DNA from: Prochlorococcus sp. AG-363-J23
GTDB taxonomy: Bacteria > Cyanobacteriota > Cyanobacteriia > PCC-6307 > Cyanobiaceae
Reading direction: 5' to 3'
Length of the DNA stretch: 64,000 bases
Assembly: GCA_003280245.1 (NCBI GenBank)
Contig: QCFN01000002.1
Location: 38,399-102,398, forward strand
A program made the position numbers and the translations under genes. Below the pieces are notes generated by a model. It searched no databases and was not told the origin of the DNA. It worked only from the letters and a program-made list of their open reading frames with translations. Positions 1 through 64,000 of this stretch are shown piece by piece (the stretch's first letter is position 1; each line of letters begins with the position of its first letter).

Positions 1-551
1 CTTTGATTGGGTCCGCTTACCGGTGGAATGAACGTGAGATTGGCAATCCCGCCGAGGTTGACTAATGCTTGCCAGCCATAGGATTTCTTAATTAGAGCAG
101 CATCAGCAAGTGGTACTAATGGTGCACCATTACCTCCTAAAGCGAGATCTTTTGCTCTAAAGTCAAATATGACTGGACGCATGAGCAGTTGGGCTAGCAG
201 AGGCCCCTGCAGTATTTGGAGGCTGCCACCTCGAATTTGGCCTTGTGGTGGCTTATGAAAAATGGTTTGTCCATGGCAACCGACAATTTCGGCAATGTGA
301 TTGGGATCACATGCTTTTGCTGCTTTTGCTTGTATTTCAGTTATTGATTCATTCAGATCAAGAATTTCATTATTTTTAATGGCTTTTCCTTGTTCAATTT
401 CTATGACTTGTTCTTGTAGGTATTTAGGGTAAGGGATTGAGAGAAGGTTTATGATTTTCCAATTAGGTTTACTAGGATTACCACTAAACTCCGCTAATAC
501 TGCATCTACACCATCAGCGCTAGTCCCGCTCATAAGTCCCAAAACAAGCAT
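1..551 (-). CDS. anmK: Anhydro-N-acetylmuramic acid kinase (partial, C-terminus beyond window edge)
   Basis: Manual translation of the minus strand starts MLVLGLMSGTSADGVDAVLAEFSG and continues with HGQTIFHKPPQGQ, FDFRAKDLALGGNGAPLVPLADAAL and VNLGGIANLTFIP, all typical AnmK motifs. Not in the supplied ORF track because it is truncated. Confidence 0.9.
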   Translation of the reverse strand, partial: MLVLGLMSGTSADGVDAVLAEFSGNPSKPNWKIINLLSIPYPKYLQEQVIEIEQGKAIKNNEILDLNESITEIQAKAAKACDPNHIAEIVGCHGQTIFHKPPQGQIRGGSLQILQGPLLAQLLMRPVIFDFRAKDLALGGNGAPLVPLADAALIKKSYGWQALVNLGGIANLTFIPPVSGPNQ

Positions 552-556
552 GGGAT

Positions 557-1261
557 TTATGTTTTCGGCAATTTCTTTAGATCATTAGCTAAGCCCATGA
601 TCACAAGAACATGATCTTGTTCAAGGATGTAACTTGCTGGAGGGTTGACGGTTAAACCTTTAGTAGGCCCAGCTGCTAGCACGTTGACTAAATAGTTTTT
701 TCTCAGATTTAGATCTCGGAGTGAACGGCCAACAAACTCATCGGGAACTTTGATTTCATCGATACAGGTTTGATCGTCTAGTTCTAGTCGCTCCATTAGA
801 TTTGGACGAACCAACTCAAGGCCAAGCCTTTCTCCTTGCATCCTTGATGGGAAGACAACACGATCAGCTCCAACACGCTTCAGCATTTTTTCGTGAAGGT
901 TACTAGTTGCTCGTGCAATTACTTCGCGAACTTGACTTCCCTCACTGTCTTTCGCAAGTAGCGTTGTTGTGATACTGGCTTCAATTGGTTCGCTTATGCC
1001 AACCACTACAGTGCCCATTTCGAGAACACCTGATTCGCGCATAGCTTCTTCGTCAGTACAGTCAACTACCCTGGCTTCGATGGAAGGCTCTAATTGACGC
1101 AGCTCTTCAATGGCTCGTTCAGAAGAGTCCACTGCAAGTACATCGGCTCCATTTCTGATTAGCTCACGACAAACCGCGCTACCAAAGCGGCCTATGCCAA
1201 CTACGGCAAATCCAAGGGAATCTGCTCCTTGCTGTGGAGACCATTGCCACCACTGATTCAT
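557..1261 (-). CDS. ktrA: TrkA/KtrA-family K+ uptake regulatory (RCK) subunit
   Basis: Rossmann NAD-binding start FAVVGIGRFGSAVCRELIRNGADVLAVD plus a C-terminal RCK_C-like region; directly upstream of the KtrB-like gene. Confidence 0.9.
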   Translation of the reverse strand: MNQWWQWSPQQGADSLGFAVVGIGRFGSAVCRELIRNGADVLAVDSSERAIEELRQLEPSIEARVVDCTDEEAMRESGVLEMGTVVVGISEPIEASITTTLLAKDSEGSQVREVIARATSNLHEKMLKRVGADRVVFPSRMQGERLGLELVRPNLMERLELDDQTCIDEIKVPDEFVGRSLRDLNLRKNYLVNVLAAGPTKGLTVNPPASYILEQDHVLVIMGLANDLKKLPKT

Positions 1262-1285
1262 TGAACTTCCTCATTGGTACTTTGT

Positions 1286-2689
1286 TTAAACATAAAGATC
1301 CTCCTTTGGATAGCCGATGCGATTATGAAGGTGAGGTCTGTCTTGGTTTAAAGACTCCCATATCGCACTAAGGAGTAGAAGTATGCCAAGACGTCCTACA
1401 AACATTCCAACTATTAGGATCAATTGACCAAAATGGCCTAGTTGCTTTGTAACTCCTAGATCAAATCCTACTGTCGCAAACGCAGAAATGCACGTAAATA
1501 GCATTTCAAGGAAGGTAAATGGATTCTCTCTATTTATATTGGTTGATATGCTTAAAAGAAGGGCCATTATTAATATAAAAAGTAGAGATCCTACGGTTAT
1601 TCCTACAGCTTTTAATACTACTTTATCTGAGACCTTACGGTTTCGAATAACTACTTCATCTTGTCCACGCAAAGTTGACCTTGTTGCAGCCATAAGTGCT
1701 GCTAATGTAGTTGTTTTAATCCCTCCTCCAGTGCCCCCGGGACTGGCTCCAATAAACATCAAGGCCATTAGTAATAGAAGTCCTGAATCAGAAATATTGC
1801 TTAGTGATAGATCAAAAACTGTAAATCCAGCAGTTCGTGCGCTGATTGATTGAAACATTGCACTAGAGATTCTTTCTGGCCAGTGGATAGATAAGAAGTG
1901 TTCCCCATGACCTAGCGATTCAGTAATTAATAACCCAAATGTCCCAATTAGAATAAGAAGTATTGAAGTACGAAGTACCAGGCGAGTATGAAGGCTTAAT
2001 GTTCGGCGATTTAGATGTTTGCGATTACTCCATATATCACTAGTTACTCTCCATCCTAAACCACCTAAAATTATTAAAATCAAAATTACTATGTTTACTA
2101 TCCAATTACTTCGATATTGACCAAGACTGTCTTCCCATAGTCCGAAACCAGCATTATTGTATGCAGAAATGCTATGAAATATCGCAGCCCAGAGTCTTTC
2201 TCCTTGATTTGGAATGTCATTGAAGCCAAATGAATAAAGAACACTGGCTCCAATGAGGATTAAAACAGCAGCTGTGGCAACAATTCCTTGGAATGTTTTA
2301 CCTACTCCACCGACTCCAAACTCATCTAGGGTTTTGCCACGATCCAAACGACATCTAAGTTCTGTTCCACGTACTACAAAGCCTTGTAGAAAAGTTGTAA
2401 TTGCCATTAAGCCAAGTCCTCCTATTAGCAGCATTGAAGCGAGTACACCTTGCCCCAAAATTGTGAGATCTTTGTTTACATCAATTATGCTTAAACCAGT
2501 CACGGTGACTGCTGAAGTGGCTGTAAAGAATGCTTCCCACAAGCCAACTTTTGCATTTGAGCATAATGGACTTGAGAGCAATATTGTCCCTAGGGTTATT
2601 ATTAATAAACCTGTTACAACTGTGAATTGTGGCACAGATAGACGTCTGTACCAATCTTGGGTGCGATAAACAGCTTTTCTAAATGGCAC
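1286..2689 (-). CDS. ktrB: Trk/Ktr-type K+ transporter membrane subunit
   Basis: Multi-TM protein with TrkH-like P-loop motifs (TSAVTVTGLS, YNNAGFGLW, SARTAGFTVFD, ATVGFDLG) and GASPGGTGGGIKTTT. Confidence 0.92.
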   Translation of the reverse strand: MPFRKAVYRTQDWYRRLSVPQFTVVTGLLIITLGTILLSSPLCSNAKVGLWEAFFTATSAVTVTGLSIIDVNKDLTILGQGVLASMLLIGGLGLMAITTFLQGFVVRGTELRCRLDRGKTLDEFGVGGVGKTFQGIVATAAVLILIGASVLYSFGFNDIPNQGERLWAAIFHSISAYNNAGFGLWEDSLGQYRSNWIVNIVILILIILGGLGWRVTSDIWSNRKHLNRRTLSLHTRLVLRTSILLILIGTFGLLITESLGHGEHFLSIHWPERISSAMFQSISARTAGFTVFDLSLSNISDSGLLLLMALMFIGASPGGTGGGIKTTTLAALMAATRSTLRGQDEVVIRNRKVSDKVVLKAVGITVGSLLFILIMALLLSISTNINRENPFTFLEMLFTCISAFATVGFDLGVTKQLGHFGQLILIVGMFVGRLGILLLLSAIWESLNQDRPHLHNRIGYPKEDLYV

Positions 2690-2792
2690 CTTAGGGTTCC
2701 TGATTAAAAATAAACAGTGTTAAAAATGGGAAGAAATAGTTTTCCAAAATAGCTCTTTTAGGATATTTCAGGAATTGACCAGGTCTTGCTTC

Positions 2793-4613
2793 TTAGTATT
2801 GCCAAAGGATTAGAGCTGGAACAATCAGTGTCATTAAGACTGTTAGCCCGGCACCATAGCGTGTTACATCGAGGAAGCGGTAGCGGCCTGGACCAAAAAC
2901 CATCAGATTTGTTTGATATCCCATAGGTGTAAGAAAAGATTGACTTGCACCAAATAGCACTGTAATTAGCAATGCTTCAGGAGCGAGGCCAAGGCTTGGA
3001 GATAGTTGTGTCGCTACTGGAGCTAATAATGCAACTGAGGCAGCATTGCTAATTACCTGGGTAAAAATTGTTGTTGCAAGAAAGATAATCAATAGAGAAC
3101 TATAGGTTGGCAAATCTACTAACAAATTTTCTAAGTTTCTTGCGAAGGCATCTGCGAGTCCAGTGCTTTGCATTGCAACACTAAAACTAGAAAGTGAACC
3201 AAGTAACAACAAAACATCTAGACGTATAGACTTTTGCAATTCACCTGGTCTTAGGCAGCCTCCAGCTACCATCCCAATTGCAGCAAGAAGAACAGCTGCG
3301 ACTAAGGGTAATGGTGATATTGTTGGCAAAATAAGCATCGCTAAGCTAATAAATATAGCTAATGGTTTTTGACGAGTCGTTGGTAGATCGCTTTCTAATT
3401 GATCTAGAACAAGCAAATCATTACTTGCTTGTAGACCCCTGATTGAATCAATAGGAGCTTGAAGTAGAAGTACGTCTCCTTCCCTTAGTACAGCTTGACC
3501 CAACCTTTCTTGAACTGTTTGTTGACCACGCCTGAGAGCTAGTACAGTTGCATTATGACGTTGCCTAAATCTGAGCTCTCTAAGGCTTGCACCAGCAAGT
3601 GTTGAACTCGCTGGTAATAGTACTTCTACGGTTTTTTGTCCTTCGTCTGGATTCGTGGCAAAAGTTTTTTTGGAAGTATTGTTATTATTTACTTCATCTG
3701 TTGCTACTTGAACAGTGTGTTCTTGTTGAAGCCGTAAGAGATCTGCTCGCGTAATTCGTACTAGCAATCTATCTCCTGGTTCAAATTTTCGATCTGCGAG
3801 TGGTGGGATAAGACGTTCTTTCCCCCTTTGCACTTCAAGAACATCTACGTCAAAACGCCTTTGCAAGCGACTGTTGTGAAGAGATTGACCAACTAGGTGT
3901 GAATCATGCGGAATGGTCACCTCGGTAAAGTAGCCAATGCGATCTTTATTGCCGGTTAATTGGTTGATGTCTTTTCCTCGATCAGGTAAAAGTGATTGAG
4001 GAGTAAGCAGTAGATATATTGTTCCTATTAACCATATAGGAACACCGATCGCTGTGAAGCTAAACAAATGTAATGACCCATAACCTAGTTGTTCGCTAAT
4101 GTCACTGACGAGAAGATTGACTGAACTTCCAAGTAATGTGATTGTTCCTCCCAATACTGTTGCAAATGAAAGAGGGAGCAAAACTTTTGAAGGAGAGAGA
4201 TTGCGACGATGACACCAATCTTCAATGACTGGGAGTAGGGATGCAACGATAGGTGTGTTTGGTACTACTCCTGATATTGGAGCTACAACTAAACCCATTA
4301 ATGCTATGAGATGACGCGGAGTACGTATTCGTTCTGAAGCCACTAATTCTCTTAGACGGTCTAAAGCGCCACTACGAAATAACCCTGCGGAGACTGCGAA
4401 GAGTCCCATTAATGTGATGAGAGCGGGACTCCCAAATCCTGCCAAAGCTTTTTGAGGACTTAAGACCCCACTGGCTATTAAAAGGGACATGCTCAGCAGT
4501 CCAGTTAGCTCGGGTGCGAGTATGCCGCTAATAAATAGAATTACTGCTAAAAATAAGATGGCCAGTGTTATCAGGGCCTGGTGGTTTTGAAGGATGATGC
4601 TTAATTCAGCCAT
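2793..4613 (-). CDS. SLC13/DASS-family (Na+/sulfate or dicarboxylate-type) permease with internal TrkA-C domains
   Basis: Multi-TM protein with VVPNTPIVASLLPVIEDWCHR and SQSFLTPMGYQTNLMVFGPG motifs, and two central soluble TrkA_C-like repeats. Confidence 0.85.
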   Translation of the reverse strand: MAELSIILQNHQALITLAILFLAVILFISGILAPELTGLLSMSLLIASGVLSPQKALAGFGSPALITLMGLFAVSAGLFRSGALDRLRELVASERIRTPRHLIALMGLVVAPISGVVPNTPIVASLLPVIEDWCHRRNLSPSKVLLPLSFATVLGGTITLLGSSVNLLVSDISEQLGYGSLHLFSFTAIGVPIWLIGTIYLLLTPQSLLPDRGKDINQLTGNKDRIGYFTEVTIPHDSHLVGQSLHNSRLQRRFDVDVLEVQRGKERLIPPLADRKFEPGDRLLVRITRADLLRLQQEHTVQVATDEVNNNNTSKKTFATNPDEGQKTVEVLLPASSTLAGASLRELRFRQRHNATVLALRRGQQTVQERLGQAVLREGDVLLLQAPIDSIRGLQASNDLLVLDQLESDLPTTRQKPLAIFISLAMLILPTISPLPLVAAVLLAAIGMVAGGCLRPGELQKSIRLDVLLLLGSLSSFSVAMQSTGLADAFARNLENLLVDLPTYSSLLIIFLATTIFTQVISNAASVALLAPVATQLSPSLGLAPEALLITVLFGASQSFLTPMGYQTNLMVFGPGRYRFLDVTRYGAGLTVLMTLIVPALILWQY

Positions 4614-4652
4614 CGGGGTTGTAAAGCTTTTGGATTTAGCAGTTTTTGAGGC

Positions 4653-6314
4653 TTATGCCTCTTGACTCCAAAATTGGTTAAGGAGAGAGTTTTTCAAACC
4701 TTGTATACCTGCTCCAGAAATAGCAGAGATATAAATCACCTTTGGATCAATTAGGTGAACTGCATCTATTTCGCTGCTATTACATCGATCAATTTGATTG
4801 GCGACCAGTTGGCGATTTGACTTTGTCCCTATGGAATCCAATAGATAATTCACAGTTTTCAATTGTTCTGGCCAATGATGATCTCCTAAGTCAACCACTA
4901 TAAGAATTAAGTTTGCTTCAAGTGTTTCTTCAAGTGTTGCTCTAAAGGCTTCTAAAAGAGTATCAGGTAATTCTTGAATAAAACCAACAGTGTCTGTAAT
5001 GAGAAGTTCATAAGGAGCTAGCCCTTGTCTGGGCAGGGTAAGGCGTCGAGTTGTTGGGTCCAAAGTTGCAAAAAGCTTGTTCTCGGTATGAACTTGTCTG
5101 TATTTATTAGTAGGGCATAGAGCATTAAGGAGTGAGGATTTACCTGCATTGGTATATCCTACTAGTGCAATTTTTGGAATTCCTTGACGACCTTTTCTTA
5201 GCCTGACTCTATGTTGTTCAATCTGCTTCATTTCTTTAATTAAATATTTAATACGTCTGGCTATTGCTCTTTTATCTTTCTCAAGTTGTGTTTCACCTGG
5301 GCCTCGAGTCCCTATCCCACCTCCTTGACGAGAAAGGGAATGACCTCTGCCAATTAATCTAGGTAAGCGATATCGAAGTTGAGCCAGTTCAACCTGCAGC
5401 CGACCCGCTGAACTTGATGCTCTCTGGGCAAAGATGTCAAGTATTAGTTCACTCCGATCCGCAACGGCACAGTCCAGCCATTCTTCGAGATTCCTTGCTT
5501 GAGCAGGGGTGAGCTCACGATCAGTGATTACTAAAGAAACCTTGTGGCGTCGGATTTCCAAGGCTACTTCTTGCAGTTTCCCTATCCCCCATATTGTTTG
5601 TGGATTGTGCCCCCCCTTTTTTTGTTGTGCTACAGCAACGGGTTCAACTCCAGCACTGCGCACTAAACTTTCAAGTTCGCTTAAATGCCTTTCAGAGTTT
5701 CTTGAATTAGTCTCTATTTGGATCAAAAGAAGTACCCTTTCTGTGGCCTTTATGTTGTGATCAGCTTTCAGATTCTTTGTTTCTATAGATGATTTATCTC
5801 TTTTAAGGATCTCGTTTAATTTGCCAGATGTAACAAGAGTCCAGCCTGATATCTCATGAGAATTTGGCTTGAATATGTAGGCATTTTTCTGCCTATTCTT
5901 GTTGATTGATGGATCAAAAATAAGCCATGAAATGAGATCGAGACCTAGTGCTATCGTTGCATCTTTCTGATGAGGAGTGATAATCTCTTTGTTTCTATAT
6001 ATTTGACAACTGATTAATCTCCGACTTCTTAACTTTTTGCGTGGTGAGTCAGGAAGATGAGAGAGAATGTTTTGTGATTTATCTAGTGGCCCTACCCAAA
6101 GCAATTTACATAAACCACGAGCGTCAATAATTAAGTGTAAGGATTTTTGTAGATTCAGTACTTCTTGAGCTAGTAACTCTAGGATTGCTATATCTACTTC
6201 CCCTGTAGAAAAATGTCTTCTGTGGCTTATATTTGCAAGTCTTTTCTGTTGAGATGGACGAAGTCCTTTTAGTCGCCCTGCTAGGTGAGCTTGTTTCAAT
6301 GGCTTAATAGCCAT
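4653..6314 (-). CDS. hflX: GTPase HflX
   Basis: GIGTRGPGETQLE and GYTNAGKSSLLNAL motifs, DTVGFIQELP and NQID G motifs. Confidence 0.95.
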   Translation of the reverse strand: MAIKPLKQAHLAGRLKGLRPSQQKRLANISHRRHFSTGEVDIAILELLAQEVLNLQKSLHLIIDARGLCKLLWVGPLDKSQNILSHLPDSPRKKLRSRRLISCQIYRNKEIITPHQKDATIALGLDLISWLIFDPSINKNRQKNAYIFKPNSHEISGWTLVTSGKLNEILKRDKSSIETKNLKADHNIKATERVLLLIQIETNSRNSERHLSELESLVRSAGVEPVAVAQQKKGGHNPQTIWGIGKLQEVALEIRRHKVSLVITDRELTPAQARNLEEWLDCAVADRSELILDIFAQRASSSAGRLQVELAQLRYRLPRLIGRGHSLSRQGGGIGTRGPGETQLEKDKRAIARRIKYLIKEMKQIEQHRVRLRKGRQGIPKIALVGYTNAGKSSLLNALCPTNKYRQVHTENKLFATLDPTTRRLTLPRQGLAPYELLITDTVGFIQELPDTLLEAFRATLEETLEANLILIVVDLGDHHWPEQLKTVNYLLDSIGTKSNRQLVANQIDRCNSSEIDAVHLIDPKVIYISAISGAGIQGLKNSLLNQFWSQEA

Positions 6315-7480
6315 GAACTAGTTGATTTTATTCTTAGAAAAAAGTCAGGCATTCTTCTCAGGTATGTTAATCGACGGAGTTTATATGCTAATGGACCTGC
6401 AAGAGTTAGTCCCATAGCTGTAATACTTGCTTCTCCTATCCCAAGGCTAAGCATTTCTCCAAGATCTTTAAATTTAAACTTTTCAAAATCTGTCCCATTT
6501 TCATTGGCCATTAAATTTTTGGCTACTATCTCCGCCTGCTGGATTGCTACTTGTGCATTATTTGGCAATGGATTTTTTGAATCAAATGCGACGTCTCCTA
6601 AGGCAAAAAAGTTGGTGTGATTTTTTACCTGACAAAACTCGTTGATAGGTAGGCATGAGTTTTGAAGTTCGATCTTTGGACAAATAGAAGGCAACATAGG
6701 TTGGAATCCTGTTGCTAAAATTAGTCCATCATGCTTTAAAAATGAAAGAGTCTTTTTGCTATTGATATTTGTTTGAAGTTCTATCTGATGTGCTTTGGCT
6801 GATAATATTTCAGTTAAAAAGTGAGTTTCAATATTTTTTTTATTCAAAGCATTTTCAGCTTGCTCCCGGTTAAAAGACTTGGCTTTGGGAAGAATCTTGT
6901 CACCTATCTCAATTAGATGTACTTGATTCTGTTTATTTATTAGGTCTGCAATTTTGCTAGCTAGTTCTATCCCTGACCACCCAGCTCCTACTACTATCAA
7001 ATTTTTGGACTCTTCAGTAGAATTAATTTTTTTTATTTTGCGCTTAAGTTTTTCAACATCATCAAGATTTGCAAATGTTAAGAAATTTCCGGATATTTTG
7101 GATCCTGTAATTTTTGGTATTGAACCAGTGCAAACAACAATTTGATTGTATTTAATAGACAACTCAGATGACGTAGTGACTATTTGGCTTGAGGTGTTAA
7201 TTGTTGTTACTTTGTCCTTTATGACAGATATCCCACGCTTGCTAAGCAATGTTCGGTAAGTCGGTGCTATTTCCCAGGATTGAACTTCATTGCTGAGTAG
7301 TTCATATAGGAGAGGCTGGAAAATGAATTGTGATTTGGTGTCGATAAGTGTAATAGCAGGTCTTGGCTGAATTCGACTTAAGGCAAGAGCAGTTGTTAGC
7401 CCGCCGAAACCGCCTCCTATGATGATAATTCCTGTCGAGGGCGAAGCGTTTTTGACCATAATTACAAGGGTCCTCGACAT
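6296..7480 (-). CDS. Type II NAD(P)H dehydrogenase (NDH-2-like FAD-dependent oxidoreductase)
   Basis: GGGFGGLTTALALSR FAD motif, VVGAGWSGIELASKIADL NAD motif, FFALGDVA near the C-terminus. Confidence 0.85.
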   Translation of the reverse strand: MSRTLVIMVKNASPSTGIIIIGGGFGGLTTALALSRIQPRPAITLIDTKSQFIFQPLLYELLSNEVQSWEIAPTYRTLLSKRGISVIKDKVTTINTSSQIVTTSSELSIKYNQIVVCTGSIPKITGSKISGNFLTFANLDDVEKLKRKIKKINSTEESKNLIVVGAGWSGIELASKIADLINKQNQVHLIEIGDKILPKAKSFNREQAENALNKKNIETHFLTEILSAKAHQIELQTNINSKKTLSFLKHDGLILATGFQPMLPSICPKIELQNSCLPINEFCQVKNHTNFFALGDVAFDSKNPLPNNAQVAIQQAEIVAKNLMANENGTDFEKFKFKDLGEMLSLGIGEASITAMGLTLAGPLAYKLRRLTYLRRMPDFFLRIKSTSSWLLSH

Positions 7481-7534
7481 GGTTTAAGGAACCCTAAACA
7501 AAGTATTGGAAACATGACGGAGCAAGATGGGTAA

Positions 7535-8320
7535 ATGACTAATAGACCTGCTCATTCAGTAAGCCCTGGTGGGGTTGATGGAACTAAGGTAGTGAGTTCT
7601 TTTACTCCTGCTCGATTGCAAGCGGCATGCAAGGAATTAAGGAAGCTTTCTCCTCAGGATCGCCTTGCTTGGGCATTGGATGAATTTGGTTCAGGTTTTG
7701 CTCTAACAACAAGCTTTGGAATTCAATCTGGTGTTCTTTTACATATGCTGAAAAGTTTGAGAAATGGCTCTTTAGTACCAGTTGTTTGGGTCGATACTGG
7801 TTATATGCATTCTGAGACTTACAAGTATGCACAACAATTATCACAAAAGTTTGAGCTTAACCTTCATGTTGCGCAGAGCACATTTTCACCTGCTCGAATG
7901 GAAGCTTTATATGGACGCTTGTGGGAGACAGGGGCGGTTAAGGATTTAGAGACTTATCATCAAATACGTAAAGTTGATCCTCTTGAGAATGCACTTAGTC
8001 ACTTAGAAGTTGTGTGTTGGGCAAGTGGCGTTAGGGGTGGTCAGACTGATCATCGACGGTCAATGAATTTTTTGGATCGGATTAGGAACAGGATTTCTTT
8101 GAGACCTCTTTTGGATTGGACAAAAAAGGATATTTTTTATTACATGCAGGAGAATGCTGTTCCACAGCACCCACTTTTTGAGAAAGGCTATTCAACTGTT
8201 GGAGATTGGCATTCTAGTGCTCCTGAGAGCTCTGACTTGACAGGAAGGGATACTCGCTTTGGAGGTCTTAAACAGGAGTGCGGTATTCATCTCCCTGGGG
8301 TAATGGGAGAAGGTATTTGA
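7535..8320 (+). CDS. cysH: Phosphoadenylyl-sulfate (PAPS/APS) reductase
   Basis: TTSFGIQSGVLLHM, WVDTGYMHSETYKYA, and C-terminal DTRFGGLKQECGIHLP (ECGxH motif). Confidence 0.93.
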   Translation: MTNRPAHSVSPGGVDGTKVVSSFTPARLQAACKELRKLSPQDRLAWALDEFGSGFALTTSFGIQSGVLLHMLKSLRNGSLVPVVWVDTGYMHSETYKYAQQLSQKFELNLHVAQSTFSPARMEALYGRLWETGAVKDLETYHQIRKVDPLENALSHLEVVCWASGVRGGQTDHRRSMNFLDRIRNRISLRPLLDWTKKDIFYYMQENAVPQHPLFEKGYSTVGDWHSSAPESSDLTGRDTRFGGLKQECGIHLPGVMGEGI

Positions 8321-9033
8321 TAGTGGATTTTGATAAAAGTTGCCTTTTGATAGGAAATACTCGGTGGCATTGGGCATATGAAATTGATGATTTATGGCAT
8401 TTTTCTCATGAACCTCCAGACTTGAATAAGTTGAAATTTTTAGGCGACTCGGTTGTTGCGTGGGCCTCAGTAGGGAGAACCCCTAAAGGAAAGTTTTTAA
8501 GACCTGAACATCGTATTGAATTGAATCATGTACCTTTAAAATCAATGCCTCCGTGGTTAGGTATAGATCGAGCATTAGGGGCTTGGGCTGCCTGCAAAAA
8601 GGCTAGAGAGCTTCAAGAGATATCTTCGGGATTACTTGTGGCCGATGCAGGTACCATTCTTAGTTTGACTAGAGTTACAAGTAATGGAGAGTTTTCTGGA
8701 GGTCAGTTAGTTGCTGGGTTGCAACTACAGCTTTTTGCAATGTCTCAAGGGGCTCAAAATTTGAGAGATGTGAGCTTGGAAAACTTCCCACAAGAACCTT
8801 TTCCAGTTGCAACAAAAGACGCGATGAAAAAAGGGGCAATACAGGCTCTCGTTGGAATTCTTTTAGAGGCCCAGCGAGTAGCTGCTTCACCTTTGTGGAT
8901 TTGTGGAGGAGATGCACCTTTTATCCTTGATGAGTTGCAGATAGCAGAAATTGGGGTGAGGCATTGCCCTAATCTTGTCTTAGAAGGTATGGTTGATGTA
9001 TATAAAAATGTTAATTTAGAAAAAGATCGTTGA
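8278..9033 (+). CDS. coaX: Type III pantothenate kinase
   Basis: NTRWHWAYE-type phosphate motif, GIDRALGAWAA, VADAGTILSLTRV, GGQLVAGLQLQ, ICGGDAPF; overlaps cysH. Confidence 0.85.
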   Translation: MRYSSPWGNGRRYLIVDFDKSCLLIGNTRWHWAYEIDDLWHFSHEPPDLNKLKFLGDSVVAWASVGRTPKGKFLRPEHRIELNHVPLKSMPPWLGIDRALGAWAACKKARELQEISSGLLVADAGTILSLTRVTSNGEFSGGQLVAGLQLQLFAMSQGAQNLRDVSLENFPQEPFPVATKDAMKKGAIQALVGILLEAQRVAASPLWICGGDAPFILDELQIAEIGVRHCPNLVLEGMVDVYKNVNLEKDR

Positions 9034-9478
9034 TTATTTGATCTGCCATGGTTGCAGCTTTTACTTTTAAATAAATCAGTTCGAAGTTTCCATTCTTATC
9101 TATTACAAATGTATGTCTCATCATTCCCATATACTCTCGGCCCATAAACTTTTTTAGACCATAACTTTCATAAGCACTTGCCACTGGACATGGCTCTAAG
9201 TCAGTTAGTAAAGGGAAAGGAAGTTGATATTTTTCTATAAATTTCTGGTGGGTTTTTGAAGGATCTTTGCTTATGCCAATTACTTGTATATTTTTTTCTG
9301 CAAATTTTTTCCATTGATCTCTAAAATTGCAAGCTTCTTTTGTACAACCAGGGGTATCGTCCTTTGGGTAAAAGTAGATTACAATACGATTTCCTTTTAG
9401 AGAAGAAAGTCGAACTAGCTCGCCATTTTGATTTGGGAGGCTGAATTCAGGTGCAGGATCACCAATTTGTAGGGCCAT
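9011..9478 (-). CDS. bcp: Peroxiredoxin Q/BCP
   Basis: YFYPKDDTPGCTKEACNFRD peroxidatic Cys motif. Confidence 0.93.
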   Translation of the reverse strand: MALQIGDPAPEFSLPNQNGELVRLSSLKGNRIVIYFYPKDDTPGCTKEACNFRDQWKKFAEKNIQVIGISKDPSKTHQKFIEKYQLPFPLLTDLEPCPVASAYESYGLKKFMGREYMGMMRHTFVIDKNGNFELIYLKVKAATMADQIINDLFLN

Positions 9479-10143
9479 TGATCCCCAATAAAGTTAATAC
9501 CTCAAGTTTACTTGCACTTTGGTTTTTCCCCAAGAATTCAACTTTTAAGCCTATATCCATTGATGAAGAAGAATCTGCAAGAAGGCTCTCTCCATCGAGA
9601 TCTAATCAGTACCGACAATCTAGAGGATATTTACGCTATGCATTATCGCAACTTTGGGATATGGAAGCGTTAGATATTCCATTAAAGGCATTGCCTGGGA
9701 TGCCCCCATTATTAGAAGAAGGATGGGGGTTCGTAAGTCTTAGTCATTGCCGAGATGCTTTTCTGGTGGGTTGGTCAGAATTCCCTATTGGGATTGATTT
9801 GGAACGTTTAGATAGATCTTTTAATGCTCGAAAGCTTTCACAAAGATTTTTTCATGAAGCGAATCTAGCTCCACTGATTGATTTAGAAGGAGAGGAGCTT
9901 CGTTTGGCGGTTTTGGAACAATGGTCGATTCGGGAATCTTCTATTAAATGGCAACAAGGGAGTATCTCTAAAGATTTGCAATATTGGTATTGGGACCAAG
10001 ATTTATCTTTGGCAATTCATGCCGCTTTGGGGCACAAGTTAAATACATATAGAGTTCATTATGAAAAATGGTTAATAGTAGTTGCTTGGGATTACCTTGA
10101 AAATATTGAGCCTCAATTTGTTTGCGTGGGAGATAAATATTAG
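9451..10143 (+). CDS. 4'-phosphopantetheinyl transferase (Sfp/HetI-type)
   Basis: SLSHCRDAFLVGWSEFPIGIDLERLDRS and WSIRESSIKW match the PPTase motifs (GIDxE; WxxKES-like). Start codon uncertain. Confidence 0.85.
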   Translation: MQDHQFVGPLIPNKVNTSSLLALWFFPKNSTFKPISIDEEESARRLSPSRSNQYRQSRGYLRYALSQLWDMEALDIPLKALPGMPPLLEEGWGFVSLSHCRDAFLVGWSEFPIGIDLERLDRSFNARKLSQRFFHEANLAPLIDLEGEELRLAVLEQWSIRESSIKWQQGSISKDLQYWYWDQDLSLAIHAALGHKLNTYRVHYEKWLIVVAWDYLENIEPQFVCVGDKY

Positions 10144-10170
10144 AATATTCTTTTAAAAGTTGGTTGCTTT

Positions 10171-12420
10171 TTATATGAGAAGATCAGAGTCTTCTTTTGG
10201 CATTTTATGATTGCTTTTTGCTTGTCTACAAGCAGCTACTCTCTTATGAATTAGTCTTTGATTGAGTGTTCGTCCAAACAGGCTAGATATTATCTTTTCT
10301 AGGATCTTTATATTTTCGGGTGTGATCTCTTTTTTTAACAATTCTCGATATTGACTATTTTTTCCCATCCATCGCATGAAAAGCCTTCTGTCAATATTTA
10401 GTGATGTTTTCTCTTCCCATTCTTCTACTTGAAGATTCCACCCTAAATTCTCTAATAAACTGTAAAAATTATTCTCTTGTTTTTTTTGTGAGAGCCATGT
10501 TTCTTCTTTCTTTGTAAGTGAAAATAAAAGTTCTTTTTCTTGGTCCCCTAATGTAGATTCTTTAAGTAAATCCAATAATGCATTTGCAGGGCCTAGATCA
10601 GGCCGACTTATTAGTAGCCTAATTTTTGCGTTAGACGTACATCTTGATGTAATAGTTTCCCAAAGAATTTTTATGTGGGGATTTCTTAGGTCTGCTTTGG
10701 AAATACGACTTCCAATCAATTCGAATTTTTGTGTTTCCGGTAATTTGTTTATTACTGAGTAATCACCCTGTAAAAGTGTTGGCCTTGTGATTGGATCTAA
10801 TATTTGCAATTGATCGTTAAGCTTGTCTTTAGTTTCTTTGAGTTCGATCAGGATTGTTACACCTCCTTCAGGAACTGAGAGTAAAGGATCAATTGCCCAA
10901 AGAAGGGAGCGCCCTCCAACAATTAGAACACGATGATTCCTTTGCCAATTTACGTTATCCCAAAATTTCTCTCGCAAGTGTTGTAGACGTTCACCCTCTT
11001 GACTGATTTGTCTTTTGAACCATTTTTCTAGGACTGGGTTCTCAGGATCATCGCTCATTAAAAGAGGATATTGTTGAGTTGATTCATCTGCCGCTGCCAG
11101 TTGGGCGGCCCTTCGAGCCATCATCACTGGACGACGTTCTCCTTCCCATCCATGCATGCTTGGTCGCCAAAAAATTTCTCCTTGTAGAGTTGTTGGTAGA
11201 TATTGTTGGACTATCCAGTTGTTTTTAAATGCGTGGGGGTAGAGGTATCCCACTCCATCGCCAAATTTATCTTTATCGCGACTGGCATCTCGCAGATGCC
11301 TTGGAATATTTTGACTTTGAGCTGATTGAACTGATTTCAAGGCCTCCCAAAAGCCGCATATGCTATTACTTTTTTCGGCAGAGGCCAGATAAAGAGATGC
11401 TTGGGCTAAAGAATAAAGTCCTTCTGGTAGGCCTACTCTTTCAAACGCTGATGCACAAGCTTCAACAACAACAATTGCTTGAGGATCTGCAAGACCTATA
11501 TCTTCGCTTGCGGCAATCAGCATACGCCTAAATATGAAGCGAGGGCTTTCGCCTGCTTCAATCATTCTTGCTAGCCAAAAGAGGGCGGCATCGGGATCTG
11601 AACCACGTAATGATTTGATAAAAGCACTTATCGTGTCGTAATGGGCATCCCCTTGCTTGTCATATAAAACGGCCCTTTCTTGAATTGATTCTTCTGCAAT
11701 CGCAAGGCTTATCTGAATGATTCCATCTTTGTCCGGTGAGCTGCTTTCTACAGCGAGTTCTAATGCATTTAGAAGACTTCTAGCATCACCATTAGATATA
11801 TCAATTAAATGATTGATTGCATCTTCAGTTAAACGAATTTGACGATTTCCATAACCTCTTTCGGGATCTTGTAGCGCTCGTTGAAGTAGGCTTTTAAGAT
11901 CTGATGCTTGCAAAGGCTGTAATCGAAATACTTTAGATCTGCTTACTAATGCTTTATTAACTTCAAAGTAGGGGTTCTCAGTTGTAGCTCCTATTAGTGA
12001 GACAGTTCCATTCTCGACCCATGGCAATAAGGCATCCTGCTGGATGCTATTGAATCTATGAACTTCATCGATGAAGAGGATTGTTCTTAAGCTATATCTT
12101 TGAATTCGTTTTTTTGCCGAATCTACTTCTTGTCGCAGTTCTTTGACGCCTGCAAGTACTGCATTGAGACTACTGAAATGAGCTCTTGTATGCCTTGCAA
12201 TAATTCTAGCTAGGGTTGTTTTTCCTACTCCTGGAGGGCCATGCAATAAAAGGTTCCCAACACGATCTGAGGAAATTGCTCTGCGTAATAGACGACCTTC
12301 AGCAAGAATTGAATCTTGTCCTACAAATTCATCCAGGTTCCTAGGACGTAGTCGATCTGCTAATGGTGCATGTTGATTCAGCTCTTGTTCACCATGATAC
12401 TCAAAAAGATCTTGATCCAA
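10171..12420 (-). CDS. rarA: RarA/MgsA-type AAA+ ATPase fused to a C-terminal Rossmann/methyltransferase-like domain
   Basis: N-terminal ADRLRPRNLDEFVGQDSIL, HGPPGVGKTTLARIIA, FIDEVHRFN, GATTENP. About 300 extra C-terminal residues begin NHRVLIVGGRSLLWAIDPLL. Confidence 0.9.
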   Translation of the reverse strand: MDQDLFEYHGEQELNQHAPLADRLRPRNLDEFVGQDSILAEGRLLRRAISSDRVGNLLLHGPPGVGKTTLARIIARHTRAHFSSLNAVLAGVKELRQEVDSAKKRIQRYSLRTILFIDEVHRFNSIQQDALLPWVENGTVSLIGATTENPYFEVNKALVSRSKVFRLQPLQASDLKSLLQRALQDPERGYGNRQIRLTEDAINHLIDISNGDARSLLNALELAVESSSPDKDGIIQISLAIAEESIQERAVLYDKQGDAHYDTISAFIKSLRGSDPDAALFWLARMIEAGESPRFIFRRMLIAASEDIGLADPQAIVVVEACASAFERVGLPEGLYSLAQASLYLASAEKSNSICGFWEALKSVQSAQSQNIPRHLRDASRDKDKFGDGVGYLYPHAFKNNWIVQQYLPTTLQGEIFWRPSMHGWEGERRPVMMARRAAQLAAADESTQQYPLLMSDDPENPVLEKWFKRQISQEGERLQHLREKFWDNVNWQRNHRVLIVGGRSLLWAIDPLLSVPEGGVTILIELKETKDKLNDQLQILDPITRPTLLQGDYSVINKLPETQKFELIGSRISKADLRNPHIKILWETITSRCTSNAKIRLLISRPDLGPANALLDLLKESTLGDQEKELLFSLTKKEETWLSQKKQENNFYSLLENLGWNLQVEEWEEKTSLNIDRRLFMRWMGKNSQYRELLKKEITPENIKILEKIISSLFGRTLNQRLIHKRVAACRQAKSNHKMPKEDSDLLI

Positions 12421-12541
12421 GTTTAGCTTTACCTTTGCTATGGTTGTTAATTAAATTTGTTTTTATTGGCTATCAATAAGCTTACCTTAATTGCTTTATT
12501 AGTGAAATAAAATCATGCTTTTATAGAGTATTGTAGCGTTT

Positions 12542-14200
12542 TTACGTAATAACGCTAGGATGATTTTTCCCTGAAAGCGTATGAATTTTAGTGAGATCGT
12601 TAATAGCTGTGATTAATGGAGATAGTGCCTTTTGTGGATTTTGATTTAAGTCCCCTGTATTAGAAACATAGCGTTCTAAATATATTCTAAGAGTAGCACC
12701 TTTAGTTCCAGTCCCTGATAGCCTGAGAATTACCCTATTGTTTCCTTCCAGAAGAATTCTTAGACCTTGATTGGTTGTTATAGAGCCATCGACAGAATCT
12801 TCGTAGCTGAAATTGTCAGCATGAGTAACTAAATGACCTGCAAATTTTTGTTGGGAGAGGCTAGGTAATCCTTGCTCAAGTTTTGAATAAATTTCATTGG
12901 CAATGTTGATAGGAATTTCTTCATAATCATGTCGAGAATAGTAATGTCTTCCGTATTTATTCCAGTGTTGTTGCATTACATCATAGACCGTACATTTTTT
13001 CTCTGCAAGAATTTGAAGCCAGAATAGAACAGCCCATAGACCATCTTTTTCGCGAATATGATTGCTTCCTGTCCCAAAACTTTCTTCGCCGCATATTGTG
13101 ATGAGATTTTTATCAAGTAGATTGCCGAAAAACTTCCACCCTGTTGGAGTTTCGTAAGCATTAATCTGAAGATCTTTTGCTACGACATCTACAGCAGAAC
13201 TTGTTGGCATTGACCTTGCTACGCCTATTAATCCATTGGCATAAGCGGGGACTAATGATGAATTAGCGGTTAGAACGGCAAGACTATCGCTGGGATTAAC
13301 AAAGCAGCTTTTCCCAAGAATCATATTTCTGTCACCATCACCATCACAAGCTGCGCCAAAGTCATAAAAGTCTTGATTTAATAAAAGATCAGCCAATTCT
13401 TTTGCATAAGTCAGATTTGGATCAGGATGGCCACCTCCAAAATCTGTTAAGGGTACATAGTTGCGCACTGTGCCATTAGGAGCGCCTATGACTTTTTCAA
13501 GTAGTTGTTTTGCATAAGGTCCAGTTACCGCATGCATTGCATCAAAGACTATTTTGAAATCATCTCTCAATAGTGATGCAATCTTGTCAAAATCAAATAG
13601 TTTTTCCATTAGAGAGATATAGTCTTCAACACCATCAATTACTTCAACTTTCATTGATCCAATCGAATAGATATCTGTTTGATCTAATGGGATTAAAGAG
13701 CCTTGAAGTATTTGATACTCTTTGAGACTTTTGGTGCACTCGTATATTGAATTTGTTAATGCCTCTGAAGCTGGGCCACCATTAGGACCATTTATTTTGA
13801 CTCCAAAATCACCATCTGGACCTCCTGAGTTATGACTTGCTGAAAGGATAATTCCTCCTATAGCCTTTTGACTGCGAATTAGATGTGAGGCTGCAGGAGT
13901 AGAAAGAATACCTTTAGTAGTAGTAATTATTTTTTTCAGACCATGTGCAGCACCCATAGCTATTATTACATTAATAGCATTTTCGTTGCCGTAGCGACCA
14001 TCTCCACCAAGAACCAAGGTTCCACCTTGAACTCCAGGAAGCGTTTGAAAAATTGCCTCCACAAAGCTTTCTAAATAATTTTTTTGTGCAAAATGCTTGC
14101 TGCTTTTTCGTAATCCTGAAGTGCCTGGCTTTTGATCTGTAAAGGGAGAATCCAGTGAAACGATAATAGGTGCCTGTTTATTTGGAATTGAGTTCGACAT
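12542..14200 (-). CDS. pgm: Phosphoglucomutase
   Basis: KPGTSGLRKSSKHF, ILSASHNSGGPDGDFGVK, CDGDGDRNMILG, GEESFGTGSNHIREKDG. Confidence 0.95.
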   Translation of the reverse strand: MSNSIPNKQAPIIVSLDSPFTDQKPGTSGLRKSSKHFAQKNYLESFVEAIFQTLPGVQGGTLVLGGDGRYGNENAINVIIAMGAAHGLKKIITTTKGILSTPAASHLIRSQKAIGGIILSASHNSGGPDGDFGVKINGPNGGPASEALTNSIYECTKSLKEYQILQGSLIPLDQTDIYSIGSMKVEVIDGVEDYISLMEKLFDFDKIASLLRDDFKIVFDAMHAVTGPYAKQLLEKVIGAPNGTVRNYVPLTDFGGGHPDPNLTYAKELADLLLNQDFYDFGAACDGDGDRNMILGKSCFVNPSDSLAVLTANSSLVPAYANGLIGVARSMPTSSAVDVVAKDLQINAYETPTGWKFFGNLLDKNLITICGEESFGTGSNHIREKDGLWAVLFWLQILAEKKCTVYDVMQQHWNKYGRHYYSRHDYEEIPINIANEIYSKLEQGLPSLSQQKFAGHLVTHADNFSYEDSVDGSITTNQGLRILLEGNNRVILRLSGTGTKGATLRIYLERYVSNTGDLNQNPQKALSPLITAINDLTKIHTLSGKNHPSVIT

Positions 14201-14274
14201 ATATTTTTAGTAAGGATAGAAATAGTATTTTGGCATAAATCAAGATAAATATTTGACTTGAGGAGACAATCTAT

Positions 14275-14445
14275 CTAGTGAGGCATTTCTGAAGTTCTGA
14301 GCATAAATATAAACCAGAGTGTTGTAAGGGTTAATGTTGTAGCAAGTCCAAAACTTATACCTTGTTGGAGAATAATAATTGGAACTACTATAGGAAACAG
14401 TATTGCCCCAAGTAGTGGTGTTATAGCTACTAACCTTTTCAACAT
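14275..14445 (-). CDS. Small membrane protein (56 aa)
   Basis: Manual translation: MLKRLVAITPLLGAILFPIVVPIIILQQGISFGLATTLTLTTLWFIFMLRTSEMPH*. Two hydrophobic stretches; fits exactly between neighbouring genes; below the ORF-track size cutoff. Confidence 0.65.
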   Translation of the reverse strand: MLKRLVAITPLLGAILFPIVVPIIILQQGISFGLATTLTLTTLWFIFMLRTSEMPH

Positions 14446-14466
14446 CTCAAAATTTATTTATTGGTT

Positions 14467-15576
14467 TTAGAACCATTCAGTTGATGATAAATCTTTGGGA
14501 ATACTGTTGTCTTCAGGTGTAGTCCGTTCAAAATGCATTGTGATATTGCATTTCTGTTGACCATCTGCTGCAATTGCTTCTATTGGATATTTTTGTTTTC
14601 CATCACGAAATGGAACTTGTAAGTTGAATGTTCCATCATGAGAGAGTGGAACCTCTTCTCCGCCTATACTTAGACGAGCGGCAGGATCAGTAGAGCCATA
14701 TACAATTAATTCGGCATCAGCTACAAGCCAAAAAGATCTTTGCTTTGGTTGTACCCCTCCTAATCCAGATTCGTTGCGGCCACTAGCCCAAAGCCCTATA
14801 CCTGATTCATTAGATATATTTTGATCGTTTGCGGTTGAAATTGCTTCTTGGAACTCTTCTGAACCAACTCTTGTTTTTCTGAACTGAGTTGTGGCGCTTT
14901 GGTAAAGGCGTTCGTGGAGATTTGTATTTTCTGTTTGAGAAGGAATCAGGTCACTTGTCGCGTTGGTGTTTATGTTTATTGGAGGAGAGGAAAGACTAAA
15001 AGGAACAAATTGATCAAGGATTTGATTGCTAGGTGACATTGATGGCACCTTGGCTACTGAGGAGAAAGCAAGTGAAGTCCAGCTGTTGCCAAATAGATAG
15101 CCCAGCTCTACTCGATAATCCCTGTTTGGCATTGGGATTGGGAGATACCATTCTGTACTGTGGCTATCGACTTGAGCTTCTTGAAGTGCATGAGGGTGAG
15201 CTGTTCCGTCATGTATTCCCGTTACATCGGCTAAACGTAAGCAAAGTCTATTTGCACCCCTAGATAAAGCACGGTTTCTATCTTCTTCTGAAATTTCCCA
15301 AAATACATAAGCCCATTCAGGATCTCTAGGGAGAAAAACGACTTTAGTTTGATCAGAGTTAGTAGATGCTTCCTCAGACTTTGAGGATTTTGTGGGTGCG
15401 CGCCAAAACGCTGTAGAAGCTTGCTCTTCAGATTTTTTCTTCAATTCCAATTCTGAAATCTCTTTGATTAGTGATGCTTTGCTTTTCCTGCTGTAAAGCG
15501 GAACACCTAAATCACTTGCTTTATGGCGAAGCTGACGAAGGGTTAGACGTGCCAGATTATTCAGGGCTTGGGTCAC
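14467..15576 (-). CDS. DUF4912-type protein with N-terminal Rho-N-like SAP motif
   Basis: N-terminus LTLRQLRHKASDLGVPLYSRKSKASLIKEI; DUF4912-like core FLPRDPEWAYVFWEISEEDR...LCLRLADVTG...EWYLPIPMPNRDYRVELGY. Confidence 0.8.
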   Translation of the reverse strand: MTQALNNLARLTLRQLRHKASDLGVPLYSRKSKASLIKEISELELKKKSEEQASTAFWRAPTKSSKSEEASTNSDQTKVVFLPRDPEWAYVFWEISEEDRNRALSRGANRLCLRLADVTGIHDGTAHPHALQEAQVDSHSTEWYLPIPMPNRDYRVELGYLFGNSWTSLAFSSVAKVPSMSPSNQILDQFVPFSLSSPPININTNATSDLIPSQTENTNLHERLYQSATTQFRKTRVGSEEFQEAISTANDQNISNESGIGLWASGRNESGLGGVQPKQRSFWLVADAELIVYGSTDPAARLSIGGEEVPLSHDGTFNLQVPFRDGKQKYPIEAIAADGQQKCNITMHFERTTPEDNSIPKDLSSTEWF

Positions 15577-15623
15577 GTCTTAAAACCTCCGTTTTTGTTC
15601 GGGATCATTCTCTCTGCTAACGC

Positions 15624-16064
15624 TCACTCTCGGCTTAGGTGGTCAGGATCCACTGACTCCAAACTTTTTTTTTCTTTTGAAAATGAAGAGGCATTTTGCT
15701 GCTCAATGCTTGATGCAATCAGGTCTTCAAGGGTCAATTCGAGCGGAGATAGTCCATTGGCTTGAGCCAATTTTTTTAGTTGGAGTTCTGCTGAAGAGAA
15801 CTGATTCAGAAGAAGAGAGATGAATTTTTGGTCATTCTTGATGCTTTCCTGCTTGTTCAGCCATTTGAGTTTTTCGGGCTCAGAGGGAAATGGACCAGAT
15901 GCTTTCCCCCCAGAAATAGTTTTGAATGCTGCCAAACAATGGGCTAGAACTCTTAAATGATGACGTGCAAGAGCTGGGAGAAGAGTAGTGTCAATTTTTT
16001 CTATGTCTTCCAGGCTGAGAGGACTTTCAGTCATTACAGATGAAGGAATTTTAGTGAGGAACAA
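15624..16064 (-). CDS. Conserved hypothetical protein next to sufR
   Basis: Intact 146-aa ORF overlapping the 3' end of sufR; no recognised motif. Confidence 0.6.
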   Translation of the reverse strand: MFLTKIPSSVMTESPLSLEDIEKIDTTLLPALARHHLRVLAHCLAAFKTISGGKASGPFPSEPEKLKWLNKQESIKNDQKFISLLLNQFSSAELQLKKLAQANGLSPLELTLEDLIASSIEQQNASSFSKEKKSLESVDPDHLSRE

Positions 16065-16686
16065 TTAGAAACCCGCAAGTATGTCCTTGCTCGATTCTCC
16101 ATTGAACTCGCTCCACATCGCAGTCAGGAAGAGAGTTACGCATGGTTAAAAGCTCTTGCTCACAAAGAATTGGATATTCCTCAGCAATGTTTTTGACTGC
16201 GCAATGAAAATCATTTATGACCCAGCCCTTGCCACTTGGACATTTATGGAATTCGGTTATATGACCTTCTTGTTTTCTTAGTTCAACTAATTTTTCTAAA
16301 CGCTTGAATAGTGGACCTTCTCCCAGTTTGTGGCGATATGTATTCCCTTTGCTTTTAGCTAGCTGATTGAAGACCTTTTGAAAAGTTTTCTTGTTTAAGG
16401 TGTTGGCGGTAGCATCCAAAAGTTCTAGTGAGAAGAAATTGGTGTTTGCATCGAATTGATGTTCGCCTTGCTTGGTTAGGCTCCACAAATTAGATGGACG
16501 TCCTGGCCCATTGTTTGGTCTCGAGGGTTTGATCAATCCTTTTTTTTCTAGGTGGCGCAGATGTCGTCGCATTGCTTGGACAGAGATGCCTAAAACACTG
16601 GCAAGTTCTGAGGCATTGCTGTGTCCTCTTTTTAGAAGCAGTGTGAGGGTTGCTTCCTGATTGGTGAGATGATCTCCTTGGTGCAT
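16051..16686 (-). CDS. sufR: SufR, iron-sulfur cluster biosynthesis transcriptional repressor
   Basis: N-terminal HTH (ASELASVLGISVQAMRRHLRHLEKKGLI), C-terminal Cys-rich FHKCPSGKGWVINDFHCAVKNIAEEYPILCEQEL; divergent from sufBCDS. Confidence 0.92.
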   Translation of the reverse strand: MHQGDHLTNQEATLTLLLKRGHSNASELASVLGISVQAMRRHLRHLEKKGLIKPSRPNNGPGRPSNLWSLTKQGEHQFDANTNFFSLELLDATANTLNKKTFQKVFNQLAKSKGNTYRHKLGEGPLFKRLEKLVELRKQEGHITEFHKCPSGKGWVINDFHCAVKNIAEEYPILCEQELLTMRNSLPDCDVERVQWRIEQGHTCGFLIVPH

Positions 16687-16900
16687 GACCCTTTGAAATG
16701 CAGATTTAATCTCTGGTGATCAATCAGAATGCTGTGCGACTGAGTTATTACAGGTTATTTGAAAACTCACCTTTATTAAAGGCTGCTGTTCAAAGAGAGT
16801 GATTTTGAATTATTTAAGCCCTAGCAAGGCTTTTGAAAGAAGTTAGTGGCTGATCATTTGGTGCAATTCGAAACAATAGTGTTTTAGGCTTGTAGAGATA

Positions 16901-16947
16901 CGAAACCAAGTCTTTCGAATTCCCTAATTCGGAAGACTTCGGTTTCG
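16901..16947. repeat. Long imperfect inverted repeat (stem about 19 bp, loop about 8 nt) in the sufR-sufB intergenic region
   Basis: cgaaaccaagtctttcgaa ttccctaa ttcggaagacttcggtttcg; arms are complementary apart from one bulged base and one G-T type mismatch. Confidence 0.8.
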
Positions 16948-17083
16948 GAAACCTAACTAGCAAGGCACCATTTTTCTTCTATATGGGCTTAAGGTGAATG
17001 ACCTTGTCCTAGCGTTACTTCCACAGGCTTAGCGTTGGATCTAAAGGGGAACCCTCTCCTTTAATTTTGTACTCCTCTTTTCT

Positions 17084-18526
17084 ATGACTAGTCGAAATGC
17101 AGTCGGAGAACTTGTTTCGCAGCCATATAAGTATGGCTTCGTAACTGAAATAGAGACCGAGAAGATTGCTAAGGGTCTTAATGAGGATGTAATTAGATTG
17201 ATTTCTTCTAAAAAACAAGAACCAGAGTTTTTATTAAATTTCCGCCTTCGGGCTTTTAGAAAGTGGTTGCAAATGAAGGAGCCGAACTGGGCTGAATTAG
17301 GATACCCTTCAATTGATTATCAGGATATAGTTTATTATGCGGCTCCCAAACAAAATCAAAAGAAATCAAGCTTGGATGAAGTTGACCCGAAATTATTAGA
17401 AACATTTGATAAACTTGGCATACCGTTGGGAGAACAAAAGAGATTGGCGAATGTTGCAGTAGATGCAGTATTTGATAGTGTTTCTATTGCCACAACTTAT
17501 AAGGAGAAGTTGGCTGAAGATGGAGTTGTTTTTTGCTCTATCAGTGAGGCGGTTAGTGAATACCCTGAACTTATAGAGAAGTATTTAGGTACAGTTGTTC
17601 CTCCTGGAGATAACTTTTTTGCAGCATTAAATTCTGCAGTTTTTAGTGATGGTTCATTCGTTTATATACCTAAAGGAGTTGAGTGTCCCATGGAATTATC
17701 CTCGTACTTTCGAATAAATTCAGGCGATACTGGTCAGTTTGAAAGAACACTAATAATTGCTGAAGAGTATTCTTCCGTGAGTTATTTAGAAGGATGTACA
17801 GCTCCAATGTTTGATACAAATACCTTGCATGCAGCTGTAGTTGAACTTGTTGCGCTTGATGAGGCATCTATTAAATACTCAACTGTGCAGAATTGGTATT
17901 CTGGCGATGAAAAAGGTGTTGGTGGTATTTATAATTTCGTTACCAAGCGTGGTCTTTGCAAAGGGATTAATAGCAAAATAAGTTGGTCACAAGTTGAAAC
18001 TGGCTCAGCAATTACATGGAAATACCCTAGCTGTATTTTGCAAGGTGAAGGATCGGTAGGTGAGTTTTATTCTGTAGCATTAACAAATCATTTTCAGAAG
18101 GCCGATACAGGGACAAAAATGGTTCATGTTGCTCCTAACACTCGCTCAACAATTGTTAGTAAAGGCATTAGTGCGGGAAAATCTAGCAATAGTTATAGAG
18201 GATTAGTGCAAATGGGGCCAAAGGCTTCTGGTGCAAGGAATTACAGCCAATGTGATTCGATGTTAATAGGTGATCTTGCTGCGGCAAATACTTATCCTTA
18301 TATTCGTTCTCAGCAACCTGCAGCAAGTATTGAGCATGAAGCCAGCACTTGTAGAATTTCTGAAGATCAATTGTTTTATCTTCAAAGCCGAGGAATTGGT
18401 TTTGAGGAAGCTGTATCGATGATGGTCAGCGGCTTTTGCCGAGAGGTTTTTAACCAGTTGCCGATGGAATTTGCTGCAGAGGCTGACAAGCTTCTTTCTT
18501 TAAAGTTGGAGGGATCAGTCGGATAA
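17084..18526 (+). CDS. sufB: Fe-S cluster assembly scaffold SufB
   Basis: Full-length SufB with [23 protein letters not shown] and [18 protein letters not shown]. Confidence 0.96.
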
Positions 18527-18576
18527 ATGCTTAGTTTAAAACACAGTTTTTTAGTTAAATTATTTTCCTTGTTAAA

Positions 18577-19368
18577 GTGATCTCTAAAGACTCAGAAATC
18601 ATCCTTGAAATAAAAAATCTTCAAGCTCGTGTTGAAGACCAATCTATTTTGCAGGGAGTAAATCTAACAATTCGTTCCGGAGAGATTCATGCTCTTATGG
18701 GCCGTAATGGAAGTGGAAAAAGTACTCTTGCAAAAATACTTGCAGGTCATCCTTCTTATACCGTAACAGGTGGAACAGTTTTGTATTGTGGTAAAGATCT
18801 TTTAGATCTAGACCCTGAAGAACGTTCGCGAATCGGATTATTCCTTGGATTTCAATATCCAATTGAAATTCCAGGAGTTAATAATTTGGAGTTTCTGCGA
18901 GTAGCTACTAATGCTCGACGGCAAGGACTTAACAAGGAAGAATTAGATGTTTTTGAATTTGAGGAAGTTGTTAGAGAAAAACTAAAGATTGTTCAAATGG
19001 ATTCTTCATTTCTTGATAGAAGTGTAAATGAAGGGTTTTCGGGTGGCGAGAAAAAAAGAAATGAAATTTTGCAGATGGCCTTGCTAGAACCTACAGTTTC
19101 TATCTTAGATGAGACTGATTCAGGCCTTGATATTGATGCTTTGAGAATAGTTTCATCAGGAGTTAATCAATTGTCTAATCCCAAGACTGCTACTCTTTTA
19201 ATAACACATTATCAACGCTTATTGAATGAGATTAAGCCTGATTTTGTTCATGTTATGTCAGCAGGGAGGATAATTAAAACTGGTGACAAAGAACTTGCAC
19301 TTGACTTAGAGAAGACAGGGTATGACTGGATAGATAAAGATGCCCAGCCTAAGGGTAATGATTTATGA
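18577..19368 (+). CDS. sufC: Fe-S cluster assembly ATPase SufC
   Basis: Walker [49 protein letters not shown]. Confidence 0.96.
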
Positions 19369-20597
19369 GATTGAACTCTAAAAATTGGTTAACTTCTTTA
19401 CCACAACCTTCTGGGACTCTTTCAGAAGTACAGCTTCGAGGAAGAGAGTTTTTGTTCTCTAATGATCTTCCTCCTAAGAACAATGAATCTTGGAGATTGG
19501 CTGATTACGAGAAACTGAATCGCTTTCTAGATCTGCCAGTTTCTAATGATTCATTTTTAGATTCTGAAAGCAGAAATCTTTGGCCTGAAGTAGCAAGTGG
19601 TGCTTTTAGAGTGGTTTTAGGACCTGCAGGAGAGTGTAATAGCGAAGTATCACTACCCGTTGGATTTCGGCGATTAACTAATCCCGAAATTGAGCAAATG
19701 CTAGGAAAAACTCTTGATAGTTGTTCATGCAAGGATTCATGGTCAGTTTCTCTTAATCATGCATTAACTAGTGAACTTCTTGCATTTTCTGTGAGCGGAC
19801 GGAACTTGCCTCCAATGGAGTTAATTTCGCATGCTAAGACCAATGAGCTTTGCCCTACCAGGGTTCTCATCGTATTAGAGGAGAATGCTGAATTGGAACT
19901 ACTTCAAGTGGTGTTGGGATCAGATTTTTCTGCACATAGTCATCTTGTAGAAATACATATTGGACAAGAAGCAAATTTGACACATGGTTTGATAGGTATT
20001 GGAAATAATAACTCTGGCTTTATGGCTAATTTAGCTATTGAGCAGGAGCTGAGAAGTAATTATCTGTTTACTTCTTTTATTCAAGGTATGGCATTTGGAA
20101 GAGTTGAACCTCGCCTGGTTCAGCGAGATGGGCAAGCAAATACAACTATTCGAGGTCTTCAAATTGCTAAAGGTAGCGAGCAATTAGCAACTCATTCTTC
20201 AATTTGTTTTAAAGGACCAAATGGAACATTAGATCAATTGCAAAAGGCTATAGCAAATGATTCTTCTCATTCTATTTTTAACGGAACTATTGATGTGCCA
20301 AGGGTTGCTCAGGGTACAAATGCAGAACAATTGAGCCGCAATCTTTTGTTGTCTAGTAGAGCAAGGATTGACGCTAAACCTGAATTGAAAATAGTTGCAG
20401 ATGATGTTAGATGTGCACATGGTGCAACTGTTAGCCAACTTCAGCAAGAGGAGGTTTTTTATTTGAGAAGTCGAGGTATTACTTCGAATCAGGCAGCCAA
20501 GCTTCTTTTGGATGGATATTGCCAGGAAATTTTAGAGAAGCTTCCAAGTAATGCCAAGAATTGGATTATCTCTGATGAATGTAAATTGATTATTTAG
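19365..20597 (+). CDS. sufD: Fe-S cluster assembly protein SufD
   Basis: C-terminal [42 protein letters not shown]; overlaps sufC by ATGA. Confidence 0.95.
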
Positions 20598-20601
20598 AAC
20601 C

Positions 20602-21852
20602 TTGTCTATTCAAAATCTTGCAGAATTGACTCGAGGTGATTTCCCTCTTTTGGATAACAAATCCGCGAGTCAACATAAATTGATTTATTTTGATCATGCG
20701 GCGACTAGCCAGAAACCTAAAGATGTAATTAATGCTTTAACTAATTACTATAGCCATTACAATGCGAATGTTCATAGAGGTGCTCATCAATTAAGTGCTA
20801 GAGCTACCGAATCTTTTGAAGGCGCCAGAGAAATTACGGCAAATTTTGTCAAGGCTAATTCTTCACGGGAGATTATATTTACTCGTAATGCTAGTGAATC
20901 AATTAACTTGGTTGCCCGTTCTTGGGGTGAGGAAAATATTCGGGAAGGTGATGAAATATTACTTACAATTATGGAGCATCATAGTAATATTGTTCCTTGG
21001 CAGATTTTGGCAAAAAAAACAGGATGCAAGTTGCGTTTTGCAGAATTAACTGTTGATGGTGAATTAGATATTGAGGATTTCTTGAGCAAGCTTTCTCATC
21101 GCACAAAATTGGTAAGCTTGGTTCACATAAGTAATTCACTTGGTTGTTGTAATCCTATTCAAGAAGTTGTTTCTATTGCGCGTAAATTTGACACATTAAT
21201 ATTGTTAGACGCTTGTCAGAGTCTTGCACATAGAGCAATAGATGTGGCATCATTAGATGTTGATTTTTTGGTGGGTTCTTCACATAAGTTATGTGGACCT
21301 ACAGGTATTGGATTCCTTTGGTCTCGAGAAGAGTTGTTGGATCAAATGCCTCCTTTTCTAGGTGGAGGTGAAATGATTCAGGAGGTTTTTCTTGATCAAA
21401 GTTCATGGTCTAATTTGCCACATAAATTTGAGGCTGGTACACCAGCCATTGCAGAGGCTATTGGTATGGGAGTGGCCATTAAATATCTCGAGAATTTGGG
21501 ATTTGAAAAGATTCAGGATTGGGAAAAAACTTTAACCACTCATCTTTTTGATTCTTTGGAATCTGTTGAGGGAATTAAAATTTATGGGCCATCTATCAAT
21601 AGGCAGCCTAATAGAGGTTCCTTGGCTTCTTTCACAATTGATGGCGTGCATGTAAATGATTTGGCTGAGTTATTAGATACAAGAGGAATATGTATTCGTA
21701 GTGGTCACCATTGTTGTCAGCCTCTGCATCGCTATTATGGAATCCCTGGGACTGCAAGGGCTAGCCTAAGCTTTACATCAACTATTGAAGAAATTAACTA
21801 TTTTAAGGATGAATTGATATCTATAGTTGACTTTTTGAAGGCTCAAATTTGA
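20602..21852 (+). CDS. sufS: Cysteine desulfurase SufS
   Basis: LIYFDHAATSQKP, NVHRGAHQLS, TIMEHHSNIVPWQ, VGSSHKLCGPTGIGFLW, RSGHHCCQPL. Probable TTG start. Confidence 0.95.
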   Translation: MSIQNLAELTRGDFPLLDNKSASQHKLIYFDHAATSQKPKDVINALTNYYSHYNANVHRGAHQLSARATESFEGAREITANFVKANSSREIIFTRNASESINLVARSWGEENIREGDEILLTIMEHHSNIVPWQILAKKTGCKLRFAELTVDGELDIEDFLSKLSHRTKLVSLVHISNSLGCCNPIQEVVSIARKFDTLILLDACQSLAHRAIDVASLDVDFLVGSSHKLCGPTGIGFLWSREELLDQMPPFLGGGEMIQEVFLDQSSWSNLPHKFEAGTPAIAEAIGMGVAIKYLENLGFEKIQDWEKTLTTHLFDSLESVEGIKIYGPSINRQPNRGSLASFTIDGVHVNDLAELLDTRGICIRSGHHCCQPLHRYYGIPGTARASLSFTSTIEEINYFKDELISIVDFLKAQI

Positions 21853-23801
21853 ATATTGAGGTGTTGCCTGAAAAACCTTTCGGTTTCGTTTAACACTTTA
21901 ATTTGCGTTTTTCCATCTTTAAAGCCATGTCCTTCTTCTTTGAACATGTATATTTCTGTAGGAATGTTATTTTTTGAGAGAGCTGCTGCCATTTTTGAGC
22001 AATGCTCTGCTGGGACTACTTTATCCTTCATTCCTTGAAAGAAAATCACAGGGCATGAAATTTTTTCTGAATTAAATAAAGGTGAAAGAGCTTTATATCT
22101 TTCTTTATGGCTATGCCAATCGCCGATGAGACTATCTAGATATCTTGCTTCGAACCTATGAGTGTTATTTGCCATTGAGGTGAGATCACTTACTGCATAA
22201 CGACAAGCTCCAACTTTGAAAATATCTGTAAAGCACAAGCAAGCCAAAGTTGTATAGCCTCCAGCGCTGCCGCCTTCTATAGCAATGCGTTTTGAATCAA
22301 CTTTGCCAGCTTTGATTAGAGCTTTGGCTGCAAGTGAACAATCCTGCACATCAACTTCTCCCCAGCGACCTAAAAGTCTTTCTCGATATTTTCTTCCGAA
22401 ACCTGTGGATCCTCCATAGTTGACATCAACTACAGCCCAACCTCGTGAAGTCCAAAATTGTATTCCTAGGTGTAGTCCTGTACTGGCCATACTTGTAGGG
22501 CCACTATGACTTTTAACTAAAAGTGGTGGAAGTTGCTCTGTTTTAGTCTTTGGTGGGTAATACCAGGCATGAGTTTTTTGTTGGTTATATCCCTTGAACC
22601 AGAAAGGCTCAGCAATGCTTATCGCTTCTTTATTTAGTATTGATTTAATGCCTGCATAATGCCTCCAAGATTGTTTCTTGATGTCTATTTCAAGTAAACC
22701 TGTGTTGCTTAAGGAGTTGCTTGCAATAGCAAAAATTTTGCCATCGTTTTGAGCACTAATCCCAGAAATATCATCAAATGGCTGATCAATTCGCTGTATG
22801 TCCCCATTGCTTTTGAGAAGATTCAGGCTCCATCTAGCATTTTTACAGAATGCGACCAAAAGATTTGGTCCGATTGATGAGATGGTTCGCATACCATAAA
22901 CCCATTGAGGCATTGCGGTCTCTGCATCAATTTGCCAGTCCCTAATCACTATTATATTTTCTCCGGGACATATATTTGCCTTGATAATATTCCACCATCC
23001 ATTGCTATCTTCTGACGCGACTAATTCATCATTGGATAACCAGTATGGTTGAAAAATAGATACTTTCCGACTATCTTTATGTCCCGCTATTAATGATTGC
23101 TTTATAATATTTCCACTATCTGTTAACTCGCCTAACCATAGTTGACTAGCATCCCATGGCATTGAATTTTGTTCCCATTCAACCCATGCAATTTTTCTTC
23201 CATTAGGGCTTAATGTTGCATAGCCAATAAAGTCCCTAGGCTTATAAATAATTTTTGGTTTTTGTTCTGCTTTCTTTAAGGAAAGGCTTACTAGAAAATC
23301 TTGCCCATCTTTTTCCATTACACCTATCCAGATTTGCCGTACTGAATCAATTAGGCCATCAGCGAGTGAAAAGGTACCTTGTTTAGATATTCGAATTGCG
23401 GGGGTTTTAGGTGTTAGCCATAACAAATCTTCCTTGACCTCTTTGTTCAAGCCTTCCCATGTTTGTGTCCATACAGATCCATCTGGGGTTTCACTCCAAG
23501 CAAGGATCAGATTATTCTCTTCTGCAATTGTTGCTATTAATCCACCTCCATATCCGTGAACATTGCTACGAAGGTTGCGGGGTGCTGGCGTTAATTCTTG
23601 GGGCTTAAGGTCGTTTCGATTCCAGGGTCTAAAAAGAACAGTTGTTCGTCCACCTTCATCAGGTCGCTGCTCAAGCCAAAGAATCCAGTTTCCAATTAAA
23701 TGAGGCTCTTTCAGCGAAGGAGTTTTTCCTACGGCCAGTGAAGCAGGAACTTTTTTAAAAACTTTGTTGCTGGCTTGTAATGGTTGGTTTTTAGGTTTCA
23801 T
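21843..23801 (-). CDS. S9-family prolyl oligopeptidase-like peptidase
   Basis: Beta-propeller region, then KSHSGPTSMASTGLHLGIQFWTSRGWAVVDVNYGGSTGFGRKYR, IEGGSAGGYTTLACL, EGHGF. Confidence 0.9.
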   Translation of the reverse strand: MKPKNQPLQASNKVFKKVPASLAVGKTPSLKEPHLIGNWILWLEQRPDEGGRTTVLFRPWNRNDLKPQELTPAPRNLRSNVHGYGGGLIATIAEENNLILAWSETPDGSVWTQTWEGLNKEVKEDLLWLTPKTPAIRISKQGTFSLADGLIDSVRQIWIGVMEKDGQDFLVSLSLKKAEQKPKIIYKPRDFIGYATLSPNGRKIAWVEWEQNSMPWDASQLWLGELTDSGNIIKQSLIAGHKDSRKVSIFQPYWLSNDELVASEDSNGWWNIIKANICPGENIIVIRDWQIDAETAMPQWVYGMRTISSIGPNLLVAFCKNARWSLNLLKSNGDIQRIDQPFDDISGISAQNDGKIFAIASNSLSNTGLLEIDIKKQSWRHYAGIKSILNKEAISIAEPFWFKGYNQQKTHAWYYPPKTKTEQLPPLLVKSHSGPTSMASTGLHLGIQFWTSRGWAVVDVNYGGSTGFGRKYRERLLGRWGEVDVQDCSLAAKALIKAGKVDSKRIAIEGGSAGGYTTLACLCFTDIFKVGACRYAVSDLTSMANNTHRFEARYLDSLIGDWHSHKERYKALSPLFNSEKISCPVIFFQGMKDKVVPAEHCSKMAAALSKNNIPTEIYMFKEEGHGFKDGKTQIKVLNETERFFRQHLNIQI

Positions 23802-23815
23802 ATTATTTTTCAGGG

Positions 23816-24472
23816 ATGGGGCGATTAATGCCTAAAATCCTTATGTCGACAACCCCATGGTTTTCTTTGGCTAGAAGCTTTGCTCAATTAGCTCGCAACG
23901 CCGAGAAGTCTCAGTCTTCTGTTTCGGTAGTTAAGGAGCCCTTGGAGAATCCACCGATGGAAATCCATACTCTTGGGGAGAAGGTCTTAAGGCAGTCTGC
24001 GCGCAGAATTACTAAGGTTGATGAAACGATAAGAGATTTAGCAAGGGACATGCTTCGTAGCATGTATTCAGCTAAGGGAATTGGACTTGCAGCACCTCAA
24101 GTGGGAGTTCATAAACAGCTATTAGTTATTGATCTGGATATTGAGACTCCAACCACTCCGCCTATTGTTCTTATCAACCCAGAAATTATTGGTACAAGTG
24201 CAGGCTTGGAAACTTATGAGGAAGGATGTTTGAGTATTCCAGGAGTTTATTTAAACGTGATTAGACCCTCTGGGGTAAAGGTAAGTTTTCGTGATGAGAT
24301 GGGTAGACCTAAAAAAATGAATGTTGATGGACTTTTAGCTAGATGCATACAGCATGAGATGGACCATTTAAAAGGAGTTCTTTTTGTTGATCGTGTTACT
24401 GATCATGAGAACCTAGTTAAGGAGTTGAAGGATCATGGATTCAATACTAAAGATGTGAGGTCGTTTGAGTAG
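23816..24472 (+). CDS. def: Peptide deformylase
   Basis: GIGLAAPQVGV, EEGCLSIPGV, QHEMDHLKGVLF. Confidence 0.96.
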   Translation: MGRLMPKILMSTTPWFSLARSFAQLARNAEKSQSSVSVVKEPLENPPMEIHTLGEKVLRQSARRITKVDETIRDLARDMLRSMYSAKGIGLAAPQVGVHKQLLVIDLDIETPTTPPIVLINPEIIGTSAGLETYEEGCLSIPGVYLNVIRPSGVKVSFRDEMGRPKKMNVDGLLARCIQHEMDHLKGVLFVDRVTDHENLVKELKDHGFNTKDVRSFE

Positions 24473-24568
24473 TTTTCCCTTGTGAATTTAATTTGATATT
24501 TTTTGGAATTTGAATGCTGGGGTCAACTTGCTAAATTAGTGACTTGCAAATTTTTACTGTTTTTGTTT

Positions 24569-24739
24569 ATGACTCAGGTTACGGTTGGGGAAAACGAAGG
24601 AGTTGAATCCGCTTTAAGACGTTTTAAGCGCCAGGTTTCCAAGGCAGGAATTTTTATTGATCTCAAGCGTTTGCGTCATCATGAGACTCCTTTTGAAAAA
24701 TATAAGCGTAAGGCCCAACAGCGCCGCCGCCGCCGCTGA
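24569..24739 (+). CDS. rpsU: 30S ribosomal protein S21
   Basis: [56 protein letters not shown]; the track ORF start (24503) is too far upstream. Confidence 0.93.
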
Positions 24740-24874
24740 GTGTTGCCTCCATCTAGAAGGTTAAAGCAGATGAGGTTGCTTTTATATTGAGAAAAAGAAT
24801 TAAATCAGTGTAATTACTCTGTGCGACTGACTTGGTAACCGACAAACTGAAAGAGAGTTCCTTTAGAGGCGATC

Positions 24875-25021
24875 ATGTCAAAATCTGTTTATGGAATCCG
24901 TCTTTGGCTAGCAGAAGCTCTTGAGTTTACTTTGAGGAATCCGATGGATGATAAAAATCAGCCACCTTTGATTGGCCCACAGCCATATAGGGATAAGCCT
25001 ATTAAGTCTCGTCATTTTTGA
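24875..25021 (+). CDS. Small protein (48 aa), hypothetical
   Basis: Manual translation MSKSVYGIRLWLAEALEFTLRNPMDDKNQPPLIGPQPYRDKPIKSRHF*, in an otherwise empty gap. Confidence 0.6.
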   Translation: MSKSVYGIRLWLAEALEFTLRNPMDDKNQPPLIGPQPYRDKPIKSRHF

Positions 25022-25190
25022 TTATTATTGTTGATTTGTTATAGAGCTACATTTGTTCTACTTTGTTTGTAAAAATCTTGTGTTTTTTGTGCTTCAATTA
25101 TTTATCTATATTGATTCCTTTAAGCTTCTAGCTGTTTATTTTTAGCTGTTAACTCAGTGAGGTGTAATCTTTAAATGGATAGTAATTCTC

Positions 25191-25544
25191 ATGGATGATG
25201 CTATGGCGAGTGAAACTATCTTTAGTCAAATTCTAAGAGGAGAGTTGCCTTGTGATGAGGTATATAGTGATGAGCTTTGCTTAGCTTTTCGAGACATAGA
25301 GCCTCAGGCCCCTGTTCATATATTGCTTATACCCAGGAAGCCAATTGTAAATCTCACGCACATTGATGTCGAAGATAAAGAGTTGTTAGGTCATTTGTTG
25401 ATTATTGCTTCTAAAGTCGCACGGTCAGAGGGACTGGAGAGTTGGAGAACAGTAGTAAATAACGGTGTAGATGCGGGACAGACGGTTTTTCATCTTCATA
25501 TTCATATAATTGGTGGGCGTCCTCTTTCTTGGCCACCTGGTTAA
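25191..25544 (+). CDS. HIT-family (histidine triad) protein
   Basis: AFRDIEPQAPVHILLIPRKPI and GQTVFHLHIHIIGGRPLSWPPG. Internal ATG at 25203 is an alternative start. Confidence 0.94.
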   Translation: MDDAMASETIFSQILRGELPCDEVYSDELCLAFRDIEPQAPVHILLIPRKPIVNLTHIDVEDKELLGHLLIIASKVARSEGLESWRTVVNNGVDAGQTVFHLHIHIIGGRPLSWPPG

Positions 25545-25569
25545 GAGGTCTGAGTGAAAGAATATCTAA

Positions 25570-27558
25570 ATGACAACAACTTTTCGCGAGGCTAAGAAGG
25601 GCCTTCGTAGTCAATTGGAGAAGCTTCGTCGTCTGGCGCAGCCTTTTTTTCTTCCTTTGGATCAAGCCAATGGATGGCAATTTATTGGATTATTGCTAGC
25701 TCTTCTTTTTTGTGTAGGTGGCATTGTTTTGCTTGCTCTCACAGGACTTGTAGAGCTTTTTGAGGGATTTCAGCCAGTTTTAACTGAGAAGTATTTTGGT
25801 GGAGTTGTTGGAACTATTGAAAAGATTTGGAGCACAAATTGGGGTGTAGTTGCCTTGGGGCTGTTTTTCTTAGGAGCGGCAAGCTTCTTTGGAATGCGAC
25901 AACAACTAAGAAATAGGAGATGGATTCATTGGTCTTTCCTTGGTGTAATTGTATTAATGCTTCTCGCAGTTAATGGCATTAATGCAGGGATAGGTTTTAT
26001 TGCTAGAGATTTAACAAACGCATTGGTGGCAAAGCAAGAGGATGGTTTTTATAGAATTTTGGGAATCTATGCCTGTTGTTTTGTTGTTGCATTGCCAATT
26101 CGGGTTTCTCAAATATTCTTTACTTTGAAACTTGGTTTGATATGGAGAGAATGGCTGTCACGCACTTTAATTTCTGATTATATGAGCAATCGTGCTTATT
26201 ATATTTTAAATCCTAATGATGAACTTGAAACTGATGTAGATAACCCAGATCAACGAATAACTGATGATACAAGAGCATTTACTGGGCAAAGTTTGCAGTT
26301 TACTTTGGGGATATTTGACGCACTTTTAACATTTTCACTCAATATAATTATTTTATGGAGCATTAGTAGAACACTAACTCTTTCTTTGTTTGGATATGCA
26401 GCTTTTGCAACTTCAGTTCTTGTGATTTCAGGTCGGAACTTGGTAAGAATAGACTTTGATCAATTGCGTTATGAAGCTGACTTCCGTTATGGATTAGTTC
26501 ATGTTCGTGATAATGCTGAGTCTATAGCTTTTTATTCTGGTGAGGAGCCTGAAATCTCTGAAACCAAGAGAAGACTTAATGAAGTCGTAAGGAATTTCAA
26601 CTTACTTATAATATGGAGAGTGATTATTGATGTTATGCGTCGGTCAATTGGATATGCGGGGAATTTCTTTCCTTATTTAGTTATGGCTGTCCCATATTTC
26701 GCAGGCGAGATTGATTACGGTGGATTTATTCAGGCGAATTTTGCATTTAGTATGGTTGAAGGATCATTATTTTTCGTTGTTAATCAAATTGAGGAACTTG
26801 CTAAGTTTACAGCTGGAATAAGCCGACTTGAGGGGTTTCAGTCTAAAGTTGAGCAGGTAAGTAGTAATAGAAATTTGAATCAGATACAAGAATCATCTGA
26901 TTCTAAGTCTATATTAGTAAGCAATGCTGAGTTATACTCTCCTGGCAGCAATAAGCCAATAATAAGCTCGTTAAATTTAAGCATTAATGAGACTGATAGA
27001 TTGTTGGTTGTTGGCCCCTCGGGATGCGGAAAAACATCACTCTTGAGAATGATTAGTGGTCTATGGAAGCCTAAAGAAGGAGTTATTGAGAGGCCAAAAA
27101 TAGGTGAGTTATTGTTTATTCCTCAGAAGCCCTATATGATTTTAGGCTCTTTAAGAGAGCAACTTTGTTATCCAACTCAAGAAGATAGATTTAGCGATGA
27201 ACAACTTCGCTCTGTTTTGGATGAGGTGAATCTTGGTGAATTTATTGAACGTTACCCTGATTTTGATGTTAAGCAGGATTGGCCTCGTATACTTTCATTG
27301 GGTGAGCAACAGAGACTTGCTTTTGGGCGTTTATTGCTTAATGCGCCAAGATTTGTTGTTTTGGATGAGGCAACCAGTGCTTTAGATGTCAAGACTGAGA
27401 AACATCTTTATAACTTGCTTAAGGAGCGTGATCTTGCTGTAATTAGTGTTGGCCATAGGCCTACTCTAATAGAATTTCATGATTCAGTGTTGGAGCTGGT
27501 GGGAGACGGCAACTGGCGTCTGATGCCAACCTCTGGCTATCAAGTTGACCGCTATTGA
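25570..27558 (+). CDS. ABC transporter, fused TM/ATPase half-transporter (ABC_membrane_2/ABCD-type)
   Basis: N-terminal multi-TM with NRAYYILNPNDELETDVDNPDQRITDDTRAF (YY...NPDQR EAA-like motif), C-terminal Walker A GPSGCGKTSLLRMISGLW and LSLGEQQRLAFGRLLLNAPRFVVLDEATSALD. Confidence 0.9.
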   Translation: MTTTFREAKKGLRSQLEKLRRLAQPFFLPLDQANGWQFIGLLLALLFCVGGIVLLALTGLVELFEGFQPVLTEKYFGGVVGTIEKIWSTNWGVVALGLFFLGAASFFGMRQQLRNRRWIHWSFLGVIVLMLLAVNGINAGIGFIARDLTNALVAKQEDGFYRILGIYACCFVVALPIRVSQIFFTLKLGLIWREWLSRTLISDYMSNRAYYILNPNDELETDVDNPDQRITDDTRAFTGQSLQFTLGIFDALLTFSLNIIILWSISRTLTLSLFGYAAFATSVLVISGRNLVRIDFDQLRYEADFRYGLVHVRDNAESIAFYSGEEPEISETKRRLNEVVRNFNLLIIWRVIIDVMRRSIGYAGNFFPYLVMAVPYFAGEIDYGGFIQANFAFSMVEGSLFFVVNQIEELAKFTAGISRLEGFQSKVEQVSSNRNLNQIQESSDSKSILVSNAELYSPGSNKPIISSLNLSINETDRLLVVGPSGCGKTSLLRMISGLWKPKEGVIERPKIGELLFIPQKPYMILGSLREQLCYPTQEDRFSDEQLRSVLDEVNLGEFIERYPDFDVKQDWPRILSLGEQQRLAFGRLLLNAPRFVVLDEATSALDVKTEKHLYNLLKERDLAVISVGHRPTLIEFHDSVLELVGDGNWRLMPTSGYQVDRY

Positions 27559-27563
27559 ATTGA

Positions 27564-27815
27564 TTGATGAATCAAATTAAAGACGATCTAGCAGGTGATC
27601 AGATTCCTTCAGCAGATTCTAAAGATGAATCTGCTGATACAAAAGTTGAGACACCTGCAACAAGTGCCACTACTCCTGACATTCCTGAATTTGGATGGAG
27701 TGCTTATGCGGAAAGAGTTAATGGACGTTTTGCCATGATTGGCTTCCTGTCTGTGTTGCTCATTGAGCTTTTCTCTAAAGACTCCTTCTTGCATTGGGTT
27801 GGTCTACTTAGATGA
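27564..27815 (+). CDS. hli: High-light-inducible (Hli/CAB/ELIP-like) protein
   Basis: C-terminal FGWSAYAERVNGRFAMIGFLSVLLIELFSKDSFLHWVGL; Hli chlorophyll-binding motif ExxNGRxAMIGF. Confidence 0.93.
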   Translation: MMNQIKDDLAGDQIPSADSKDESADTKVETPATSATTPDIPEFGWSAYAERVNGRFAMIGFLSVLLIELFSKDSFLHWVGLLR

Positions 27816-27837
27816 AATAATGGATCTCATTTATGGA

Positions 27838-28320
27838 TTAATTTGGCAGACGTAATAAGTCAACTTCCCAATAGCCGTCTCTACTAACCTGTACTGCAAG
27901 TAATTTCCCAGTAGCATCAATACTTACCTTTTTAGGTATTCCAGCTGGGTTTATTTCTAGGAGCTGTAATGTGCCAAAATTTCTTCTATATAGTAGTAAT
28001 TCTGTTCGATTTCCTCTCTGGCGAATTAAGGCTAATCGTTGGCCATCTGCAGAAAGACTAACGCTGATTGGTTGAGAATCTTGACTATTTAAACCTGGCA
28101 AAGGAACTCGAGTTCGACTTAATAGGTTTGTTAACTCTATTCTCTCTTTGCCGTTGTATAAAGCTAGTGATGCTAACCATTTTATCCCTAGAGAAGGCTC
28201 ACGGTTATTTGTAGAAGATTTGAGGATGGTGTTGTTTATTTCAGGTAAAGGTTGCATTGATGCATTTGTACAACTACTAAGTGTTAGTAGAAGAGTTAAC
28301 GCTAAAGAGAGATAGATCAT
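27838..28320 (-). CDS. TolB-like/beta-propeller lipoprotein
   Basis: Lipobox LLLTLSSCTN; repeats such as ISVSLSADGQRLALIRQRGNRTELLLYRR. Confidence 0.75.
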   Translation of the reverse strand: MIYLSLALTLLLTLSSCTNASMQPLPEINNTILKSSTNNREPSLGIKWLASLALYNGKERIELTNLLSRTRVPLPGLNSQDSQPISVSLSADGQRLALIRQRGNRTELLLYRRNFGTLQLLEINPAGIPKKVSIDATGKLLAVQVSRDGYWEVDLLRLPN

Positions 28321-28336
28321 TATTGAAAAATTATAC

Positions 28337-28879
28337 TCATTGACTTTGATTTAAAGATGTAGATCCACGAATCCCTATTGGTTCATCAGGTTCAATTATC
28401 GTTTGGAGGTTAAATAATTCAATTCGCGATGTACCCTTTCCTGTTAATTCCATGGCGAGTTGGCGAGCATCTGGAGAAAGGCTTATTCGAATTGGATATT
28501 TGTTACCAGGCAAGCTCAGAGGATGGATTTGTCCTGACAATCGATCTGTTATTACTGCCATACGTTTACCACCACGTTGAATTATTACTGCCAGATATCT
28601 TCCATTCCAACTAAGTGATGGAGAGCTATGAGGCTGATGGCTAGAAAGATGCTTTAGAGGTATCACTTTCTTGGTTTTTACCTCTTGTAGTTGTGTTGTT
28701 GCGCGACCTCTCTGATTAATAATTAAGGCAATGAATTTGCCGTTTCCACTTAGGGCAGGATCTTGTTGGTTTCTTTTAATGAAACTATTTGATGGCCTAC
28801 TTATAGGGTTTGCACAACTGCTTAGACAAAAAAAGCCAACTAGTATGGCAAGCTTTAAATGGGAGAGAGAGAAATTCAG
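28337..28879 (-). CDS. TolB-like/beta-propeller lipoprotein (probable CTG start; the track ORF is N-terminally truncated)
   Basis: The open frame extends upstream of the track ORF: LNFSLSHLKLAILVGFFCLSSCANPISRPSNSFIKRNQQDPALSGNGKFIALIINQRGRATTQLQEVKTKK VIPLKHLSS... Lipobox CLSSC; in-frame TGA immediately upstream, and CTG is the only near-cognate start placed before the signal peptide. Confidence 0.65.
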   Translation of the reverse strand: MNFSLSHLKLAILVGFFCLSSCANPISRPSNSFIKRNQQDPALSGNGKFIALIINQRGRATTQLQEVKTKKVIPLKHLSSHQPHSSPSLSWNGRYLAVIIQRGGKRMAVITDRLSGQIHPLSLPGNKYPIRISLSPDARQLAMELTGKGTSRIELFNLQTIIEPDEPIGIRGSTSLNQSQ

Positions 28880-29829
28880 TCGTCAAAACGGGAAGTGTTA
28901 TCCCGGGGCCTAGTTCTTGTTGGAGATCCCATACTTGTGTTTGAAGATTGAGATCTGTTTTTAGTGGATTCTCGCGAGACTGATCTTGCCCTCGAGATAT
29001 TTTTTCTATTAGATAAAGGAGAGAATGTCGCATCTTCAGCTTCCGAGTCAATTGGAGTTCCTCGAGGAATTCCTTTAGAGGGAAAGTCCCGTTTTCTAGA
29101 TATTTCTTCTCTATCAACGTCTCTAGTACTCCTGCTCCTAGATCCCTGAGTACTTGCTGTAGGGCGACTTCCTCTCCGTTGTGTTTGACGTATGACCCGC
29201 CTTTCTCCAAAATCTGATCTATTTGTGATATCTGCATCATTTTCATCGGAGTTAAATCTTGAGAGTCTTCGTGATCTCTGAGGATTTTCATCCCAAGAAT
29301 TATCACTTCTTGGACTTCTCCTACTTGCAGCTCTTTCAGGGATTGCGGCTCTTGAAGAACGTCTTGGTCGGTATGAATCTTCTTCCAGGTCATTCTCTGG
29401 GGCTTCTACTCGCCCTGAGAACCTTCTCCTGCGCGAATTGGATTCATCAAATTGATCAAAATTGTTGTATTGATCTTCCCATTCATTGTTGAAACGGTTT
29501 CCTCCTGGCATTCGTGGAGATGCTGGATCTTCATCGAAGTAGGAAGATTTTCGTGCTTGATCAGTAGCTACTCCTCTTAAACGTACGCTTTCGTAGCCAA
29601 AAAATACTGTGGTTCCTGCGAGAAGGAATTGTCCAAATTGCAAAATGGGATCTAATCGCCAGCCTTGGAAGAACAGGATGCCACCGCAAAGCAATCCAAT
29701 TGCTGCAAAAAATACGTCGTAGTCCCTGGCTAAGGCAGGTTTAAAACTACGCATGAAATACAACCCTGCACCGCACACAGCAAGCACAATGCCCACAATG
29801 CTGGCCCAGTTGAGACTCGCATTGACCAA
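28876..29829 (-). CDS. ycf66: Ycf66-family protein
   Basis: N-terminus MVNASLNWASIVGIVLAVCGAGLYFMRSFKPALARDYDVFFAAIGLLCGGILFFQGWRLDPILQFGQFLLAGTTVFFGYESVRLRG; long low-complexity Arg/Ser-rich tail. Confidence 0.9.
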   Translation of the reverse strand: MVNASLNWASIVGIVLAVCGAGLYFMRSFKPALARDYDVFFAAIGLLCGGILFFQGWRLDPILQFGQFLLAGTTVFFGYESVRLRGVATDQARKSSYFDEDPASPRMPGGNRFNNEWEDQYNNFDQFDESNSRRRRFSGRVEAPENDLEEDSYRPRRSSRAAIPERAASRRSPRSDNSWDENPQRSRRLSRFNSDENDADITNRSDFGERRVIRQTQRRGSRPTASTQGSRSRSTRDVDREEISRKRDFPSKGIPRGTPIDSEAEDATFSPLSNRKNISRARSVSRESTKNRSQSSNTSMGSPTRTRPRDNTSRFDD

Positions 29830-29912
29830 AGTGGGGCCCCCTTTTACTGAACTGAGTAGAGGCTGAACATCAGCCTCATTTTTCTCAGTCTACGAAGTAT
29901 GCAAGAAGAACC

Positions 29913-30086
29913 CTAGCGAGAAGATCTGGAAACTTGGTCCTTCTGGGCTATCCAGATTAGTGCGAATGCTGCGGGAGCAACTATTAGGATTCCTGCCCAA
30001 ATAATGCTGCCTACAGAACCCTCGACTGAGTTTTTCCAAACTTCCTGGGAAACGTTGAGCAAAAGGTTGAGAGAAGAGAGAGTCAT
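29913..30086 (-). CDS. psbX: Photosystem II protein PsbX
   Basis: Manual translation MTLSSLNLLLNVSQEVWKNSVEGSVGSIIWAGILIVAPAAFALIWIAQKDQVSRSSR*; single-TM PsbX pattern (GxIxxAxLIVxPAAxxLIxxxQKD) and psbX-ycf66 adjacency. The track shows only an out-of-frame ORF here. Confidence 0.88.
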   Translation of the reverse strand: MTLSSLNLLLNVSQEVWKNSVEGSVGSIIWAGILIVAPAAFALIWIAQKDQVSRSSR

Positions 30087-30136
30087 AAGAGCTTTTACTT
30101 GGGCAAGACAAGACTTGGTAATACTAGTAATTAACG

Positions 30137-30496
30137 ATGACTTTCTACGATGAAAGCGTTGATGCTTTGAGCTTTGTGACGCCTTTCATGATTGCGGCTC
30201 TTCCAAAATTTCATTTTGTTGTGGGATTGGTCCTTGCTTCTTTGACTTTGGCCTTCTTGGCAAGGCTTGTATTGACTTGGTATCCGGAGGTAAATCTAAA
30301 AAAAGGTTTTTGGGGTTTAGTCTTTTTACCGACAGAGCCAATACTGGCTTTGACTAGAAGGTTCGTTGCCCCTATTGGTGGAGTGGATGTGACGCCAGTG
30401 ATATGGCTTGGTATTGTCAGCCTTGTGAGGGAATTGCTGGTTGGTCAACAGGGTTTGATGTCCCAGCTTTTATTAAAGAATCAGGGAATTGGTTGA
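30137..30496 (+). CDS. YggT-family membrane protein
   Basis: VLTWYPEVNLKKGFWGLVFLPTEPILALTRRFVAPIGGVDVTPVIWLGIVSLVRELL. Confidence 0.88.
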   Translation: MTFYDESVDALSFVTPFMIAALPKFHFVVGLVLASLTLAFLARLVLTWYPEVNLKKGFWGLVFLPTEPILALTRRFVAPIGGVDVTPVIWLGIVSLVRELLVGQQGLMSQLLLKNQGIG

Positions 30497-30529
30497 AATA
30501 AGTCGCAACATAAATCTGAGGGAAAACAA

Positions 30530-31876
30530 TTATTTGAGCATTTCTTGTTCAACAAATTTTGTATGGACATCTCCATTAAGAAATTCCTTTCTATTTAGCA
30601 GTCTTAGGTGAAAATCAATGGTTGTTGGAATGCCTGTAACTGCGCATTCATTAAGTGCACGCTTCATTCTCTTGAGTGCATAATTTCTATCTTTACCCCA
30701 AACAATTACTTTTCCTATTAGAGAGTCGTAGAAAGGAGGAATGTCATAGCCCGTATAAACATGACTATCTACTCTTACGCCAGGCCCACCAGGGGGGAGC
30801 CATCCTGTAATTCTTCCAGGAGATGGTCGGAAATTATGCTTGGAATCCTCTGCGTTTATCCTGCACTCAATTGCATGACCTTTTAGCTGAAGTTCTTCTT
30901 GATGGAAGCTAATTGGCTCTCCACCCACTATTCGAAGTTGCTCTGCAATTAAATCAATTCCTGTAACCATCTCTGTAACTGGATGTTCTACTTGAATTCG
31001 AGTATTCATTTCCATGAAGTAGAAAGATCCATCTCTGTCTAATAAAAATTCAACTGTCCCAGCACCTTCGTAATTGATACTTTTCGCTGCTGCTACTGCA
31101 GCAGCTCCCATTTTGAGTCGAAGCTCATCATTAAGGGCTGGACTTGGTGATTCCTCCAATAATTTTTGGTGACGTCTTTGAATCGAGCAATCACGCTCTC
31201 CCAGGTGAACGACGTTGCCATGCCTGTCAGCTAACACTTGCACTTCTACATGTCGCGGCCGGTCTATAAATTTCTCCATATAGAGCCCTGCATTTCCAAA
31301 AGCAGCCTCAGCTTCGCCTTGGGCTGCTTTAAAGAGCGTTTCAAGTTGATCAGGACCATTTACTAAGCGCATTCCTCTGCCACCGCCTCCTGCGGTGGCT
31401 TTTATCATTACTGGATATCCCATTTCTTTAGCTAATGAAGCAGCATCTTCGGGACTAGCAAGCAAACCTTCGCTCCCTGGGACGGTTGGAACCCCAACTT
31501 TTTGCATTGTTGATTTGGCCGTTGACTTATCTCCCATTGAGCGAATCGCATGAGGTGAAGGTCCAACAAATGTGATGCCATGATCACCACACATTTCAGC
31601 AAAACGGTCGTTTTCAGCAAGAAATCCATACCCTGGATGTATTGCATCTACACCCCTAGATGTTGCTGCTGCAAGGATGTTTGGAATATTTAGGTAGCTT
31701 TTACTACTAGGAGAATCTCCTACACAAACCGCTTCATCAGCTAGTTGAACATGCAGGGCATTCCTGTCCACGGTGCTGTAAACCGCAACTGTGGCAATGC
31801 CTAATTCCCTACAGCTGCGGAGAATTCTCAGAGCAATTTCGCCACGATTGGCTATGAGTAATTTGCCGATGGGCAT
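30530..31876 (-). CDS. accC: Acetyl-CoA carboxylase, biotin carboxylase subunit
   Basis: [66 protein letters not shown]. Confidence 0.97.
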
Positions 31877-31999
31877 CCGGCCTTTTTTAAGTCTTTAGCG
31901 GGATCGTATCAGTGCTCCTGCCAAAGTTCAGGGTTCATAAATTTTTTAGCTTGACCGTTATGATCAAACATGACGAAGTTCAAAGACTTCATCTGACAA

Positions 32000-32081
32000 G
32001 CGGATGTGGTGGAATTGGTAGACACGCACGTTTGAGGGGCGTGTGGCTTCGGCCTTGCGAGTTCAAGTCTCGCCATCCGCA
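32000..32081 (+). tRNA. tRNA-Leu (anticodon GAG)
   Basis: gcggatgtggtggaattggtagacacgcacgtttgaggggcgtgtggcttcggccttgcgagttcaagtctcgccatccgca: acceptor stem gcggatg/catccgc, anticodon loop TTGAGGG, long variable arm (class II), T-loop GTTCAAGTC. Confidence 0.96.
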
Positions 32082-32096
32082 TTAATTCCTTACAAC

Positions 32097-33401
32097 TTGA
32101 AGCCATTCCATTCAGCTGACATTTCTGAGACATCGCTGGCTGTAGTTCTCGTCTCGAATGGCCCCGGTGAACTTTCTACCTGGGTAAGACCTGTTGCGGA
32201 AAAGCTTCATGGGCGCCTAAGAATGCGTCCTCGTAAACTTTCAGCATTACTGGGATTAAGGCTGGTACTGGTTCCGTGTCCTAATGCGACAGGGCAAGAG
32301 TCTATTGCTGCAAATAAATGGGGAATATTTGAGAAGATCTTTCCGGCGAATAAATTTTGGAAACTTTTAATAAATCCTCATCGATTTGGCCGATGGCCTC
32401 GCTCAGGAGTTGTTGTATTTCTTGGCGGAGATCAATTTTGGACTGTTTTACTTTCAGCAAGGCTTGGTTATCGACATATTACTTATGCTGAGTGGATAGC
32501 AAGATGGCCATGGTGGAATGATCGAGTTGCGGCGATGTCGCCAAGAGTAAGAGCTCTTTTGCCAAGAAGATTGCGTGATAGATGTGTAGTTATTGGGGAC
32601 TTAATGGCTGATTTGTCTTCTTTCGCTAGAGAAGACTCGCCAATGCCTTCTGGAGAATGGATTGCATTGATGCCCGGCTCAAAAAGAGCGAAGCTATCTG
32701 TAGGTGTTCCTTTTATGCTTGAAGTTGCTGATATCCTTTCAAAAATTAGACCTGGGTGTAAATTTCTTTTACCAGTTGCTCCAACTACAAGTGTTGAAGA
32801 AATAAAAGATTTTAGTAGTTCTAGTAACCCTATTGCCTCCCTTTATAGTTCATCAATTGAAAAATTTTTACCTTCCAACACTTCTCATTCTTGGCGTAAA
32901 TTTATTACAGGTGAAGGCACTGAAATTTATTTGCAAGAAAATCAGCCATCACATTCATCTTTGATTCAATGTGATTTAGCAATTACCACTATTGGCGCGA
33001 ATACTGCTGAGCTTGGAGCATTAGCTCTACCAATGATAGTTATTGTGCCTATTCAGCATTTACAGGTGATGCAGGCATGGGATGGCCTTCTTGGAGTTTT
33101 GGCAAGGCTGCCAGGACTTCGTTGGTGTTTTGGAATATTCCTTAGCTTTTGGAGGTTAAGGAAAAAAGGTTTTTTGGCTTGGCCAAATATTTCTGCAGGA
33201 CGCTTAGTAGTCCCCGAGAGAGTCGGTCGCATTTCTCCTTCGCAGATCGCCCGGGAAGCCTCGGAGTGGCTTGCAAATCCTCAAAGATTGAATGGACAGA
33301 AAGAAGACTTGCAAGCTCTTCGTGGGAGCAGTGGCGCTGTTGAAGCACTCTCAGATGAGATTCATAATCTTTTAATTAGGGCATTTGAGGATAATTGTTG
33401 A
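32097..33401 (+). CDS. LpxB-related cyanobacterial glycosyltransferase-like protein (TIGR03492-like)
   Basis: SNGPGELSTWVRPVAEKLH, VVFLGGDQFW, MPGSKRAKLSVGVPFMLEVA, TTIGANTAELGALALPMIVIVP. Track start (32043) lies inside the tRNA; the TTG at 32097 is more likely. Confidence 0.75.
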   Translation: MKPFHSADISETSLAVVLVSNGPGELSTWVRPVAEKLHGRLRMRPRKLSALLGLRLVLVPCPNATGQESIAANKWGIFEKIFPANKFWKLLINPHRFGRWPRSGVVVFLGGDQFWTVLLSARLGYRHITYAEWIARWPWWNDRVAAMSPRVRALLPRRLRDRCVVIGDLMADLSSFAREDSPMPSGEWIALMPGSKRAKLSVGVPFMLEVADILSKIRPGCKFLLPVAPTTSVEEIKDFSSSSNPIASLYSSSIEKFLPSNTSHSWRKFITGEGTEIYLQENQPSHSSLIQCDLAITTIGANTAELGALALPMIVIVPIQHLQVMQAWDGLLGVLARLPGLRWCFGIFLSFWRLRKKGFLAWPNISAGRLVVPERVGRISPSQIAREASEWLANPQRLNGQKEDLQALRGSSGAVEALSDEIHNLLIRAFEDNC

Positions 33402-33564
33402 GAGGAAGTGTTTTTTTGGTTAATAGTTGGCTTACTACTTTTATCTTTTTTGGATAACCTTTTGAATCCTGATATTAAAGAATTAAATGTTTTAAATAGA
33501 TTTTGAAGGAATTATTGACTTAGGTGTCCTATTATTGAAAGACATTGCTTGTGAGAGACTACCC

Positions 33565-34605
33565 TTACCATGGATCTTCTATTTCATCTTCTTTGATAGA
33601 GTTTTGAGGATTTCGAATGGGCTTATTTTCTTTTAAAATGTCAATTGGCTCAACATCAAGAGGGGAATCAGGAATATTTTGAATAGGCCTCCGGGCAGCG
33701 GGTTTTGGTTCTGGTAAGATTTCTTCAAATGAGTCAGGATTAGCTGAAAACTTAGGTTCTCTTTCTGATAAATCTCTGTAATTATTTGAACTATCTTGAG
33801 GCAAATCATCTAAATATCTACGTTTGGTATTTCTTTGTGGTTCTGGTTGTTCAAGCTCTACATATTCAAGCTCTTCTTCTTGAATTTCTAATTCATTTGC
33901 TTCAGATGCTTGAAGCCTAGGCTGTTCCTGTTCAGTGGGTTGGGATGAGGGGAGTTGATTTTCGACGGGGACAAGATTCAGCCGATATCTTTCCCTTTCT
34001 TGCTCTTCCCAACTTGAACCACCAATTCCTAGCTTTTCTAGGAGACCACTATTGAGCTGCTTAAGTTTTTCTTCTCCACCTTCATAAACAATTATTCTGT
34101 CGGCGCCACTGCTAACTATTTCTTCAACGGGCATTTCCCAAGTACTAAGTACTCCTTCGCCAAGGAGTGGGACCCCTAGCGCACCCATAACAAGCGTTGT
34201 GAGTTCTCCGGTCTCAATGTCAAAAGAAAAGCCAAGAACTCGTCCAAGTTGTTGGCCAGACTCTGTGATGACTTGGCAATTGATGACTCTGCTATATCTT
34301 TCTGGGGCAAATCCTTCACTTAGTGAATCTGCTGAATCGACAAGGATGACATCTCCGACTTGCTTGATCCGATCAAGAGGCATCCAGCGAGGTAAGCCAG
34401 GAAGAAATCTTGTAAGGGGATTGTCTCTAAGTCCGAGGGCAACAACCTCGCGACGGTCTATGTCCACAATAACTTCACCAACAAGTCCTAATCTGCGTCC
34501 TGTATCTCGGGTAATTACTTGAGTACCCATGAGTTCTGATCGCAGCCAAAGCCTTTCGCTAGGGACTGCCTCTAAGGACTCGTTCTGGAATTCTGTATTC
34601 GTCAA
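33565..34605 (-). CDS. PRC-barrel domain protein
   Basis: Two PRC-barrel-like repeats (LMGTQVITRDTGRRLGLVGEVIVDIDRREVVALGL; VINCQVITESGQQLGRVLGFSFDIETGELTTLVMG), then a charged low-complexity tail. Confidence 0.85.
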   Translation of the reverse strand: MTNTEFQNESLEAVPSERLWLRSELMGTQVITRDTGRRLGLVGEVIVDIDRREVVALGLRDNPLTRFLPGLPRWMPLDRIKQVGDVILVDSADSLSEGFAPERYSRVINCQVITESGQQLGRVLGFSFDIETGELTTLVMGALGVPLLGEGVLSTWEMPVEEIVSSGADRIIVYEGGEEKLKQLNSGLLEKLGIGGSSWEEQERERYRLNLVPVENQLPSSQPTEQEQPRLQASEANELEIQEEELEYVELEQPEPQRNTKRRYLDDLPQDSSNNYRDLSEREPKFSANPDSFEEILPEPKPAARRPIQNIPDSPLDVEPIDILKENKPIRNPQNSIKEDEIEDPW

Positions 34606-34668
34606 GCTTCAGACCCTCGGGCTGCGGCGAATTAGGTTATTTTGACGCAAGAACATTTAGGCGCCAAG

Positions 34669-37600
34669 TCAGGCTGCATCTGGCAAGCCAATAACCTGTG
34701 TATGGGCCCCCCTAGCTTGAGTGACTCCAATGGTTCTTGTTGACGCACTTATCATTGGGCGACGGTGACTAACTACTAAAAATTGAGCTTCAAATGCTTG
34801 ACGTGAAATAAGTCCAGAGAGTCTCTCTACATTTATACCATCAAGGAAACTATCCACTTCATCGAGAGCATAAAAGGGTGATGGACGAAAACGTTGAAGT
34901 GCAAATAAAAAACTCAATGCTGTTAGGGATTTCTCTCCGCCAGACATAGCTGCTAGTCGTCTGACTGTTTTGCCTTTGGGATGAGCAACTAGCGTGAGAC
35001 CTCCTTCCAGAGGCTCATCATTATTTTCAAGCTGTAAATGACCATCACCATCTGACAAATTTGCGAATATTTCTCGAAAATGTTTGTCAACGGCATTAAA
35101 GGCTTCCATAAATGCTTCTTGTCGCAAAGTCGCAACAGTTTCAATTCGAAGCAATAGTTCTGATCTTTCCTCAGTTAGCACAGAAAGTTTTTCAACTAGG
35201 TCTTTCAGTCGATTTTCAAGTTCCTCAAGTTCTTCAAGTGCAAGCATATTTACCGGCTCTAGTTCCTCCATACGAGTTTGAATTTGTTCTAAATTAATTT
35301 GTAGAGCTTCTAACCCTGCGTTGAGAATTTCTACCGGAATGGCTGGGATTGGATCAGGAAGTTTTTTTGAAAACTCTTGAAGTCTTAAACTTTCATTTCG
35401 AAGTTCTTCCGTTAGACTTTCTTGCTTTTCTTTAAGTCGGTCAAGATTCCATTTTGATTGTTGAATTTCTTGACGTTGTTTTGCAACATCTGCTTCGGCG
35501 GCATCTCTAGCATGACGTTGTTCTCCAAAAAGTATTTGGAGTTTCTTTTGTTCTTCATTAAGAAAATTTTTGCGTTTTTGTAAACCTTCTTGATTTATCC
35601 GCCAATTTTTGTGTGCCTCAGAGAGACTCTTAACCGACTCTTTTAATTGTTCTTCTTCTGCAGCCAATACTTCTTTCTGATCTCCAATCCTTTGAAGTAA
35701 TAGTTCTTTTTGACGTTGCTGATCGATGAGATTATCTCGTATTTTTGCTGCTTTTTCTAGTGTTGAATCTGCGGATTTGAGTTCACCCTGCAATTTATTC
35801 CAATTTTCAGAATTACTTCCTTTTTGCATCTCACTATCTAGAGCTTCTAGTTTTTCTAATTCAATTAAGAGAGGATGTAGATCCGAAGATATGTGATTAA
35901 GTTGGTCGTCGGCTTCTTGCTTATGAATAATTAAATCCTTTAATCGATTCGAGCGGTCATTTCGTCTTTTAAGTAAAGGACCATTTGACTTTGCGACTGC
36001 AATCTTTTCTGCTTCTAATCCTGCCTGACGCTGCTCTAGTTTGTTTAATATTGGACGAAGATTATTTAATGACTTCGTATAAATTGATTCTTTATTATGT
36101 GAAGAAATTAGAGCTTCTCCAATTTCTATTAACCTTCTTCTAAGAGGTTCTGCTTCATCTTGATCTGTTGCTCGACTAAAGCCAAGAAGATTACTCCTTT
36201 TTGAAAAACTACCGCCAGTCATGGCACCAGTTTTTTCTAATAATTCTCCTTCAAGAGTGACTGCGCGATTTTTTCCTATGAATTTTCTTGCAGACCTAAG
36301 GTCCTTGAAAACAAGTGTATCTCCAAAAACATATGAAAAAACATTGTTATAAATTGGTTCAAATTTAATTAGTTCTATGGCTTTCCCAATCGGGCTAGAG
36401 TAGTTGGAGATTTCTTTTTCTGATTGGAATCTTGCTAAAGCTTGATTTTTTAAAGCATTTGAAGGATTGATACGATTTAATGGTAAAAAAGTTAACCGAC
36501 CTGCTTTTTTGGCTTTTAAAATTTCTATTGCTTTTGCAGCTATCTCTTCATTATCAACAACAAGGTGTCCTAGGCGACTACCTGCTGCGACTTCTAGAGC
36601 GAGCCTGTAACTATCTTCTACTTCGCCTAATTGAGCAACAGGACCATGTATTCCATCTAAGCCTGCTTCTAATAATAATTTTAGAGCTCCAGCTCCTCTG
36701 CTTTCCTGCAATGTTTCTCTTCTACTATCAATCTTAGTGATTTCTTTTTCTATTCTGGTCTGTTCTTGTTCGAGCCTAATTCTTGTACGTTGTTGTATGG
36801 ATAATTTCTCTGTACTTTCTTTGATTCCTTCTTTTGCCTCATTGATCTTGGCGGTGATTTTTTCTGATTCTTCCTCTAAAGCGTCTAATTGCAGATTGAG
36901 TTGTTGATTATCTTCATTGTCACGTTTTTGCTCTATTTCAAGTTCTCTTTTTCTCAATTCATTGTGAAGTAAACGTTCTTTTATTTTCTCTTCTTCTTGT
37001 TGAAGGGGTGAAATTATTGAATGAAGATTTTGGCGCTGGGTGCTTCTTTCTTTTTGTTCATCTATCCACTTCTCTGATCGTCCAGCGGCATCTCCAAGTC
37101 TCCTCCTCCAAACTTCAACTGCTGCTAAAGCATCTTTGACATTCTTTTCAGCAGTTATTAATTTTTCAGTATTTGATATTTCTTCTTGCTCTTTGATTTC
37201 CATTTGGAGCTCATTGCGTTTCTTAGTGAGTGAGTTTCTGTTCTCTTGAAGTTTTTCTCCTTCTTGTCGATGGAGGGAGGCTTGTCGCTCTAGTTCACGA
37301 CTTTGAGTATCTAGGCCTGCAATTTCTGCTTGAACAGCAATTAGCTTGTCCTCACCTAGAGCCTTTACTTGATCTTGAAGCTTATTAAGTTTGTTGCATG
37401 ACTCAGCAAGTGTTTTCTCGGATTCATGGATATTTCTAGAATCTATAATTTCTTTCTGTCCAAGTTGATGATGTTCATTTTTTAAGGATTCAAGTTTTTC
37501 CTCGGTAGCCTTGTAGCTAAGAACTAGTTCATGTTCTCTGCCAACTTGTAATTGCGTTTTGAGTTCTTGATAGGTGCGTGCTTTGGCGCAATCTTTTTCA

Positions 37601-38286
37601 AGTTTATTCTTTGAAGTATATAGTTCTTGCTCGACTATCCTGCATCTATCTTGCCGGTCGTGAACATCATTAAGCTTCGATCTTGTCTGCTCTATTCGAG
37701 TATCAAAAAGAGCTACACCTGCAAGTTCATCTATTAGTCCTCTCCTGTCTTTGTTGCTCATGGAAACGATTCGTGTGACGTCTCCTTGCATCACAACATT
37801 GCTGCCTTCTGGATCGATCCTGAGTCTTCGAAATTGAGTTTGTAATTGTTGAAGAGTGCACGTTTCGCCGTCTGCGGAATAGCTAGAGCTGTAGGACCCC
37901 CCTGGCATTACTCTTAGCCGTCGAGTAACTGTCCATTCCTTCTGAGTAGGTTTAATCCAAGGCCCTTCTGCAGGAGGCTCTAAGCCCTTTTCAGCAGCAT
38001 CAGGTTCCCAGTCATTTAGGTCAAAAGTAACGCTGACTGTTGTCTCAGCCGATTTACCAGCACGCAGGAGGGAACTATTTACAAGGTCAGGTAGGCGATC
38101 AGCTCGCATGCCACGACTACTAGCTAGACCTAAGCAAAAAAGAACACCATCTAGAATATTGCTTTTTCCAGATCCATTCGGACCAGTAACCACAGTGAAA
38201 CCAGGTTCGAGGGGAATAGATATAGTTCCCCCGAAGGACTTGAAATTGCTCAGCCCTACTTGATTGATGTGAACCAAAGGGCGCAT
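34669..38286 (-). CDS. smc: Chromosome segregation protein SMC
   Basis: N-terminal FKSFGGTISIPLEPGFTVVTGPNGSGKSNILDGVLFCLG, coiled coils, hinge GVHGP-like region, C-terminal MSGGEKSLTALSFLFALQRFRPSPFYALDEVDSFLDGINV. Confidence 0.96.
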   Translation of the reverse strand: MRPLVHINQVGLSNFKSFGGTISIPLEPGFTVVTGPNGSGKSNILDGVLFCLGLASSRGMRADRLPDLVNSSLLRAGKSAETTVSVTFDLNDWEPDAAEKGLEPPAEGPWIKPTQKEWTVTRRLRVMPGGSYSSSYSADGETCTLQQLQTQFRRLRIDPEGSNVVMQGDVTRIVSMSNKDRRGLIDELAGVALFDTRIEQTRSKLNDVHDRQDRCRIVEQELYTSKNKLEKDCAKARTYQELKTQLQVGREHELVLSYKATEEKLESLKNEHHQLGQKEIIDSRNIHESEKTLAESCNKLNKLQDQVKALGEDKLIAVQAEIAGLDTQSRELERQASLHRQEGEKLQENRNSLTKKRNELQMEIKEQEEISNTEKLITAEKNVKDALAAVEVWRRRLGDAAGRSEKWIDEQKERSTQRQNLHSIISPLQQEEEKIKERLLHNELRKRELEIEQKRDNEDNQQLNLQLDALEEESEKITAKINEAKEGIKESTEKLSIQQRTRIRLEQEQTRIEKEITKIDSRRETLQESRGAGALKLLLEAGLDGIHGPVAQLGEVEDSYRLALEVAAGSRLGHLVVDNEEIAAKAIEILKAKKAGRLTFLPLNRINPSNALKNQALARFQSEKEISNYSSPIGKAIELIKFEPIYNNVFSYVFGDTLVFKDLRSARKFIGKNRAVTLEGELLEKTGAMTGGSFSKRSNLLGFSRATDQDEAEPLRRRLIEIGEALISSHNKESIYTKSLNNLRPILNKLEQRQAGLEAEKIAVAKSNGPLLKRRNDRSNRLKDLIIHKQEADDQLNHISSDLHPLLIELEKLEALDSEMQKGSNSENWNKLQGELKSADSTLEKAAKIRDNLIDQQRQKELLLQRIGDQKEVLAAEEEQLKESVKSLSEAHKNWRINQEGLQKRKNFLNEEQKKLQILFGEQRHARDAAEADVAKQRQEIQQSKWNLDRLKEKQESLTEELRNESLRLQEFSKKLPDPIPAIPVEILNAGLEALQINLEQIQTRMEELEPVNMLALEELEELENRLKDLVEKLSVLTEERSELLLRIETVATLRQEAFMEAFNAVDKHFREIFANLSDGDGHLQLENNDEPLEGGLTLVAHPKGKTVRRLAAMSGGEKSLTALSFLFALQRFRPSPFYALDEVDSFLDGINVERLSGLISRQAFEAQFLVVSHRRPMISASTRTIGVTQARGAHTQVIGLPDAA

Positions 38287-38357
38287 TATTAGAATGCCAT
38301 GAACTTAGCTAAGCTTTGTAAAAGCTCAAGTAAATAAAAATCTTTTGTCGTTTTTGT

Positions 38358-38726
38358 CTAGAGAGGCTTTAGTTCACACTTGTTCTTATGGATAGTGAGA
38401 TGGCCTTCTAAATCCCCTTTTAAAAGGATTACTTGCAAAGCCTCATTACTGCTATTGGGGAGAACGCCTTTGAAGAAGCCTTTAAGCAGTCGCTTTGCAG
38501 TGCCTCGATTGTTGGAAACCTCGGCTTCTTCTCTCTCAAGCCAAATGAGCTTATGGCTGGGACCAGGAATTGCTCTATTTGATGGTCCACCTAGGTGAGG
38601 AATTTTGTTTAATTTCCATGACTTGCAGTCCCCAGCATCCTCAAATAAAAAATCATAATGAGCCCTATTATGGTCACGTGGATCATTCGTATGAAGAAGG
38701 ATAACCCACCGTTTAATTCTATCCAT
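38358..38726 (-). CDS. Stand-alone protein resembling the LigD 3'-phosphoesterase domain
   Basis: WVILLHTNDPRDHNRAHYDFLFEDAGDCKSWKLNKIPHLGGPSNRAIPGPSHKLIWLE resembles the HYDxxxE...SWxLxK core of PE domains; no ligase or polymerase domain attached. Confidence 0.6.
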   Translation of the reverse strand: MDRIKRWVILLHTNDPRDHNRAHYDFLFEDAGDCKSWKLNKIPHLGGPSNRAIPGPSHKLIWLEREEAEVSNNRGTAKRLLKGFFKGVLPNSSNEALQVILLKGDLEGHLTIHKNKCELKPL

Positions 38727-38830
38727 TTGAGGTGATTAAATTTTTTGTTTCGGTCAGTTTTTAGAATAATTTTTTTTTTTAAGCGTAGACTTTTTTTGAT
38801 CTAATAAAATTTTATTAGAATGAAAGATTA

Positions 38831-39079
38831 TTAATTTTTAGAATTCATTTCAGCTTCTCTCGCTCTAGTTTCTGCTTCCACTGCTCTTTGAGTAGCCCAT
38901 TTGGCAATAGCACTGTTCTTTTGACTAAGTTCAATTAATTCCATGGCCATTCCTCTTAGAATCTCTAAGTCATTGCACTTTTGAATAGAACGTATTAATT
39001 GCTCTTTATGAAATTTGGATTGAAAACTTGGCTCTATGGGTTCTTGAATTGCCATGTAAGGAAAAGATGAAATGCTCAT
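38831..39079 (-). CDS. Small conserved-looking hypothetical protein
   Basis: 82-aa intact ORF, amphipathic/charged (EQLIRSIQKCNDLEILRGMAMELIELSQKNSAIAKWATQRAVEAETR). Possible start at the internal MAIQEP. Confidence 0.6.
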   Translation of the reverse strand: MSISSFPYMAIQEPIEPSFQSKFHKEQLIRSIQKCNDLEILRGMAMELIELSQKNSAIAKWATQRAVEAETRAREAEMNSKN

Positions 39080-39241
39080 TTTGAGCCTTTTTCCTCTGAT
39101 GAAGAGGATAAGAAAACAAGAATAATATCCTCCTTAGATGAAACAAACTTCCATTAAAAATAAATGCCAAGGGACATGCCTTTGGGGCCGATCAATAAAT
39201 TAATAGGGACTGGTATTCAGAGAAGTCCCTTGAAAACCGAG

Positions 39242-39379
39242 TCAATCCTTGCCTATAGGCCTAACCGTAAGAGCAAGGAAGAGAAGCCCTGCAGCTCCTG
39301 CTACAGCGACACCAAACTGTTGGTTGGTGTTTGGGAGAGTTGCGGATGCAAACAATAGTGCGGACAAGCCCACGTCCAT
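39242..39379 (-). CDS. Small membrane peptide (45 aa), hypothetical
   Basis: Manual translation MDVGLSALLFASATLPNTNQQFGVAVAGAAGLLFLALTVRPIGKD*; one TM segment; opposes the doubtful track ORF 39164..39358(+). Confidence 0.55.
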   Translation of the reverse strand: MDVGLSALLFASATLPNTNQQFGVAVAGAAGLLFLALTVRPIGKD

Positions 39380-39600
39380 GATGCGATAAGAAGATGACCT
39401 ATGACCTCTAGCATCCTAAGTATTTACTTGTCGACAAATGTAATCAAAGGCCACGAATAACCTTGCTTGAAGGTTGCATTGTTTGTAATTTCTTTGTCCT
39501 TTTTTGGCAAATTTGCTAAAGGATCAATTTGCTTAGGGACTGCGGGGGGGTTCCGTTGATGGATTGGGTTCTCTAGGCTTGTATCAATAGTCTGGATTTC

Positions 39601-40074
39601 ATGAAATATCAGAGTGCCTCTTCAGATGATCCTTCAGCAAAACTGGAGGATCCGCCACAATCATTAGAAGATTCCCCAGAGCAGTGGTTTTCTGAACGCT
39701 TTGAAGCCCTTCTTCCGCGTATTCAAGAGCGATGGCCAGAAGTTGCTAAGCAGACTTTAGAAGCAACTCGTGGCAGTTTTGATGAAGTTGTACGAGTGAT
39801 TTCTTCCCAGCAATCCTCAAGTAAATCGGATTTTGGAGTAAGAGAACAATTGCAGGAAATTATTTCAGCTGCAGAAGATTGTACGAGAGATTTAGCCGAT
39901 AGCCTTGGGCCTTTAGAGGAGCAGCTTGAAGAGCTTTTAGATGACTTAAATAGGACACTCCGGCCAAAAATTGAAAAGCCAATTCGGGAGAAGCCTTTCG
40001 TAGCCCTTGGTATTGCAGCAGGAGTTGGTTTGCTTTTAGGGTTGCTTTTGTCGGGAGGGCGGCGTAACACATGA
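39601..40074 (+). CDS. DUF883/YqjD-like membrane-anchored protein
   Basis: Acidic helical N-terminal region with C-terminal RPKIEKPIREKPFVALGIAAGVGLLLGLLLSGGRRNT, resembling the DUF883 anchor (xxExPxxxxGIAAGVGLLLGLLLxRR). Confidence 0.65.
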   Translation: MKYQSASSDDPSAKLEDPPQSLEDSPEQWFSERFEALLPRIQERWPEVAKQTLEATRGSFDEVVRVISSQQSSSKSDFGVREQLQEIISAAEDCTRDLADSLGPLEEQLEELLDDLNRTLRPKIEKPIREKPFVALGIAAGVGLLLGLLLSGGRRNT

Positions 40075-40454
40075 CTGAATCAAAAAGATCCAGTGGATTA
40101 GGAGCCGTAGCAAGAGTCTCAGCTATTGCTGCATCTGTAATGGACTTGCATGTAAAAATTGCTTTGCAAGAGGCGGATCGTGAGAAAAGAAGATTGATTA
40201 GCGGAGGTATATTTTTGTTGATGGGTGGTGCATTTATGCTTGTGGGATTGATTGCTTTTCAAGTTGCTTTAGGTTTTTGGATGCATCAAAATTTCGGGCT
40301 AAATTTTATTTATACTTCAGGTGTGATTACTATCATTGATATTTTTCTCGCAGGATTAAGCTTGAGGATTGGTGGACATTTGGCTAGAGCCCCCTATCTC
40401 CCGGAGACGATTGAAGGACTGATGCGAACTGGTAAAGCTGTTCTTGGGAAATAA
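40071..40454 (+). CDS. Phage-holin superfamily III/YqjE-like membrane protein
   Basis: Two TM segments, N-terminal DLHVKIALQEADREKRRLISGGIFLLMGGAFMLVGLIAFQVALGFW; ATGA overlap with the preceding gene. Confidence 0.65.
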   Translation: MTESKRSSGLGAVARVSAIAASVMDLHVKIALQEADREKRRLISGGIFLLMGGAFMLVGLIAFQVALGFWMHQNFGLNFIYTSGVITIIDIFLAGLSLRIGGHLARAPYLPETIEGLMRTGKAVLGK

Positions 40455-40465
40455 CAATTCCTTAA

Positions 40466-41590
40466 TTAGAAGATCGAATAATTCAGCCACCTGCATTCAA
40501 TGCCACCGTTATTGATGGGTATTTTTCGACGGCATTTCATTCGAAGAGCTTTAGTTAAAGAGGGATTCCCGCTCAGAATCCAGAAGTCCCATCCTGATCC
40601 ATTTTCTTTTAGAAAATTACCTAATTCTTCATATAAATCGACTAGGTTTTCCTCTCTCCCAACTCGCTTTCCATATGGAGGATTGCAAACTATTACGCCA
40701 GGAGGGCTAGGAAGTTTTAGATCGGAGAAGTGACATTTTCGTATAACTATGTTTTTATCGAGACCTGCGGATTTGATATTAATTTGTGCATTTTGAAAGA
40801 CAATTTTATCTTGTTCTGTTCCTATTATTTTTGGCATCTTCTTTCCCCACTTCTCATTATTAATGGCAATTTGTTTTTCTTTTTCCCAGAGAAATTTATT
40901 AAAATCGAACCACTTTTTTAGAGTAAAATCTTTATTTAAGCCAGGCGCTAAATCTAATGATTGGCTTGCAGCTTCAAGAAGAAAAGTTCCAGAACCGCAT
41001 AATGGATCTACTAGATTTTGATGATTTTCCCATCCACTTAAGCGAATTAAACCTGCTGCTAGATTCTCTTTTAATGGAGCTTTCCCTATGGCTGCTTTAT
41101 AACCTCTTCTATGAAGACTTGTATGCGTACCATCTAGACTTAAGGTTGCATGATTGTTTGAAAGGTGAAGATGTAAGCACAGGTCTGGCTCTTTAACATC
41201 AATGCTTGATCTTTGCCCCCAAAGCTCTCGTTGAATGTCAACAATTGCATTTTTTACTTGTAAAGCAGTGTAGTGGCTGTGATTGAGTTTGATTTGGCTT
41301 CCTGAGACGTCAACACGGAAGCTCATGTTTGGCGTGAGCCAGTCACTCCATTGAAAACATTTCTGTATGCCTTTGTACAAAGAGTTAGGAGAATTACATG
41401 GGAAGGTTCCGATCTCTCTGAGTAGGCGAAATGGAAGTCGAGCGTGAAGGTGCAATCTATATAAACAGGCCATATCAGCTTGAAAAGATGCGCACCTTTT
41501 CAAAGGACTTACTTCTTCAGCTCCTAGAGTGGCAAGCTCTGCTGAACCTTCTTTTTCTAGACCTTGAGGAAGTACAGCTATACCGCGCAT
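40466..41590 (-). CDS. THUMP-domain class I SAM-dependent RNA (RlmL-type) methyltransferase
   Basis: N-terminal GLEKEGSAELATLGAEEV, LVDPLCGSGTFLLEAA, PPGVIVCNPPYGKRVG. Confidence 0.9.
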   Translation of the reverse strand: MRGIAVLPQGLEKEGSAELATLGAEEVSPLKRCASFQADMACLYRLHLHARLPFRLLREIGTFPCNSPNSLYKGIQKCFQWSDWLTPNMSFRVDVSGSQIKLNHSHYTALQVKNAIVDIQRELWGQRSSIDVKEPDLCLHLHLSNNHATLSLDGTHTSLHRRGYKAAIGKAPLKENLAAGLIRLSGWENHQNLVDPLCGSGTFLLEAASQSLDLAPGLNKDFTLKKWFDFNKFLWEKEKQIAINNEKWGKKMPKIIGTEQDKIVFQNAQINIKSAGLDKNIVIRKCHFSDLKLPSPPGVIVCNPPYGKRVGREENLVDLYEELGNFLKENGSGWDFWILSGNPSLTKALRMKCRRKIPINNGGIECRWLNYSIF

Positions 41591-41689
41591 GTTTTTAGCA
41601 ATATTTGACTAAGAGAATGTTTTTCTCATGTTTTGCTTGAAAGCTTAGTGTGCATACTTTTGCCAATTCTGACAGAATTAAGAAGTTCA

Positions 41690-42050
41690 TTTTCGGATGA
41701 ACTAGGTGATCCACACCAGTGACTCGGACAGCGGTTCGATTCCGCTCAGCTCCATTTCATCAATCTAGGGGCTGCAATGGTTTCGACGGGTTATGAGGAG
41801 GGTGACTGAAGCCTGCTCGGTAAGAGCAAAAACGTAACAGCGAACAAAATCGTTCGTTTCTCCCGTCAGGCCGCCCCTGTTGCTGCTTGACCCATTAAGG
41901 GAGATGGGGTGAAGTCAGCCTTATCACCCAAATGACTCATGGGGACTGGAAGGTCCCCTCTTTTACTACAAGGGAATGAGTTTTAAATTCCTAGCGACAG
42001 CATAGTTATTGGTTTAGGGCAAAATTTCGTTGACTCAACCTGGACTATGG
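41690..42050 (+). ncRNA. ssrA: Circularly permuted two-piece tmRNA precursor (ends approximate)
   Basis: Acceptor piece with T-arm and CCA end (gcggttcgattccgctcagctcca, ending 41754) precedes a short intervening segment (41755-41767) and the coding piece starting ggggctgcaatggtttcgacggg (41768). Tag ORF 41840-41890 reads ANKIVRFSRQAAPVAA*. Confidence 0.93.
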
Positions 42051-42076
42051 AAAAGCGAGCAGCGAATTTTGCCCTA
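42015..42076. repeat. Inverted repeat at the 3' end of the ssrA region
   Basis: tagggcaaaatttcg (42015-42029) and cgaattttgcccta (42063-42076) are complementary except for one extra T; loop about 33 nt. Confidence 0.8.
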
Positions 42077-42244
42077 GTTCCACAAGCCATCGAGCCTGAT
42101 TACTTCATGACAGTTTCCAGTTCGTTTTGGGTTGATCATGAGCTGTTTCTTGACTTTGTACTAGCGGAATCGAAACAATCAAATCTCAAGTCAAGCTGGT
42201 TGACGTTGGAAAATCAGAGCTCAATAGGCTCATCAATTGAATAG

Positions 42245-42430
42245 TTAGTTTTTACTAGTTCTTATATATACGAAAAACGCTAAGACTAGTGAGACTAGGG
42301 AATCTACAGCTACAAATACGTTTGCAGTTGCGCTCCCTGGTTCAAATCCCCCAGACCAAAAGGTAAAACCCGAATGCCCTAATAGCCATAGAACACACAA
42401 CCCAATTCCAATCATTGAAGATGTAGTCAC
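42245..42430 (-). CDS. Small membrane protein (61 aa), hypothetical
   Basis: MTTSSMIGIGLCVLWLLGHSGFTFWSGGFEPGSATANVFVAVDSLVSLVLAFFVYIRTSKN; two TM segments; directly adjoins the DUF2905-like gene. Confidence 0.55.
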   Translation of the reverse strand: MTTSSMIGIGLCVLWLLGHSGFTFWSGGFEPGSATANVFVAVDSLVSLVLAFFVYIRTSKN

Positions 42431-42631
42431 CTATTTGCTGAGTAAATTAAAAATGACCGAAACAACCAAACTCACAGCAATGCAACTCACGATTGGGAAG
42501 TAAAAGTTTGAGTTCTCACCTCTTAAGATAATGTCGCCAGGAAGTTGTCCTAAACCCAAATTGTTGATATAGGGATAGAGGATTCCGATGGCAGCAATTC
42601 CAAGTCCAAGAATAATTAGGAGTTTTTGCAT
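42431..42631 (-). CDS. DUF2905-family small membrane protein
   Basis: LGLGIAAIGILYPYINNLGLGQLPGDIILRGENSNFYFPIVSCIAVSLVVSVIFNLL; LPGDI...G.N..FYFP..S pattern of DUF2905. Confidence 0.85.
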   Translation of the reverse strand: MQKLLIILGLGIAAIGILYPYINNLGLGQLPGDIILRGENSNFYFPIVSCIAVSLVVSVIFNLLSK

Positions 42632-42795
42632 TATACGGATTTATATCAACCTTTCTATTTTGACTACTGATGTGATGTGCTCGAGTAATTGAAACGTAGC
42701 CATCTTATAAAGAGTCTAGAAAAGCAAGCATAGAAGTATTCAGTTAAGACAATGAAAAATTTAGCTATTAGGCTTTTGTGAGAGTAATCGTTAAT

Positions 42796-43209
42796 TTAAC
42801 CAATTCCAAATGGTTTAAAAGGTTTAGGTGTTTGTTGTTGGCGATCTCGAGAAGCAATCTTGATTAGGTAGTCATTCAGTTCTTGCTCGGAAATATTTAA
42901 TTCTTCTCCACAACCCTTGTATATAGCTTTAGCAGTTGAGGAAGCTAGTACTTCTTTAGGTGTAGACATTATCTCTTTTAAAATAGGTGAGAAGATTAAG
43001 CCTCTAATCATTTCTTTTGCAGCAAGCTTACCAGCACTTTCTGGTTCAGATCCTTCATCTATTGCTAAGCAAAATTCCTTTGAGAAAGTTTTACTTAATT
43101 CGGATACAGAAGTAGGGATATTATTGTCTTCTGCATACATTTTAAATGGAGTTAAAGAGATTAATAAAATCAATCCAGAAGATAAAATTATCGAGACGAG
43201 TTGTTTCAT
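42796..43209 (-). CDS. Secreted hypothetical protein
   Basis: N-terminal signal peptide-like MKQLVSIILSSGLILLISLTPFKMYAEDN; intact 137-aa ORF. Confidence 0.6.
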   Translation of the reverse strand: MKQLVSIILSSGLILLISLTPFKMYAEDNNIPTSVSELSKTFSKEFCLAIDEGSEPESAGKLAAKEMIRGLIFSPILKEIMSTPKEVLASSTAKAIYKGCGEELNISEQELNDYLIKIASRDRQQQTPKPFKPFGIG

Positions 43210-43374
43210 TAACTCATGATTAATTGAAATATAGATTTATTATAGTAATAATTAGAAAGATATTTAAATCGGCCTGCTTTTAATGCAAAATTTGAAATAA
43301 TTATTAGAGACATAGCTGCATTCTATTCATTCACTGGGAAAGTTCAAATCACAAATCTTCTTGAACTAGTTATT

Positions 43375-43722
43375 CTAATCAAATAATTTAACAAGGTTTT
43401 GAAGATCACTCTTATATTTAAGGAGTACTTTTACGTCATTAAATCCAGTAGTTTTAAGGAGATTTAGAAAACCTTCACTAAAGCCAAAAGCCTTGTCAAG
43501 ATTTTTGGAGTCTTCTTTGTATAATGGATTTAGTTTATTTAGTGCTATTTCATATTCTTTGCAAGCTTCTTCTGAGTTAAATAGTGTGCCATCAGTTGCT
43601 TTGATTTTTTTTACTGAGACTTGCCTAAAGACCAAAGTTAATATTCCTACCGTTAAGGCAATGCCTAATAAAGTAATTAGAATTGCTTGAATTGGTCCAG
43701 GATTTTGAAGGGTGCTTTCCAT
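43375..43722 (-). CDS. Membrane-anchored hypothetical protein
   Basis: Single N-terminal TM (ILITLLGIALTVGILTLVF) then a soluble region; intact 115-aa ORF. Confidence 0.55.
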   Translation of the reverse strand: MESTLQNPGPIQAILITLLGIALTVGILTLVFRQVSVKKIKATDGTLFNSEEACKEYEIALNKLNPLYKEDSKNLDKAFGFSEGFLNLLKTTGFNDVKVLLKYKSDLQNLVKLFD

Positions 43723-43739
43723 TGAAGTTTTTTCTGAAT

Positions 43740-43898
43740 CTAGTTCTTTTCAGAGGAATTCGATTTTTTGTCTACTTGTTCGGTTGAAGCTTCTTTATTA
43801 TTGTATTCTTTTGAGAATGGGCAATTTCCATTGCCCCATGCCAAAACATGTGTAGAGCTGACTGAGAGAGCAAATACCAATGGGAAAACCTTTTTCAT
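43740..43898 (-). CDS. Small secreted protein (52 aa), hypothetical
   Basis: Manual translation MKKVFPLVFALSVSSTHVLAWGNGNCPFSKEYNNKEASTEQVDKKSNSSEKN*; clear signal peptide. Confidence 0.65.
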   Translation of the reverse strand: MKKVFPLVFALSVSSTHVLAWGNGNCPFSKEYNNKEASTEQVDKKSNSSEKN

Positions 43899-43976
43899 CT
43901 TTCGGTTTAAAGTTAATACATTTTAAACAGGTTTGGGTTTTAGCGTTTTAAATATTGTTAAAAGCAGTCGGATGCA

Positions 43977-44282
43977 TCAATCATTAATTAAATAATGATT
44001 GCTTGCTAGCGCATCAAAAACTCTTGCACCTCTTGCTTTCGTTCCACTCGAAACTGGGAAAACCTCGTCTAGCACAGCAGCAAAGCAAGTGATCCAGAAG
44101 CTGCCATTGCAAACATAGGCAGCTTGGCATATATGGTCGGGAGCAACTTCTATACATCCCTGGTTTCTGCAGACTTTGATACTTGCTATTTGTGAGTCCA
44201 GTTCTAGATCTAATAGTTGGGCCTCTTTTTTAGTAATTGGTGTACCAGCGGCGTGGCATTCGAGCAACATTTGATAGTTCAT
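43977..44282 (-). CDS. Hypothetical protein (101 aa), Cys-containing
   Basis: Intact ORF with C-rich segments (VCRNQGCIEVAPDHICQAAYVCNGSFWITCF). Confidence 0.55.
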   Translation of the reverse strand: MNYQMLLECHAAGTPITKKEAQLLDLELDSQIASIKVCRNQGCIEVAPDHICQAAYVCNGSFWITCFAAVLDEVFPVSSGTKARGARVFDALASNHYLIND

Positions 44283-44558
44283 TTTTTAGAAGCTTTTGAT
44301 AAGTATTTTTTTTAGAGGCGAGATCATTTTCATTATCTTATATTTGTTTGCGAGATGAGTATTGGGTCTAGAGATTAATTTTCTTTCAACCTTGCATGAG
44401 ATATTCAGTGGTTTAATTATTCAAAAAATATTCCGGGGCAGGTAAATTGTTACCATGGGCCTGCGATTGACTAGATTTTTTATATACAGCATTATATGAA
44501 ATGTTTTCAAAACGAAAAGAAGTGCAAGACCTTGGACTGATGAAGGTATAATTTCCTA

Positions 44559-44687
44559 ATGAATCCAGACAAACAACACGCGAAGCTCTTGAGGCTGCAA
44601 GAAAAAGCTGATCAGTGCCTTTCCAGGGAGGAAGCCCAGGCTCTTATTCGTAAGGCTGATAAAGCTCATAAAAAATTGTCTTCTTGA
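44559..44687 (+). CDS. Small soluble protein (42 aa), hypothetical
   Basis: Manual translation MNPDKQHAKLLRLQEKADQCLSREEAQALIRKADKAHKKLSS*; helical, coding-like composition. Confidence 0.55.
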   Translation: MNPDKQHAKLLRLQEKADQCLSREEAQALIRKADKAHKKLSS

Positions 44688-44857
44688 CATCTTATAACGA
44701 TGTACTACAGCATTTTTAATGGTTTCGAGAACTAGTTCGGTTTTTATTAAGATTAATTGATTGAATTTTATTATAATTTTAATTTACTTGAAACACAATT
44801 TGATATGGATTAATTTTTTAAGCATAAGTAAATTATCCAATCCACTAGAAAAATTTT

Positions 44858-45004
44858 ATGGTCAGCAACTCACCCAAATCAACTATCTTAAAAAGATTGT
44901 ATGAGAATTTTTGGGTCCCTTATTTCGGAAGGATCTTAATGCTTTTTGCCTCGTGGATTGAAGGAGAAAGTGTTGATAAAAGTGAGCCATCTAATCGACA
45001 GTGA
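44858..45004 (+). CDS. Small protein (48 aa), hypothetical
   Basis: Manual translation MVSNSPKSTILKRLYENFWVPYFGRILMLFASWIEGESVDKSEPSNRQ*. Confidence 0.5.
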   Translation: MVSNSPKSTILKRLYENFWVPYFGRILMLFASWIEGESVDKSEPSNRQ

Positions 45005-45062
45005 GAAAATATCTTTTTTAATCGTTGTAGTTTATTGATTAGTTTCTGATTTTTATAAAGGA

Positions 45063-46148
45063 CTAAGTACATAAAAGCTTTAAACATCTAATCCATTTTG
45101 AAAGATTTTCTTGAGGTTCAAATCTTGAGAGAATTTCTTTTCTGTTTAATTCCCATTTTTTAGTAAGCCTTGAATATTGGCGTATCCCTTCGTTGATAAG
45201 TACTGGGAAGTCATCTCCTATTAGAATGCTTTTTCGAAGTTCAACATAACTTGGAATAGGACTCGCTATAACCATACACCCGCCTTGCAGGGCATCTACT
45301 GCTCTATTGTGACTAGCAAATTTTTTAATATTTGAGTGGGGATCAGATGGTATTAGTGCAATATTGGAAAGCTTAGTTTCTTGCTTAAATGCTTGAATTG
45401 ACCATGGAATAAGGCGAAATTTCCAATTGGATGGAATTTGTTGCGAATTGATGAAATTCTTGGAAGATCTGAGGCAAAAAACATCACCTAATATTGTGAG
45501 CTCTATGTAATTATTTTTGTCACAGCGCGTAAGCATTTTAGGTAGTTCTCTAAGCAGGTAGAATGAATTTGTATTGTGGCCAAACCAAATCATTTTGCAT
45601 TTGTTATTAGCTTCTAGCTGTGTAAAATCAGTTAAGGGTACCTGGCATGGATCTTCAATTACTTTATAAAGTGACTTAGTCTGCATCCAGCTTTTTGCTT
45701 CAGTTAATATTGCGTTATTTGGGCATACAACTAGGTCCGCTAGATTTAGAAGATCTCTGTATAATTTGTGCGACCAATCTTTCTCCGGTGAAGCATTATT
45801 ATCACTGTAGATAACAATTATTGGAATGTTCTTTTGTTTTAATCTGGAGATTGCCGCTAGATTTGCAACAGTTACACTTGGTTGATTTTCTTTGTTTGTT
45901 TTTAACTTGCCAATAATGCAAATTTTAGGAGATCCAAGTGAGCTAATACATTCAGGAACCTCAGATCTAAGATTGAATACCTTTGGATTTAGTCCTAGGA
46001 GGGATGATGCCTTGATGGCGGGCTGAATCTGAAGCCTGATAGAAGCTAACTTTGAAAATTCTTCTTTTTCTATATCGTCAGTAAGGTCAATTTCTTTTGA
46101 TGAGTGTGAAATTAAAAATAATGCATCGGAATTTTTATGTGCTAACAC
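45063..46148 (-). CDS. Glycosyltransferase-like protein (GT-B-like)
   Basis: NLAAISRLKQKNIPIIVIYSDN, LADLVVCPNNAILTEAKSWM, CKMIWFGHNTNSFYLLRELP, ALIPSDPHSNIKKFASHNRAVDALQGGCMVIASPIPSYVEL. Confidence 0.6.
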   Translation of the reverse strand: MLAHKNSDALFLISHSSKEIDLTDDIEKEEFSKLASIRLQIQPAIKASSLLGLNPKVFNLRSEVPECISSLGSPKICIIGKLKTNKENQPSVTVANLAAISRLKQKNIPIIVIYSDNNASPEKDWSHKLYRDLLNLADLVVCPNNAILTEAKSWMQTKSLYKVIEDPCQVPLTDFTQLEANNKCKMIWFGHNTNSFYLLRELPKMLTRCDKNNYIELTILGDVFCLRSSKNFINSQQIPSNWKFRLIPWSIQAFKQETKLSNIALIPSDPHSNIKKFASHNRAVDALQGGCMVIASPIPSYVELRKSILIGDDFPVLINEGIRQYSRLTKKWELNRKEILSRFEPQENLSKWIRCLKLLCT

Positions 46149-46548
46149 TTTCTGAATATAAGATTCTGATTGATTTATGTATTAATAGTAACTTGTTCTC
46201 GCTAGGATGCTTCAGTGATAAGAATAGCTACTTAGTAAAGTAATCGATTATTCTTTAATTTTAAGAATAACTCTTTTTTTAAAGAAACTTTGAGATTGAG
46301 ATGCTTCTCCGTCAGTCCCTTGATCTGAAGAGAAAGCAGTGTTGAGAGAATAAAGCCGAGGTTAGGACAGTTTCTGACTTGCTTGAAAGGTCTAAGAGCA
46401 TTCTCATCAGCCTTCACTGAAACAAAAGCTTGACAACCATCATCAGTGGTTTTTTTTCAGTAGAGTAAATAAAAGAAAGTTCGTGAAGGGTCAAGGGCGC
46501 TTTACCTGCTTTTGATCCTTTTGTAAAGCACCTTTATTTGGAGATCGT

Positions 46549-47511
46549 TTGCCGTTGGAAACAATCGAAGCCGATATTGTCATAATTGGTGGCGGGCCAG
46601 CTGGCTGCACCTGTGCTTTATATACCTCGCGAGCAGATCTAAAGACAGTAATACTTGACAAGAATCCTTCCGTAGGAGCTTTAGCTGTTACTCATCAGAT
46701 TGCTAATTATCCTGGGGTCGATAGTGAGATGAGTGGCGATGCTTTGTTGACCCTTATGAGGGATCAGGCTGTTCGGTATGGAGCTGATTACCGACGAGCC
46801 CAGGTATTTGGCGTCGATTTGGCAGGGGATTTGAAGACTGTCTATACGCCAGAGGGTACCTTTAAGGCAAAAGCATTGGTGCTAGCAACCGGTGCCATGG
46901 GCAGGCCTGCATCTTTTAAGGGTGAGGCTGATTACCTAGGTAGAGGTGTTAGTTATTGCGCTACTTGTGATGGTGCATTTTATAGAGGTAGAGAGGTTGC
47001 GGTAGTTGGAGTAAATAAAGAGGCTGTTGAGGAAGCACAGGTTTTGACCAAGTTTGCATCTAAAGTTCATTGGATTACTTCTAATGATCCTAAGCAAGAA
47101 GATTTTCATGCTCAGGAGTTAATTCGTAGAGATAATGTTAAACATTGGAGTAAGACCCGTTTGATGCTAATTAACGGAAATGATTCAGGAGTTACTGGAA
47201 TTACTGTTAAACCTAGGTCAAAAGATGAGGAGGAAACCTTGGCGTTGGAAGGCGTTTTTGTGTATATGAGTGGTTCTAAGCCGATTACTGATTTTTTAGG
47301 CGATCAGATAGCCTTAAAAGAAGATGGTGGTGTTGTAGTAGATGATTTTATGTCAACAACTTCAGAGGGTGTATGGGCAATAGGAGATATTAGAAATACT
47401 CCATTCAAGCAAGCTGTTGTCGCTGCCTCGGATGGTTGTATTGCTGCAATGGCAATAGATCGATACTTAAATAGCAGAAAGTCTATAAGGGTAGATTGGG
47501 TTCATCAATAA
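46549..47511 (+). CDS. Thioredoxin reductase-like FAD/NAD(P) oxidoreductase
   Basis: IIGGGPAGCTCALYTSRADL, GVSYCATCDGAFYRGREVAVVG, GVWAIGDIRNTPFKQAVVAASDGCIAA. Confidence 0.9.
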   Translation: MPLETIEADIVIIGGGPAGCTCALYTSRADLKTVILDKNPSVGALAVTHQIANYPGVDSEMSGDALLTLMRDQAVRYGADYRRAQVFGVDLAGDLKTVYTPEGTFKAKALVLATGAMGRPASFKGEADYLGRGVSYCATCDGAFYRGREVAVVGVNKEAVEEAQVLTKFASKVHWITSNDPKQEDFHAQELIRRDNVKHWSKTRLMLINGNDSGVTGITVKPRSKDEEETLALEGVFVYMSGSKPITDFLGDQIALKEDGGVVVDDFMSTTSEGVWAIGDIRNTPFKQAVVAASDGCIAAMAIDRYLNSRKSIRVDWVHQ

Positions 47512-47544
47512 GATATAGCAAAATCAAATTATTTTTTTTATAAG

Positions 47545-47826
47545 CTACAACGGGGAAGCTTCAGAGATATAAGCTACTCCACCGTAGTAACTAAGTAATG
47601 GTTTTATTTGCTCACTTATTCTATTTATAACGCTTTGTTCGCAAAAAATAATTACATGTGCATTAGCTCCTAAGCCTGTAAATTCCATGTCTTCTGAAAC
47701 TATCCTTTCAGGTCCTCTTCCAGTAACATGTTTCATGACTGTGTATCCAGGCACTTCAGCTGCTTCAAGAGATTTAAGCATTGCGTCTAATTCTCTTTCC
47801 CCAAAAATAAGATCTAAGCGTTTCAT
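47545..47826 (-). CDS. sbtB: PII-like protein SbtB
   Basis: PII-like fold (MKRLDLIFGERELDAMLKSLEAAEVPGYTVMKHVTGRGPERIVSEDMEFTGLGANAHVIIFC), immediately downstream of sbtA. Confidence 0.85.
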   Translation of the reverse strand: MKRLDLIFGERELDAMLKSLEAAEVPGYTVMKHVTGRGPERIVSEDMEFTGLGANAHVIIFCEQSVINRISEQIKPLLSYYGGVAYISEASPL

Positions 47827-47830
47827 TTAT

Positions 47831-48826
47831 TTATCCATTTAATGGAATTATAGTTCTTACTAGGCTCATATATATAGGAATACCTAAAACTATATTAAAT
47901 GGAAAGGTTAGCCCCAAAGTAGTTGATATATAATAACTTGACTTTGCTTCAGGTACAGTCATCCTCATTGCCGCAGGAACTGCTAAATAAGATGCGCTAG
48001 CGCATAACACTACAAAAAGTAATGCATTGCCAGGACCTAGGACTAGTAATTTTGCAATCATTACACCTATGAAGGCATTAAAAATTGGCATGAATACTGC
48101 AAACCCTATGAGAAACGGACCAGCTCTTTTGAGGCTTGGCAGTCTTTGGGCTGCAACTATTCCCATATCTAGTAGAAAGAAACATTCTGCACCATAAAAA
48201 AGTTTCCCAGTGAAGGGCTGCATTTTTTCTACTCCTGAAGGATTATGTGCTGCTGTTAGGAAGCCAATAAGTAAACTTCCAAGTAACAAATAAGCTGATC
48301 CATTAAGCATTGCTTCGTGTAAGATTGAACCCAATCTCATTCTCTTTGAGTTAGGACGTTTTTTAGGAGCAGCTAACTTTACTAGTAATAATCCAACTAT
48401 AATTGCAGGAGATTCCATTATTGCTAATGCTGCAACCATAAAACCATCAAATGGAATGTTTTGGTTTTCTAGAAAGCTTTCAGCAGTTATAAATGTAACT
48501 GCACTAATAGATCCATAGGCAGCAGCTATTGCTGCGGAATTGAATACATCAAATTTAAGTCTTAGTATTGCAAAACAAATAAGTGGGATTAATAATGACA
48601 TAAATATTGCAGCCAAAACAGTTGGTATGACTTGTCCTTCAAATCCACTTCGTTCTAACTCTAGTCCACCTTTGAATCCTATTGCTAATAAAAGATAAAG
48701 AGAAAAAAGCTTAGGTAGAGGGGCTGGTATTTCTAAATCTGATTTTACGACAACTGCAAACGTCCCCAGGAAAAAGAATAAAACAGGTGGGGTTAAAACG
48801 TTCTGTAAAATTAGGCTAGTTTCCAT
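47831..48826 (-). CDS. sbtA: SbtA-family sodium-dependent bicarbonate transporter
   Basis: LTPPVLFFFLGTFAVVVKSDLEIPAPLPKLFSLYLLLAIGFKGG, AAYGSISAVTFITA, MESPAIIVGLLL. Confidence 0.88.
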   Translation of the reverse strand: METSLILQNVLTPPVLFFFLGTFAVVVKSDLEIPAPLPKLFSLYLLLAIGFKGGLELERSGFEGQVIPTVLAAIFMSLLIPLICFAILRLKFDVFNSAAIAAAYGSISAVTFITAESFLENQNIPFDGFMVAALAIMESPAIIVGLLLVKLAAPKKRPNSKRMRLGSILHEAMLNGSAYLLLGSLLIGFLTAAHNPSGVEKMQPFTGKLFYGAECFFLLDMGIVAAQRLPSLKRAGPFLIGFAVFMPIFNAFIGVMIAKLLVLGPGNALLFVVLCASASYLAVPAAMRMTVPEAKSSYYISTTLGLTFPFNIVLGIPIYMSLVRTIIPLNG

Positions 48827-48865
48827 AAAATCTTTCCCTAAGATATTGGGATTGGTAGTGGAAAG

Positions 48866-50617
48866 TTAAATACCTATTTCAGTTTTAGCAGATTGAAGAG
48901 CTTCGAGACGACTTCCAACTACGCCATCTACACCAAAACGAGCAAGTCTTTCTTTTACTCGTTCACTTGAACAGGCTACTAAAGCTTTTCTTGAGTTATT
49001 TTTTGCCTCCTGAACCATATCTTCAATTGCAAGTGTTGCGGTTACTCCTAATCTTGGGACCTCAGTGATATCAAGGATTAGTACTTTGTAATTACGCACT
49101 AACATCATTCTTTCGGTAATACCTTTAGCTGCTCCAAAGCTTAAGGGACCTTTTAGCCTAAATAGCATTACCTCGCCTGAGCATTGCTCATAAAGAGCTT
49201 TTTCATCGGGAGGTAAAGATAATTCCCCTTCATTTTCCATTAAAGGATTATCAGCATCCATACCCTCTAGTTGAGTTTTAGTAATTGAATCAATTGTGAG
49301 CATATTTGCCACAAAAACGCCCACTAAAACTGCCCAAATCAAGTCCCAGAAAACTGTCATCAATAACACTCCATACATTACTGCTGCTGTTTTCAGAGAA
49401 AGTCGATGAGCTCTACCTAAAAATCCCCAGTCAATAATGTCTAAGCCAACTTTTATTAGTATTCCTGCTAAAAGTGCAGTTGGAATTTGAGCTGCTAAGG
49501 GTCCTGCTCCTAACAAAACTAACAACAAAACAATTGAATGGACCATTCCAGATATTGGGGTCTGACCTCCTGACTTGACATTTATTACTGTTCTCATTGT
49601 TGCACCTGCACCAGGTAGACCAGTTAGAAGTCCTGCGATACTGTTTCCAAGACCTTGACCTATTAGTTCTCTATCTGAATTGTGGCGAGTTTGAGAAATG
49701 TTGTCAGCCACAAGGGAAGTAAGCAGAGAATCTATTGCTCCAAGTACTGCAAGTACTAATCCTGCTTTTAGAATTACAGGGAAGTGTTCGTTCCAGTTAG
49801 GCATTGAAAATGCCAGACCACCCTCAGGAATAGCGCCAATTCGAGGTAAAGGTTCTAGGCCTTTTTCGGCAAGGCTTGCATCATTAAATAGAATTACTGA
49901 TAACGGAGTGACAATTAATAGAGCTAAAAGTGGGGAGGGAACCCATTGACTAATTCGTCTGGGTGTTAGAAATACAATTGCAAGAGTCATTACTGCAACA
50001 GCCACCGCAGCCAAGTTTGGTTCAAAATTTAAAAAAAGAGTTCCTAGTGATTCGAGGACTCCTCCACGCGTGCTAATTCCTAGTAATGGTCCAAGTTGTA
50101 AAGCTAGGATTATTACTCCAATCCCTGACATAAACCCTGATACCACTGAGTAGGGTACAAGAGTGATGTACTTTCCAAGCTTTAAAAGACCAAAAAGAAC
50201 TTGAAATAGACCGCCAATTACAACTGCTGCCATTACAAGTGGAAGTATTTCGCCCGCGTTTAAATCTCTTGAAACACCAACAGCAGCAAGACTTGCAACT
50301 ACACCCGCTACTGTTACGCTCATTGGCCCAGTCGGCCCACTAACTTGTGCAGGCGTCCCGCCAAATAAAGCAGCAATAAATCCAACAACTACTGCTCCAT
50401 AAAGGCCGTAAATAGCCCCGCCTTGGCCTAAAGCTGCATTTCCAAAGGCAAGAGCTAGTGGTAGTGCTACAACTGCAGCGGTGACGCCACCTAGTAGATC
50501 GCCCCTTAGATTCCTTAGGTGTAGTCCATGAACAAGAGCCAAAGTTTTTCTCCTTGCTTCTTTTAATAGGCTATAACCACGTCGACCATAATCACTTGGT
50601 TTTTTCATCCTATTCAT
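48866..50617 (-). CDS. SulP-family anion transporter with STAS domain, BicA-like bicarbonate transporter candidate
   Basis: GDLLGGVTAAVVALPLALAFGNAAL, VSGPTGPMSVTVAGVVA, C-terminal STAS domain (VMLFRLKGPLSFGAAKGITERM...VLILDITEVPRLGVTATLAIEDM); next to sbtAB. Confidence 0.85.
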   Translation of the reverse strand: MNRMKKPSDYGRRGYSLLKEARRKTLALVHGLHLRNLRGDLLGGVTAAVVALPLALAFGNAALGQGGAIYGLYGAVVVGFIAALFGGTPAQVSGPTGPMSVTVAGVVASLAAVGVSRDLNAGEILPLVMAAVVIGGLFQVLFGLLKLGKYITLVPYSVVSGFMSGIGVIILALQLGPLLGISTRGGVLESLGTLFLNFEPNLAAVAVAVMTLAIVFLTPRRISQWVPSPLLALLIVTPLSVILFNDASLAEKGLEPLPRIGAIPEGGLAFSMPNWNEHFPVILKAGLVLAVLGAIDSLLTSLVADNISQTRHNSDRELIGQGLGNSIAGLLTGLPGAGATMRTVINVKSGGQTPISGMVHSIVLLLVLLGAGPLAAQIPTALLAGILIKVGLDIIDWGFLGRAHRLSLKTAAVMYGVLLMTVFWDLIWAVLVGVFVANMLTIDSITKTQLEGMDADNPLMENEGELSLPPDEKALYEQCSGEVMLFRLKGPLSFGAAKGITERMMLVRNYKVLILDITEVPRLGVTATLAIEDMVQEAKNNSRKALVACSSERVKERLARFGVDGVVGSRLEALQSAKTEIGI

Positions 50618-50753
50618 AACATTCTTTTATATAAGAATGGTTACTGAGCTTTTTGAGGTCGTTTTTTCGTTCGGGCTTTACTACATTTGAAGAGGCCCAT
50701 TACCGTGCTGGAGCTGGGAGACTTACAAATCAATGTTTTGTTAGAAAAACCCT

Positions 50754-51725
50754 ATGGCTTCCGGAGGCTACAGGGACTACTTCAGAGTTCTCGGAGTGGA
50801 GCGAAGCGCTGATTCCGATACTATAAAGCGCGCATTTCGGAAGTTGGCGAGGCAATATCATCCTGATGTGAATCCAGGAGACAAAGAATCAGAAGCGAAA
50901 TTTAAGGAAATTAATGAGGCTTATGAAGTCCTTTCAGATGATGAAAAACGTCGTAAATATGAGCAGTTTGGTCAGTATTGGAATAAATCCCCTGGAATAG
51001 GAGGTCCATCAGGAAACTCCTTTGATGTTGATTTTGGCAGATATGGAAATTTTGATGAGTTTATAAATGATCTTTTAGGTCGTTTTGGTGGTGCAAAAGG
51101 CACTTCCGGTTTCCCAGGAGCATTCTCAACTGGTGGTTTTACTACTGGCGGACCTGGATTCTCAAAGGGAAGTAATCGTTCATCTATGAGGTTGGATGCA
51201 GAAGTGGACTTAAAAGTTGGTTTTTTAGAAGCTTTACATGGGTCTGAACGTACTCTCGCTGTTAACGCGGAAAAGGTTCAGGTGAGAATACCTAAGGGTA
51301 TTCGCCAAGGTGCAAAACTTCGTTTGAAAGGAAAAGGAAATTTAGATTCTGCAAGCGGGTTTCGAGGTGACCTTTATCTTCATCTTTCTATTCAAGATCA
51401 CCCTGTTTGGAATCTTGATGGAATTAATATAAAGGGTAACTTACCGGTTTCTTTTGATGAAATTGCTCTTGGTTGCAATGTAAAAGTGATCACTCCAGAT
51501 GGTGAGGCAAAAGTAATAATCCCAGCGGGAACTTCTCCTGGCCGTTGTTTGAGATTAAAGGGTAAGGGTTGGCCTAGCAGTAATGGGAGGGGTGATTTAC
51601 TTCTGACTCTTAAGATTCATGTTCCTGATCAATGGTCTAATGAAGAGATTGAAATTCTAAATCGCCTTAAAGATGTTCGATCTTTTGACCCTAGAGTTTC
51701 TTGGATCGAGACTGCCAGTCTTTAA
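50754..51725 (+). CDS. DnaJ/CbpA-type chaperone
   Basis: J domain DYFRVLGVERSADSDTIKRAFRKLARQYHPDVNPG and C-terminal DnaJ_C region; no zinc-finger repeats. Confidence 0.92.
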   Translation: MASGGYRDYFRVLGVERSADSDTIKRAFRKLARQYHPDVNPGDKESEAKFKEINEAYEVLSDDEKRRKYEQFGQYWNKSPGIGGPSGNSFDVDFGRYGNFDEFINDLLGRFGGAKGTSGFPGAFSTGGFTTGGPGFSKGSNRSSMRLDAEVDLKVGFLEALHGSERTLAVNAEKVQVRIPKGIRQGAKLRLKGKGNLDSASGFRGDLYLHLSIQDHPVWNLDGINIKGNLPVSFDEIALGCNVKVITPDGEAKVIIPAGTSPGRCLRLKGKGWPSSNGRGDLLLTLKIHVPDQWSNEEIEILNRLKDVRSFDPRVSWIETASL

Positions 51726-51759
51726 TTAGATCTACCATCGAAGGAACACTTTAAAAAAT

Positions 51760-52761
51760 ATGGACCTTACCTACCGCCCACGCCGCCTTCGTCGCTCGCC
51801 TGCTATTCGAGCAATGGTAAGGGAGACCTCATTGAGTGCAGCGGATTTCATTTATCCGTTGTTTGTTCATGAGGGAGCTGAGGTGGAACCTATTGGAGCC
51901 ATGCCAGGGGCAAGTCGTTGGACATTGGAGACCTTAAGAGGTGAAGTTCAGAGAGCTTGGGATTTAGGCGTACGTTGCGTTGTCCTTTTCCCAAAAGTGG
52001 CCGATGAACTAAAAACTGAAGACGGCAAAGAATGTTTTAACGAGGATGGCTTGATACCTAGAGCAATCCGTTTACTTAAAAAAGATTTGCCTGAAATGAC
52101 TGTGATGACTGATGTTGCATTGGATCCTTATTCTTGTGACGGTCATGACGGGATTGTCAGTGCAACAGGAGTGGTTCTTAACGATGAGACTATTGAGCAA
52201 CTATGCAAACAGGCATTGGTTCAGGCTGAAGCTGGTGCAGATTTGATAGGACCTAGTGACATGATGGATGGTCGTGTAGGAGCTATTAGAGACGCACTTG
52301 ATGAGCAAGGTTTTGAACATGTTGGAATTATTAGTTATACGGCTAAGTATTCTTCTGCTTACTATGGACCATTTAGGGAAGCGCTTGATTCAGCCCCTCG
52401 AGATCTTGGAGTAAAACCAATCCCAAAAGATAAGAGTACTTATCAAATGGATCCCGCAAATTCACGTGAGGCAATTACTGAGGCTCAATTAGATGAGCAA
52501 GAAGGTGCGGATATTTTGATGGTTAAGCCAGGTTTGGCTTATCTCGACATCATCTATCGTTTAAGACATGAATCTGAATTGCCAATAGCTGCATATAACG
52601 TGAGTGGTGAATATGCAATGGTTAAAGCAGCTGCACAAAGAGGTTGGATAGATGAGCGAGCAGTTGTGTTGGAAACTTTATTGAGTTTTAAGCGAGCAGG
52701 AGCAGACTTAATTCTTACTTATCATGCTTGTGATGCTGCAAACTGGTTAGCGCAGGATTGA
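51760..52761 (+). CDS. hemB: Delta-aminolevulinic acid dehydratase (porphobilinogen synthase)
   Basis: RPRRLRRSPAIRAMVRETSLSAADFIYPLFV, DPYSCDGHDGIV, GPSDMMDGRVGAIRDAL, MVKPGLAYLDI. Confidence 0.97.
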   Translation: MDLTYRPRRLRRSPAIRAMVRETSLSAADFIYPLFVHEGAEVEPIGAMPGASRWTLETLRGEVQRAWDLGVRCVVLFPKVADELKTEDGKECFNEDGLIPRAIRLLKKDLPEMTVMTDVALDPYSCDGHDGIVSATGVVLNDETIEQLCKQALVQAEAGADLIGPSDMMDGRVGAIRDALDEQGFEHVGIISYTAKYSSAYYGPFREALDSAPRDLGVKPIPKDKSTYQMDPANSREAITEAQLDEQEGADILMVKPGLAYLDIIYRLRHESELPIAAYNVSGEYAMVKAAAQRGWIDERAVVLETLLSFKRAGADLILTYHACDAANWLAQD

Positions 52762-52793
52762 GAATCTGAATTTTCTAGAGAGGGGGTGCTTTC

Positions 52794-53195
52794 ATGAAGA
52801 CTGTTCGAAGATTGGGTCACATAGCTATAAGAGTTCAAAATATGGAGCGTGCCAAATCTTTTTATATGGGTTTAGGTATGAATTTGATTTGGCAAGATGA
52901 GGATTGGTGCTATTTAGAAGCTGTAGAGAGTAGAGATGGCTTGGCATTGTTGGGACCAGGATATAAAGCGGCCGGCCCACATTTTGCATTCCATTTTAAT
53001 GAACGTTCAGATGTTGATGATATACATAACTCACTGAAGGGTAAGGGTGTTCATGTTGGGCCTATTCATGATCATCGAGATGGAACAGCATCTTTTTATT
53101 TAAAAGATCCGGAAGGTAATTGGCTTGAGATGCTTTATCAACCTTCAGGAGGGATTCCAAACAATCAGACTGAAATTAATAAACCTTTGGCATGA
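52794..53195 (+). CDS. Glyoxalase/VOC-family protein
   Basis: LGHIAIRVQNMERAKSFYMGLGM and FYLKDPEGNWLEMLY. Confidence 0.9.
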   Translation: MKTVRRLGHIAIRVQNMERAKSFYMGLGMNLIWQDEDWCYLEAVESRDGLALLGPGYKAAGPHFAFHFNERSDVDDIHNSLKGKGVHVGPIHDHRDGTASFYLKDPEGNWLEMLYQPSGGIPNNQTEINKPLA

Positions 53196-55606
53196 CACCA
53201 ACTGGGCTCAAGCCTTCTGATGCTACGGAGTCAAAAGCTTTTCTTGAGACTTTGGAGTTGCTTGAATGGCCGAGGCTTTGTGAGCATTTGGCTGAGTTTT
53301 CCAGTACTAAGCAAGGTCAGGTTGCCTGTAAAAATCTTTTTTTTCCAGTTGACTTTTTAAGTAGTAGAAGACTCTTGGAAGAGACTCTTCAGATTGGTGA
53401 ACTTGATGTCATGATTGAAGGCGGTATTAGTTTTCAAGGTGTTCATGACTTAGATCAAACTTTAGAACGTTGTATTAAGGGTGGAGTTGCCTCGGGTGAG
53501 GAGCTATTGGCGGTTGCAGAAACTATTGCAGCGGGTCGTCGATTGCGTAGACAAGTCAATGATCAGGAGCTACGACCAAATTTGACAGTTTTATTTAGTG
53601 ATCTAGCAACTTTGCCAGATTTGGAGCACACTCTTAAGTTCGGATTAGAAGAAGGTGGCAGGATTGCTAACCGAGCGAGCAAGGTACTTGAGGGTTTAAG
53701 ACTTAAATTTCAAAACTTGCAAGGACAAAGAAATGAACTGCTGAACCAGCTTCTAAGGAGATACGGCTCGCTTTTACAAGATAAGGTTATAACTGAAAGG
53801 AATGGACGCCCTGTAATTTCTCTGAAGGCAATAGCTGCATCTCAAGTTGCTGGGCTGGTTCATGACAGCTCTGCATCAGGAAATACGATTTTTCTGGAAC
53901 CCCAAGTTGTTATCTCACTAGGTAATCAGTTGGCAACATTAGATTCATGTATATGTAAAGAAGAAAAAAAATTACTTTCTGAGTGGAGTGTTCTAGTTAG
54001 AGAAAATTATGAGTCAATTAAGCAACTATTGTCTGCATTATTAAATCTTGACTTGGCTCTCACAAGAGCTCGCTATGGCAAATGGTTAGGAGGTGTTCCG
54101 CCCATTCTTGAGGAAAAGGCTGAAGCTCCCTTTATTTTTAAGGAATTACGTCATCCACTTCTTGTCTGGCAACATTTAAAAAGAAAAGGAGCTCCTGTAG
54201 TCCCAATAAGTATCGAAGTTTCTTCGTCTCTAAGAGTGGTAGCAATCACAGGCCCGAATACCGGTGGGAAAACCGTAACTCTTAAAAGCATTGGGTTGGC
54301 AACACTGATGGCGAGAGCAGGATTGTTAATCCCGTGTTCAGAGATGCCTTCCTTGCCTTGGTGTGCTCAGGTTTTTGCCGATATTGGAGATGAACAGTCT
54401 CTGCAACAAAATTTGTCTACTTTTAGTGGTCATATCAAACGGATAGGAAGGATCTTTGATTCTCTTGATCAAACTCAAGGACCTTCTCTTGTTTTGCTTG
54501 ATGAGGTTGGAGCAGGGACTGACCCTAGCGAAGGAAGTGCATTGGCTAGCTCGATTTTGCAAACATTGGCTCACCGTGCACGACTAACGGTAGCCACGAC
54601 TCATTACGGCCAATTAAAAGCAATTAAATATAGTGATTCACGATTTGAAAATGCCTCTGTTGAATTTGATGGTGAGACGATTTCACCAACTTTTCGCTTG
54701 CTTTGGGGGATCCCTGGTAGAAGTAATGCTTTGTTAATCGCTAATAGGTTAGGCCTGGAATCCGAAGTTGTTGAGCGAGCCAAAGAGTTTTTGCAATCTG
54801 GTCCTGATGCCCAAATTGATTTAACTATTCGAGGATTGGAAGCTCAACGCAAGAGACAGCAAGAAGCATCAGAAGATGCTGCGGCTTTATTGGCTAGGAC
54901 TGAATTACTGCATGAAGAGATTCTTATTCGTTGGCAAAGGCAGAAGAACCTTTCCGAAGAGATTCAATCAAAGGGAAGGGTAGAACTAGAAAAATCTATT
55001 CGCGAGGGACAACAGGAGGTTCGCCAATTAATTAGGCGTTTGCGAATGCCAGATGCGGATGGAGAGATAGCTCGGACTGCCGGCCAAAAATTACGTCGTA
55101 TAAGTTCTCGTAGTCAACCCTCTTTGCCAAGGGTAAGTGATTCTAATTGGATCCCTAAAGTTGGAGATCGAATTAGGGTTTTAGCTCTTGGTAAAGCAGG
55201 TCAAGTGATGTCAATATCTGATGATGGAAAGCAACTCACTGTGAGATGTGGGCTTATGAGAAGTACTGTTGCTTTTAACGCAGTTGAAAGCCTAGATGGT
55301 CGGAAACCTGTTGTTCAGTCTGAAGTTAAAGTGCTTGTAAAAGCTGAGAAGAGATCCAGTCCTAATATTAGATCTAAACAAAACACAATTGATGTTAGAG
55401 GATTGAGAGTTCATGAGGCTGAAGTTGTTCTTGAGGCTGAGCTTCGGAAGATCAGTGGCCCTTTGTGGATCATCCATGGAATAGGCACGGGAAAACTTAA
55501 AAGAGGTTTGCGTCAATGGTTAAATACACAGCCATATATTGAGCGAATAACTGATGCTGAGATAGGAGATGGTGGGGCTGGTTGCAGTGTTGTTTGGGTT
55601 AGATAA
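53192..55606 (+). CDS. mutS2: MutS2-type endonuclease/ATPase with Smr domain
   Basis: Walker A ITGPNTGGKTVTLKS, LLDEVGAGTDPSEGSALA, C-terminal Smr domain (TIDVRGLRVHEAEVVLEAEL...WIIHGIGTGKLKRGLRQWL). Confidence 0.95.
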   Translation: MTPTGLKPSDATESKAFLETLELLEWPRLCEHLAEFSSTKQGQVACKNLFFPVDFLSSRRLLEETLQIGELDVMIEGGISFQGVHDLDQTLERCIKGGVASGEELLAVAETIAAGRRLRRQVNDQELRPNLTVLFSDLATLPDLEHTLKFGLEEGGRIANRASKVLEGLRLKFQNLQGQRNELLNQLLRRYGSLLQDKVITERNGRPVISLKAIAASQVAGLVHDSSASGNTIFLEPQVVISLGNQLATLDSCICKEEKKLLSEWSVLVRENYESIKQLLSALLNLDLALTRARYGKWLGGVPPILEEKAEAPFIFKELRHPLLVWQHLKRKGAPVVPISIEVSSSLRVVAITGPNTGGKTVTLKSIGLATLMARAGLLIPCSEMPSLPWCAQVFADIGDEQSLQQNLSTFSGHIKRIGRIFDSLDQTQGPSLVLLDEVGAGTDPSEGSALASSILQTLAHRARLTVATTHYGQLKAIKYSDSRFENASVEFDGETISPTFRLLWGIPGRSNALLIANRLGLESEVVERAKEFLQSGPDAQIDLTIRGLEAQRKRQQEASEDAAALLARTELLHEEILIRWQRQKNLSEEIQSKGRVELEKSIREGQQEVRQLIRRLRMPDADGEIARTAGQKLRRISSRSQPSLPRVSDSNWIPKVGDRIRVLALGKAGQVMSISDDGKQLTVRCGLMRSTVAFNAVESLDGRKPVVQSEVKVLVKAEKRSSPNIRSKQNTIDVRGLRVHEAEVVLEAELRKISGPLWIIHGIGTGKLKRGLRQWLNTQPYIERITDAEIGDGGAGCSVVWVR

Positions 55607-55755
55607 GAGTGTTTCTTGGGAAGTTTCATTTGCTTTGGTCTTGATAAAACTATCGCTATAAAATTAGTCATAAAAACTATTAATTCCGACTATTGGAAGT
55701 TAATATTGTTCAATTAATCTCTTTAAGATTTGAAAATGTTGTTTTACTCGAACAT

Positions 55756-56697
55756 CTAATAACGTCCCCAGTTAATATAAATTTTACATGAATGAACTAA
55801 TATACCTAAAGCAAAAAAACACTCGAAGATTTCTTGGTCACCAGGAATTAGTAAAGGAATGTCTAAGCCCTTCATTTGTAGTACAAGACCAAGGTATACT
55901 AAGGCACCAAGAGAAAAATAACCTATTAGAAACAAAGGAGGGAAAGCCAGGTCGGCTAATTTATTATTGTAAAAATTGATTTTGAATCCTAAATACCATC
56001 TCAACAGACAAAATAAAGTTAATGAGGAAAGAACTAAAGTTACGATTATAGTATTAGGCTCTCCGCTAAGATATATAAGATTGTGAATATTCGTTTCTTC
56101 TTGGGAGTTGGACAGAGTAAAGAAATCAGGAGACTTCCAGTTGAAGATCATTTGACCCCAGCTAACTTCTTCCATTGCAAGAACAAAAGTCAGACCACTT
56201 ATCATTATCGTAAACCTTCTAGCCAGCTTGTTAAGTTCTTGTTTCCCAGCATTTAAAAATAGTAAAGCTGAAAATAAAAGAAAAAGGAAGCTTAACCATT
56301 CTACTAGACTTCCTTCTTCTACGAGTCTTCCATAGGCACCTATATCTTTTAGTTGAATTCGATATACTAGGAAGAAGATAAAGAAAATAAAGGGGAAAAA
56401 TCCCAGAGTTTTTTTCAGAACTTTGACTTGCTTAAATGTATAAGTCTTTAAAAAAAGAGTTGATTTTCTTAGCATCCCTAAAATGAAGAGAAATAATCCT
56501 ACTAATGATTGAAAAAGTTGAGGTATAGATAAAGGGGAGTCATAAATATTTAAAAGGCGTACTAATCCTGTAAAGATTAGGGCTATTCCAAAAGTCACTA
56601 AGGATCCATCTGTGATTCTTCCGAGGAACAAAAGTCTTTTTTCATGAGAGGTCCCATTTTTGATGAGCTTAGACTCATCAGAAGCTAAAGGTATCAT
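55756..56697 (-). CDS. Polytopic membrane protein, hypothetical
   Basis: Many hydrophobic segments; intact 313-aa ORF. Confidence 0.65.
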   Translation of the reverse strand: MIPLASDESKLIKNGTSHEKRLLFLGRITDGSLVTFGIALIFTGLVRLLNIYDSPLSIPQLFQSLVGLFLFILGMLRKSTLFLKTYTFKQVKVLKKTLGFFPFIFFIFFLVYRIQLKDIGAYGRLVEEGSLVEWLSFLFLLFSALLFLNAGKQELNKLARRFTIMISGLTFVLAMEEVSWGQMIFNWKSPDFFTLSNSQEETNIHNLIYLSGEPNTIIVTLVLSSLTLFCLLRWYLGFKINFYNNKLADLAFPPLFLIGYFSLGALVYLGLVLQMKGLDIPLLIPGDQEIFECFFALGILVHSCKIYINWGRY

Positions 56698-57144
56698 TCA
56701 GGTTAATTTAATATATTTCTAAATTTAGCTCAATTTTGCTAAGAATTTAGAATTAAATCACTTTTGTGATAGAAGCTGAAAAATCAACTTCGTAGAAATT
56801 CGAACTCGTAAACTTTTAATTGCTTTATGACAGAACATTTTCTGTAGATAAGTTTGAGCTGAAATTAGTAAAAAGCATCTTTTCAGTTTGGATGCCTAGC
56901 TCAGTAATATAGAATTGAAGCCAAGTTGAGCATTATGCAATTTTAATCTAATTGCGATTACTTATCTTGACCATTCAATTGAGTCTTGCCAGTGAAGTAC
57001 TTTCGAATAGGTCATGGAGATATTGCTTTTTTAAAAATCTCCTGATGATAAATGAAAATGAATTAAAAGTATTCCCTTGAGGAATCGCTTCTAAAGGCTA
57101 TTCCTTAATAATTTTTCTTCTCTAAAAACCTTTGATATCACTAG

Positions 57145-58140
<996 letters not shown>

Positions 58141-58212
58141 GTCTTTAATTCACACTATTTACTTGTCTAACTGGAATTTTTTGGTCATAACTGGTTGGAA
58201 GTAATTAGACCC

Positions 58213-58395
58213 ATGAATTTCTACAGTTGCTTTGACCAGAGAGGAAATGTTATTGCCCGCTGTCAAACTCACGAGGAGATCGAAGTCTTAAGAAGGATGG
58301 GGAGGCCAATTGCACAAGTTAAAAAATTGCGCTCAGAGGAGGCTGTGGTTTGTTCTCTTACCAGTAGCCCTGCCGAGTTTGATGAGGATTTCTGA
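58213..58395 (+). CDS. Small conserved-looking hypothetical protein
   Basis: MNFYSCFDQRGNVIARCQTHEEIEVLRRMGRPIAQVKKLRSEEAVVCSLTSSPAEFDEDF; ATG at 58213 preferred over the track start. Confidence 0.6.
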   Translation: MNFYSCFDQRGNVIARCQTHEEIEVLRRMGRPIAQVKKLRSEEAVVCSLTSSPAEFDEDF

Positions 58396-58422
58396 GCCTT
58401 TTATAAGATTGAATAAAAACAA

Positions 58423-58467
58423 CCAGCTCGCTTTTTGAAAAGCTTTCAGTTGTCAAAGGCGAGCTGG
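58423..58467. terminator. Bidirectional terminator-like hairpin between convergent genes
   Basis: ccagctcgcttttt...caaaggcgagctgg inverted repeat lying between two converging stop codons. Confidence 0.65.
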
Positions 58468-58485
58468 ATAACCTTAAGATTTTAT

Positions 58486-58704
58486 TTAATCATCATAAAC
58501 AAGGCATTCTGGCTCGTCTGGATTGGCATCACAGAATAGCTCTAGTGCGTTTGGATCATGCTTGTCACCAGGATGGTGTTCTTTGTATTCCTCTAGGGAA
58601 TGCAGCTCCTCGGTGAGATGCCTTACTTTGGCATCATCTCCTTGCTGTTCTGCCTTTTTGATCTCTGATTGATCTTTTTGGATGTGCTCTTCGATAGTGT
58701 TCAT
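58486..58704 (-). CDS. cp12: CP12 protein (C-terminal cysteine pair only)
   Basis: C-terminus NALELFCDANPDEPECLVYDD is the CP12 GAPDH-binding motif. Most likely start MNTIEEHIQKDQSEIKKAEQQ (58704) rather than the track start. Confidence 0.88.
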   Translation of the reverse strand: MNTIEEHIQKDQSEIKKAEQQGDDAKVRHLTEELHSLEEYKEHHPGDKHDPNALELFCDANPDEPECLVYDD

Positions 58705-58958
58705 GGAGTCAATGTCTGGTTCAGTGACTAGGCCGGCCTCTGTCGACTTGCATACCATAGAGCCGAAAACCTCTTACGCCATAGCGGTCTTTACTACTTG
58801 GTTTGCGTTACAACACCTTTGCCAGGATTTTGTATTCCTGGCTACCAGAGTTGAAAATCTAGACAAGTACTTAGATCTTCTTAAAAATCTCAATACTTAC
58901 AAAGGGTTTACTGATTGACTGAGGACGTTTTGACAAGTGTCATGTTCTCTAAAAGTGC

Positions 58959-60911
58959 TTATTGCTCTAATTCAGAAATTTCAAGCCAACGTTCTTCAAC
59001 TTGATTTATCTTTTCTATAATTGCTGCTAATTCTTGACTTAGAAGAGTTAGATCTTGGCAATTCCCTTTCGTTATTGAATTTTCAAGTTCTGAACGCTTT
59101 AATTCTAGCTTTGGCAACTCTTCCTCAATTTGTTTAAGTTCGCGAGATTCTTTGTAGCTAATGCGACGAGTGCTTTTCGCTGTTCCTGAAAGTAACTTAT
59201 TGAAGGTATGGTTTTTTGAAGATTTTAATTTGTCTAATGATTTTTTATCATCATAATTTTCTTCTTTTTTGTAATAACTGTTCTCTTTAATTTTTTTTGA
59301 ATGTTGTTTTTCAATAAATTCACTGTAATTACCTTCAAATTGCTTTAAGTAGCCATTTTGAAAGTAAAATAGTCGGTCAACTGTCCTGTCTAGGAAATAC
59401 CGGTCATGAGAAACGATAACTACACACCCAATAAAATCTTCAAGGAAATCTTCAAGAATACTTAGAGTCTGAATGTCTAGATCATTGGTTGGTTCATCGA
59501 GAAGAAGAACATTTGGAGCTTTAATAAGCATTCTACAGATGCTCAACCTTCTTTTTTCTCCTCCAGATAGTTTATTTAAAGGACTATGCTGCTTGGCAGG
59601 TTCAAATAGAAACCTCTCGAGTAGTTGAGAGGCCGATATTTTTGATTTTCCCACTTCTATTGTTGTAGCAACTTCTTCTACAAAATCAATTACTTTGCGA
59701 CTTAGATCTGTTCTACTCGATATAACCTCTGTTTTTTGGTCTAGATATCCAATCTTTACCGTTTCACCTATTTTGATGAATCCATTACTAGGTTGCCTTT
59801 TCCCGGAAATTAGGTCTAGAAGAGTTGATTTTCCGACCCCATTTGGACCAATTATTCCGACTCTATCTTCACGATCAAAGTTATAAGTAAAATTTTTAAT
59901 TAGAAATGGTGAGTTAAGTCCACCATCTTTTGTTACGCTTATTGAATTGGCCTCTATTACCAGATTTCCAATTCTCCTTTGATTTGTAGCAATCTTCAAT
60001 TGGTTTGTTTTTTTTGAAATAGATTTTTTTTGCATTTTATAGATTCTCTGAATGCGAGCTTTTTGCTTAGTACTTCTAGCTTTGGCTCCTTGCCTGAGCC
60101 ATGCAATTTCTCTCCTTAATGTGGCCTTGAATTTTGCTTCAGAAGAAACTTCACTTGCTTCTTGTTTGGCTTTTTCTTTTAGAAAATCGCTGTAATTTCC
60201 TTGAAAACAACTTACTTTCCCTTTATTAATTTCAATCATTCTATGAGTAATCCTGTCGAGAACATAACGGTCATGAGTTATCAGAACTAATGCACCTGAA
60301 AATTTCTCTAGCCAACTTTGCAGCCACTCAATCGCATTTGTATCTAGATGATTTGTTGGCTCATCTAAAAGAAGAACGTCAGGTTTTGAGACAAGTGCAG
60401 AAGCTAGGTTAACTCTTTTCAGATAGCCACCGGATAGATTTTCAAGAGGAGATTGGAGATTCGTTATTCCTAGTCGTTGAAGAATTTCGCTGCATTGTTG
60501 TTCTAGGCTCCAAGCTCCACTACTATCCATTTTTTCAGATAGTTGACTTAACTCATTTAAAAGCTTTTGATCACCTGGGTTTAGGGAGACTTCATTGCTA
60601 ATTGCATTGAATCGAATTAGTAAATTTCGCTTTTCTCCACAGCTTGCAAGGACTTCTTCTAAAACTGTTGTCCCAATTTTGATTGGACTTTCTTGCTCAA
60701 CAATTTTAATTTTAAGCATCGGTGAAGTTTGTCTAAAACCTTCTGCTAGAGGTTCTAGTCCGGCAAGGACTTTCAAGAGAGTGGATTTCCCTGCACCATT
60801 AGGACCTATTAACCCTAATCTTTCTTTTTTTTGAATAGTGATATTTAGATCAGAAAAAAGTTTTCTGATTCCAAAATCTTTTGAGGCCCCTTTAAGGCTA
60901 ATAAGACTCAC
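58959..60911 (-). CDS. ABC-F family ATPase (Uup-like)
   Basis: Two ATPase domains (GPNGAGKSTLLKVLAG; GPNGVGKSTLLDLISG), LSGGYLKRVNLA / LSGGEKRRLSICRML, C-terminal coiled coil. Confidence 0.93.
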   Translation of the reverse strand: MSLISLKGASKDFGIRKLFSDLNITIQKKERLGLIGPNGAGKSTLLKVLAGLEPLAEGFRQTSPMLKIKIVEQESPIKIGTTVLEEVLASCGEKRNLLIRFNAISNEVSLNPGDQKLLNELSQLSEKMDSSGAWSLEQQCSEILQRLGITNLQSPLENLSGGYLKRVNLASALVSKPDVLLLDEPTNHLDTNAIEWLQSWLEKFSGALVLITHDRYVLDRITHRMIEINKGKVSCFQGNYSDFLKEKAKQEASEVSSEAKFKATLRREIAWLRQGAKARSTKQKARIQRIYKMQKKSISKKTNQLKIATNQRRIGNLVIEANSISVTKDGGLNSPFLIKNFTYNFDREDRVGIIGPNGVGKSTLLDLISGKRQPSNGFIKIGETVKIGYLDQKTEVISSRTDLSRKVIDFVEEVATTIEVGKSKISASQLLERFLFEPAKQHSPLNKLSGGEKRRLSICRMLIKAPNVLLLDEPTNDLDIQTLSILEDFLEDFIGCVVIVSHDRYFLDRTVDRLFYFQNGYLKQFEGNYSEFIEKQHSKKIKENSYYKKEENYDDKKSLDKLKSSKNHTFNKLLSGTAKSTRRISYKESRELKQIEEELPKLELKRSELENSITKGNCQDLTLLSQELAAIIEKINQVEERWLEISELEQ

Positions 60912-61582
60912 AGAACATTAGCTACTTGCTTATTACTTAAGTAGTCAAAAACGCTTTTATCTCCTATATCTCCAGCTGGATCCGCTCCAAATTTTCGAAT
61001 GGCTAAGACAATCATTAATACTGACGAACTAAATAGCATTGCTATTACTATTTCACTGCTGAGAAGGCTCATTAAGTGACCTAGTAAGGCGATTGGTGTG
61101 ATAATAGTTAAGCCAATAGCTTCTGGTTTGCGAAAGCAGAAGAATTCTTTGAAACCTATTCCTGTTAATGAGGTAAACAGTGGGCCAATTAACCAAATAA
61201 GTGATGGCTTGGATGAAAGGCTAGTAAGCATTGTTCCTGCTCCTTGATTAATTAGGAGAATTGTTGTTCCGATACACCCAAGGAACCAAAAGAGAATCAA
61301 GGCTCTGTGAAGTGGTTTGAGGTATATGTGAATCCAATTAAGTGCTAGCCCAAGACTTGTTGCCATTGGGATGAACCAGCACCAGGCCCATGTTGGACCA
61401 AGCAAAATCCAGTGAATTAGACCTGATGCAAAAGATATGCCACATACCAATAGAGAAATTCGGTAGAGCAAAACTTCTCTTTCATCGTTCTGGTTGATTA
61501 TGTATTCTCCATAGAGTCCCTGAAAAGATCGCTCTATTAAGAGATTATTAGTAGGAACTTGCGTTGTTCTTGTTAGATCCAT
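60908..61582 (-). CDS. Polytopic membrane protein, hypothetical
   Basis: Several TM segments in an intact 224-aa ORF; overlaps the neighbouring ABC-F gene. Confidence 0.65.
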   Translation of the reverse strand: MDLTRTTQVPTNNLLIERSFQGLYGEYIINQNDEREVLLYRISLLVCGISFASGLIHWILLGPTWAWCWFIPMATSLGLALNWIHIYLKPLHRALILFWFLGCIGTTILLINQGAGTMLTSLSSKPSLIWLIGPLFTSLTGIGFKEFFCFRKPEAIGLTIITPIALLGHLMSLLSSEIVIAMLFSSSVLMIVLAIRKFGADPAGDIGDKSVFDYLSNKQVANVL

Positions 61583-62571
61583 GGCGAAATAGGGGCAGCA
61601 GCCTTTACTATCATTTCTAAATCAGGACCCTCTGGAACAATGCCGCTGGGCCTTAAGGGGAATAATGCTCCAAAATAATCTTTTCTCCAAGCAGATCCGT
61701 TACATGTTTTGGAAATAGAAGTTATTTTTAGAAGTTTTTGCCGCCATTTCCAGATAGACGGAAAGGACCATAGTGGTTTTTTAGTACATCCAAATAGAGG
61801 AGCGTAGACCATTTCCCAGCGTATTAAGGTTGGGAAAAGACGAATATCAGCGATTGTTAGTTGATCTCCACATAAGAGCGGTCCTCTTTTTGCAAGACTT
61901 TTCTCGATTGTATCTAGCGCATTAAAAAGCTCTTTACTTGCAAGTTCATATGCTGTTTGGGTTCTGGCGAATCCACATTTATATACTCCTTCATTTACGG
62001 CGGGTTGTAGCAAGTTTTGCCAGCTATTTATTTCTCCTAAAAGATGTCTTGGTGCAAGATTTGGAGCGTCTTTTGGGGTTGGCCATTCGTTAAGCACTTC
62101 TACAAGTTGGGCGCTTTCATTCCCTAGTAACGAAGGCTTAACGCCATCAGTGTGGCCTGGATCTATTAAGGCAGGTACTGTTGCTCTGAGATTAGGTGTG
62201 CTATCACATTTGAGATACAGGGCAAGAAGTGAATCACAGCCTAGCCATTTAGGTTCCAATTTCCACCGGCCAGTCTTGTGGTCAGCTTTTGCTGTTATCA
62301 AATTAATACTTTCTTTTAAATCTCTTAATTCGTGAATTATCCAGGTTCTGTGAGCCCATGGACAACTTCTGCCAATTATTAGGTGAGGAAGTTGTTTTTT
62401 TGATCTCTTTATAAGAGAAGCCTGGCTCATTAAGTTTGCTTTCTTGTGTTTGCTTGGTGGACGTAAGTAATTCCCGTTTTTGTCGGCTGGAGCTAGCCCA
62501 CTCATTAAGAGATTCCATTGCAACTTCCATCCATGTCGAGCGCCTGCAACGATTGCTGGTGGAATAGCCAT
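61573..62571 (-). CDS. Glutathione S-transferase-like, Xi class/glutathionyl-hydroquinone reductase-type
   Basis: LIIGRSCPWAHRTWIIHEL (catalytic CPW motif) and C-terminal helical GST region (GDQLTIADIRLFPTLIRWEMVY). Confidence 0.82.
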   Translation of the reverse strand: MAIPPAIVAGARHGWKLQWNLLMSGLAPADKNGNYLRPPSKHKKANLMSQASLIKRSKKQLPHLIIGRSCPWAHRTWIIHELRDLKESINLITAKADHKTGRWKLEPKWLGCDSLLALYLKCDSTPNLRATVPALIDPGHTDGVKPSLLGNESAQLVEVLNEWPTPKDAPNLAPRHLLGEINSWQNLLQPAVNEGVYKCGFARTQTAYELASKELFNALDTIEKSLAKRGPLLCGDQLTIADIRLFPTLIRWEMVYAPLFGCTKKPLWSFPSIWKWRQKLLKITSISKTCNGSAWRKDYFGALFPLRPSGIVPEGPDLEMIVKAAAPISPWI

Positions 62572-62618
62572 AGATGTCCTTCGTTCGGTTATTTTTAACT
62601 AGATGAAAACTGGATTGA

Positions 62619-63539
62619 GTGCTGATGTTGGGTCCACAGGTACTTTTAGTAGCTGGGACCCATGGAAATGAGATTAATGGGCCTTGGCTTTTTGAGCAGT
62701 GGTCTAGAAAGCCTAATCTTATTAATACACATGGCTTGAATTTTCATCGTGTAATAGGTAATCCTGCTGCTTATAAAATTGGGAAGAGATACATTGATAG
62801 AGATCTAAACAGGAGTTTTCAAGAGCATTTGTTGATCGATGACTATCCTTCTGACTCTGAAATCCTACGAGCAAGAGAGCTGATTGATCTTTATGGGCCA
62901 AATGGATTAAATCCTTCCAATATTGCAATTGATATTCATAGCACCACATCTTCGATGGGGAGCAGTCTAGTTGTTTATGAAAGACGAGCAAGTGACTTGG
63001 CATTGGCTTCATTAATCCAAGCTCGTTTAGGTCTTCCCATTTATTTGCATGAGGGTGATCAGACTCAAAAGGGCTTCCTTGTTGAGCGTTGGCCTTGTGG
63101 ACTAGTAGTAGAAATTGGTCCCGTATCTCAGATGGTTGTTTCTTCCACGATTGTTAGTCAAATCAGATTAATATTGGAAGCTTTTTTTAAATCATTGCAA
63201 GAAGTGGAAACTAAAACTGTTTCGTTCCCAGATAGATTAATTGTTCATCGACATCTCAGAAGTCTTGATTTACCCAAAGATTCAAAAGGCTTCCCTGTTG
63301 CTTGCCTTCATCCTGACATTCAAGGTAAGGATTGGCAGCCAATCCATTGTGGATCTCCTCTGTTTTTAGACTTTGATGGTAGCTTATTTAGGTTTGAGGA
63401 GGAAGATCCACTAGTTCCAGTATTTATTAATGAAGCAGCTTATTCTGAGAAAAATATATGCATGAGTCTCACTAAACGTGAAATTTGGCCTATGCATAAA
63501 GATTGGGAAAGTGCTCTAGAAAAAATTGTATGCAGTTAG
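62619..63539 (+). CDS. Aspartoacylase/AstE-AspA family deacylase
   Basis: LLVAGTHGNEINGPWLFEQW, DRDLNRSF, AIDIHSTTSSMGSSLVVYER, VVEIGPVSQ. Confidence 0.9.
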   Translation: MLMLGPQVLLVAGTHGNEINGPWLFEQWSRKPNLINTHGLNFHRVIGNPAAYKIGKRYIDRDLNRSFQEHLLIDDYPSDSEILRARELIDLYGPNGLNPSNIAIDIHSTTSSMGSSLVVYERRASDLALASLIQARLGLPIYLHEGDQTQKGFLVERWPCGLVVEIGPVSQMVVSSTIVSQIRLILEAFFKSLQEVETKTVSFPDRLIVHRHLRSLDLPKDSKGFPVACLHPDIQGKDWQPIHCGSPLFLDFDGSLFRFEEEDPLVPVFINEAAYSEKNICMSLTKREIWPMHKDWESALEKIVCS

Positions 63540-63582
63540 ATTTTATTCGAATTTTAAAGTAGATTTATTTTTACTTACAAGG

Positions 63583-63900
63583 TTATCCGCATGCGAGAGT
63601 TGATTGCTCTTGAGTACATGGGAGGTCACTGCTGCTTCCATCTGCCCAATAAATCCTAAGGCGATCGTCTTTTGATCCCATGCGAAACGTGATTGATTTG
63701 ATAGGACCTTCTGGTGTATTTCTATCAACTTCTGGTGATGAATTCCCTTTTTCGCTAATTTTCTGTTCAAGTTCTCTTATGCGACTTTCAAGGCGATTGA
63801 TGAGCTCTTGCTGTGAAATCTCAGCTTGACTATCATTGCCAGGAATTTTTGTGCATCCAGATATCATGAAAAAACCAGCGCTAATTACTAGTGCTGACAT
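63583..63900 (-). CDS. Small lipoprotein, hypothetical
   Basis: Lipobox MISGC after a hydrophobic signal; coiled-coil segment; intact ORF. Confidence 0.6.
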   Translation of the reverse strand: MSALVISAGFFMISGCTKIPGNDSQAEISQQELINRLESRIRELEQKISEKGNSSPEVDRNTPEGPIKSITFRMGSKDDRLRIYWADGSSSDLPCTQEQSTLACG

Positions 63901-64000
63901 AAAACTGCGTGCTTGTTTGATGATGAAGCGAATAATTCTTCCTCTAAGCAGATTCTTGTTGGGAATAAACTTAACAGTTTTTTAACCAATTTAAAAGTTC

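Follow-up and report, generated by a model that had tools for sequence, protein, structure and literature searches.

The tmRNA of the picocyanobacteria was reportedly described as a two-piece molecule by Gaudin et al. in 2002. The same tmRNA was seen as two separate molecules on Northern blots from Prochlorococcus in 2005 (PMC1242208), and permuted tmRNA precursors are cut by tRNA-processing enzymes (PMC11915505). Permuted genes that place the acceptor part first and yield two pieces are also represented by the Rfam families RF01849 and RF01850 of the alpha- and betaproteobacteria, which are separate lineages. An earlier note on the DNA examined here had correctly assigned permuted tmRNAs to the alphaproteobacteria and the marine picocyanobacteria, and had omitted the betaproteobacteria, the third such lineage (PMC11915505). 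Two-piece tmRNAs are also carried by marine phages, with 53 among 18,146 genomes in one survey (PMC9004378). In addition, tmRNA genes are the most enriched target of genomic islands (PMC4383910).

The window analysed for the current report, a stretch of 64,000 nt from a Prochlorococcus draft genome, contains one gene of this kind, and all of the coordinates given below for its parts refer to the + strand of the window. ARAGORN called a permuted tmRNA at 41665-41981, and the RF01851 (cyano_tmRNA) model matched 41669-41957 over its full length (model positions 1-288) with 309 bits and an E value of 1.2e-89, a score that exceeds the gathering score of 70 bits. A further match, to RF04321 (tmRNA_permuted), covered 41705-41890 (142 bits, E 6e-28), and RF01849 and RF01850 were not among the reported matches. 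Chance is excluded as the source of the window tmRNA by the two covariance-model scores together with the permuted call of ARAGORN. The earlier note, which had proposed a circularly permuted two-piece tmRNA and searches of exactly this kind, is thereby borne out as to the form of the gene, and the two mature ends that it implied would follow from the relatives. Its remark that tracks based on open reading frames miss the gene is true yet trivial, and standard RNA finders detect ssrA. We are nearly certain that the gene is ssrA and encodes the circularly permuted two-piece tmRNA usual for picocyanobacteria, with a precursor that is processed to two pieces and a product that acts in SmpB-dependent tagging. 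It resembles other members of RF01851 in its full-length match, the order of its pieces, its stems, the type of its tag (ANKIV/ANNIV...APVAA) and the lack of an encoded CCA, and differs from them in nothing essential, its tag variant (K3, R6, A11) and 13-nt spacer being inside the range of the family. The window gene is therefore an ordinary representative of a kind already known, and the main outcome is a clear confirmation.

Within the gene, the T arm and the 3' strand of the acceptor stem (41730-41754) precede a spacer at 41755-41767, which is followed by the 5' strand of the acceptor stem at 41768-41774. Both GGTTCGATTCC and CAGCTCC-A terminate at 41754, the 13-nt segment TTTCATCAATCTA comes next and GGGGCTGCAATGGTTTCGACGGG starts at 41768, so that the landmarks named earlier for the joint (discriminator A at 41754, a 13-nt spacer at 41755-41767 and a coding piece from G41768) are exact. 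The predicted mature acceptor (tRNA-like 3') piece occupies 41685-41754 by its RF01851 alignment and its relatives, with a 5' end that we infer from the promoter and a 3' end placed by homology at the discriminator A. The predicted mature coding piece occupies 41768-41958, its 5' end being placed by homology with RF01851 and its 3' end at the terminator hairpin. That hairpin, GGGGACTGGAAGGTCCCC, lies at 41941-41958 and is followed by TCTTTT, which puts the 3' limit of the gene near 41964 and not at 42050, as had been supposed; the segment at 42008-42154 is not part of the tmRNA, and is treated below.

By their pattern of conservation, the first columns of RF01851 (window 41670-41678, TGACAGAAT) seem not to belong to the RNA but to be an extended -10 promoter element. 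The first hairpin could be placed in 71 relatives, and in 70 of these TGNNANNNT is found at a fixed 7-nt offset upstream of the hairpin; the T, G, A and T of this motif are invariant, the typical sequence is TGNCAGAAT, and the neighbouring columns drift and are weakly conserved. The informative part of this evidence is the fixed distance, because the TGNNANNNT pattern itself was required in the search for relatives. A second alignment (A1, 38 diverse sequences), which was assembled with no such requirement, also shows no variation in these T, G, A and T columns. Transcription is likely to start about 7 nt past the -10 element, at G41685, the first base of the first hairpin (41685-41702), which would then form the 5' end of the acceptor piece.

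When the 67 pairs of the RF01851 structure were mapped onto alignment A1, 91.4% of the cells were paired, as compared with 32-51% when the partners were slid by 1-3 columns. Eighteen pairs had changed on both sides, against 10.0 in shuffled alignments, and none of 500 shuffles reached as high. Changes on both sides affected 5/7 pairs of helix 1, the first hairpin (96.5% of cells paired), and 5/6 pairs of helix 9, the terminator hairpin at 41941-41964 with its TCTTTT (100% paired), while the T arm (41730-41746) is invariant in the 38 sequences. The acceptor stem across the permutation joint (41747-41774, in which 41747-41753 pair with 41768-41774 and the third pair is G-U) is 100% paired in the same sequences and co-varies, being GGGGCTG/CAGCTCC in 77 and GGGGTTG/CAACTCC in 68 of 146 sequences, with one G-U intermediate. 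The stems that span the joint are thus kept by paired changes. One helix of the Rfam drawing, helix 7 (41866-41891, in the tag region), lacks support from the 38 sequences: it is 49.5% paired among them and is poorly formed in the window as well as in its relatives.

The intervening segment ranges from 5 to 33 nt in the relatives, with little conservation of its sequence, and longer spacers may also exist because the search pattern allowed only ~3-33 nt. The suggestion that the shortness of the window's 13 nt is special was rejected, since this length falls within that range. A short spacer might be tolerable as a loop, and one could imagine that the expressed gene stays a single uncut RNA in which the 13 nt simply loop out of the acceptor stem. 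We consider this very improbable: such an RNA would have an acceptor end without a free 3' CCA, making alanine charging impossible, the tmRNA of Prochlorococcus runs as two molecules on Northern blots (PMC1242208), and the spacers drift freely in both sequence and length, as expected for sequence that is discarded.

Processing to two pieces remains our preferred reading. At the acceptor end, a CCA tail is encoded in none of the 146 distinct sequences that were compared, and in the window TTT directly follows A41754. The claim that a T-arm/CCA part ends at 41754 was right as to position and mistaken as to the CCA, the CC at 41752-41753 belonging to the acceptor stem and A41754 being the discriminator. 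A third acceptor pair G-U together with a discriminator A is the identity set for alanine, and both features (G41770-U41751 and A41754) are the same across the 146 sequences. The tag frame at 41840-41890 reads GCG AAC AAA ATC GTT CGT TTC TCC CGT CAG GCC GCC CCT GTT GCT GCT TGA and encodes ANKIVRFSRQAAPVAA, as had been read earlier and as both the sequence and ARAGORN confirm; it begins with Ala and closes with a hydrophobic degron and a stop. The commonest tags of the relatives are ANKIVSFSRQTAPVAA (73) and ANNIVRFSRQAAPVAA (45), and the window tag is a mixture of these two variants.

The gene is the sole match to RF01851 in its own genome (a draft of 1.31 Mb in 55 contigs, 69% complete). A second or standard tmRNA was considered and rejected, there being no match over the cut-off in this 69%-complete draft; the weak matches to RF00023 are mostly the size of tRNAs, and one lies on the acceptor part of ssrA itself. 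As partner genes, the genome has smpB (G000:C3:71086-71508, 181 bits to SmpB), RNase P RNA and RNase Z. These partners, like the form, structure and covariation of the gene, are direct observations of this analysis. Across the family, RF01851 was found in 337 of 400 genomes, and in 240 of the 251 that are at least 90% complete. The closest sequenced relative found (G043) belongs to the same genus, and its tmRNA region aligns in exactly the same way as that of Prochlorococcus sp. AG-363-O16. The gene that precedes ssrA (40466-41590, minus strand) encodes an RNA methyltransferase of the RlmL/THUMP type and adjoins ssrA in G043 too.

From what is established for its relatives we infer, for the window tmRNA, the exact RNA ends, the processing enzymes, and the charging, tagging and degradation that would follow. 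By homology with permuted precursors that are cut by tRNA-processing enzymes (PMC11915505), a single precursor would run from the promoter at about 41670 to the hairpin at 41941-41958, and its 13-nt spacer would be excised by enzymes of that class. RNase P would generate the 5' end of the coding piece, and a 3' endonuclease such as RNase Z would generate the end of the acceptor piece, to which CCA would then be added. The two pieces would be held together by the acceptor stem and by the long stem formed between 41705-41726 and 41787-41807. With SmpB, the tmRNA would enter stalled ribosomes and be read as mRNA, so that ANKIVRFSRQAAPVAA would be added to the stalled peptide, which would be released; the tag would mark the protein for proteolysis.

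Relatives of the window tmRNA were searched for among plasmids, where none was found, and among phages. A blastn search with the window region matched the cyanophages S-SSM7, S-SSM6a and Sf-FS3. The three phage loci that were scored match RF01851 with 109-159 bits, and searches for the cyano-type permuted tmRNA found 16 phage records and 45 IMG/VR contigs. The two-piece tmRNAs of marine phages (PMC9004378; S-SSM7, S-CAM1, S-CAM3, Sf-FS3 and the IMG/VR contigs) have the same cyano-type permuted layout. The phage copies differ in having spacers of 5-6 nt and in the last residues of the tag, which are often not AA. Among 45 complete phage tags, which come from mutually related contigs and are not independent counts, 21 have the ending VAA and 24 have VAV, ATA, ATV or VTA; all 149 of the complete host tags have the AA ending. 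Some of the cyanophage tags are also longer, up to 24 aa. In S-SSM7, the permuted tmRNA gene is overlapped by SSSM7_025 (2482-2700), which is annotated as a 'hypothetical protein' and was probably called as a gene in error. We found no discussion of the tag ends of the phage two-piece tmRNAs in the available text of PMC9004378, and the phrase 'phage-encoded tmRNA' returned nothing from the literature on phage tmRNA tags, which is weak evidence of absence.

The sequence that follows ssrA has a history of its own. Five relatives from different genera share 50-75% identity over most of the DNA that precedes ssrA and 75-98% over the tmRNA. From the terminator hairpin on, the identity rises to essentially 100% and stays there over 1.5 kb or more in four of the five, and over 0.8 kb in the fifth, where the compared sequence ends. 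In three of the five, this homology runs on for ~15 kb at 98-99.7%. In G043 the shared DNA is an island of ~19 kb (G043:C1:98800-118700) with cargo of the arsenic/phosphate type, which is 98-100% identical across genera in G043 and its near relatives. Its genes include those for ArsR, a GAPDH-type protein, an MFS transporter, a chromate transporter and a phosphate-binding-type protein, as well as a response regulator, a Crp-type regulator, a porin and a primase-helicase-like ATPase. The island ends ~18.9 kb on, in a 63-nt copy of the 3' end of ssrA (86% identical), beside which lies a gene for a 399-aa integrase-like protein that has a weak match to the phrog_1 integrases (E 2e-4) and no Pfam match. 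Proteins 36-61% identical to this integrase are encoded ~7-14 kb from ssrA in five further genomes, single-contig or near-closed (G075, G120, G045, G185 and G161), and past the integrase each has a 36-54 nt copy resembling TATCACCCAAATGACTCATGGGGNNTGGAAGGNCCC. An integrase gene and a displaced copy of the ssrA 3' end are thus found together in all six. The matching segment of the window is 41922-41957, copies of this attachment core being present beyond the integrase in the six genomes and in three integrase contigs.

These sequence comparisons identify the 3' end of the ssrA coding piece as the site at which a family of integrase-bearing islands attaches in picocyanobacteria. Known counterparts are the tRNA/tmRNA islands of Islander (PMC4383910) and the tycheposons of Prochlorococcus (PMC10872708). 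The islands of the relatives, with their integrases, start in the 3' end of ssrA and finish in a copy of it. They differ from those counterparts in attaching at the 3' end of a permuted gene's coding piece, and not at a T-arm/acceptor end.

At the window ssrA there is no pairing of an integrase with a displaced 3' copy, as would mark an intact island, but only a decayed remnant: no integrase of the island type was found in the draft genome at E 1e-20, and no second copy of the ssrA 3' end in the 64,000-nt window. The remnant (42008-42154) is a piece, now diverged, of the gene that comes first in the relatives' island (62% identical over 50 aa to an 89-aa protein), having lost its 5' part and, relative to G043, ~250 nt before it. 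Two candidates nearby were rejected. A 12-nt inverted match to the T arm at 42163-42174, as an integration scar, is expected by chance (E 2.5). An inverted repeat at 42015-42026/42065-42076, as an RNA element, lies inside the island-gene remnant; as TAGGGCAAAATTTCG it is absent from the relatives compared, and no Rfam family matches there.

The islands of the relatives do leave 3' fragments of tmRNA behind, and remnants of one adjoin the window gene, so that one might ask if the latter is itself a pseudogene or a fragment displaced by an integrated island. We regard this as the least probable of the explanations considered, given that RF01851 is matched over its whole length (1-288) with 309 bits, whereas displaced fragments elsewhere span the 3' end only and score ~21-26 bits, that the functional stems pair, and that the gene is the only copy found in the 69%-complete draft. 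The window ssrA adds a further example of an RNA that is already well described; its surroundings are of greater interest.

It is possible, although we hold the view with more doubt than confidence, that the permuted tmRNA might be a shared target of mobile DNA, through the integration of islands in the 3' end of the coding piece and, separately, through the tmRNAs of cyanophages, about half of which carry tags changed at the residues read by proteases, such that rescued proteins might escape degradation or be rerouted in it during infection. The altered ends of the cyanophage tags raise a testable question, namely whether phages alter what becomes of rescued proteins. The presence of a group of related integrases at the 3' end of the permuted gene's coding piece suggests that integration into tmRNA genes is independent of the T-arm end.
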